Shown piece by piece: positions 1 to 64,000 of a stretch of DNA of 64,000 bases. Source of the stretch: Yponomeuta sedellus (lineage: Eukaryota; Arthropoda; Insecta; Lepidoptera; Yponomeutidae); contig OW203732.1 in assembly GCA_934045075.1 (NCBI GenBank), positions 8,581,001-8,645,000 on the forward strand, read 5' to 3'. Below the pieces are notes generated by a model that saw only the letters and a list, made by a program, of their open reading frames with translations, was not told the DNA's origin and searched no databases. Every line of letters starts with the position of its first letter. The stretch's first letter is position 1. Made by a program: the position numbers and the translations under genes.

Positions 1-130
1 GAGCCGATTTCGCTAATTCTTTTTTTAGAATATTCCTTGAAGTACGAGGATGGTTCTTACGGAGAGAAAAATAAAAAAAAATAAAGAATCGTCTGTTAGG
101 TGGTACGAAGTTTGCTGGGTCAGCTAATAA
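1..130 (+). mobile_element. Helitron-like non-autonomous element, 3' part
   Basis: The window opens inside a repeat whose fuller copy lies at 5193-5370; minus-strand copies are at 39976-40160 and 47831-48135. Shared landmarks are 'gattaattctt'-type AT stretches after 'accgatttcgctaattc', then 'gaatattccttgaagtac', and an end reading 'gggtcagcta'. No inverted termini or target duplication are visible. The Helitron label is inference from the CTAG-like terminus and could be wrong; the repeat status is certain from the copies. Confidence 0.5.
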
Positions 131-290
131 TAATAATAATAAATAAAATTTACATACAGGCACATACATTGTTTCTGGCCCCACACTAGGATACTCTGTG
201 TCGTGGGAACCAGAAACAACAACATCACAAACATGTAAACATCCAAGACCTGTTTTTTTTTGTCCCCAGCCGGGGTTCTAAAAACCGGTT
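131..290 (-). mobile_element. SINE-2 body, truncated, minus orientation
   Basis: This reads as the reverse complement of the body of the complete SINE at 63573-63787: an AT-rich tail, 'catacaggcacatacattg', 'gtgtcgtgggaaccagaaac', 'aaacatgtaaacatccaag' and the start of the tRNA-like head ('ccccagccggg'). The tRNA-like head is mostly missing. Confidence 0.75.
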
Positions 291-317
291 TTTAAATAGT
301 AATAAATCTACTATATA

Positions 318-668
318 AAAATCTCGTGTTTGAGTTTCCTGTCGAAATCCTCCGAAACGGTTTCACTGATTTTTATGATTTGTTGTGTATATTTCTAATA
401 TCTAAGAGTAGGTCTTAGCGCAAGTACTAATATAAAAATCTCGTGTTTGAGTTTCTTATCGAAATCCTCCGAAACGGTTTCACTGATTTTTATGATTTGT
501 TGTGTATATTTCTAATATCTAAGAGTAGGTCTTAGCGCAAGTACTAATATAAAAATCTCGTGTTTGAGTTTCTTATCGAAATCCTCCGAAACGGTTTCAC
601 CGATGTTTATGATTTGTTGTGTATATTTCTAATATCTAAGAATAGGTCTTAGCGCAAGTAATATTGCA
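318..668. repeat. Three tandem copies of a 117-bp unit
   Basis: The motif 'atctcgtgtttgagttt' recurs at 321, 438 and 555, exactly 117 bp apart, and each unit contains 'cctccgaaacggtttcac' and ends 'cttagcgcaagta'. The units differ at only a few positions. Diverged single units of the same family are seen at about 15827-15950 and 48595-48690, so this is a local amplification of part of a dispersed element. Confidence 0.85.
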
Positions 669-711
669 CAAGATTTTATAATTCCAGCTTTTTTAGGTCT
701 AGCCCCTAAGA

Positions 712-958
712 GTTTCTTCATCTTCTTCTTCATTCTATATTACTCCACTGCTGGACATAGCCCTCCCCTATTGAGTGCCATAGCGCCCTGTCTTCAGCTT
801 GCCGCATCTAGCATCTGCCAGCAGTTTTACGCAGATCGTCATCCCACCCGGTCGGAGGGCGTCCTACACTACGTTTGTTGAGTCGCCGTCTTCACTCAAG
901 AACACGTTTACTCCAACAGTTGTCGGTTCTTCGCGAGATATGGCCAGTCCTCTGCCAC
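712..958 (-). mobile_element. LINE 3'-end fragment (family ending in cagcagtggact)
   Basis: On the minus strand this ends in 'ggctatgtccagcagtgga' followed by a GAA-rich microsatellite. The same tail occurs at 10104-10430, 11299-11483, 30609-30747 and 63178-63375. No coding frame is preserved. Confidence 0.6.
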
Positions 959-1178
959 TTCAGCTCACTTACAGTTTATATTTCACAATACATTTGCCAA
1001 GAGTAGTGACTGAACAATAACTGTTTTAAATTAACAATAACAAATAAAAAGGAGGACCAGACTTAGACTTACTAAAAATGACTCTCTTGGTTATCGACTC
1101 GATATTGTTCTAATTGATATAATCGATCTATCTCGATATTGAAAATTATAACAATTTTCAGTTGAGTTTTCAACTTAC

Positions 1179-1428
1179 AAACATACTCCAGCGGTACAAT
1201 GGTAAGGCAATCGAAGATCAGCAGAAAGCAATGTCGCCTGTAAGCTCTGATATTCTGTCGCACAAGTGGCCAGAATGCGTGAAGCAAGTTTATGACGATA
1301 TCTGTGAAGTAGATTGCTTCGCAGATAAAAATGGATACGTCCCACATGAAGGAGTACTTGTCTTCGAAATAGTAGACCAGGATGAGTTGGACGACAAACA
1401 CGTACACCACGGTAAGAACGATTATTGT
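1179..1428 (-). CDS. Internal exon of a cyclic-nucleotide-gated/HCN-type ion channel (S1-S3 region)
   Basis: A 250-nt open exon read on the minus strand, bounded by a polypyrimidine tract and AG (1430-1429) and by a consensus GTAAGT donor (1178-1173). It enters in phase 0 and leaves in phase 1. The 83 residues start with a hydrophobic helix (TIIVLTVVYVFVVQLILVYY), continue with WDVSIFICEAIYFTDIVINL, an S2-like helix ending in an acidic pair, and then a basic linker and FDCLTIVPLEYV, an S3-like helix with the Asp and Pro usual for CNG/HCN channels. Known role of the family: cation channels of the plasma membrane gated by cyclic nucleotides or voltage. The pore, S4 and cyclic-nucleotide-binding domain are not in the window and would lie beyond the left edge; N-terminal exons should lie to the right but none was recognised. 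Assignment rests on helix pattern and motif resemblance only. Confidence 0.6.
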
Positions 1429-1463
1429 CTGGAAAGAAAACGAGTTTTAGTAAAGGTCTTAAC

Positions 1464-1826
1464 AATACATACATAATACATACATACATACATACATACA
1501 TACATACATACATACATACATACATACATACATACATACATACATACATACATACATACATACATACATACATACATACATACATACATACATACATACA
1601 TACATACATACATACATACATACATACATACATACATACATACATACATACATACATACATACATACATACATACATACATACATACATACATACATACA
1701 TACATACATACATACATACATACATACATACATACATACATACATGCATGCATGCATACATACATACATACATACATACATACATACATACATACATACA
1801 TACATACATACATACATACATACATA
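1464..1826. repeat. (CATA)n tetranucleotide microsatellite, about 90 copies
   Basis: Almost perfect CATA repeats, interrupted once by 'catgcatgcatg' near 1744. On the minus strand it is (TATG)n directly following the 3' end of the LINE fragment at 1827-2190, so it is most simply that LINE's terminal microsatellite, expanded. Confidence 0.95.
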
Positions 1827-2190
1827 ACCTAACGCCTGTTTCCCAGAGGGGTAGACAGAGACTAGGGACTGCCACTTGCCACGATCCTGACAGATCACCT
1901 TTGCTTTATCAACATTCATAAGTCGTTCCATGCACACACGCCGGTTCCGGGTACTTTTTATCTTCCCCTTTCCTGATACATCCCCTATTTGGTCGATGTA
2001 TGTCCACCTGGGACGTCCCTCACCAGCCCTCCCACTCACATTCGCAGTATATATTTGTTTTGTCAATCTTTCTTTCTTCATCCTCTCCACATGTCCAAAC
2101 CAACGCAACATTCCTTTCTCAATTCTAGCCACTACATCCTTTTTCAGTCCACAACGTTCTCTAATCAGACTATTGTGTACCTTTAACCTT
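1827..2190 (-). mobile_element. 3' end of a non-LTR retrotransposon (RT C-terminus plus 3' UTR)
   Basis: The minus strand from about 2132 encodes GMLRWFGHVERMKKERL and GEGRPRWTYIDQIGDV, the well-known 'LRWFGHVxRM ... GRPRxxW' C-terminal signature of insect non-LTR retrotransposon ORF2 proteins. The 3' UTR follows and runs into the (TATG)n array. Related 3' ends without the coding part are at 36839-36900 and 60566-60680. The element is strongly 5'-truncated and dead. Confidence 0.75.
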
Positions 2191-2208
2191 TAACCAAACA
2201 ATTCTTAT

Positions 2209-2392
2209 ATTATTTTTAATGCACTAACCCGTGCTGAGGACAATTTTAAAAACCTATTTAGATGCTAAAATTTCCACCCATGCCGAGATTCGGGACCTCT
2301 GGCTAGCCCTCTCCCAACTGAGCTAATGGGCGACTCATCGGCATCAGTGAAATTTCCAACCTCTTTACAATACTCTCTGTATTACGTACAGA
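2209..2392 (-). mobile_element. SINE-1 copy with 14-bp target duplication
   Basis: tRNA-derived SINE in minus orientation: the tail ('cactaacccgtgct') is on the left, the B-box-like region in the middle and the 5' end, truncated at 'acgtacag', on the right. It is flanked by 'caaacaattcttat' at 2195-2208 and 2393-2406, a perfect 14-bp target-site duplication. Confidence 0.9.
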
Positions 2393-2406
2393 CAAACAAT
2401 TCTTAT

Positions 2407-2804
2407 CAAATCTAACCTAACCTAACAGCCTGTAGTTGTCCACTGCTAGACGTAGTGCTCCTCCTAGCACGCTACTTCTTGCTAAACTAATCAAACCATT
2501 ACGTCTACAAGGAAACTCTTAACCAAAAAAACCAGCGTCCATAAAGCGAAGTTCACAATTAGCATACGGCCCAGAAATCAATTCTTGCACATCGCCTATA
2601 ACTTTTAGAAATCAAATGACTTTAGGCGCTGCGACTACATTTTAGCAAGGTAGGTACCGGACAGAGACTGAATATAAAGTCCAAACAAACAAGTACATTA
2701 GTGTTATAAAAAAGTAAAAATCAGTTAAATTATGATACTCGTACTTAAAGACATTTTTCCTCTTTTGTTTGTTTCTTTCTAATGTATAATATGTACCCCT
2801 AGTA
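2407..2804. other. No gene seen
   Basis: Unassigned AT-rich DNA. Only a decayed LINE-tail piece at about 2428-2480 ('gtccactgctagac') is recognisable. There is no open frame with splice sites. Confidence 0.5.
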
Positions 2805-3370
2805 AATTCCACACAACACAAATACTTGTCCTGTTTCCAAACTAAGATACCCCTTGATTACACTATTTTTATTTTTAATGCACTAACCCGTGCTAAGGAA
2901 CAAATTTAAAAACCTATTTAGAGGCTAAAAATTTCACCCATGCCGGGATTCGAACCCGCAACCTCTGGCTATCCGTACCAGCGCTCTACCAATTGAGCCA
3001 ATGGGCGACTCACCACATCAGTGAAATTTTCGAACCTCTTTACAATATTCTCTGTATTACGTACAGGCAGCGACATCTGACTTAAGCAAATTGCATTACT
3101 TACAGCCCCGACTACCTACTTTGCAGTTAGGTTTAACATCGGAACGATATCACTGTACTCACATGATTACACTATTTTTATTTTTAATGCACTAACCCGT
3201 GCTAAGGAACAAATTTAAAAACCTAAGATACCCCTGCTATAGTAACCAGGTAATGACATCAGACACACGGAAATACACCCAGACCATGGCCATTTGTACA
3301 AAAATACGGAAGCCCCCAGTGGGTTAAACAGATGTGACATCACTAGGCCAACGAGGCTAACATGAGTAAA
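2805..3370 (-). mobile_element. SINE-3 (tRNA-derived) carrying a SINE-1 insertion
   Basis: The SINE-3 family is seen more completely at 19570-19793 and 20190-20420. Here its two halves (2805-2854 and 3223-3370) are separated by SINE-1 at 2855-3222. Shared landmarks are 'cttgtcctg', 'aaactaagatacc' and the terminal 'aggccaacgaggct'. Confidence 0.8.
2855..3222 (-). mobile_element. SINE-1 full copy plus extra tail (tandem dimer)
   Basis: Minus orientation. The complete unit (tail, tRNA-like region with 'gggattcgaacccg', 'gtattacgtacaggcagcg' and a 5' region 'cgatatcactgtac') is followed on the right by a second tail (3165-3222). This suggests a dimeric transcript in which a tail abuts the next head. 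It is flanked by the 13-bp duplication 'ctaagatacccct' at 2842-2854 and 3223-3235. Confidence 0.88.
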
Positions 3371-3660
3371 GCACGGTATAATTTTAGGTAGAGTTTATTT
3401 GCAACAAGTCTCTGATAACAATTAGGGTTAAGATTGACATAGCGTTTACCATTTCACCTTTCCAGATTAGCTAAGGGAAAACCCTTTAACAAAAAGAGAG
3501 CAATTAGTACCTGCCAAAATATAGTCCAGGGAGCCTGAACGATGGCTAGAGTGATTGGCTTGAAGCGTCCCTGCCAAAGAAACTGCCCCCGCTGTCTGTC
3601 CGCCAAGTTCTTCCTGCCTATAAAGGTGTGACTGGCATGGCTTATTAACCTGAGAACATT

Positions 3661-3925
3661 AGGTACATAGATGATATAAATATAAATAAATATTCATGGA
3701 CATATTATACAGATCTCGTTAGCCCTATACTAAGTACAACTAAATGACTTGTGTTATAGGTGCTAACTCGACGATAGATTTAATACAATAAATACATAGA
3801 TAACATCCAAGACCCGAGACAAACTAGAAGAGTTCATTTCCTAGTTTGACCCGGCCGGGGATCGAACCCGAGACCTTCGGTTTTACAGTCAGCGTGCCAA
3901 ACCGCTGCGCTACCGAGACCGTATA
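3661..3925 (-). mobile_element. SINE-4, tRNA-derived
   Basis: The right end, read on the minus strand, is a tRNA-like head with A box 'gtagcgcagcggtttggca' and B box 'gggttcgatcccc'. A roughly 190-bp AT-rich body follows to the left. It is followed by non-tRNA sequence and has no other tRNA features, so it is a SINE, not a tRNA gene. Confidence 0.7.
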
Positions 3926-5160
3926 TATAAGCATAAAACCCCACCACCTGAGACAACAATTTACCACTTGCCAAGATCCTGAGTTAGGGGCACATAAATA
4001 AGAATTCTACACCTCAAAAGGAACCTTCTTTATATCTCTCGTCTCAATTAAAATATATGCCAAAAATATATAGGATTTACCCCTAAGAAAAATGGTTTTA
4101 TCGCTACACTTTTGCAGTCCACTGCAAAGCTACAGCCTAAAAGATAAAACACACCAACGCGCTGAAGGTGATACAGTCCATACATACCTCCATATAAATA
4201 CTAATGCAGTAAATGACGTGTGTATGGACCGCCACACCGCTATGGAGTATTGCAACCTTAAATGAAGATAGCGAAAGGATAGATTTCCCTTTCTTTTGAA
4301 AGGCAATATTTTAAGAAAGAAAACAATATTTCAATATCTTTTTCTAAGTTACGTACATTTGTGAATGAATTTGTAGTAGTAGTACCACTCGCTAACTGTG
4401 AAGGAAAACATCGAGAGGAAACTCGAGTGCCTGAAGTGTTTACATACGTTACGATACGTTAGCGCTTCAAATCGGCAATCCGGGGGGGTAGGCCACCACG
4501 GATGTACGTAAATCCACATCCGTGTAGGCGACTCTCTCTTAGAGAAAACCTGTACCCTACAGTAAGACGTATATGGGTTTTATTATTATTTTAGTAAATA
4601 CTCCTTACCCAGCAGTGCCGACAGTGCCTAAAGAGGGTTCACTAACGCTCATCAACATAATGTAACTCACTTGAAACTCGCTACTTATTCCATAATAATA
4701 ACTGTCACCCAACCAAAACCAACAATAGCCGATGAATGTAGTTTAAGCCAACTGGAAACTGGAACCATTTCTTACTTTAAAAAGGCTTGTCATAAAACGG
4801 CGTCTCCAGCAACAAGTTGCGACAGCAAAAGTGAAAACTATTTATTTTCAGCGGCGAAACAACCTTCACCAAACCTAATATGAAATTTGCAGCAGTCCAA
4901 GTTCCAAGCACACTCCTACAGAAGAGCCGTATCGCTGTAGAAACACAAAGTACCTTCCTCCAAATGTATAAAGTTAGCGAAAAGTTAATTTAGGAGCGCA
5001 TTACTGTAATAAGTTCCCTTTCAGCTGTTTCAGCCGTGGCAGGATGAAATACGCAACGTTGAATATTTTGGCGGATATTGAAATTTTACGAGGCGAGTCG
5101 CGTGTAGCCCGTAAAAACAAAGTGGGGCGAGTACGCAAACATCAGACGCTCGCACGACAA
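3926..5160. other. No gene seen
   Basis: No exon-like frame recognised. At 4385-4460 there is a decayed repeat ('gtgaaggaaaacatcg') related to the SINE-5 body. At 5020-5150 there is a GC-richer unique patch of unknown role. Confidence 0.4.
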
Positions 5161-5192
5161 AGATAGATAGTTAGAGAACACTTTATCTTGGT

Positions 5193-5370
5193 CTATAATA
5201 TAAAAATGAATAGCTGAATGTGTTGGTAAGCGCAAATCTCGAGAGCAGCTGAACCGATTTCGCTAATTCTTTTTTTAGAATATTCCTTGAAGTACAAGGA
5301 TGGTTCTTACGGAGAGAAAAAAATAAAGAATCGATGGAAGGCGGTACGAAGTTCGCTGGGTCAGTTAGTT
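5193..5370 (+). mobile_element. Helitron-like non-autonomous element, near complete
   Basis: It starts 'tataatataaaaatgaat', continues 'gcgcaaatctcgagagc' and ends 'gctgggtcagttag'. Three further copies occur in this window (1-130, 39976-40160, 47831-48135). Class assignment is inferred; repeat family membership is seen directly. Confidence 0.6.
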
Positions 5371-5470
5371 GTACATAAAAATGGAAATTACACAGATATT
5401 TTTTAACCTAAGAGTACAGACGGCGGCCTTATTATTAAAAGTGATCTCTTCCAGACAACCTTTGACTGGA
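5371..5470 (-). mobile_element. LINE 3'-end fragment (tggcggccttatt family)
   Basis: 'gtacataaaaatggaa' and 'ggcggccttattattaaaa' are the antisense of a LINE 3' UTR also found at 25040-25120, 34335-34388, 34440-34600, 42850-42950 and 54065-54165. Copies of this tail end in pentanucleotide or tetranucleotide microsatellites. Confidence 0.6.
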
Positions 5471-5683
5471 CTAATACATTAGAGAAGGAAGTAGATGTAC
5501 AAACAAAACATACAAAACGATAATTTGAGAGGTATATAAATACATGCCTAAATAACAGTGTTAATAAATTAAATTGTCAACTGATACATACAAATCATTT
5601 ACAAAAACAAAAATTAATAGAATATAATAATATTACAAAATTAAGCAGTATTACAGTGTAGTAGTGAGATAGAACTCCTTTAC

Positions 5684-5801
5684 CATAGCCTTAAAAATAT
5701 CAAAGATGTCACAAGATACCCGAAGATACCAATTAGATGAGAACCAACATAGCTGGTGCCACAGCAACACCCTGTTTTGAAACCAAATATACCTTCGGTT
5801 C
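5684..5801 (-). CDS. Candidate internal exon, hydrophobic Cys-rich segment (unassigned)
   Basis: Minus strand, bounded by AG (5803-5802, after 'ctgctccat') and by a GTAAAG donor (5683-5678). One frame is open for the full 118 nt and reads GFKTGCCCGTSYVGSHLIGI followed by FGYLVTSLIFLRL: a CCC motif next to a transmembrane-like helix. This resembles the N-terminal helix of small insect four-helix membrane proteins, but resemblance is all there is. The reading would need phase 1 from an upstream exon that was not found. A second frame contains IWFQNR by chance (see rejected list). Confidence 0.25.
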
Positions 5802-6255
5802 CTATGGAGCAGATAATTTTTTAGCTCCAGTTTTCGTCTTACCACGGGTCCAGTTTTCCCGGCTGGAAATCCTCATAATTGGGCCCCATTGTAACAGTTT
5901 CGTTACTTCTGCCGTTCTCGAGTAGCCTTTGCTTATCCTACATATTTAATGAATCACTTCTGTATTTAACTTTTAATTTAACCAAATCCTACCAGCCTAC
6001 TAAACTTTGACTCACTTTGAAGTAAGTTGGTGTCTTGAAGTTTGTAGAATTTTTTTATGTTTTTACACGACTGCGAAATATTTAATGAATGGGTAGGTAA
6101 ATCTATACTTATGGCCCATAAGTGCACTATGATTATTACAATTGAATCTTAAGAACATATTATAAGTCTTCACTACATATCCGTTTTAATTTATTGATTT
6201 GTTGAAGTACCTCATTGATACTGGTGTCTTTTATAAGATTATTCTCCGATTTGAA
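5802..6255. other. No convincing gene
   Basis: A short minus-strand stretch around 5830-5937 contains TMGPNYEDFQPGKLDPW in an open frame ending at a GTAAGA, but its phase does not fit the candidate exon at 5684-5801. The rest is AT-rich and unassigned. Confidence 0.35.
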
Positions 6256-6510
6256 TGTAATTAAAAACCTATTTAGAGGCTAAAAATTTCACCCATGCCG
6301 GGATTCGAACCCGCAACCTCTGGCTATCCGTGCCAGCGCTCTTCCAATTGAGCCAATGGGCGACTCACCGGCATCAGTGAAATTTCGAACCTCTTTACAC
6401 TATTCTCTGGATTACGTACAGGCAGCGACATCTGGCTTAAGCAAATTGCATCACTTACAGCCCCGACTACCGGTATCGATATCACTGTACCCACATGATT
6501 ATACTATTTT
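6256..6510 (-). mobile_element. SINE-1 copy, left arm of a head-to-head pair
   Basis: Minus-orientation SINE-1 from 'ttaaaaacctatttagagg' through the tRNA-like region to its 5' end ('cgatatcactgtaccc'), with a small internal deletion near 6475. It meets the next SINE-1 copy head to head at about 6511. Confidence 0.85.
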
Positions 6511-6611
6511 TATGGGTACAGTGATATCGTTCCGATGTAAAACCTAACTGCAAAGTAGGTAGTCGGGGCTGTAAGTGATGCAATTTGCTTAAGCCAGATG
6601 TCGCTGCCTGT

Positions 6612-8143
6612 CACCCTCTGCCGGGGGAGCCCCCGCGCTGGGCTGTCAAACAGCTAGACAGGGAGCTGCTGCACGAGGCCGCCGAGGTTGAAGCCTGGGT
6701 CAAGGGCTCCGCCGCCAGCCCCGAGAATACAGACGTTGCGGCAGAGGTTGAGTGGCTTCGCGGGGCGCTAACGCGAGCCTGTGACGTCGCGATGCCCCGT
6801 CTTCGGCCTGGTGCCCCCTTTCGCCGCGTGCACTGGTGGTCAACGGAGATCGCAGAACTGCGGCTCGCCTGCGTGCGCGCTAGGCGTGCACACGCCCGCA
6901 GCCGCCGGCGGCGACGCCGCGATCCCGAGGAGGAGGACCGCCTGCTTGCGGCATACAGGGAGAGCAAGACTGCTCTGTCGACAGCCATTGCGGCGGCAAA
7001 GGAAGCCGGATTTGCGGAAATGCTGGCCTGCCTTGACGCGGACCCGTGGGGCCGTCCGTACCGAATGGTGCGAGACAAGCTCCGCCCGTTTGCGCCGCCA
7101 CTCACCCGGAGCATGAGGCCGGAGACGGTGGACACCGTGGTCGCCGGCCTATTTCCGCCCGCGAATGGCCTTACGCCTCCCCCGATGGGGCTACCGGATG
7201 GGACGGCCGAAACCGAAGTGCCGGAAGTGACGGCGGCAGAGCTCGGTGCCGCTCTACAACGCCTTCGCGGCCGCAGAAAGGCCCCGGGCTTGGATGGGAT
7301 CCCGGGGCGCGCGTTGATCGTCGCCCTGGACCCTCTGGAGGAGAGGTTCAGGGCCTTGCTCACCGCGTGCCTCGTGCGGGGCCAGTTTCCCCGGCCGTGG
7401 AAGGTGGGTAAACTGGTCCTGCTGAGGAAGGAGGGCCGACCGGAGGACTTGCCATCAGGCTACCGCCCGCTCGTTCTCTTGGATGAGGTGGGGAAGCTGT
7501 TCGAGCGCATCCTGGTGGCCCGACTCGTGCGGCACATGGAGATGGTGGGGCTGGACCTTTTCGAGGCCCAATTTGGGTTCCGGCACTTCCGGTCCACCGT
7601 CGACGCGATCCGCAGAGTGAAGGGGATGGCGGAGGAGGCGCTGGCGGGACGCGATATGTTTTTCGCTGTTTCGCTCGACATAGTGAACGCGTTTAATACC
7701 CTCCCCTGGGCCTGCATTGAGGAGGCGCTCCGGTACCACGGCTTCCCGGAGCACATGCGCCGCATCATCGGAGCTTACCTCTCCGAGAGGGAGGTCCGGT
7801 ATCCGGCGCGGGACGAGTGGGCGGCGAAACCCATGTCGCGCGGCGTTCCACAGAGCTCGGCCCTTGGCCCTACGCTGTGGAACATCGGCTTCGACTGGGT
7901 GCTGCGGGGTGCGCTGCCGGAGGGGGCCGGCGTGACCTGCTATGCGGATGACACGCTGGTCACCTCCCGCGGCGCTAACTTTAGCGAAGCGGCCGCGCTC
8001 GCTACCGCGAGTTTAGAGGAGGTGCTTCAGCGCATCCATGGACTGGGGTTGGAGGTGGCGCTCCACAAATGCGAGGCCCTGTGCATTCATGGGCCGCGGA
8101 GGGGGCCGCCGAATGGGGCTCGAGTGACGGTGGATGGGGGGGG
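6612..8143 (+). pseudogene. ORF2 reverse transcriptase part (broken)
   Basis: The protein frame enters from the truncation point. In order it shows a linker rich in Arg, the KAPGLDGIP motif, YRPLVLLDEVGKLFE, QFGFRHFRSTVDAI, the catalytic AVSLDIVNAFNTL, GVPQSSALGP (the family usually has GVPQGS, so one conserved Gly is replaced) and the catalytic YADD within CYADDTLV. The reverse transcriptase would copy its own RNA at a nicked target. The frame is lost in the run of eight G at 8136-8143: a 1-base shift there joins it to the frame at 8144-9109. The apparent ATG at 6585 belongs to the host SINE and is not a real start. Confidence 0.85.
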
Positions 8144-9109
8144 ATCGATGTCGGGTCGGCCATGCGCTACCTCGGCATCGTTCTGGACTCGCGTCTGACG
8201 TTTTGCGAGCACTTCCGACGGCTCGCGCCGCGACTTATGGCCGCGTGCAGTGCCCTCAGCCGCCTGCTGCCGAACGTCGGTGAGCCGAATGCGGCTTGCC
8301 GGTGGCTTTACGCGCTGGTGGTGCGGTCGATGGCGCTGTACGGAGCACCCGTGTGGGAGGACTCCCTGGGGCGGGCGAATAGGGCCCTGCTGCACCGTCC
8401 GCAGAGGGCTATTTGCCTGCGAATGGTGCACGGCTACCGCACCGTCTCTTACGAGGCGGCGTGTGTGCTGGCCGCTTGCCTGCCCTGGGAGATGGATGCA
8501 CGTGTGCTCACGCTGGTGTACGACCGCGTCGCCGAGTGCCGGGCCGCGGGGGAGCCCCCGTCGAGGGAGGAGATGCTGCGTTGGCGCATGCGTGCTCGCA
8601 GACGTCTGCTCATCAGATGGCTGCGCGCACTCGAGGAGCCTACGGCGGGCCACGACACTATCGCCGCGGTGAGGCCGGTTCTCGAGCGATGGCTGACGAG
8701 GAGGCACAAAGTCCTCTCCTTCCACCTTACGCAGCTCCTCTCGGGGCACGGTTGCTTCGGGAGATATCTGTGGAGGGTGGCGGGAGCGGAACCCACACCC
8801 GAGTGCCAGCACTGCGGTCACGACGAGGACACGGCACATCACACGTTGGTGGAGTGCCCGGCGTGGGCGGACGAGAGGGCGGCGCTGACTGTCGTGATAG
8901 GGGTGGACCTGTCGCTGCCGGCCGTCGTGCGCTCGATGGTCGACAGCGAGGTTGCTTGGCGGGCCGTCCAGGCCTTCGCTGAGGCAGTCATGACTGCTAA
9001 AGAGGAGGCTGAGAGGCAGCGCGAGCGTGACCCCGAGGCACGGCGTGGAAGGCGGGAGCGCAGAAGGCGCAGAGCGGGTGTCGGTCAGAGGGTGCAAGAC
9101 CCAGGGTAG
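8144..9109 (+). pseudogene. ORF2 C-terminal part with CCHC zinc finger
   Basis: Continues ORF2 in another frame after the G-run at 8136-8143. It starts with AMRYLGIVLDSRLTF, the typical segment after the RT palm, then RT thumb-like helices, and near the end has CQHCGHDEDTAHHTLVEC, the C-x2-C...H-x4-C finger characteristic of R1-group elements. It closes with an Arg-rich tail and a stop at 9107-9109. The frameshift could be a true mutation or a homopolymer assembly error. Confidence 0.85.
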
Positions 9110-9344
9110 GTCTTGCGCCTGAATGAAGAAGTGTCGGTCGGCGCCGTGTCTAGTGTCCCTGACACGGCGGTCGGCAAGATAGAGGGATGAAAGTGATTTC
9201 ATGAATGAGGATTAATTTATGGGGCGGCGGGCACCAGCCGCACCGCCCGCGCACGCGAGGAGTGCGTGAGTAAATGTGACGGATGAAAGGTGCAGAGGTC
9301 GTGCTGAATCTGGAGTTGTGATCTGGGTAGCATGACCGGCACAA

Positions 9345-9804
9345 AAGACGAGGAGAGGGATGGCGCTCAGGTCGTGCCTGCTGGCTAGCGCGGAGCGCTC
9401 GTCACTGATCTGCGACCCGCGTCTAGTACGGTACGATCAGCGACAGAAGAAGAATGAATGGCTCGTTATACATGCCGGACCGCGGGCCGGGCGTTACCAC
9501 GCGCTTGCCCCGCGATCCGAATGGTGTGCCGAGCAGATATACCAGGTGATGGATGAGTGGTGCTCGGATCGTGCTAGATCGACGTGGACCCACGTGCGAC
9601 CCACGATCGTAACTGGTGCGACCGTCACATAAGACGAGGAGAGGGATGGCGCTCAGATCGTGCCTACCGGCTAGCGCGGAGCGCTTGTCACTGACCTGCG
9701 ACCCGCGTCTAGTACGTTACGATCAGCGACAGAAGATGAATGATTGGCTCGTTATACATGCCAGACCGCGGGCCGGGCGTCACCACGCGCTTGCCCCGCG
9801 ATCC
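9345..9804 (+). repeat. Two 174-bp repeats in the LINE 3' UTR
   Basis: Segments 9345-9518 and 9631-9804 are near-identical (both start 'aagacgaggagagggatggc' and end 'ccccgcgatcc') and lie 286 bp apart with a unique spacer. Duplicated 3' UTR blocks may serve RNA recognition by the reverse transcriptase (inference). Confidence 0.9.
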
Positions 9805-9827
9805 CCTCCGAAGAGATTTCCCCTCCG

Positions 9828-9875
<48 letters not shown>

Positions 9876-10103
9876 TCGCTGCCTGTACGTAATACAGAGA
9901 ATAGTGTAAAGAGGTTCGAAATTTCACTGATGCCGGTGAGTCGCCCATTAGCTCAATTGGAAGAGCGCTGGCACGGATAGCCAGAGGTAGCGGATTCGAA
10001 TCCCGGCATGGGTGACATTTTTAGCCTCTAAATAGGTTTTTAAATTTGTTCTTAGCACGGGTTAGTGCATTAAAAATAAAAATAGTATAGTCTGCCTACA
10101 TGT

Positions 10104-10430
10104 TATTTTTCTATTGCTGTTACAGACAGCCAACAATGGGGCGTCCGACGTAGGGCTTTGGGTGCTTATAGTTTTACGAGGTGATAGGTAATAGCAAGGA
10201 TTACATCTATTATTCTCTAGCAATCTGCCTCTAGGACACAAACCAGGGGGTGGGCAGCAGCGCCCCCTGCAGTACAATTCCACCGAACTGCCAGTGCCAT
10301 CCCCAACCCGCATGGCAAGCGTGGGGATTATGGGCATTATTATGATAGCACAACGTGGCGCTCTTTAGGGGAGCGCTATGTCCAGCTGTGAACTAGTATA
10401 GCCTGACAACGACGACGACGAATCTACCTC
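10104..10430 (+). mobile_element. LINE 3'-end fragment
   Basis: Contains 'gggtgggcagcag', 'cccctgcagtacaattcca', 'ggggattatgggcatt' and 'gctatgtccagctgtgaac', and ends in a (GAC)n microsatellite. The paralogue is at 11299-11483. No coding frame remains. Confidence 0.65.
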
Positions 10431-11095
10431 TATAATTTTTTGTCAGTAAACGGTGGAAAATTACAAAAAGAGAGCAAATGTAAACAACAATGTTTAATAG
10501 ACTAGAACATCAGCTCTAAAAATGCTGTAAAAAAGCTCATGTAAATAAGGATTTCAGGGTATCTGTTACATTTCACCTGAAAAAAGCCTTTATGAGTGTG
10601 CCTAATTACGGTCGGGCAACAGTGGGTTTCCCTCAAAAATTCAGCCAAAACCTGCTTGCTGAGAGGTGTAGGCGCTCGTATAAAATGTAAATATGCTCCC
10701 AAACCACAGCGGTGGGAATAACAGATGATAAAGGAACGCAAACGTCTGATTTAGAAAAAATATAGTGGGCTATATAACGATATTAGGGGAAAATACGCAT
10801 TAAAACGATTTAAAACACTGATTTAGTTTTATAAAAAAAAAACAATATTTTCACTAAAATAAAAGATTTAGGTAATGCTCAGCCATTTTGACTGAAACAC
10901 CCATCACATCCGACGTCACGCATATGTTAACATTGGTAAACTTCACCCGTTTGTTGTGACTACTAGTAATTACGATGTTTGTTTACCTGTGGCTGGATGA
11001 GGAGGGCTGAAGACAGAGGGAAGTGGCATGCCTTGGGGAGGCTTATGTCCAGTAGATGACGAGTACATGCTGATTGATTAATCACCTGTAATTTG
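10431..11095. other. No gene seen
   Basis: AT-rich unassigned sequence without exon-like frames. Confidence 0.5.
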
Positions 11096-11152
11096 CCCAT
11101 ACCTTTCTTAGGGAAGAGACCCGTGCCCCTCGGTGGGGACATCATGGGTTGA
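11096..11152 (+). mobile_element. 5S-SINE 3' end, fragment
   Basis: 'cttagggaagagacccgtg' then 'cccctcggtggggacat' matches the 3' end of the 5S-derived SINE family seen complete at 45990-46330. Confidence 0.7.
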
Positions 11153-11298
11153 TGATGATGAATTTGGTAACATAGACTTGATTGGCCTGTAGCTTCAGGA
11201 CCTGCAGATATGACTACATTGTAAATTGGCCTTAAGCAATGTAAATTATTTACGATGAAATAAAAAACAGATTTGATTTAATTCGACTAGCCGCAGAG

Positions 11299-11483
11299 TC
11301 AGGGGGTGGGCAGCAGGGCCCCCTGCAGTACAATTCCACCAAACTGCGATCCCCAACCCGCATGCCCAGCGTGAGTATTATGGGCATTACCCTCTAATGA
11401 TGGCACAACCTTGCACTATGACGCTCATTAGGGCAGGGCTATGTCCAGCAGTGGACTAATATAGCCTGAAGAAGAAGAAGTCG
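11299..11483 (+). mobile_element. LINE 3'-end fragment
   Basis: Second copy of the family at 10104-10430; it ends 'atgtccagcagtggactaat' and a (GAA)n tail. Confidence 0.65.
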
Positions 11484-11949
11484 CAGAGTCAATCAACTTT
11501 CGATTAGAGAGGGAAAGAAACAAAATTAGATTGTTTTTTTGCGGCGTTACGCAAAAGGAATTTCCAAAGTTGTCTCAAAAGTCTCATCAATGTAAAAGGA
11601 AATACTTAATTATAATTTACATAATTACCCCTGTACGACATCTATGTCACTATTATGAATTATAGATTCAAGCTTTCAAATACGTGGAATCCAGTCCTAA
11701 GTAAATACATATCACGCGTATTATCATCGGACTTATCCGCGGACTTATAGTGGGTGTTGTGTGAAAAAGCAAAAGTGACTTGACGGTAGACCACCTACCC
11801 TCACTACAATAATAGACTGTACTTGCCTCGCCACTTCAGTCCACCAGTGACGACAGTATTATTGCAATGCTGCCGAAACGACGGGAAATAAAGTAATTAC
11901 GTTTTCCCTTCAAAATAATCGTAATTAAACCTGTTAAATATATAATAAT

Positions 11950-12150
11950 AATAATATTGGCCTTTTTGCATCTACTTAATGAGATGATTTATACAGCGTC
12001 CAGTGGTATCTTCACTCACACTAGATGGGTGAAGGGACCACTCCGACGCTGTAGTGCCTGGGTCATGGTTTTATAGATGGTGTAGGCTTGCCCAGCACCT
12101 ATACCATCCTGACAGCTTAGTCGGCCTAGCCCACAGGAAAGACTAGTCAA
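11950..12150 (+). repeat. Dispersed repeat (tgagatgatttatacagcg family)
   Basis: Matches the reverse complement of 27045-27255, and partly 34140-34240. Shared landmarks are 'ttatacagcgtccagtggta', 'gtaggcttgcccagcacc' and 'accatcctgacagcttagtc'. Mobilisation class unknown. Confidence 0.7.
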
Positions 12151-12352
12151 TACGTGCGGAGCCAACCAAGTCGCGGGTTTCCTCACGATGTTTTCCTTCA
12201 CCGTTAGCGTGTGGTATTGCGACTGCAAATTCGCAAATGTACGTAACTTTGAAATTAAACAAAGTCATTGGTACATGCCCGCACTCGGGATCGAACCTGG
12301 GGCTCTCGCATGCCAGTCTATGGTTCTACCCACTGAGCTACCACCGCTGTCA
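12151..12352 (-). mobile_element. SINE-5, tRNA-derived
   Basis: The right end read on the minus strand is tRNA-like: A box 'tggtagctcagtgggtaga' and B box 'ggttcgatcccga'. The body to the left contains 'cctcacgatgttttccttca', a sequence also seen decayed near 23200. The stem mismatches and attached body argue for a SINE, not a tRNA gene. Confidence 0.7.
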
Positions 12353-12770
12353 AATATATAACTATACATTATTATAGATAGAGAAAGCTATATCTTAAAT
12401 ATAGCTAAGTTCCATCGAGTAAGCCTTCCTGTCTACCTATTCAATTCTCTGTCGGAGTGAAAGAATAATTCATATTGGGTAGGTGGGCCCGTGGTGGCTT
12501 CGAAGAGGGTGGGCATCTATGTTGTATGGCTATTTCAGCGTTTTAAGCTGGTGTAATGAAGAGATGTAAAGATCAGGCCGCTGCGCTGCTGATTTTGAAA
12601 TATTAATGAAAATATTAATCTCCTCACGTAAAAGATAACAAATTAATGTGTCATAATCCGTTACATACGCTAGATAGTTTAAAATCGATATAAGGACGAT
12701 AGCATGTTAGCAGCTATTTCCTAAACTTGTAGCCTCCATGTTAATTAAAGAGTTACCTCTGGTTTCTCGT

Positions 12771-12896
12771 ACGCTAACGAACTGTTAATCTATTGGTAGC
12801 AGCTCTGTTGTTTTTTTGTGTTTGCATATTTTAGCCAAATCACATTAGATATTCATTAATCGGAGATATGACAAGATTTTTAGCGTACGAGAAACT
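12771..12896. mobile_element. MITE with about 17-bp terminal inverted repeats
   Basis: The left end 'ggtttctcgtacgctaac' is the inverse of the right end 'ttagcgtacgagaaac'. About 126 bp, non-coding. A partial relative lies at 36112-36180. Confidence 0.65.
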
Positions 12897-13295
12897 GGGT
12901 GTCGGTTTCTCATTTACATACAACTGAAGCTAATAACAGCGTGTCAAAAACAATATTTTCTTAAGCTATGTAAGCTAAACCTTTGTAGCAATAAGGCAGC
13001 TAAAGGGTGTCCACTATAAAAATTTATAAATTTTTAAAAACATATAACGTAGTGAACTTTTGAAAATGTTTCGTTTGATTTCCCATTTAACCTTCTCTTC
13101 TTGAAAATAACAATAGAAAACAATTGACTGAGTAGGTTAAAAAAAACTCTCTGGCCGCGTTGCGGTGTTTCAACCTCGCAATGGGGCTGTTTTCAACTTT
13201 CCTCTGTGGTAATGCCTAAAACCAGTGGCAATTATAATTAATTTCTTCTATTTAAGACAATGATTTACTGAAGGCTATGGGGGTTGATAGAGCGT
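12897..13295. other. No gene seen
   Basis: AT-rich unassigned sequence. Confidence 0.5.
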
Positions 13296-13656
13296 TTAAA
13301 GCGCAAAGGGGCGCTAACTAGCGCCACCAATGGAATAAAAATCATAACTTGTCTTATACTTAGTTTTTTTCAAAAAGTTAACATGAGAAATCTCTGTGGT
13401 AAATATTTTTAGAACATACAGCTTAGAATGTAGTATAAATGAATGTAGAATCGATTTCCGTTAAAAATAGCCGTTTTTGGCGGAATTCGATTAAAGTCTT
13501 AGATTGTTGATCCTAGGTTCTAGACTGTAGGTTATAAAAATAGTTGTCACAGTTGTTAAGATTTCTCATGTTCACTTTTAGATAAAGACGTATTATAAAA
13601 CAAGTTATGATTTTTATTCTATTGGTGGCCCTAGTTAGCGCCCCTAAGCGCCTTAA
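13296..13656. mobile_element. MITE-E
   Basis: A 361-bp non-coding element with long inverted ends: left 'gcgctaactagcgccacc' and 'aaaaatcataacttg', right 'caagttatgatttttatt' and 'ctagttagcgcccctaagcg'. A second copy is at 60743-61147 and a fragment at 14938-14990. The copy at 60743 is interrupted by another MITE, for which this copy is the empty site. Confidence 0.8.
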
Positions 13657-13866
13657 GAAAATTATATCAATCCCTCGTATTTCGAAAAACAAAAATTTGA
13701 GAAATAACTCAACAATAATTGCAGCGATATTCCTGCAACTTTTGTTGTAAGTTTTTCACAAATTTTCAGAAGTAACATTATAATTATATTCGTACAGGCC
13801 ACAGCATATCAATCTTTATCCGCGTGCACTCTGCTCAGTTAGGTACTTTCCAGGTAATTTTGCAAC

Positions 13867-14107
13867 GGAGCCAATTCTCACTTGATTAGCAAATAATTCG
13901 TATACGACTCTTGAAGCTTATGATTTGAATTCTACATAAAAAGTCGAGCGACAGCCAAAATCTGTATTCTGTTCGGCATGCTAGATTGAATTCAAATGAG
14001 ATAATAAATATCTAAAGACTCTGTCATGTTATCTTATCTTATCTTTATACGACAAATGTCTAAGCCTTCGAATATTTTGCGTCTACGTTGAGCGAGAATC
14101 GGCCCCC
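13867..14107. mobile_element. MITE-G
   Basis: The ends 'ggagccaattctcac' and 'gcgagaatcggccccc' are inverted repeats. A paralogue lies at about 58610-58795, in the opposite orientation, and partials at 58850-58940 and 59095-59170. It carries a short TTATC run. Confidence 0.7.
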
Positions 14108-15560
14108 TGGTCGAATGTACTAACGGTACTGTAATGTACAGGACTGTACAGGACTAGGATTTGTTTATCCTTCTGGCATAATCAGAACATGATAACAGTA
14201 TCAGTGGGAATGAACGAACAGTTTCGTTTTGATAAATTGTAGGTAGTGCTGTCTCTGCACAGGTCCCAGGAGTGCAATGTGGTGGAATTATAGCAGGAAA
14301 ATGACCGGGAAATATAAACTGTAAACCAGTGCAAAATCTACGGTTGCAATGCACACCTAATTGTTGGCTGTTGCTCTCAACTCATGATTTTTAAATTGCC
14401 TCTGCGCTAGTTTCAAAGTACCTACATATTTTTTAACCAAGAACGTCCTTGTTTTTAACACATGCCTTATCCCCATCGGTCTGTGGTGGAATCCAGTTCA
14501 TGATAGGATTTTTTAAACCGACCAAAGTTGAAGTATCACTCATAGGACTGACTCGTCATTGGCAGAAATAGTCGTCCAAATTAGGACCGATTAAAAAAAA
14601 CACATGCCTTTCCACTCACGCAATCCACAGACGCAGTTTCAATAGGTTGTGGTAACCTATTTAAACTGCGAAACTCTTGTGAAGTTTCTATCACCGACTA
14701 CTTACACGAAGTTTATGAAGGAAGAGTTTTTATAAATAGCGCAGTAAATGTACCTACTTATACATATTAAAAAAAACATCGAAACCCACATCAAAAGTAA
14801 CTAAATTCTCATCAAATTCTGTTTATCAGGATAACCCAAATCGGCATCAAACTCTCACCAAATTAATTGCATTGATCAAAAAATTTCAAATCCTTACCAA
14901 GTCAATACGGACAGATTCAAAATTATCACTAAATTGCGTTTAAGGCGCTTTGGGGTGCTAACTAGAGCCAGCAATGGAAAAAAAGTCATTTCGATAAAGT
15001 TTGAGGCAAATTACCCTGGAAATGTAGCTAATAAATTTAGTCTAAAACCCTCATGTCTCATTAGTTGTAATTGTGAATAATCAAGGTTCCCATTTATTTC
15101 GGCGAACTACATAACAGAACTGAAACAACCTTTTGTTGCTAAAGTTTCTTTTTATTATAACAGAATACCATAAATAAGTAATTACAACAAAAATATACAC
15201 AAAGTTAAATATAAAAATAGTTTCTAGTAACCTAACTGGCGATTTGTAGTTTTGAGTATTAATTGCGCAATAATATTTTGTATTTCAATGAAAATCGGTT
15301 CGAAAGCTCCTTTCGTTTCCTTTAGCCACTATCTTCCTTTATACTTAGAGCCGGCTATGGCCTGCAAAGTGAAGAACTGTTTTAGTGCGCTGAATATCTT
15401 CGCATAGTACTTGGCGTAGCTTACTGACGAGTCAGATTTTACTTTTCTGCATCTTACTTTCCTGCCGCCTGAAATGCGCAACAACTTGCTTTGCTTATGC
15501 GAAACAAAATGAAAAATAATAACAACTCGGTGCTGTGGTGAGAGTGCGATATTTACATGC
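14108..15560. other. No gene seen; USP7 3' exons not found here
   Basis: Searched by eye on the minus strand for the USP7 ubiquitin-like region that should follow exon 9. No matching frame found. Only a MITE-E fragment (14938-14990) is identified. Confidence 0.45.
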
Positions 15561-15566
15561 TCTTAC

Positions 15567-27443
<11,877 letters not shown>

Positions 27444-27636
27444 ATTTCAGCAGCGAACATGTAGAGCTAAAATTATCGTTAAGTTCAATTATTAGCGCTA
27501 CAATCTGAAGAACCATTCCAGAACATGATTGCAACCAGATTCAAGTAATTATTCAAGTTTATGTTATTACATAAAAGATATGTGCGTGATTTATTAATCA
27601 CTCCTATATTTAATTTATTAATCACTCATAATCGAC

Positions 27637-27730
27637 GACCTCTGTGGCGTAGCGGTAGCGCGTCTGCCTAACATACCAGAGGTCCCGGGTTCGAATCCCG
27701 GCTGGGGACAAAAAACATGTTTTATGTGTT
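27637..27730 (+). mobile_element. SINE-2 tRNA-like head
   Basis: 'tgtggcgtagcggtagcgcg' (A box) and 'gggttcgaatcccgg' (B box) followed by 'ctggggacaaaaaac'. Nearly identical to the head of the SINE at 63573. It is followed by body sequence, so it is not a functional tRNA gene. Confidence 0.75.
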
Positions 27731-28009
27731 AATATTTTTTATCTTTACCCCTTCCACTCGTCGCATCAACCTGGGCTAGCGGGAAGAAAATACTATCCAG
27801 TACTAAGCTCGCCTCTGTACAAATTCGTTTTAGTGCAATAAGGAATTGGCATACATTCAATTCATAAAACATGCCATAAGAGTTTGTCATTTACAACCAC
27901 TTTGGTTCTACGACTTTCGAAATTATTTTGTCCAGTAACTTCATTTCATCCATTCGAGAATAATATTTATTTAAAGTTTTTTCTGCTTTGTTATATTGTT
28001 CTGCACTGG

Positions 28010-28145
28010 GGGATGTCGTACATTTGTACAAATAGTACATTCTGAGTGGCCATGTTTGTGATGTCCTTGTCTGGTTACCGTAGCACAGTGTATCCTAGCT
28101 GGGATGCAGGTCGTGTAATTGTGTTATGTGTATGTAAAGCCAAGT
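28010..28145 (+). mobile_element. SINE-3-like fragment
   Basis: Plus-orientation body: 'tacatttgtacaaatagtac', 'gtttgtgatgtccttgtctg', 'gttaccgtagcacag' and 'gtatcctagctgggatg'. The tRNA-like head is missing. Confidence 0.5.
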
Positions 28146-29970
28146 CTCAGAAATAAAACTAATTTGCCGACTGTAGAAACAAAATAAGCCTTCACTTCAG
28201 AGTAGGATTTGTTTATTAGCCAAGCTTTGATTATATAGCCGAAGGACCCCCAAGAGCAATACCAGTAAAATCGGTTTTATTAATCTTTTATTTTCAGACT
28301 TAATTAACCTAGTACATACTCGTACATACCAATATAAAATCCGCAGAGTGGCGTAGTTATCTTGAGGTTTTAATTGTTAAGAAAGTGAAGCAGTAAAGCA
28401 GAAAGTTAATAGAAGTGGAAAGGTGTCTGATTCGTAATGTTTTTCTGCTCCTTATTTATCCTTGTAAATTACAGATTTAAAATAGATTTCCGGGCAAAAC
28501 GAAAAAAACTACTACCGTACCTAATTAGTGACTTATTTGTTATTAGTTAATTAGTATACATAATAGTGTTTATCAAAATAAATGGTTTTAGGTATTGCAA
28601 ATTTTTACGGACCGGTGACATGTGTCATGGTAGGATATTCACTTGACATTTTAGATTAGTTCTTTTTTCGAACTTTGATCCTTATGCACCATAAAGTTTT
28701 CGTATTTATATAGAAGAGAGTGTGAATGATAATCATTTAATCATGGTTGTGTGTGACTGTGTGACCCTTTTTTCTGGTTGTGCACTAAAGTGTTCTTTGT
28801 CATCTAATTGAGAATCTGTGGGTTAAATGGCTATGCAATGTCAATGTAGATACATCGAGTTGTCGTAGTAAACTACGAATTTTAAATGCACAAAATGAGG
28901 CCATTTTGCTATGCAATGTGCTACAACTCGTAGTTTAGAGTGTTCTTATTCTTGATTCGACTTTGTAATGTACATCGAACTGTCATAGTAAATCATAAAT
29001 AATCTTCTTTCTATGATCTGAGTAAATAATAGTTGCATGAGAAAAGGTCGATCGTTATCGTTCGTTATCAACCCTCTATGTCCCCACTGCTGGGGCACGG
29101 GTCTCTTCCTGCATCACCACCTAAATTTTTTTACGACGCCTTCAAAAGTGAATAGCTTTTCCCTTGATGTTTCATACAAAGAATGGCAACAAAGGAGACC
29201 AAACTGGACAAAGTGAATAAAAGCACTAACCAAGTTTAATACTAAACACCTACTTTGTTCTCCAGCTGCTATATTACGCGCATCAAATCCTAAAGGATTC
29301 CTAACATCTAGCCGTTGGATTCCGCAATAATTGCTATCGCTATCGTCAGAATGCCGACAGGATTCCGTGCGCATAATTAGGCATGTGATAAGTTGATCGT
29401 AAGTCGCTTAGGAGAGCCCACAGTTGGCGACCTATAATTTGACTGTCTGCTCGATATATATTGCCGGATATTAATTAATTTCTGTAATCGTCAGCTCGCA
29501 GAGACATTATACGTAAGGAGATTGACAGCTGCCTGAGCTCTTTAATTAAAGTTTATGAATAGGGCCCTTTACAAGAGGTTCTTCTTTGAAGCGAAGGACA
29601 GATATTTACGGCCTCCACGGTTCTGGAGAACGAAATAAACTGAAATTATACAATCATCTTTTGCGTCTAACTCCATTGAAACCCTATAAAGCTGATAGAA
29701 AGGCATTACTTAGAACCCACGCCCACGGCGACTTTGAATCGCGTAAAAATGTTCACTTCACTTTCGTAAAAATGGACGTAAAACAGAAGCTATCCAGAAG
29801 CGCATTTGCATCACTTTTCAAACATTTCACAAAACGCAATTAGATCGCGCTAAAAGTCGTTGTGGGCGATGGATCTTAGTTGCAAAACCCCTAACCTGAT
29901 TAAGTAGGTATACAACGGACGCCTTCAAAGGTTCACGTACTGGGAAACAATCAGCGAGTCCCTTACATCA
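28146..29970. other. No gene seen
   Basis: Contains a repeat with inverted segments around 'gtcgtagtaaactacgaat' and 'acaactcgtagttt' (28840-29000; relatives at 17345, 36200 and 47520) and a 5S-SINE end (29080-29125). The open frame at 29586-29843 has no recognisable motif. Confidence 0.5.
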
Positions 29971-30180
29971 TAACCATCATCATTCTAATCAGCCAGTGTC
30001 GGTCCACAGCTGGACATATGCCTCTCCCAAGACACGCCACTCAGCCCGATCTTCGGCCCTCCTCTTCCAGTCGCTGCCCACTGCTTTGCGAATGTCGTGG
30101 CTCCACCTGGTCACAGTGCGTCACACGCTGCGTCCCTGCGCAGACACCCTTACGATGATTGGCAAATCCTTTCACCACGA
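29971..30180 (-). mobile_element. LINE 3'-end fragment
   Basis: 'cagccagtgtcggtccacag', 'ctggacatatgcctctccca' and 'cctcttccagtcgctg'; a relative is at 35540-35720. Non-coding remnant. Confidence 0.6.
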
Positions 30181-30608
30181 TGGCTTGCCATCAACACGCT
30201 AAGAAGAACAGGATTCTGACCTCCCATAATGGGAGGTTTGGAATAGCATTTTGTTTGCAAATCTTTCACAAAGTGAGAGATCCGCGGCGAGCGCAAACAA
30301 AACGCAAGCCGTGTTATTCTGACAGATCATCAGAAGATAAGAGACACATTTAAAAGATTTCTTGACACAATGTAATAAACATAAACTTTTGTTCCCAAGA
30401 TTTAGTCTGGCAAAGGTTAATAGATCCTTCATGGGGCATTGTATACATTTCTATAATAAATTTCCCTTGCCTGAAACGCGGTTCTCTTAAAATGTGTTAA
30501 GTATTCTTTGTGACAAAAGGGCTATTATAACACAAAGGATTATTTAGATGACAATGATGTCTGGAATTAAAGCCAGTACAATGCATAAGTTCTATATTTT
30601 ACCATAAT

Positions 30609-30747
30609 TATGTTGTCGTCGTCGTCAGTCTGTATTAGTCCACTGCTGGACATGGCCCTCCCCTAATGAGCGCCATATAGCGCCCTGTCTTCAGCTTGCC
30701 GCATCCAGCATCTGCCTGCAGCTTTTCGCAGATCGTCATCCCACCAT
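30609..30747 (-). mobile_element. LINE 3'-end fragment
   Basis: 'gtccactgctggacatggcc', 'gccctgtcttcagcttgccg' and 'cgcagatcgtcatccca'. Intact paralogue of the rearranged copy at 63178-63375. Confidence 0.6.
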
Positions 30748-32416
30748 AACTATGTAAACTCTGTTAATTATGAAATTTGAAATTACTAAGTTTGGAGTTT
30801 TTTAGTCCATTCTTTCTCCAAAATGATTAATATTTTGAAATGGACACCTAGTTTGACTGTAACGTTACCACAGCTATGCGCTACTTTGAATAAAACCTTT
30901 TAATTTCATTTCAAAATAGAAGAAATCACTTTAAAATGCCACTTCGCACTGTATAATTTATTGGAAAATCTACAATAAAATTAAATCCCTCTGATAAGAA
31001 TACATTAACTGCAAATAATTAAAGTAAATTTCCGTCTCATTTCCGTAAATAAATGTTATTTATTCTGCTTCTTATTTTTATTTATTTATTAATTCTTTAT
31101 TGCACCATAAAATCGTACAACGCGGCGAACTTAATGTTTTGTGGGTAAAATGATTTAATGAATTAAAATGAAAATTAATTACATTTATATACCCAGAAGA
31201 TAAGTTAGTAAGTATTATAGCGTAGATTAGAGAGTAGAGAACACTTTTATCCACAAAAATGGAAGTACATCAGATTTCGTTACAATAATTTCGTTCACAT
31301 TTTGAGCGCAATTTTCTTTCAAGATCAAAACGTAAGTAAGTAAGAAGATCATTAGATTTCATCTCGGAAAACAAGGGTTGTTCGTGTTACGCAGAGACCA
31401 GGGAAAACACGAAAACAATACTGAAGGCGAATAACAATAGAGGTAAATTCGCTCAAAGCAACGGGATCGAATCGGCCATTAGCCGCCGGAGATTTACCCC
31501 ATTAGGGTAATGGAAACAACGGCGGCCTTAGCGACTCATTAGCGAAACGAATTAAAATAATAAACTGGCTGACAGAAATACATGGTACAAAACTAATTTT
31601 GCTTTGCTTTGCTTTTATTAAACAAATACCTACTTATTTGCAAAATTTGTATTTGTTGAACATAGGTAAGCAACTGCAAAATCCTCTTTCGCTTACGTTC
31701 AACAAATACTTATTTGCAACGCTACAATTAAACTAAACGGATCTAATCGCGACTATTTACTATGTAAAATGTTTTTACGGACCACTTAACAAAAAACAAC
31801 TATAAAAAGAAAGTATTCGGTTTTATTAAACTTCTTCAAAGTAATATTAATCAACATTCTTTACTCTACATTACATACGAATCAGACTTTAATAAAATCA
31901 CAGACAATGAAGATATTTGTGTGAGGCAAAACGGACCACACATGAAGGTAAAACGGGCTTACATAAAATTAATCAGCCAGCACATTTTTCACATAAAAAT
32001 ACTGTCTCCTCGTCCTTATCGTCTACTCCTGCGCAAAGGCAGTGTGCCCATAAACGACATTTTGGACATTGCACCTAACCTCCCCTTGATTCTGAGTACA
32101 GATGAGAACAGTACAGTGTCATCTTTGTCAGACGAACTATAATTTTTCTTAGTTTTTGATCTTTTTATATCAGATTTCTTGCTTGCTTTTCCTTATTTTC
32201 AAATTTTCAGTTTATTTTCACTTTTCTTCTTGATGCTCTTTTTTCTTTCCGGTCCGTTTTACCTGGGTCCGTTTTGCCTTTTTGCTACTAACAACATAAA
32301 CAAAAAATTTAGATGTTATAAATTGAGATATAGTCGGCATACTTTGTTATTAGTTTAATCACATGTCAGTTAACATGTGGTTACCTTCAGAGCACCCTAT
32401 TACAAACCAAACTATA
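30748..32416. other. No gene assigned
   Basis: Unique, mostly AT-rich. A moderately GC-rich island with several ATTAG/ATTA words lies at 31440-31570. The frame 31921-32142 ends DILDIAPNLPLILSTDENST but matches no family I know; 'ggtccgttttgcctt' recurs at 32265 and 33400. Confidence 0.4.
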
Positions 32417-32420
32417 GGCT

Positions 32421-33226
32421 TATAGGGAAGAGCGGGTGATCGTGCTCTTCCACTATAAAGGGAAATTTCCCGACAGGCAGATCGTATGCCTGGGGACGGC
32501 CGGTCCAATTATTGTTAGTCGGACGTTATATTTATGCTATGTCATTGAAACACTTTGATTGCGCGATGCAGGAATATTGGAGTTTGTAGTGCGCGCGCAG
32601 AATTGACATGTGCTCGCCACATCACTCCCCTTCAAGACCGTAGCTACGCATAGCTAGGTCTGATAGGAATCGAAGTCTGTGCTCTAAAGCCTGCAAGTGC
32701 CAGGTGACGCTGAGTCAGTGAGTCGACTAGCGGTTGAGGGTGTTCGGCGGCTAACAGTCACTTCACCGGCGACAGTACCATGGACCCCGCGCATGTGGTT
32801 ATGAAGGCTACTGTACCACTGACAACGTGTAGGTGTGCTGTTGCTGTGTGGCTGCCGTGCCGAGGGGTTGGAGGAAGATCACCATCAGTCCCAGTAGTCG
32901 GTGCGTTGACTATAGTGGAACTGATGAAGTGAGAAGGAAGATTGCTGGCCTTGCTTTGAGACTAATGTATGTGGGGAGCTGCGAGAGCGAAGGAAGGTTG
33001 ACAGTATTCTGTCAGGGGTCACCACTATAGGGAAGAGCGGGTGATCGTGCTCTTCCACTATAAAGGGAAATTTCCTGCCAGGCAGATCGTATGCCTGGGG
33101 ACGGCCGGTCCAACTATTGTTAGTCGGACGTTATATTTATGCTATGTCATTGAAACACTTTGATTGCGCGATGCAGGAATATTGGAGTTTGTAGTGCGCA
33201 TGCAGAATTGACATGTGCTCGCCACA
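32421..33226 (+). mobile_element. LTR retrotransposon in miniature (TRIM-like)
   Basis: Two direct 201-bp repeats, 32421-32621 and 33026-33226, both start 'tatagggaagagcgggtga' and end 'gtgctcgccaca', and differ at about five positions. They flank 404 bp of internal DNA. The four bases before (32417-32420) and after (33227-33230) are both 'ggct', a target duplication. The interior has no gag or pol; a 51-codon frame from 32780 (MDPAHVVMKATVPL) is its only notable ORF. It would have to be moved by proteins of another LTR element. A primer-binding site is not evident. Orientation is arbitrary. Confidence 0.75.
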
Positions 33227-33417
33227 GGCTAATTGAAAAATGCTAAAAATTACTTACCTTGCTAAATCAGTGCACGTGCGGCCGGTGGAATTGAGTACAC
33301 CTATAGCGGCAACGTGCCTTCCAATATTTTGACATAACAAACAAATAGATGGCGTTACATGTTTAAAAATTATCAAGGTGGACCGTTTGGCCCACAGGGT
33401 CCGTTTTGCCTTCCTCT

Positions 33418-33600
33418 CCCCTACGTCCCCACTGCTGGGGCACGGGTCTCTTCCTGCACTGCAGGAAGGTTAGGGCATACTCCACCACGGGGGCTAAGTA
33501 TGTCTAGATTCGTGGAGGATTGTAATACAGTGGCGGATCTTACTGTCAGCAGTTATCAAGCTTGGCTTAACAACTGCCATTATATGACAATTGTGACGAT
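33418..33600 (-). mobile_element. 5S-SINE 3' part
   Basis: Minus orientation: 'ccccactgctggggcacggg', 'tccaccacgggggctaagt', 'gattgtaatacagtggcg' and 'gttatcaagc'. The 5S-like head is absent. Confidence 0.75.
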
Positions 33601-34334
33601 TAGACCTGTTTATTAAAGGTATACCGTTTGGTATAGGTAAAACTATGTATAAGCACGGCGAGTGATTTAAAATATATTTTCGAATATTTACAAGCATACA
33701 AAATATGTTTCTGGGTCCCAAAGATCTTCTGGGAAAAAACTAACTAGTAGATACCTCATCTAACTCGTCATTTGCACAGTCGACAGCACATCAACCATTA
33801 CATGTTAGATACAAGGTTGCCAGTAACGTAAGTGGGTACAATGCACCCGTGAAAAGGTTAATCTGTTGCAAAAATTATGTTTTAATGAATTTTGATGCGA
33901 GTCAACTAACGTACCTATTCTAAATTTAGTTTCGCTCGCCTTATTTGAAGCGTCGGATCGCCTAAAGTGCGCGTTCACCTGCGACAAACGAATCAACCGA
34001 TTAATTTTGAGTTTTTTTGTGTTATTTTGGAGAAAGGCTTGTAATGACTTTTGTCTTGATAAAAAAATATCACATTTAAACACGTTTTGAGAGATTAACG
34101 AGCGTTCCGTGACACCTTAACTTAGGTACACTACACGCTGAATGGATCACTCGGACGCTGCAGTGCCTGGGACATTGTTTTTTCTAGATGGAGTAGGTTT
34201 GCCCAGCACCTATTCCATCCTGACAGCCACAGGTTTTCTCGTTTTAACACTTCTTAGTGAAATCGCATCTTTGCGTCAGTTTATAGGCGTTTTGATACAA
34301 ATATCGTCGCTTCTCGTGCCAAAAATAAGCACAA

Positions 34335-34388
34335 ATGTAGATAGATAGAGATAGAGAACACTTTATTGTACATAAAAATGGAAATGTA
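34335..34388 (-). mobile_element. Very short LINE 3'-end insertion
   Basis: 'agatagagaacactttattg' then 'tacataaaaatggaa', the antisense of a LINE tail, absent from the paired right-hand unit. Confidence 0.6.
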
Positions 34389-34439
34389 CTGGTACGATGG
34401 ATAAAAACGGTATCAAATATGTGTATCGTCCAACTTCTA

Positions 34440-34605
34440 AATTGTACAGACTACCCGTCTCAAATTTCTTTCATGTCTTTGTCTATGGTTGCCTGGAAGA
34501 ATTTTCTTTTAGTAATAAGGTCGCCAATTGTACTATATTGTTATATAATTTCTGTTACTGTAATTTTTGGTGTGCAATAAAGACTATTCTATCTATCTAA
34601 TTTCA
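34440..34605 (+). mobile_element. LINE 3'-end insertion with (TCTA)n tail
   Basis: Plus-sense LINE tail: 'atggttgcctggaagaattt', 'aataaggtcgccaattgtac' and 'gtgcaataaagac' ending 'tctatctatctaa'. It is absent from the paired right-hand unit. Confidence 0.7.
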
Positions 34606-35539
34606 ATATTTAAAGTACGAAAAGGGCAGAGAAAAAAAATTATGTTTACGGAAATGGAAAGTCCCTAGAAACTGCTACAGCTCAGACAAATAGAATAAGG
34701 TAACAGCACACTAAAATTTACCGTTTTCAGCAGAGTGTAATTTTGTGCGAATTTTTGGCACAAGAAGCGTGCTAAAAATGAGCACAAATTTTCTGCTACG
34801 GTGGATAAAAACCGTACCTATCAAATATGTGTATCGTAGAACTTCAATAGTAAAAATATAAATAGGGCAGAGAAAGAAAAGTTTATTTAAAGAAATGGAA
34901 AGTTCCTACAGACTGCTACAGCTACGAATAGAATACGGTCAGAGCACACTAAAATTAACCGTTTTCATCAGAGTGTATTAAGATCGCCGGTATACACGTA
35001 CAGGATACGAGTAGCTTCCGAGGAGCTAAAATAGGTCCTTCGGTCTGAGTGCACTATGAACGTTCTTCACTGTTGAATTGGAGCTAAAATTCTTCAAATG
35101 CTTTCAACTGTAATATCTATACAACGTCAAGAATGCTTTCAGGTCATCTTATTTGTAAAGATATCTAGTATCACATAATTTAAAGAGTGCATTCATTGTC
35201 AACAACACATTTTATGTCGATATCTGCTATTGGATAATTTACAAATCCTATCTCGACTGCAATTCTGATAGAGAAGGAAAGTCGAGGCGTCATTCTGATT
35301 TTTTACAGTTATGTTTTTTATACATATGTTGATATAAGACTAAATTTCTGCACATAATATTAAGCTGATGATTGGGTAGGTTTTAATATAGTTGTGATAT
35401 GCTGGTTTCTGCCCTTTGGGGTACAGGCGCTAGTTTATTTGTTTGTGTGTATCAACTTTTCAGCATTTTCTGGGTATTGACCAAGAGGATTGTTTACCAA
35501 CTGGTTTATTGGCATATGGATTTTTTTTAAAGCTTTCAT

Positions 35540-35720
35540 AAGGATTCACATCATAATCAGCCCGTGTCAGTCCACTGCTGGCCATAGGCCTCTCCCAAGA
35601 CATGCCACTGACCCCCATCTTCGGCTCTCCTCTTCCAGTCACTGCTCACCGCTGAGTCGTCGCTCCACTTGGTCATAGGGCGTCCAACGCTGCGTTTTGT
35701 CCGATTCGCGGTCTCCACTT
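35540..35720 (-). mobile_element. LINE 3'-end fragment
   Basis: Relative of 29971-30180: 'gtcagtccactgctggccat', 'aggcctctcccaagacatgc' and 'ctcctcttccagtcactgct'. Confidence 0.6.
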
Positions 35721-37340
35721 AGAACTAGACCCTTATAAGAATTGCCGTGTGGTTACTATAAATTGATTTACTTTCTCTCTTTACAGTAGAGTTGGGGGTC
35801 AGTGCTTACTGTTAGCTGTAGATTTACAAAGCAGCTATCCTGCCAAAGCTTGGCAAAAAAGAGCGCTAGGAAGGTACGCTCGTTTGAATCGCAACCAGAG
35901 TAGAGTTAAAAGGTGACTCTGACTTTGCATTTCGCTCGGAATGCTCTCCTAATTAGCAATGCTAGGGCCTTTGTGTGGTTCACCCGTCGAATACTGAGCT
36001 TTGCGTTTGTGTTAGTGGGAAGTGAATCACAAGTATTAACTTAATTGAAGAAGATTATTTAACTTCACATTAGTGGGACCTTTACTTATACGAAGTTAAA
36101 TACTCTATCCCCCGGATTCTCCTACGCTAACAATCTGTAAACCTGCTGTTAACATCTGTCAGTTGTCCAGTGTTTTTTTCCGTAGTAGGCAGTGACCACG
36201 GCCTTGTTTCATAGAACTCCAACTCATAGTTTACTATGACAATTCGGTGTACATTGCAAAGTCGATGTAGTAGCTATTATCTTTATCTTTATTATTTGTT
36301 TTACTTTACTATTATTATTTTATGCTCGTACACGGCCGAAATACACTATTAATCCTAGTTTTGGCCAAGTTTTTATTCTCACTTATGTTAAATTTCAACC
36401 GTTATGTACCCTGAACACTGATCTCCGTCAACTACGATGTTATAAATAAATTTCAAGCTTATCTTTAAAGTATAGCTGCTGCACGTTTTCGCACATTGTA
36501 GCTGAGTTCACATCTCTGCAACTTCTGCCCAGCCTTTCGACTTTCAGCGCCAAACAGGCAGCAGAACGCTCGCTACTGCGGCCTTTTGATAAATTAAAAA
36601 GTGCACCTCTCCGGTAACTTTGACTTTGTCTTTTCACGTAACTATCACTACTGTACACCACGGATGTCATTGAATATCCGTGCCGTACAAGTAGAAATCA
36701 CTGTAGAAATCATGTCTGCGTAGTAGTTCTGTGGCGAAAATGTCAGAATTTTGACAATGAATGTAGTGAATCCGCCGTAGATAGAGTAGTTTTACTCCCT
36801 CTACGGAATCCGCACTCGCTTCCACAGATTAAAAAGACTCGCTTCATCAGCGTTCATTAGTCGCTGCATGCAAACACGCCGGTTTCAGGTACATTTAGAC
36901 AAAATAGTAAATTTCTGATTTGGGATTTGGGGTCGAGACGGGGTGCGGAGTGCGGGGTTGAGGCGCGTATGCTTCGGCCACACATAATGGACGTAGGACG
37001 AGGCCACGGAAAAGGCGCGTGGTCGTGCAACATGTAATCAAATATGATCAATAATGTAATCAAAATGTACCTACTGAAGGGACGGGACGAAGCCGCCGCA
37101 GAAAGGACGCAGCCAGGGCGCTAATTCTATACAAAGCGTCGTCGCGACTTTGCCGCGCCCTCGTCGCATGTCTTTCCTGTGTGCCTCAGACCTTAGACAA
37201 ATATTGACGTTTCATAACGACTCATCGAGCGACCCAAGAGCGATAGCTACCTTGTCCAGCGAACTAGCCTGGCCATTCAGAAGGAGAATGCTACAAGGAA
37301 TGTACTTACGACAGCGACCTAGATAGGGTGCTTTGTCTCT
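35721..37340. other. No gene seen
   Basis: Contains a MITE fragment (36112-36180), an 'actatgacaattcggtgtac' repeat (36200-36275) and a LINE-tail piece (36839-36900). The remainder is unassigned, including a GC-richer stretch at 36930-37190. Confidence 0.45.
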
Positions 37341-37344
37341 AGAT

Positions 37345-37525
37345 GTCAATGTAAATACCTATATTAAGCTTATTGTTAATTAAGTTATAATTTGATTAAA
37401 TTATAATTTGAATTATAACTTAATATATCAAATGATAATTTAAATTTATTAAATTATAATTTGATATATTAAGTTATAATTAACTTACTTGACCATGCAC
37501 TACGTACATGGTCAAGTAAGTTAAT
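37345..37525. repeat. AT-rich palindromic cluster
   Basis: Alternating inverted copies of 'taagttataatttgat' and 'atcaaattataactta', with a terminal stem 'acttacttgaccatg' / 'catggtcaagtaagt' around 37480-37520. Likely a decayed MITE or a cruciform-prone repeat. Confidence 0.6.
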
Positions 37526-38104
37526 CTAGATTTAAGTCAATAATGTAAGCACTACATGCTTACGAAAGTGGTAGTTTCAAAAACTTACGTTTCTTCAAAT
37601 AAACGTGAATTTCGAGATCAGCCACCAAAATATTGTACAGGTTGTGGTAAATCGAACGTAAACGAGTATTTCATTGTATCCGGTGATAAGTGGCAAAATC
37701 GAGGCCATTAGACGAACGGATCGCATTTTCTCATCTAAGAGCACGTTTGTCTGAACGTCTTTTATACTCCAATATCTTTTGTAACGGAAACCATAGTTTG
37801 CGATACAATATAGATAGAGAACTGTTTATAGCTAAGTAATATTCGTTGCTGATAAAAGCTTTGTGCTGATACAATGAGGGTTGTCTCCAGGTTGGCTTCT
37901 ATACCTAAACTTTGGTATAAAGGAGCTATCCTAACTGAGTAAATTGCACTTGCGCCTAAAATGCTGCCTCGCACGCATATTCCAACAGTTTTCATGAAGG
38001 TAATAAAATTAGTATACTTTTGATGGTTTGAGTGGTGTGAGGGTTTCATCGGACACTCAAGAAATATTTTTTGTCTTTGTTATTATTATTGGATATGAAC
38101 CGTT

Positions 38105-38300
38105 TGTGTCCCCAATGGTGGGGTAGGAATCGCAGAAAGGTAAGGCCATACTCCACCACGGGGGCCAAGTCCGGGTTGGTGGAGGATTGTAAGACAGTGG
38201 CGGGCCTTAATTTCATAAGTTATCAAGCCGCCCATGAGGCCTCTGACGTGTCTTCATGACTGCCATTACATGACAGCCAGCACCAACGTCTTAACGTGAG
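38105..38300 (-). mobile_element. 5S-SINE, partial
   Basis: 'tactccaccacgggggccaa', 'gtccgggttggtggaggatt', 'agacagtggcgggcctta' and 'tacatgacagccagcaccaa'. The 5S-like head is lost. Confidence 0.75.
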
Positions 38301-39515
38301 TTAGAGAAGCTATTAGCGAATTTATTATTATTAAAATTCGTTATTGCCTACAAAATGTTGCACATAGGCGAGATTAATGCTACTTAGCATGTCATCCTGT
38401 TCCTAGAGTATTTTGAAAAAAAAAATACACTAACGTTTATAACTTTGGAAATAAAAAACTGTTGGTAAAATACCTATACGTAATTTTACTATCCATCAAA
38501 TCCCCCGACCAGATTGATAAAAGTAACCTACTTATTCTTAAATCACTTTAAATGTTAAACTGTCCCAGCGAGATGCCATCTGACGTTACGTAGTGGTGTA
38601 TGTACCTAAGAATGAAAGAGAGACCGAAAACAGACTGTTATTTCCAAAAACACGATTTCTATAAACCACTCCTCAAATGGAGTATAAATACTCTGTGACA
38701 GTCTTTCCCTTTACCACAAACTAATTTAACAGCTTTGGAGGAGTATTTTAAGAACTGGTATTTTTATGAATAAAACTGTTACACTGTTATATGAATATAT
38801 TGTTGACTATTTTTTTTGTTGTACATAATGCGCCTTACATATCTTAGGTGCCGTCAACTTTTTCGTCCATCGCGGGACGCGACGTAACTCAATCTTGGCC
38901 AAATGGGCGCGGACACGGACCCTGTTAGACGTATTCATCATCAGAAGGTTAACTAAAGGGCAACACCGATGATATTAGCGACATTTTAAGGGGAATCCAA
39001 CACAACCGTAAATACCGTGACAATTTCGCGTTATATTTTCATTAACCTACTTTACTATTGTATTCGTGATAAAATACTATTACTTCAATTATAAATTAAG
39101 TAGGTAACAAATAAGAAAAAATGCCATTACTTTTTTAAAACATGATTATGTGATTATCATAATGATAGGAACATTCGCTAACAACGTTAACGACGTATTT
39201 GGCCCTTGAAAAATAATCATTAGGGGAGAATTGAAAAAGTGGCTTTATTTGGCCACTAAACAATGTTCGATTCTATTTCCATTTGGCTGGACAAAACTGC
39301 TGTACTTAAAATCTTATCTTCAGACGCCAACAAGAATTGTTGATCTGCTGGTGCAAAAAGAGCGTGAACAATATTTATTATTATGCCAAAATGCAAGCCC
39401 AATCATGGCAGAATAGGTAAGTTTGTGGTACTATTTCTTAATGATTCGCGATATTCATACATAGTTATATGTTAAACGGGACTAATCGCGATTATGTTAA
39501 AACGTAATTACGTCT
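38301..39515. other. No gene seen
   Basis: AT-rich, unassigned. The stretch at 39421-39515 is shared with 63435-63530. Confidence 0.45.
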
Positions 39516-39516
39516 A

Positions 39517-39736
39517 TTGTCTGTTAGCTTTTAGAATATACCTCGGGCTCTAGAGTATGCTACGGTTTTAGCCGAAAGCACACGAGTGTAGGTAATACTA
39601 CTTCCTGCTATGTATAAAACTTTTCTGCACTATTTTGAAAAGTTATGTGAAATTAGTTCCGATATTTCTATTACACGAATATAAATCCGATTCTATCCGA
39701 TAGTAGCCGAGGTATATTCTAAAAATATCAGACTGT
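39517..39736. mobile_element. MITE-B, uninterrupted copy
   Basis: About 220 bp with inverted ends: left 'gtctgttagcttttagaata', right 'tattctaaaaatatcagac'. It serves as the empty site for the SINE in the second copy (43740-44076). Confidence 0.75.
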
Positions 39737-39975
39737 AAGTGGTAGTACAGTGGTAGTGAGCGGAGCTTCTGTACGGTACAATGTAGTACATCTAGCGGTG
39801 TGGGCGACAATATCGCGTTGCAGAGCCGAATGCGACGGTACGGGACGCTAACTCAATCACGCCGCTGTTAGCCCTTTTCCTCCGTGTACAGTTCACACAC
39901 TATTGCTAGCCAGCTTTTACTTTCTGGACGGTCCAGCGTACATTGGAAAAGGGTCGAATTTTATTATGTACTAAC

Positions 39976-40160
39976 TGACCTCGCGAACTTCATACCACCT
40001 AACAGTCGATTCTTATTTATTTTTATTTTTTTTTCTCTCCCTTAGAACTATGCTCGTACTTCAAGGAATATTCTAAAAAAAGAATTAGCGAAATCGATTC
40101 AGCTGCTAGAGATTTACGCTTACGTTCAGCGATTCATTTTGATACTCGTATTATAGATTG
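39976..40160 (-). mobile_element. Helitron-like element, minus orientation
   Basis: Antisense of 5193-5370: 'gaactatgctcgtacttcaa', 'ggaatattctaaaaaaagaa' and 'aaatcgattcagctgc'. Confidence 0.55.
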
Positions 40161-40359
40161 TAATACTACAGAATCCTCAGCGTTGGCGAGGGAATCAAAA
40201 GAGAACGAGGTGAAATAGCTTTGCTATCGAGTGCAACATGAAACTTTTTATTCCACCACAGCGAAGAAAAATGCAAAAAAAAAAGTTTTAACAATATGAC
40301 CTGAAAAGAAAAAGTACACCAAGAAGGTTCAGAGTCTGAGTTTTAACAAATTAAAGAAG

Positions 40360-40421
40360 ATTATACTATTTTTATATTTAATGCACTAACCCGTGCTAAG
40401 GATTTTAAATATTAGGTTTTA
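40360..40421 (-). mobile_element. 62-bp SINE-1 tail insertion with 12-bp target duplication
   Basis: Minus-orientation tail 'atgcactaacccgtgctaag' plus a few more bases, flanked by 'aaattaaagaag' at 40348-40359 and 40422-40433. Confidence 0.85.
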
Positions 40422-40433
40422 AAATTAAAGAAG

Positions 40434-41471
40434 GTTACATTATATTCGGCACCATGGAGGTAGAAGTAAATAGGTTTAATGATGTTTTGAATTCACAAAC
40501 TTAGTTCACACGATATTCTACATTTAACGTAGATAGAGTTTTTACTCCCTCTACGACATTTAATTTACTTTGTCCTCTAGCGGATAATAATGGCTTTTGC
40601 ACTTGGATATCTAAGAGCAAAATAGTAGATTTTACAACTAGTGCACAAAACGAACCATTTTTATCCGAGACTTTTAGCAGTCCGAGCCGAAGGCGAGTAG
40701 TAATGTCGACGATAAAATGGTTTTGTGGACGAGTTATAAACACTGCTTTTCTATTCTATTCTGTTATTTAATAACAAATTCTATCTACGAACTTATTACT
40801 GTGTTTGGCTGCATGGCTCATTTGTTTGCCTTAATATACTTTTATATCGGTTGTGCAGCCTATATCCTGCACAAATTAGCAATTTCAGAGCCTGAGAAGT
40901 GAGGAAAAACACTCTTTCCGAGATAGAGGAATGAAAAGGTTCTTGACTCTCCTGTAAATTGGGAAAAAATTAACAGTGCGGTGTTATTTGCTACGCGAAT
41001 GTAAAGGTGGTTGAGCTGTTGTCTTTCGTAAGCATTTCATGCTTACGCACGCATTCGCAAGAAAACCTTAGCAGATGAGTTGGAACATCAGAACCCACAT
41101 CACACAATCTCATTAATTAGCAATCCGATCAGTTCAGCCCATTTTCTTTCACCTCCAAATCGGTCCTACGCCAGCAAAGATGGCCGCTAGAGATAGGTAC
41201 CTCGGGCGCCCTCTCAATCAAATGGCGGAGTCCTGATTCAACAAATTAATGGAACTAAGGCAAGGGCTTACGCGATGATTCTATTCAATTAACGTAATCG
41301 ACCCCGATTGTGACCTCCAATTAACGGCAGTCGGGTTCGGTCTGCCGCCGTTCCTGCCACTAGATATTACTTCATTTGACCCGAAATTACTCTCTATAGC
41401 AGCTCCTTGATTAGTTTTCTGTTTTTGTTGTTATAAGGACTTGATTCAGCTGATTTAGAAGGGGTTTTGGT
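40434..41471. other. No gene seen; unique GC-richer island
   Basis: 41160-41410 is unique in this window, GC-richer than its surroundings and has no open frame. It could be a regulatory element; nothing in the sequence proves it. Confidence 0.35.
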
Positions 41472-41484
41472 ATTCAGGGGGCAT

Positions 41485-41736
41485 GATTATATTATTTTCT
41501 AATGCACTAACCCGTGCTAAGGACAATTTTTAAAAAACCTACGTAATACTGAGAGTATTGTAAAGAGGTTCGAGTTGCGAAATTTAGTTGCCATGACGGC
41601 CGAAAGGGAAATTTCACTGATGCCGGTGGGTCGCCCATTAGCTCAGTTGGAAAGAGCGCTGGCACGAATAGCCAGAGGTTGCGGGTTCGAATCCCGGCAT
41701 GGGTGGAATTTTTAGCCTCTAAATATTTTTTTAATA
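41485..41736 (-). mobile_element. SINE-1 with 5' inversion (twin priming) and 13-bp target duplication
   Basis: The tail (left, minus orientation, to about 41540) is joined to the 5' and tRNA-like portion in the opposite orientation (41541-41736). The whole is flanked by 'attcagggggcat' at 41472-41484 and 41737-41749, so it is one insertion. About 34 bp of extra sequence interrupt the inverted part near 41575-41610. Confidence 0.88.
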
Positions 41737-41804
41737 ATTCAGGGGGCATTTAAAAAATTCATTATTAAAACATCAAGGAAACCTGAAATAACCAGGGCCG
41801 TCTC

Positions 41805-42175
41805 ACCAGCATCAGTGAAATTTCGAACCTCTACAATATTCTCTGTATTACTTACAGGCAGCGACATCAGATACAAGAAGATATAATACAGAGAATATTG
41901 TAAAGAGGTACGAAATTTCACTGATGTCGGTGATTCGCCCATTAGTTCAGTTGGAAAGAGCGCTGGCACGGATAGCCAGAGGTCGGTTTGAATCCCGGCA
42001 TGGGTGGAATTTTTAGCTTCTAAATAGGTTATACTATTTTTACTCTTAATGCACTAACCCGTGCTAAGGACAATTTTAAAAACCTATTTAGAGGCTAAAA
42101 ATTCCACCCATGCCGGGATTCGAGCCTGCGACCTCTGGCTATCCGTGCCAAATTCTAAATAGGTTTTTAAAATAC
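41805..42175. mobile_element. Compound of three SINE-1 arms in alternating orientation
   Basis: The minus-orientation 5' part (41812-41876) meets a plus copy (41880-42029, without tail) head to head, which meets a minus copy with tail (42030-42150), which ends in a short plus piece ('ctaaataggtttttaaaat'). No target duplication recognised. Confidence 0.75.
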
Positions 42176-43650
42176 TAAGTGATTCGTATAAATAACTTGA
42201 AGTGTTATTGTAGCCATATTGTTTGAAATGCCGGTGTTTTGTGCTTGCTCTTTGAAATTCCAAATTGCAATTGGGACACTTGCGCCTTAAAAGAATACAC
42301 GGTATTATTTTCAATGGAAAAATGTTCACATACTAAAGATATTTCTGCAAAAATATGGAAAAAGTAAAAATTTGAGTCGCGAGAATACATGACGTCTTAA
42401 TTAGCACCCAAAATATCTCATGTAAGGAAGCACTAGCTTTTCCTTTAGTCTTGTCTTAGGTTCCTCCCTAATATTGCTTAAGTACTTTAATCACGTGATT
42501 TTATTGCCAAACATCGGAACGAAAAAGTAACCGAACATTTCTTTGCCGCGGGCCAATGCGGCGTAAACATAATAATGGTCGAGATAAATGAAGCCACCAC
42601 AGGCAGAAAATTGCCCTCCGTATCTCCGATTGACATTTTGACCGAGAGTCGCGGAAAAATCTCGTTTCATCGATCCGTTCCAATCAACCCGCTCATTGCT
42701 GATCGGAGAGCGGGCTTCACACAAAAAGCCGCCTCCCTCCACTGACCTCCATGGCATTAAGCCCGACGAATGACTTTTTGACTCCGCGTGGACATATTTC
42801 ATGTACCTATAGTCTATTTATTTAAGTAATTAAATAAATGTAAATAATCGTGAATAAGGCCGCCAATTGTATTTTATCTTTTGTAACTGCTGTTTCTCTA
42901 ATAATTTTTCCGGTATTTAATAAAGAATATTCGTATCTTATCTTATCTTGATTAGTCTTTTTACTGAAGTATACAAATAAAAAAAATTTTGATTTTACTT
43001 CAATTTCATGAAACTACACAGATTGAATATTTTTTTGTGTTTCGGTAATAAGACGTAGGTACCTATCAAGAGTGTTTAGATTTTTTTAAGTACCTACTTA
43101 AACCAATGAACTGTAGATAGACAGATAAATGGATAATGGAAAAAAAAACTTTATTGATAGAACCATGGTTGAATTTACATTCACTTTCCACTGTTACGAA
43201 ATAATAGTTAAAGTGAACAAAACTGGCAAGTGTCTGCTACTAAGTAGCCTATATTACTTAAACACTTCACTGCACATAAAAATGGTGATTACAGAGTAAT
43301 TTATGTATAATTCATATACCTCCGAAAAATTTTATTTGTTTACACCTACGAGTACCTCCTTCTCCAATGCATTGCTTCAGCCCATACAAAAGTTGTCTGG
43401 AAGAGGTCATTTTTTGTGACAAGGCCGCCGTCTGTCTGTCTGTCCCAAGAGTTAAATTGTTTGTCTCAGCCGAACTAGTGAAAGTGAAAATATTTTATTT
43501 ACCAAAAATAAATGTTTACAGGATACAAATCAATAAATATGTAGGTACTATTTTTATGGTAAAAACGAAGGGGCTCGGCTTATTGCTATGAGTGCACGTG
43601 TAGTCAATAGCGCTGATTTTCAGCCCGTCACTCTTTTCCGCATTTTAAGA
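42176..43650. other. No gene seen; LINE tails and a unique island
   Basis: 42850-42955 is a plus-sense LINE tail ending in (TCTTA)n, of the same family as the giant array. 43370-43470 is another LINE-tail fragment ('gttgtctggaagaggtcatt'). 42540-42790 is a unique GC-richer island without a convincing exon. Confidence 0.5.
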
Positions 43651-43739
43651 AACTAAGGACCAATTTCTGAATTGGGAATTTCGCTAAGTAAATAGTTAAC
43701 AGTAGTGTGTCCCAAAAGGGCGTGACAGAATGTTCCTTA

Positions 43740-44076
43740 CAGTCTGTTAGCTTTTAGAATTATTAAAAACCTATTTAGAGGCTAAAAATTCCACCCATGT
43801 CGGGATTCGAACCCGCGACCTCTGGCTATCCGTGCCAGCGCTAATGGGCGACTCACCGGCATCAGTGAAATTTCGAACCTCTTTACAATACTCTCTGTAT
43901 TACGTACAAAATCATACCTCGGGCGCTCGGGCACTAGAGTAGGCTTCGGTTTATAAAACAAAACTTTTCTCCACTATTTTGATAAGTTATTTATTATTGT
44001 TCCGATATTTCTATTACACGGAATATACGATGCTATCCGATAGTAGCCGACGTAAATTCTAAAAGCTAACAGACTG
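43740..44076. mobile_element. MITE-B, interrupted copy
   Basis: Perfect 21-bp-scale inverted ends: 'cagtctgttagcttttagaa' and 'ttctaaaagctaacagactg', bordered by TTA on the left and TAA on the right. Confidence 0.8.
43762..43910 (-). mobile_element. SINE-1 copy inside MITE-B
   Basis: Minus orientation, from 'ttaaaaacctatttagagg' through 'gggattcgaacccgcgacc' to 'ctctgtattacgtac'. It lacks the tail and has a short deletion in the A-box region. Confidence 0.8.
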
Positions 44077-44120
44077 TAAGTATTTACTTAGTGAAATTCA
44101 ATATTCAGAAACCAGCCCTT

Positions 44121-45190
44121 CTTCTTCTTCTTTTTCAGGCTATATTATGTAGTATATTGTCCTTAATATAATCTTATTAACTAAGCTTATCCTAATGTTT
44201 TGGTTGTTTTTTCCTCGCTTGAAGATTTAGCATTGCAAGTTTCTTTGCATTTGTCACGTGTAGCAAACCGATTTCTGTTGCCATTCATTGCTGTCCAGCG
44301 GAATTGTTTGCACTTTTGTTCATTTGCATCGAACCACCACCTAAGAATTATTACTTTTTCATGAACAAAATATTTTTGTGTCTAGAGGAAGCAAAATGAA
44401 AACAATGGGCTTTTAACGCGCAAGGCTAGGCGCATGCTGAAATGCAGGCGACGCAGTACAGCACAGCACAGTTCAGTACAGGGCAGGGCAGTTGAGGCAG
44501 ACATAGGCCCCCTCCGCATGGTGCGACGCAACTATTCGCTCCATTCCTTAGCAATTCTCACCCACAATGAATCTTTCAATGTCTTTTTTTAATAGTCTCT
44601 ATAGTAAAGTAGTCACGGGACACTCGCCCATCCCGCACCTGACCGCGCCTGTTGTTGCTTAACTCAAGTGATTGATTCCAATCACTCGGTTCGACAAGGC
44701 CACGAGCGCTTCATAGACAAACTATGCAAAAACAGAGTTTTTCAAACAGCATTGTTCAAAAGCGAGATGACACGCACACATTAACGTAACATGTGTGTAA
44801 CGTACGCCGACACGGACACATTCACATGAATCACAGACATGAATAGTCACAATAGTGCAGTACTGACAACCGGCTACGCTAAGCATGCCAATTTGGCTAC
44901 TTTGTTACCTCACTCAGAAAGCTTGGACTGCGGTTCTACCTTACAATAGAGAATGACTGGTCCCAAAATAGGATACCCTGTACGCAGACTGAGGCCACTT
45001 GTACAAATGTACGCGGCCTCCAGTGGGAATCGGACCTACGACCTCTTTCTTGGTACACAAGCACCTTAACGGCTGGACCAACGATGCAGTCAAAGAACAC
45101 AATAATCCTTTGTCTAAGGGGTTCTACACATTAAGGTACCTGAGCTTAAATAACTGAACCGATTTTAATCAAATTCGCCACATATTTTTC
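44121..45190. other. SINE fragments, no gene
   Basis: 44610-44715: 5S-SINE head in minus orientation ('gttgcttaactcaagtgatt'). 44945-45090: SINE-3 in minus orientation. 44440-44500: CAGCA-like simple sequence. The rest is unassigned. Confidence 0.6.
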
Positions 45191-45469
45191 GTACATTAGA
45201 TACATCGATAGATAGAGAACACTTTATTGCGCAACCTGGTAATAATAATAATTAGTCATTTCACCCAGGCTTTTCTTATTTGATTTTGTAGGAAGAGTCT
45301 TAGCATGATGTGGCATGATTAAGGTATACGAATTGATACAAACCTGGTTAAAAATCCATTACCAACTCCCGCATTCTTTTGTAGAAAGCAAATGTAGTGG
45401 GGGTCTGTAATAGAGAACGGGAAAACGGCTCCTAGAACAAGATACATAACAATTATTATTTATAAAAAA

Positions 45470-45560
45470 ACAATCCCGTGGTGGAGTATGGCCTATGCCT
45501 TCCTTAGGGAAGGGATCCGTGCCCCTCGGTGGGGACATAATGGGTTGCTGATGATGAATT
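45470..45560 (+). mobile_element. 5S-SINE 3' end
   Basis: 'ccgtggtggagtatggccta', 'ccttagggaagggatccgtg' and 'cccctcggtggggacataat'. Confidence 0.7.
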
Positions 45561-45613
45561 CCGATAGAACGCTCCACATGCGGTTAAAACTGTTTTAAAA
45601 CAAGATTTATGTA

Positions 45614-45688
45614 CACGGCACGGATAGCCAGAGGTCGCGGGTTCGAATCCCGGCATGGGTGGAATTTTTAGCCTCTAAATAGGTTTTT
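45614..45688 (+). mobile_element. 75-bp internal SINE-1 fragment with 12-bp target duplication
   Basis: Contains only the B-box half of the tRNA-like region and 'tttagcctctaaataggttt'; both the 5' end and the normal 3' tail are missing. Flanked by 'aagatttatgta' at 45602-45613 and 45689-45700. Confidence 0.85.
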
Positions 45689-45989
45689 AAGATTTATGTA
45701 ACAAAATCATGGTTAATAAAGAAAAATCTTCATTTTATTCCTCCTAGCTTCTCCTCTAAATATTGAAAACGAAGTTGTTAGCTGTTCGGTAAGCCATTTT
45801 GAGAATAAATTGTGAAAATAGAATTTGCCATTTTGAGATTTGGTGCTTTGCACCTACCATCTCGATATCCAAGCTAGTAGGTATGTGTGCTTTGCCATTA
45901 TCAGAATTGGACATGCTGCGATAAATCATCTAGGTTGAATTAGAGTTCATAACAAATATGGCATTTTTTTGTATACTTGTTTATTATGT

Positions 45990-46330
45990 ATACAAAGGTT
46001 GACTCGCTCGTAACCCCGGCTGCCTGACTGATCTTAAACGATCACAAAGGTTAAGCAACATAGGGCGCGTTCAGTGCATGGATGGGTGACCGTCTATGAC
46101 TACCGCTGGTGGCATTTTTCCAAGAGGTTCCGTGCCGGCTGCCGTCGAAAGATGGCAGTCGTTAAGCCAAGTCAGAGACCTTAGGGCGGCTTGAAAACTT
46201 CTGACAGTAAGACCAGCCACTAGTCTCGCAAGCCTTCGCCAATCCGGACTTGGCCCCCATGGTGGAGTGGAGTATGGCCTTCCTTAGGGAAGAAACCTAT
46301 GCCCCTCGGTGGGGGCATAATGGGTCGATA
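45990..46330 (+). mobile_element. 5S-rRNA-derived SINE, near complete
   Basis: The head (46026-46100) resembles 5S rRNA around its internal promoter: 'aggttaagcaac', 'gggcgcgttcagtgcatg' and 'gatgggtgaccg'. The body holds 'taccgctggtggcatttttc', and the end 'cccctcggtgggggcataat' is shared by all copies. Established background: SINE3-type elements use a 5S-derived pol III promoter. Confidence 0.8.
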
Positions 46331-46573
46331 TTTCAAATTTTTCGTGGACACAGTTCCGCATTTCTCAAATTAGAGAAAGTACTACGTAATTATTCAATAA
46401 GTGTTATATAACACTACAATCTGCATAAAAACTAAATATTTATGCATTTGACAGCTGGAGTAGCTTAAAGAAGTAAAAATCAACGCCACTCAACCCAGTG
46501 GATACTCGTCACAATTAATACTGTATACTTAAAGGTAACGACGTGTATGTTACAGAGCCCCTACACAGCATAC

Positions 46574-46722
46574 CATTGCACGTCCTTTCACATGTGTCGA
46601 TATCGGGAAAATTGTTCTTATTCCTCTGATCTGGCATTCCCTTCTCGTCAGATTCTTTTTCTTCATAACAACCCTTGTATTTGAACGTCTGACATCGATT
46701 TATGCTTTGGTCGAAGTAGTAC
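46574..46722 (-). CDS. Kunitz-type protease-inhibitor domain, C-terminal exon
   Basis: Minus-strand exon with AG at 46724-46723 and a GTATGC donor from 46573. It encodes YYFDQSINRCQTFKYKGCYE, then KNNFPDIDTCERTCN. The pattern YYFD...C-x7-C...NNF...C-x3-C is the second half of a Kunitz fold. Between the fourth and fifth cysteines there are 25 residues instead of the usual 12, an acidic/basic insertion (EEKESDEKGMPDQR). The first two cysteines and the reactive-site loop must lie in an upstream exon that was not found. If the donor is not used, the frame runs on for 19 more residues to a stop at 46515. Kunitz proteins are usually secreted serine-protease inhibitors; nothing identifies the target here. 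Confidence 0.8.
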
Positions 46723-46754
46723 CTGCAATTTTTTTTCCAATGCATGGATCTGCC

Positions 46755-46870
46755 GGCATTTTTTTATAGCTTATATACGTCTCCCTGCAAGGCACTGGCA
46801 ATTAGCTTAGGGCTTAATTACCACGCGTGTCAACCGCCGATTGGCAATTTCAAGAAAGTTATGTGAACAC
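46755..46870 (-). repeat. Dispersed repeat (taattaccacgcgtgtcaacc family)
   Basis: Relative of 17925-18060. It lies directly upstream of the Kunitz exon's acceptor. Confidence 0.55.
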
Positions 46871-48740
46871 ATCAAAGACTTTAGGTTTCCTCCACGGAAA
46901 CGGAAAAGACACGACGCGTTGTAGACTCTATACAGCACACAGACTTCATAAAGATACTCGTAATACAGCATGTAGCGTCTTGTCTGCTCCTTAACCCCAC
47001 CACAAAACCCCAAGTCCTTTCAGTGTGGACCTTGGACCACGCCTTCACTGTCACTGATTTTTGTCTAGCTATCTACACGAAAACGTGTAGAGGTTGGAGG
47101 ATCGAGGTTGATACGAAAGGACTATAGTAGAATGTACTTAGTAGCTACATAACTATAGTTTAATCGATGATTCAGTTACACAATTAAAAGTAGTTACATA
47201 TTGCCAATTTTTTTCGAAAAATCCTGCTACGTCGAGGCACACGTCACGATAAAAGTTTTATGCCATTATTGGCTAATGCCATCTCTCTTTATTCCACCGC
47301 GTAAAGAGAGATGCCGCTACCCGATAGTGGGATAGAAGTTTTATCTTGACCTTGTGCTCACCTAGAAGCAGTACCTACCTGTCTCCCTAGCAGCAGTATA
47401 CCTATGTACGTTGATCTAATCAGTTGATGGATTTCAGATGATCGAATAATATTCTCAGACATCGTTCTCGCATGACCATGGTGCTTATTTCGTAATGCCA
47501 TGTACCTACATCGCAAAGTCGATTAACCTACAGATTACAGGAAGACTGCTACGCAATGTACCATATTTTGTCATTTGTCAATGTGCAACTGTCATAGTAA
47601 ACTATGTTAGTACTTAGGTATTTTTAAACTTGGTCATGACCTAAAAGGTCATTTAAATTTTATATTTGTTAATTTATTTTTGCTTAGACTTTCACTGTAA
47701 TCCACAAATAGACTGAATTTATGTAAGTAAATTATTTCAACAAAGATAAATTGTCATTTTTCTCATCTTAAAGTTCTAGTCAAGCTAGAACAAATCTGAG
47801 AACATTCTCGACAATCAAAAAATTATCTAATCGAACTTCGTACCGATGTAGGCGGTACATCGGTGCGATGATACGAGATAGAAAAGATGGTCAGAGTGGA
47901 GTTTTTTTTTTCCGCTGCCTTTTTCTCTACTACAATACGGCTCGAAGGCGGCGGCTTACATTTTACATTGTACATTGACATTCAGCAAACAGAATGTAAA
48001 TTCTTTGCGTTGAAATAAATTGATTTGAATTTGAATACCATCGATTCTTTAATTTTTTTAGTAAAATCGGTTCAGCTGCCCTCGAGATTTGCGCTTACCA
48101 ACACATTCGGGGATTAATTTTTATATTATATAAGATAGATAATAATATAAAATAGTATATTTCATTACAAGTGCGGAAAGGCTGTCATTGCAAAGAGTTC
48201 CGACAAATGTCTACCCGAGCCGAGGCGCAGCCGAAGGCGAGGGTTGACAGCTTTAATCTATGGTTGACAGTTGGAACAAGTTGCAATGGCGGTTCCGCAC
48301 GTGTACTGAACGACTATTTGTAATACAGTTGCGAAAAAATGCAATTTAATAAAGAAAAATTATTTGGAAAATGGCGCCAACCGTAAAAGAATATAAGCAG
48401 AGATTTTTTTTTCTTCACCCATTCTGGTAGGCAAAGGGAACCTCTTCAGTAGGATTTTTTTATTGATATGAAATGAAAATGAAATTTAATTACTCCCTCT
48501 ACGGCGGGAAAGGAAAAAAAAAGCACGAGTGTGTAATAGCCCACATCTCGCACGCTATATACGTCCCTGCAATACGCCACTTTTTGAGCAACTGTATTAA
48601 AAATATCGTGTCAGTGTTTCTTAACGAACTTCTCCGAAACAACTTCACCGATTTTAATGCAAGTTTTTGATAGGTAGAACTCGCTCGCATGCTGATAGGC
48701 TTGCAAATAGGTAAACAACGATTGCAGGGTCAACTAGTAA
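46871..48740. other. Repeats, no gene
   Basis: 47520-47610: 'actatg' repeat. 47831-48135: Helitron-like element in minus orientation, carrying a CG-rich insertion ending 'gaaataaattgatttgaatt'. 48595-48690: unit of the 117-bp family. No exon recognised, including no upstream Kunitz exon. Confidence 0.5.
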
Positions 48741-48749
48741 TTAATAAGA

Positions 48750-49005
48750 AGTTAGGAGATCCTGCAGTTCTTTGGCCATGTGTCCCGACGTGACAATCAT
48801 TCCATCGAGAGTATCGTTGTGCAGGAAATGGTAGATGGCACCAAGTACACGGTAGAGCACCAACGCGATGGACCAACCATGTTAAGTCCACTGTGGGCAG
48901 ACATCTGCATGAATACCCCAGAGCGGCATCTAACCGAGAGGAATGGCAAGACATCGTGAGGCATGTAACATCAGTCTACAATAAAGCCTCTTCATGACCA
49001 CGACG
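48750..49005 (+). mobile_element. LINE ORF2 C-terminal remnant
   Basis: The plus strand encodes ILQFFGHVSRRD, then after a one-base shift GRAPTRWTNHVKSTVG, ASNREEWQDIVRHVTSVY and a stop: the 'FFGHxxRRD ... RGRxPTRW ... W..IV' end of insect non-LTR retrotransposon proteins. Dead fragment. Confidence 0.8.
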
Positions 49006-49392
49006 GACACGGTGTGTGAGCCTCTAAAATGCATAGTGGTTCAATAGAGTCATATTAGTCCGGCAATGGGCGTTTCATTCACACTATCTGTAGTTTAGTA
49101 GCCAATCGCATTGCATGGTATAACCAGTGCTACTTAACTCGGCGCCTCTCGCGATTCGATCTTCTTCGCGGGAGATGCCTATTTAATTTGCGCGGGTTAT
49201 ACCCCTGGAATGACATTGTACTTCAATTACTTTGTAGACTACCAAATTAAGGCCAATATCAACCATTGTCGTGCTGATTTCATTCTATTGAAAAACTACG
49301 TACTTAAGTATGAGACGACCGCTCTATCAAGAGCGTATGCCGACCAAGAAGAAAAAGGACCACTAATTTCTTATGCCGACAACTGTAAGCTA
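49006..49392. other. No gene seen
   Basis: Short unassigned interval before the SINE. Confidence 0.4.
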
Positions 49393-49490
49393 TTAAAAAC
49401 CTATTTAGAGGCTAAAAATTCCGCCCATGCTGGTACGGTTAGCCAGAGGTCGCGGGTTCGAGTCCCGGCATGGGCGGAATTTTTAGCCTC

Positions 49491-51937
49491 TAAGATAAGA
49501 TAAGATAAGATAAGATAAGATAAGATAAGATAAGATAAGATAAGATAAGATAAGATAAGATAAGATAAGATAAGATAAGATAAGATAAGATAAGATAAGA
49601 TAAGATAAGATAAGATAAGATAAGATAAGATAAGATAAGATAAGATAAGATAAGATAAGATAAGATAAGATAAGATAAGATAAGATAAGATAAGATAAGA
49701 TAAGATAAGATAAGATAAGATAAGATAAGATAAGATAAGATAAGATAAGATAAGATAAGATAAGATAAGATAAGATAAGATAAGATAAGATAAGATAAGA
49801 TAAGATAAGATAAGATAAGATAAGATAAGATAAGATAAGATAAGATAAGATAAGATAAGATAAGATAAGATAAGATAAGATAAGATAAGATAAGATAAGA
49901 TAAGATAAGATAAGATAAGATAAGATAAGATAAGATAAGATAAGATAAGATAAGATAAGATAAGATAAGATAAGATAAGATAAGATAAGATAAGATAAGA
50001 TAAGATAAGATAAGATAAGATAAGATAAGATAAGATAAGATAAGATAAGATAAGATAAGATAAGATAAGATAAGATAAGATAAGATAAGATAAGATAAGA
50101 TAAGATAAGATAAGATAAGATAAGATAAGATAAGATAAGATAAGATAAGATAAGATAAGATAAGATAAGATAAGATAAGATAAGATAAGATAAGATAAGA
50201 TAAGATAAGATAAGATAAGATAAGATAAGATAAGATAAGATAAGATAAGATAAGATAAGATAAGATAAGATAAGATAAGATAAGATAAGATAAGATAAGA
50301 TAAGATAAGATAAGATAAGATAAGATAAGATAAGATAAGATAAGATAAGATAAGATAAGATAAGATAAGATAAGATAAGATAAGATAAGATAAGATAAGA
50401 TAAGATAAGATAAGATAAGATAAGATAAGATAAGATAAGATAAGATAAGATAAGATAAGATAAGATAAGATAAGATAAGATAAGATAAGATAAGATAAGA
50501 TAAGATAAGATAAGATAAGATAAGATAAGATAAGATAAGATAAGATAAGATAAGATAAGATAAGATAAGATAAGATAAGATAAGATAAGATAAGATAAGA
50601 TAAGATAAGATAAGATAAGATAAGATAAGATAAGATAAGATAAGATAAGATAAGATAAGATAAGATAAGATAAGATAAGATAAGATAAGATAAGATAAGA
50701 TAAGATAAGATAAGATAAGATAAGATAAGATAAGATAAGATAAGATAAGATAAGATAAGATAAGATAAGATAAGATAAGATAAGATAAGATAAGATAAGA
50801 TAAGATAAGATAAGATAAGATAAGATAAGATAAGATAAGATAAGATAAGATAAGATAAGATAAGATAAGATAAGATAAGATAAGATAAGATAAGATAAGA
50901 TAAGATAAGATAAGATAAGATAAGATAAGATAAGATAAGATAAGATAAGATAAGATAAGATAAGATAAGATAAGATAAGATAAGATAAGATAAGATAAGA
51001 TAAGATAAGATAAGATAAGATAAGATAAGATAAGATAAGATAAGATAAGATAAGATAAGATAAGATAAGATAAGATAAGATAAGATAAGATAAGATAAGA
51101 TAAGATAAGATAAGATAAGATAAGATAAGATAAGATAAGATAAGATAAGATAAGATAAGATAAGATAAGATAAGATAAGATAAGATAAGATAAGATAAGA
51201 TAAGATAAGATAAGATAAGATAAGATAAGATAAGATAAGATAAGATAAGATAAGATAAGATAAGATAAGATAAGATAAGATAAGATAAGATAAGATAAGA
51301 TAAGATAAGATAAGATAAGATAAGATAAGATAAGATAAGATAAGATAAGATAAGATAAGATAAGATAAGATAAGATAAGATAAGATAAGATAAGATAAGA
51401 TAAGATAAGATAAGATAAGATAAGATAAGATAAGATAAGATAAGATAAGATAAGATAAGATAAGATAAGATAAGATAAGATAAGATAAGATAAGATAAGA
51501 TAAGATAAGATAAGATAAGATAAGATAAGATAAGATAAGATAAGATAAGATAAGATAAGATAAGATAAGATAAGATAAGATAAGATAAGATAAGATAAGA
51601 TAAGATAAGATAAGATAAGATAAGATAAGATAAGATAAGATAAGATAAGATAAGATAAGATAAGATAAGATAAGATAAGATAAGATAAGATAAGATAAGA
51701 TAAGATAAGATAAGATAAGATAAGATAAGATAAGATAAGATAAGATAAGATAAGATAAGATAAGATAAGATAAGATAAGATAAGATAAGATAAGATAAGA
51801 TAAGATAAGATAAGATAAGATAAGATAAGATAAGATAAGATAAGATAAGATAAGATAAGATAAGATAAGATAAGATAAGATAAGATAAGATAAGATAAGA
51901 TAAGATAAGATAAGATAAGATAAGATAAGATAAGATA

Positions 51938-51996
<59 letters not shown>

Positions 51997-52584
51997 AGAT
52001 AAGATAAGATAAGATAAGATAAGATAAGATAAGATAAGATAAGATAAGATAAGATAAGATAAGATAAGATAAGATAAGATAAGATAAGATAAGATAAGAT
52101 AAGATAAGATAAGATAAGATAAGATAAGATAAGATAAGATAAGATAAGATAAGATAAGATAAGATAAGATAAGATAAGATAAGATAAGATAAGATAAGAT
52201 AAGATAAGATAAGATAAGATAAGATAAGATAAGATAAGATAAGATAAGATAAGATAAGATAAGATAAGATAAGATAAGATAAGATAAGATAAGATAAGAT
52301 AAGATAAGATAAGATAAGATAAGATAAGATAAGATAAGATAAGATAAGATAAGATAAGATAAGATAAGATAAGATAAGATAAGATAAGATAAGATAAGAT
52401 AAGATAAGATAAGATAAGATAAGATAAGATAAGATAAGATAAGATAAGATAAGAAGATAAGATAAGATAAGATAAGATAAGATAAGATAAGATAAGATAA
52501 GATAAGATAAGATAAGATAAGATAAGATAAGATAAGATAAGATAAGATAAGATAAGATAAGATAAGATAAGATAAGATAAGATA

Positions 52585-52643
<59 letters not shown>

Positions 52644-53151
52644 AGATAAGATAAGATAAGATAAGATAAGATAAGATAAGATAAGATAAGATAAGATAAG
52701 ATAAGATAAGATAAGATAAGATAAGATAAGATAAGATAAGATAAGATAAGATAAGATAAGATAAGATAAGATAAGATAAGATAAGATAAGATAAGATAAG
52801 ATAAGATAAGATAAGATAAGATAAGATAAGATAAGATAAGATAAGATAAGATAAGATAAGATAAGATAAGATAAGATAAGATAAGATAAGATAAGATAAG
52901 ATAAGATAAGATAAGATAAGATAAGATAAGATAAGATAAGATAAGATAAGATAAGATAAGATAAGATAAGATAAGATAAGATAAGATAAGATAAGATAAG
53001 ATAAGATAAGATAAGATAAGATAAGATAAGATAAGATAAGATAAGATAAGATAAGATAAGATAAGATAAGATAAGATAAGATAAGATAAGATAAGATAAG
53101 ATAAGATAAGATAAGATAAGATAAGATAAGATAAGATAAGATAAGATAAGG
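49491..53151. repeat. (TAAGA)n pentanucleotide satellite, about 730 copies
   Basis: An almost flawless 5-bp repeat over 3.66 kb. Only a few slips are visible: a lost base near 51966, an altered unit near 52453 ('agaagataag') and another near 52612. On the minus strand it is (TCTTA)n, which is open in every frame, so it creates a very long meaningless ORF. Confidence 0.98.
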
Positions 53152-54065
53152 TAAGTAAGAAGATAAGGTAAGGTAAGGTAAGGTAAGGTAAGGTAAGGTA
53201 AGGTAAGGTAAGGTAAGGTAAGGTAAGGTAAGGTAAGGTAAGGTAAGGTAAGGTAAGGTAAGGTAAGGTAAGGTAAGGTAAAGGTAAGGTAAGGTAAGGT
53301 AAGGTAAGGTAAGGTAAGGTAAGGTAAGGTAAGGTAAGGTAAGGTAAGGTAAGGTAAGGTAAGGTAAGGTAAGGTAAGGTAAGGTAAGGTAAGGTAAGGT
53401 AAGGTAAGGTAAGGTAAGGTAAGGTAAGGTAAGGTAAGGTAAGGTAAGGTAAGGTAAGGTAAGGTAAGGTAAGGTAAGGTAAGGTAAGGTAAGGTAAGGT
53501 AAGGTAAGGTAAGTAAGGTAAGGTAAGGTAAGGTAAGGTAAGGTAAGGTAAGGTAAGGTAAGGTAAGGTAAGGTAGGTAAGGTAAGGTAAGGTAAGGTAA
53601 GGTAAGGTAAGGTAAGGTAAGGTAAGGTAAGGTAAGGTAAGGTAAGGTAAGGTAAGGTAAGGTAAGGTAAGGTAAGGTAAGGTAAGGTATAAGGTAAGGT
53701 AAGGTAAGGTAAGGTAAGGTAAGGTAAGGTAAGGTAAGGTAAGGTAAGGTAAGGTAAGGTAAGGTAAGGTAAGGTAAGGTAAGGTAAGGTAAGGTAAGGT
53801 AAGGTAAGGTAAGGTAAGGTAAGGTAAGGTAAGGTAAGGTAAGGTAAGGTAAGGTAAGGTAAGGTAAGGTAAGATAAGATAAGATAAGATAAGATAAGGT
53901 AAGGTAAGGTAAGGTAAGATAAGGTAAGGTAAGGTAAGGTAAGGTAAGGTAAGGTAAGGTAAGGTAAGGTAAGGTAAGGTAAGGTAAGGTAAGGTAAGGT
54001 AAGGTAAGGTAAGGTAAGGTAAGGTAAGGTAAGGTAAGGTAAGGTAAGATAAGATAAGATAAGAT
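53152..54065. repeat. (GGTAA)n pentanucleotide satellite with TAAGA islands, about 175 copies
   Basis: The array changes from TAAGA to GGTAA units within about 20 bp near 53152-53170 and returns briefly to TAAGA at 53872-53896 and 54047-54065. Single-base slips are near 53280, 53513, 53574 and 53690. Confidence 0.97.
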
Positions 54066-54171
54066 AAGAATATTCTTTATTGTATACCGTAAAAATAGTT
54101 ACAGAAACGACAGATACAAAAGAACAAATACAATTGGCGGCCTTATTGCTAAATAAATAGGTTTTCATATT
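54066..54171 (-). mobile_element. 106-bp LINE 3' end from which the satellite extends
   Basis: Antisense of the LINE tail: 'gaatattctttattgtatac' and 'ttggcggccttattgctaa', the same order as at 25030-25125. The repeat array is attached at the 3' terminus of this LINE, where other copies carry a few TCTTA units. Confidence 0.85.
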
Positions 54172-54250
54172 CCTCTAAATAGGTTTTTAAAATTGTCCTC
54201 AGCACGGGTTAATAGAACAAAAAGAATATAACTGTAAGATACCTACCAAC

Positions 54251-54353
54251 CTTTCAGATTGTTCGGCACTGCAAGCGTGGCCCTCCAGCGGCTGCAACTG
54301 ACACCATAAGCGCGCCTGATCAGGAGTTCCAAAAGTTACTCTTTTCTTTGCCA
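54251..54353 (-). CDS. Candidate exon of unknown protein
   Basis: Minus strand, AG acceptor (54355-54354, after 'ttttcattttc') and GTTGGT donor (from 54250). One frame is open: AKKRVTFGTPDQARLWCQLQ, PLEGHACSAEQSE. It would join in phase to a possible short upstream piece ending at 54681 (GESGKDENQFLLNN before GTAGGT). No family recognised; the upstream piece lacks a strong acceptor. Confidence 0.25.
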
Positions 54354-54681
54354 CTGAAAATGAAAACTCGTTTTATTTGAAAAGAGTCACATAACTCAAG
54401 TCATATTTTTGTAGTCATAATAGTAATAACTTCCACATAACACCATCACTTGTTCAAGCTGGTTAGCATCAGGTTGACCCTGTGCTAGGTAACCAGCTAA
54501 GGATATCGCAAACATACACGGCTGACTTATTAGTTCTGGTTATTTTTCTAGTAGTGGCAACTAGAAAAAAAATACACTAATTCGTTGGTCGATCTAGGTC
54601 TTTCTAGTACCAGAAAATAAAGAATCTAAATTCGAAAATGTGCAAAGAGGAAACGCCACAAAGCTTTCGCCTAAACCTACC

Positions 54682-55160
54682 GTTATTGAGAAGAAACTGA
54701 TTCTCATCCTTACCACTCTCTCCAAAATCTCAAACATCTTTAAATCCGTTAGGCCCATTTTTTTTCTAATACTTAATATTTGCCGCAAATGTTTATAATA
54801 ATAAATGTCTAATTGCTTTTTTGATTGCTCCACAATTTTTTTATGATGTTAACATAATTGGAGCAATAAACTGAGATAAACGCGAAAAATTGTTTTCATC
54901 ACTTTTGACCTTGAATAACTTATGAGACCTAAGTTCAAGAACGCCAAAATGAAATTATCTTTTATTCCGAGGGCGATAGCTAATTTCACTGGACTAAAAT
55001 CCAAATAACTAGGTTCTCGTAAGTACTTACTATAAGCTAGGGATATTAGAGATAACAACATTAATAAATGAAGCCGAACTTCCATAATTTGTGGAGACTT
55101 CCCCAGACACGCAGATTTTATATTTTCCAAAGTTAGGTATAACTGCGTAGCGTTGGTCAT
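54682..55160 (-). other. Region with overlapping minus-strand open frames, unassigned
   Basis: The frame at 55160-54849 reads TNATQLYLTLENIKSACLG and is helix-rich, but stops at 54849. Another frame reads FGVLELRSHKLFKV and SRLSQFIAPIMLTS. Two frames that both look protein-like, each broken by stops, suggest a decayed gene or transposon; no family is recognised. Confidence 0.2.
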
Positions 55161-56144
55161 AAAAACGAACTAAGAAAAGTCAATTTAGAAATCGATAAGG
55201 TCTCGATGATTGAACACAATAAAAGACAGAATTAAAAATTTTTAACCGACTCTAAAAAGAATTCGAAAAAGTATTTCTATCATAGAACGTTACTATAAAT
55301 AAAAGACAGAATAGAGTTACAAGGTAAATCTTGGAATGTAATTATTGCCTGATATTAAGGGTAACGACCCCGTTCCATATCGTATTCACGTATGTTAAAT
55401 TTTCTGCAGCTTTTGACTAAATTTTCATGAAAATCATTTTCAAAGCAAGTAATTTAAAAGTAGGTATTTTTGTTTAAACAGCAGTGCCTGCAGTTTATAC
55501 AAAAATACGGCCTGCTTTTTGTATTTATTTTTTCTAAAATAAAATGCTGTATTTTTTCTTGTATTTTTTTTTTCTAAAATAAAATCATTCATGAAATTGA
55601 TATATAGGGTAGATATATATTTTTTTAATACTCAATGTCTCAGTTACATACCTTCTGTACTGAACGTTGAAGAGCACTGCCTGAGATACAGGTCTAAAGC
55701 CTAGTTCAGACACAGAAGAAAATTGTTTATATGCAGATTTGCCTGAAATATTGTACTAATAGATACTTACCTCCTAAAATGTAGACAACTGTTTGTAATA
55801 ATATTTATTTCCAGAACAAGTCCAATACATTTCAAACACAAACACACGCACACAATAATAAAGTAACTTAAAGTAAATTCCATTTAACAATTCACAGTTG
55901 AATGGTAGTGCCGCCAGGTCGCATGAAGAGGACTTTCTGGCCATTCTCGTACTGCGCATATTTATGGGGTTAACAGATGAAGTGACGGTAGCGAGCGTCC
56001 CCGCGGAGCGCTGGTGGCGCAGCAGGGCGGCCCAGCCAGAATAAAAAAAAATTAAGAAATAAAGGTTATCGAAAATCATGATACTACTGGTAGTCCCAGG
56101 GGTAACATTGAATTATCTAACTCATAGTACCTGTACAAACATAG
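55161..56144. other. No gene assigned
   Basis: A GC-rich patch at 55905-56040 has short minus-strand frames (for example RHQRSAGTLATVTSSV and YENGQKVLFMRPGGTT) without a consistent exon structure. Confidence 0.35.
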
Positions 56145-56151
56145 TATACCA

Positions 56152-56264
56152 TTTTAAAAACCTATTTAGAGGCTAAAAATTCCACCCATGCCGGGATTCG
56201 AACCCGCGACCTCTGGCTCTAAAATTTTCCTTAGCACGGGTTAGTGCATTAAAAAAGAATATAA
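56152..56264 (+). mobile_element. SINE-1 with 5' inversion (twin priming) and 7-bp target duplication
   Basis: The B-box and body part is inverted (56152-56219) and the tail ('ttagcacgggttagtgcatt') is in the sense direction (56222-56264). Flanked by 'tatacca' at 56145-56151 and 56265-56271. Confidence 0.85.
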
Positions 56265-56651
56265 TATACCACGTAAAAAACAATGTCCAGCGTTCGAGTG
56301 TCCCTTCAGCCATCTGTGGGAGTGAAGGTGCCATTGCTACGTTACGGGACCGTTCATTACGTTCAGGCGCGCTGTATAAATCTATATAGATGCAATATGT
56401 AGATGCATTGGCCAAAGTTTATAATAACAATTCTAAATAAATAGTACCTACAGATACTTAATATTGTAAGTTGCACTGCCTGCTAGATAATGCTAAGTAA
56501 GTAGCACTAAACTCGTCTATGTGCAAACTTTATTTTTAACAGAGCCAAATGAATTGAAAGAACCTATAATTTTTCAATTTATAGACTTGTAAGGTCGTCT
56601 TCCGGGAACTTTTTCGGAGATTATTCTACCCTGCTCATCTCTAGTAAGACT

Positions 56652-56984
56652 AAAGGCCGATTTCTGAACTGAAAATTTAACTAAATAATTAAGTAAGCTG
56701 GCCGCCTTACCAATTTCTGAATTGAGAATTTCGCTGAGTAAATAATACCTAACTGTTGTGCTGTCTTTTCGAATTTCTCAGCAAAGAGCGTGACAGAACA
56801 TTAAGTATTTACTTACCCCCTTATTCATAATAGTCTGCTAACTTAAAGCATTGCTAATTCTCGCTCTGTGTTATTCTATTCACCTAAGTCAGAATGAAAA
56901 AGAATACTCTTTAGCAGCTGGTTTAAGTTAGCGGACCATTATGAATAAGGGGGTTAGTTATTTTCTCAATTCATAAATCGGCCC
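56652..56984. mobile_element. MITE-A carrying MITE-C
   Basis: The outer ends 'aaaggccgatttctgaa' and 'ttcataaatcggccc' are inverted. Part of the left end appears twice (56652 and about 56710). MITE-C sits inside. Confidence 0.75.
56816..56953. mobile_element. MITE-C, 138 bp, TTA target duplication
   Basis: Inverted ends 'cccccttattcataatagtc' and 'accattatgaataaggggg'. Flanked by TTA at 56813-56815 and 56954-56956, as in PIF/Harbinger-type MITEs (class inferred). Confidence 0.85.
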
Positions 56985-58235
56985 ATAACAAGTTAGGTAA
57001 TAATTGTTTGAGATATAAGAATAGCATAAAACTTAATTACCTATATAGTTCTTACATCGCATCGGTAGCTGAAGACAATTTTTTTGATATCGTAATTTTG
57101 ACGCAAGTCGACCAAGTTAACGTTGAAAATACCTACGCGGGCTGGTGTGGAAACAGCTGTTTGCTGATCTAATGGCATTTTCAATTTGCATTCAAATTCC
57201 CGGATTGCACGCAGCGCAAAACAGAAATGGGAGCAAGTCTCTGCCGCGTTCTATGTTCTGTACTAAAATACTTAGGTACCTGCAATTACTTCATGAACTA
57301 TGGAAAAGTACAAACTGAACACAACACGTTATACCTTGTTCAAAATAAGAAGTTTCCAGAAAATGGTGTTACCTAACTAAAAGGTACTAAGGTTACGTAA
57401 TTGAAAATGACTAGGCTTATGTGCCCCATTTCTAACAAAATTACCTCAGAGGTTAATAATTTACTGTATAATTTCTATAAGCAACCGCAAAAAAAATCTC
57501 GGACTTGGAAATGTTTTTCTTCAAAACTAGAGAGAGTACTACGTTCAGAATTAAGAACACCAAGGCCCACACATTAGTTATTCGCAGTCGTACTCGTACC
57601 TACCATTAGCTAGTTCCGTGATAGAACTACTGCGAAGTTATTTTCGCACTAGTCCCGCCCATGCGAACGAACCAAGAAGGACTTCATTTTGCGCTAGTAC
57701 TATTAAATGAAATTTTATAATTTTACGAAATTAAATTATTTAAGTACTTAATGAAATTTTATATTCTTAATTGACATTAAGAATATTAAATTTATTAGTA
57801 GTACGAAGAGAAAACCTCCGCTTTCTGTGGTTTTCCGCAATGTGGCGTGGTGGAAGCAATAGCTTCCTATTCGCTCCAAGGACCATCTATGGATACCTAA
57901 TGTCGCTCTCAGGACTTCCAAATCGGCCTCGCAAATTGGGACTTCCAAATCGGTCTCGCTCTACCCTAACATGCTACTGCGATACAATTTAAAGGATGGG
58001 GTAAGGGGGACAGAGTCCCAACATCGCAAATACTACGTTAAAATCAGCTAGCTCGGACCAAAATAATGGGAAGAAAACACGGAACGATAATGAGGAGAAA
58101 GTTTAGACGACTTGCCAAAACGAAACAGAAGTACCTACAAATTACAATTTTATGTTTGAATAACTTCCAAATTCTTGGACTTGTCTTGAATATAAATCAA
58201 TATATCATAAAAATAAGATAACTCGACAAAATCGA
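56985..58235. other. No gene seen
   Basis: AT-rich and unassigned on both strands. Confidence 0.5.
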
Positions 58236-58239
58236 TGTC

Positions 58240-58580
58240 AACCCTTGTACGTCCTCACTGCTGGGGCACGGGTCTCTTCCGGCATCCCAGTAAGGTTAGG
58301 CCTTATTTCACCACGGGGGCCAAGTCCGGGTTGGTGCAGGATTGCAAGCCAGTGGCGGGACTTACTGTCAGAAGTTATCAAGCCATAAGGTCTCTTTCAT
58401 AGCTTAACGACTGGCATTACATGACAGCCGGCACCAACGGCTTAACGTGCCTTGCGATGCACGGAAACGCTCGGAAAAAATACCACTAGCAGAGGACGGT
58501 CACCCATACAGCACCTAGCCGCGCTTGTAGTTGCTTAACTCAAGTGATTGATTCCAATCACTCGGTTCGACTAGGACACG
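58240..58580 (-). mobile_element. 5S-SINE, near complete
   Basis: Minus-orientation copy of the 45990-46330 family. The 5S-like head at right reads 'gagttaagcaac' and 'gtatgggtgaccg' on the minus strand; the 3' end is at left ('tcctcactgctggggcacgg'). Confidence 0.82.
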
Positions 58581-58609
58581 ACCGCTTCGACAGTCATTTG
58601 ACATTTATT

Positions 58610-58795
58610 TCCTCATTCAAATTCAATGTAGCGTGGCGTTCAGAATACAGATTTTGGCTGCCGATCGACTTTATGCAGAATTCAAGTCATAGCACGGGTT
58701 AGTGCATTAAAAATAAAAATAGTATAATCAAGTCATATGCTTTAGAGTCGTAAACGAATTATTAGCTAACGAAGTGAGAATTGGCCCCCTGGTCC
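58610..58795. mobile_element. MITE-G carrying a 37-bp SINE-1 tail
   Basis: Reverse-oriented relative of 13867-14107 ('agaatacagattttggctgc', 'gaattggccccctgg'). The SINE tail interrupts it at 58691. Confidence 0.7.
58691..58727 (+). mobile_element. 37-bp SINE-1 tail insertion with 9-bp target duplication
   Basis: 'agcacgggttagtgcatt' plus the A-rich end, flanked by 'tcaagtcat' at 58682-58690 and 58728-58736. The MITE-G copy near 13930 shows the same site uninterrupted (in reverse). Confidence 0.9.
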
Positions 58796-59461
58796 ATTAA
58801 TGGTAGCCCATCTCCGAATTTCAAATTCCCCATATTTCCTATGTACCTGGGAGCCGATTCTCGCTCATGCGAATTGAAAGCGTAGACGCAAAATATTCGA
58901 AAGCTTAGACATTTGTCTCATAAAAATAAGATAACTCAACAGAGTCATTAGACATTTCTTTTTCATTGGTTACGAAAAAGGAATTATTTTGATTAACGAA
59001 TATGGAAAAATATTTCTTATTTTATAAATGGTTACAAAACAGCGAAAATAAATTCTTCTTTGGTAACTGGTTACAATACCATGTTACCAAAGTGGAAGAA
59101 GCGAATTCCAGTCTAAGCCTTAAGAGTCGTATACGATTTATTTGCTACTGAAGTGAGACTTGGCTCCCAGGTCCACTTATGGTAGCCCATCTCCGAACTT
59201 CAGATTCCTCATATTTCCTAATGGTCATACCAGCTTTGATAACGATGCGACTCGCGTTTTAAATGGCAAAAGTCGCGAATTTCTGACATTTCAGCGCCAC
59301 AAAACACGTATCTCGCGCCGTCATATTGCCTGTGCTGGTGAGCTGTTGTCCGTGTTACATTCCCGGGCGCAGTACTAACCTACACGCGCCGGGTACTAAC
59401 CTACACGTCACTGACACGGTAAAAGACACCAAGTAAGAAGTATTATATTATAATATACAGG

Positions 59462-59676
59462 TTAAGCCGGCTTTTCACTATGGGATGTAATATAATATAT
59501 ATTACATCTTGAGATAAAATAATTTATCTCTCGTCATATACATTTAGTTTTATAGCTATATATTATAGCACAGTGTGAACTCTCGTACGAAATGTATGAG
59601 GAACGATAACTTATTACATCCCAAGATGTAATATATATTATTTTAGGTACATCCAATACTCAAAAGCCGGCTTTAA
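59462..59676. mobile_element. MITE-F
   Basis: Inverted ends 'ttaagccggctttt' and 'aaaagccggctttaa', with inner palindromes of 'gatgtaatatatattacatc' type. Confidence 0.7.
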
Positions 59677-60560
59677 ATTTAGAAAGTTTTGGTAACGGAA
59701 GTGATATTATAGTTTCAGGTACAGCCCTCCAGAGTTAAGCTTCTGCAGGAATATTTAGTGCCCGTACCGATGCTCAATGCCAGAAATGGGATTATCGTTA
59801 ACGACGCGCCATTCACGCCGATTCGCCGCCGCATTTCGGAAACACTGTTACTCCGATAAACTGCATTTCCGCATTCTGTGCACTTGGATATTTGCCTGAA
59901 ATTCTGTGCATAAATGTGTGGAGAAATATTAGGTATAACTCTCTCTATAAGCTGCCGTCATTGTAAAAAATGGATAGGTTCTTAGCTGTAGGTACTAGGG
60001 CCTAAGAATAACGACATATTATATTGACCGATGGATAAACTTGACAAAAAATCCGCGCAGTCGAGATGTGGTTGAGATTTGCACATAAGAGCAACTTTTT
60101 TTACTATACACCGACTCGCATTACTATTGTAATTACTGTAAAAAAATTGTAACTTTTGATAAATGTGGTTCAAAGATGTGCTAGATAATTAAAATTACCG
60201 ACATGCAAGACATTTTTCTTACCTTGTACCTAGTTCCTGACAAATTTGATACTAAAATTAATAATTTTGGAAATAACTGAAAAGAAATAATTATCTACGT
60301 TACATATTTAAATGTCCGTAATTTTACTACCTGTCAAACTCTCTGGGCATATTTATCAAATGCATTTTTTTTTTATCCCGGCGCCCGACTTGGCCACTCG
60401 TATTTGTGTGTTTTGCAAGTATTAACCATCCATTATTAGGTTTTCTGACGAATCTGTGTAAAACTGTAAACGGAAAGCACTGATTTTGTAAAAACTGCAA
60501 TGTAATCATGGACAAATACACGAATATGAATAGCCAAGTGAAGCACTACCATTACTATTA
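59677..60560. other. No gene seen
   Basis: 59760-59890 is a unique GC-richer island; otherwise AT-rich and unassigned. Confidence 0.4.
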
Positions 60561-60565
60561 AAACT

Positions 60566-60680
60566 GCATAACATAACCTAACGCCTGTATCCCAGAGGGG
60601 TGGGCAGAAATCAGGGACTGCCACTTGCCACGATCCTGACAGGTCACCTTCGCTTCATCAACGCTCATTAGTCGTTGCAT
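60566..60680 (-). mobile_element. LINE 3'-end fragment
   Basis: Relative of 1827-1940: 'cctaacgcctgtatcccaga', 'gggactgccacttgccacga' and 'catcaacgctcattagtcgt'. Confidence 0.65.
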
Positions 60681-60742
60681 TTATAAAAAGTCACTAAAAA
60701 TTTTAGATAGTGACTGCCTGCATGCAAAACGTAACAGCAGCC

Positions 60743-61147
60743 TTAAGGCGCTTCGGAGTGCTAACTAATATCTGTGATAATTAACTATTTTTAAAACATA
60801 CGGCTTAGGACATAGTATCAGCCGTTTTTGGCTTTCGATTAAAGTCCTAGGTTGTTGATCCTAGGTTCTAGACTGTAGCGGCCTTACTAATAAGTTCTAC
60901 ACTCTGAATAACTATTCGACGTATATCAATTTAAACTAATTTAATCGCACCAGTTTTTCAGACCTCGCATAACGGCTGTATACACAGCTCATAACCTTTA
61001 TTAGTAAGGCCGTAGGTTTAAAAATATTTGTCATATGTAGTGGTTAACATTTTTGACGTTTACTTTTTAAAAAAAAGGTATTAACTTGTTTTAAGTTATG
61101 ATTTTTATTCCATTGGTGGCGCTAGTTAGCACCCCAAAGCGCCTTAA
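60743..61147. mobile_element. MITE-E interrupted by MITE-D
   Basis: Second MITE-E copy (ends 'ttaaggcgcttcggagtgct' and 'agcaccccaaagcgccttaa'). Its interior 'gttctagactgtag' matches the copy at 13296-13656, where the sequence continues without the MITE-D insert. Confidence 0.8.
60879..61012. mobile_element. MITE-D, 134 bp, TAG target duplication
   Basis: Inverted ends 'cggccttactaataa' and 'ttattagtaaggccg'. Flanked by TAG at 60876-60878 and 61013-61015. The empty site is seen in the MITE-E copy near 13530. Confidence 0.85.
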
Positions 61148-61684
61148 CTGAAATTCCGGTCCCAATAATTCTAACTAACTTCCTGCGACCCCTGCCATTG
61201 AGACTTGCAATAAGACTATGCTATGTCAAAGTGATTTGTTTAACTGTTATTGAGATTTTTATGTTCACTTTTTGCAAAAAATCGATTCACGAACGAGATT
61301 CTTCACTAATTATAGTTTGTTCATAATAATGCTATTATGAACAATCTATAACTAAATCTGTGGACAACTAAATACAAAATGTAAACAAAATGTAAACCAG
61401 TGTAAACAAATATAGGATTATATTCAGTGAAACATCCAAATCCAACACAACAAACATTGGAAACAAACATTTTCCAATAGCTTGTGAAAACTGTGCACAC
61501 TTTCCCTCTACACTGGGACTGAAAGATTCGTTAAATAGATGAATGAAACTAATTAATATATAATCCCGATCGCCACACATACTCTTCTGGAAAAAATAAT
61601 TTACTCTAATCTATGCATAGACTCTATCGTAATCGCGGTTATAGGAGCGAGCAGCATGACAACTTGTTAATGCAACAGCGAGGG

Positions 61685-61725
61685 TATAAATACGGCCATG
61701 CTCGCAGCCGGAGCCCGACCGCAGT
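61685..61725 (+). promoter_or_regulatory. Possible TATA-type core promoter, plus strand
   Basis: TATAAATA at 61685-61692 and an arthropod initiator-like CAGT at 61722-61725, about 38 bp downstream, slightly more than the usual spacing. The intervening DNA is GC-rich. No exon is recognised downstream, so this may be chance. Confidence 0.2.
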
Positions 61726-61749
61726 GGATGCCAATATCCACTGACACCT

Positions 61750-63170
61750 AGATAAAATAAGATTCCATCGTTTCCCGCTAACTAAAAATGTCTTAAAACG
61801 TCTAAGGCATCTTTTACGAAAACTTACTGTATTTTTTTTTCTTAAATTTATTACATCATATATATACATAATTTCGACATAATAATTTTATTAATAACGT
61901 AACATTTCTCTGGCAGGTCGTGTTAAAAAAAAATTAAATATTAACATAATTGTATGCATACACAATGTTCAGATGTTGGGGGCTAACAGCCAGGAATAAC
62001 AGTAAGTTGGTATGATTGTTACTTGAGGTGCAGTTACAACTAGTAGCTACTGGAGGCCGCGCTAGTGGTCCGCTGGGGATAGCCCAAACACGGATCACCG
62101 GGGTCACCAGTGCACACACATTTTTGGAAATTCGACAACAATTAAAACATTAAAATTCTCACGTGGATCGGAACTGAGCAGATCTAGCTGATGACGTTCA
62201 CAATATTCAATTGTTTCAAAATCACACAAGTCGTTTCTAGAATTCACAAAGCGTAAAACACAATTATATAAAAACCGTTGGATGACGTTTTTTATTAAAT
62301 GCCTAGTGATTGAATAATTGTACACGAAACTTAGGGTTGTAAAATACCGTAAAACATTAATTTTATCCTCGCTAACTTTGCCGAATCACCAAAAATAAAT
62401 TCCTCTAGTTGATTAAAACTATGATCGAAGCTATGTCTAAACAAATAACAAAGCAAGGTATATTCATATTTTAATCAACTATAAGTACAATACGCTAATA
62501 AGTTAAATTAAAAATAAAGCAATTTAAAATCCGATTTCCTAATTTTATTATTACAGGCCACGATACGACTTTCATACACTGAAAATTGTTAGATGTCGAC
62601 AGGATATAAGTAGAAACAAAACCAACGCTCATAAAGACTTAATTAGTGCTCACAAAACAATCGTTTGCTACAATAATACATAGTTACAGGAAATATTGAC
62701 CCACAGAATATAGATTGAATTGTATCACTTTGAAATGGTGTTAGAGAGAGCGATTGCATTTATATTGTAGATAAATTGTACATACATTTTATAGCGAAGT
62801 TTAGTCGAAGATGAATCTACGCGACAGTAATGTGACGTCCAAGTTTTCCTCAAGAATGTGTGAACCAAACACAATGTACATACTTCAATTCATAATAAGT
62901 GAGACATTTCATTAAGTCACATTTCTGTCACAGCCACAAGCTCGTCCCGGAGCGGGACAAAACGAACCCAAAAACACAGTGGCCTCTACTTACATGAAAG
63001 ATACTGCACCATTTAGGTTAGCAACAGGTTTCATTTAGAAAATGTGTGAAATTTCTCAGACGTCACATGGCAATAGGCGCTACTGATGTAGTTACTGTAT
63101 TCGGGAATATTGTTACTATGCCCGGGTGCGAAATTAAAAAAAAAACGCTAAAAAATTGGGGAACACTTCA
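61750..63170. other. No gene seen
   Basis: AT-rich and unassigned. Confidence 0.5.
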
Positions 63171-63177
63171 TCGTCAG

Positions 63178-63375
63178 GCTATACTAGTCATTAGCTGGAC
63201 ATAGCCCTCCCCTAATGAGCGCCATAGCGCCCTGTCTTCAGCTTGCCGCATCTGGATGCGGCAAGCTGAAGCTGAATCGATCTGCGAAAAACTGCAGGCG
63301 GATGCTGGCATCCGCCTGCAGTTTTTCGCAGATCGTCATCCCACCTAGTCGGAGGGCGTCCCACACTACGTGGGG
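63178..63375 (-). mobile_element. LINE 3'-end fragment with internal inverted duplications
   Basis: Same family as 30609-30747, but the segment between 'cttgccgcatc' and 'tggcatccgcc' contains inverted copies of both neighbours, making two near-perfect hairpins (63237-63267 and about 63281-63336). Confidence 0.75.
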
Positions 63376-63572
63376 AACACTTACGTGTATTGTTATTAAA
63401 AATAGGGCACGCGCGCTTTTGGGATCTTTTATTCATAGTATTTCTTAATGATCGCGATACTCATATATATATTAAACGGGTCTAATCGGGAAACGTCGGG
63501 AAATAAGGTAATTACGTTTTACCTAATAAATAACCACGTAGACCCATTTAATATATAACTATCTTTTATTCT

Positions 63573-63787
63573 CGACCTCTGTGGCGTAGCGGTAGCGCAT
63601 CTGCCTGCCACGCAAGAGGTCCCGGGTTCGAATCCCGGCTGGGGACAAAAAAAAAACCCAAGTCTTGGATGTTTACATGTTTGTGATGTCGTTGTTTCTG
63701 GTTCCCACGACACAGGGTATCCCAGTGTGGGCCCAGAAGCAATGTATGTGCCTGTATGTAAATGTTATTGTTATTATTGTTATTCAT
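63573..63787 (+). mobile_element. SINE-2, complete copy
   Basis: Head 'tgtggcgtagcggtagcgca' and 'gggttcgaatcccgg', then 'ctggggac' with an A-run, body 'aagtcttggatgtttacatg' and 'gtttctggttcccacgacac', ending in TTATTG-type simple sequence. It defines the family for 131-290 and 27637-27730. Confidence 0.82.
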
Positions 63788-64000
63788 GCCCGGGCATATT
63801 GGCAATATTCTCGGCCACAGTACATCCTTTTTAATCGTCATAGTAAACATTAGAAAGATCTCAGTGGGTTCACCATGGGTGTTCCAAAACATACTTCAGT
63901 CTACTATCTCGCGAGTAATCTTAAGCTGTAAAAACTTATTATGGCTGCCACCGGACCAGAGAGTGATTACGGAGCGATCAACACGTTTTTTTTTACTTGA

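Follow-up and report, generated by a model that had tools for sequence, protein, structure and literature searches.

How does a tandem repeat of several kilobases come to begin exactly where a fragment of a retrotransposon ends? The question is raised by a locus of the moth Yponomeuta sedellus, contained in a stretch of 64,000 nucleotides (contig OW203732.1, positions 8,581,001 to 8,645,000) that is called the window here and is numbered from its first letter. A first-pass annotation of this window had proposed that a giant pentanucleotide satellite was born from the tail of a tiny LINE inserted into a SINE. The present analysis partly supports that interpretation, for one locus and not for a repeat occurring at many loci: an ordinary 5'-truncated LINE probably retrotransposed into a SINE, and its TTATC tail probably expanded later in situ.

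The insert occupies 49494-54171 (4,678 bp) of a tRNA-derived SINE and is flanked by CCTCTAA at 49487-49493 and 54172-54178, as had been proposed (Table 1). Read in the sense of the LINE, it consists of 18 bp of filler, 86 bp of LINE 3' end and 4,574 bp of array. The LINE 3' end announced by the annotation is present, but the length of 106 bp given for it does not hold, this stretch dividing into LINE sequence proper and filler. On the plus strand the order is SINE, CCTCTAA, (TAAGA)n, (GGTAA)n, four TAAGA-type units, the reversed LINE end, the filler, CCTCTAA and the remaining SINE. Counted in LINE sense, TTATC makes up 740 units of the array proper (49494-54067) and TTACC 168, and TRF delimits a period-5 array of 917 copies with 99% matches at 49491-54069. 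Outward from the LINE, four TTATC units are followed by the TTACC block, which is interspersed with TTATC units, alone or a few together, and with small indels, and then by 729 TTATC units arranged in runs of 107, 31, 97 and 494, with three deletions of 1-2 bases between the runs. The last 494 units, those far from the LINE, are perfect and belong to an uninterrupted period-5 run of 2,477 bp (49491-51967) at the LINE-distal end; a perfect pentamer run of 2.5 kb is far beyond chance. The TTATC units abut the LINE end without a gap, and LINE end and repeat are both enclosed by the duplications that begin at 49487 and 54172, which are two features of the LINE-tail microsatellites of the Tay et al. 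type. LINE end, tail and array lie between the duplications as the single unit that had been described, and the array starts at the LINE's own terminal repeat. Like satellite DNA, it is a long tandem array (4,574 bp), at one locus.

Table 1. Features of the insertion locus, in window coordinates.
Feature	Position	Strand	Basis or remark
Fold-back arm at the 5' edge of the host SINE, repeating its 3' part in inverted orientation	49393..49436	-	Inverted repeat and complement match
Host SINE, tRNA-derived part, left of insertion	49427..49493	+	Ten window matches across the join, nine aligned; start approximate
Target-site duplication CCTCTAA, copy 1	49487..49493	.	Repeated at 54172..54178
Perfect LINE-distal block of 494 TTATC units, read as in the LINE (GATAA on the plus strand)	49494..51967	-	Uninterrupted period-5 run of 2,477 bp from 49491
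TTATC runs of 97, 31 and 107 units, with three deletions of 1-2 bases	51968..53150	-	Boundaries approximate
Block of 168 variant TTACC (GGTAA) units, interspersed with a few TTATC units and indels	53151..54047	-	Boundaries approximate
Four TTATC units adjoining the LINE, presumed remnant of the original tail	54048..54067	-	
LINE 3' end, 86 bp, three mismatches against the sequence common to related copies	54068..54153	-	
Filler of 18 bp at the 5' junction of the LINE, sharing 12 bp with the SINE flank beside it	54154..54171	-	
Target-site duplication CCTCTAA, copy 2	54172..54178	.	Repeats 49487..49493
Host SINE continued, right of insertion	54172..54214	+	SINE matches; end approximate

Array length and purity were read from one assembly, and it is highly improbable that they are wrong through collapsed or badly polished reads. 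The three distal interruptions of the TTATC units, being deletions of 1-2 bases, do resemble consensus errors, but the flanks are continuous and structurally unique, variants follow one another in order along the array, the large contigs suggest long reads, and a collapse would mean a longer true array and not an absent one.

Several properties of the array are by-products of its unit. Because of the unit sequence, the plus strand of 49494-54067 contains 742 GATA-type (WGATAR) sites and 167 AGGTAAG sites that resemble 5' splice sites. Three minus-strand frames of 1,528-1,565 codons are stop-free because the pentamer itself is; they do not point to a gene, and a coding array was rejected. A telomere-like origin was rejected as well, the units being TTATC and TTACC and not TTAGG, the insect telomere repeat. 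Minimum-energy folds of 12-unit strands gave 0 for all eight motifs compared, known expanders included, and were uninformative.

The host SINE has many copies within the window, and a BLAST search of the joined flanks against the window found that the other SINE places spanning the insertion point are all uninterrupted there (10 of 10). Nine of these were aligned, eight of them matching the site pattern and the ninth (41658) being substituted but unbroken, and the tenth (41962-42030) was read directly; the site reads CATCTAA in the copy at 2308 and TTCTAA in the tenth. Compared with these paralogues, the interrupted SINE has one extra CCTCTAA, and this is the pattern left by target-primed reverse transcription. 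Of the 18 bp of filler, 12 (AAAACCTATTTA in LINE sense) are found again in the SINE sequence next to it, in a match that extends into the duplication. When the flank was compared minus the duplication, the match was 9 nt long and was equalled by 111 of 20,000 random 18-mers from the window, so that this test is weak when taken alone. At the host SINE there is also an inverted repeat of 32 nt with 94% identity (49405-49436 and 49462-49493), and 49393-49411 is the complement of 54172-54190 at 19 of 19 positions. Among the nine other SINE copies in the alignment, two (near 42150 and 56218) likewise have inverted 3' segments at this edge, though shorter ones, and such pieces at the 5' edge of the SINE suggest fold-back priming during cDNA synthesis.

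What a tail of this LINE family ordinarily looks like was read from its other copies. A search of the moth's own genome for the LINE end gave 1,181 candidates, of which 40 were scored; one is the present copy, and the 39 others, which are the best matches, were compared with it. Directly after the LINE end, these 39 carry no exact TTATC unit in 4 cases, one in 6, two in 24, three in 4 and five in a single case, so that the tail copy number, which the annotation had wished to see plotted across the assembly, runs from 0 to 5 in a set that is biased to young copies because it was chosen by score. The two further copies that the annotation had located in the window, at 25030 and 42850, were recovered by BLAST at 25045-25122 and 42853-42930 with two or three tail units. 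The first of these sits between exons of a gene on the minus strand (22830-26539) whose nearby pieces carry MATH and ubiquitin hydrolase (UCH) domains and which we take to be USP7-like.

The element behind these ends is a LINE with recognizable enzymes. In copy L010, frames matching an endonuclease (PF14529, E 2e-6) and a reverse transcriptase (RVT_1, E 8e-14) lie upstream of the matching 3' end on the same strand. Five other pieces or open reading frames examined with them gave no Pfam match; a 181-aa frame upstream in L010 has none either. The C-terminal piece has 196 protein matches, and the species-named ones among the 120 listed are lepidopteran, bar one archaeal metagenome bin. Between the end of the reverse transcriptase frame and the tail, L010 has a 3' UTR of about 360 bp, and a second copy, L026, has 430 bp in common with it across this junction. 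A 3' UTR of this length misfits the extremely short one in the description of RTE elements by Tay et al., so that the LINE is not called RTE here. Target duplications of 10 bp (L013) and 9 bp (L021) were found elsewhere in the family by a crude search, which gave duplications of at least 9 bp in just these two of the copies examined. Viral contigs searched for the LINE end with two units contained no match; one of these contigs has a nine-unit GATAA run. Within the window, another LINE with long reading frames and a reverse transcriptase match lies on the plus strand at 6579-9109.

The tail lengths of the relatives bear directly on when the array arose. It could have been made in one step at insertion, through repeated slippage of the reverse transcriptase along the TTATC units of its RNA template; the whole array does lie inside the target duplication, and slippage in reverse transcription is given by Tay et al. 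(2010; PMC2887409) as one source of such tail repeats. We nevertheless regard a single step as unlikely, given that all 39 of the other, best-scoring copies have at most five units, and that repeated local amplification is evident from the TTACC block and from interruptions becoming fewer with distance from the LINE. Part of the array may still come from slippage at insertion.

Growth after insertion is indicated by four observations together: no examined relative exceeds five units, the LINE piece has diverged at 3 of 86 sites while the 2,477-bp run is perfect, the interruptions are polar, and a variant block of 168 units needs local amplification. A run of 2,477 bp with the 3.5% divergence of the LINE piece should contain about 87 substitutions, and even with 0.6% about 15, against none observed. 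Two of the three substitutions that separate the piece from its family are absent from all 38 copies aligned, the third being common to L012; some may therefore stem from the source element, which makes the age argument soft, and homogenisation could erase the age of an array. The polarity is seen in the position of the interruptions, all of which (n = 12, counted by hand) are confined to the 46% of the array closest to the LINE, with P = 9e-5 under a uniform distribution in a test chosen post hoc. Taken together, the evidence supports growth in place, the far end having been homogenised recently, and gives no date. The annotation's claim that the array was born from the LINE tail is supported by the structure and by the short tails of the relatives; the order, tail first and expansion afterwards, is inferred from purity and polarity.

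A different origin would be the capture of a pre-existing TTATC/TTACC satellite beside the LINE end, for instance by copying at a break. As for other simple arrays in this genome, in 32 arbitrary samples of 2.5 kb (80,000 bases) there are two short-unit arrays of at least 50 bp, one of which is the edge of an almost perfect (AAAT)n array of 1,971 bp, made of 383 and 106 units around an AAAC break (C10:7999503-8001473, that is, L066 4004-4501 continued in L055 1-1473) and not visibly at a LINE tail. Another nine arrays of at least 50 bp occur in 20 LINE neighbourhoods (118,520 bases). All six of the (ATAC)n-type arrays examined, 114-362 bp long (window 1465-1826 and in L011, L018, L020, L021 and L024), join one sequence family on the same side; at window 1465-1826, a minus-strand frame ending at the array presumably resembles the C-terminus of a LINE protein, and a further (ATAC)n-type array of 81 bp in L017 stands outside the six compared. 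A tandem unit of 117 bp is also present in the window, at 309-660, in three copies with 97% matches. Repeats of 100-400 bp linked to tails or elements are common in this genome and kilobase arrays occur elsewhere in it, so that what is unusual at the present locus is size combined with a fully bounded origin. For a capture, the 2-kb (AAAT)n array shows that long arrays exist in the genome, and a foreign source might explain the arrangement of two motifs in blocks; we judge it very improbable all the same, for the array has the motif found in the tails of this LINE family and starts in register at the LINE end. No further TTATC array was met in the 52 other loci sampled (198,520 bases), a sample far too small to exclude a source.

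The history that we favour, an ordinary insertion followed by growth of the tail, goes beyond the observed structure, duplication, empty-site paralogues and tail lengths of the relatives, and may be sketched as follows. A lepidopteran LINE with endonuclease and reverse transcriptase would have entered the SINE by target-primed reverse transcription, its cDNA ending early, after 86 bp; the filler would have formed at the 5' junction, 12 bp of it seemingly templated by the nearby strand of the SINE, and the site would have been closed by a 7-bp duplication of the target. The starting tail probably had about 2-5 TTATC units, as in the relatives, and would have grown in situ to about 915 units at some later time through replication-linked duplication, be it slippage, template switching or unequal exchange. 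A T-to-C unit variant near the LINE was presumably amplified to the 168-copy TTACC block, and the TTATC units of the far side would have grown most recently, in polar fashion, to give the 494 perfect copies.

Since the insertion is bounded by duplications and has dozens of unexpanded sister copies, it can be said where the array started, a rarity among repeats of such size. It is a doubtful extension, which we put forward only tentatively, that the genome routinely turns retroelement tails into kilobase arrays, satellites being born in euchromatin insertion by insertion with growth polarised to the element-distal side; the locus would then be a staged snapshot of unit variant, block amplification and recent pure growth.

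The process is known in kind, and the array is a very large and clean example of it. In Lepidoptera, the 3' ends of RTE retrotransposons generate microsatellite families, and the LINE ends described by Tay et al. (2010; PMC2887409) carry 2 to more than 35 units, with target duplications. The present locus shares with them a repeat at a truncated non-LTR 3' end within target duplications, which they report in many lepidopteran species; it differs from what they describe in its roughly 915 units and two motif blocks and, as far as L010 shows, in a 3' UTR of roughly 360 bp where theirs is extremely short. A kilobase pentamer array at a lepidopteran LINE tail was not found in the literature within the terms searched. 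Short repeats inside transposable elements are also described as seeds of satellite DNA (PMC9659126, PMC12628747), and the array resembles these satellites in being a tandem repeat seeded by the short repeat of an element; those described are multi-locus and abundant, whereas one locus is known here.

The closest structural parallels come from human disease, where, as here, an expanded pentamer at a retroelement tail occurs, in our case together with a block of variant units. In CANVAS, an AAGGG expansion lies in the tail of an AluSx3 in RFC1 (PMC11126591); motif and host differ from ours, and the CANVAS expansion is a disease allele. In SCA10, an Alu inside a LINE-1 carries ATTCT at its tail in 800-4500 units with ATTCC interruptions (PMC9099484), so that nested retroelements, an A/T-rich tail pentamer, hundreds to thousands of units and T-to-C variant units (ATTCC there, TTACC here) are common to both; the SCA10 motif is described as arising by mutation of a poly(A) tail, unlike the native tail motif of the LINE in the moth. 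This parallel is one of structure and implies no effect. The locus offers a natural, non-disease case for asking how a tail crosses the threshold to runaway growth, and it joins in one readable place the seeding of microsatellites by LINE tails, the origin of human pentamer expansions at retroelement tails and the need of satellites for a seed.
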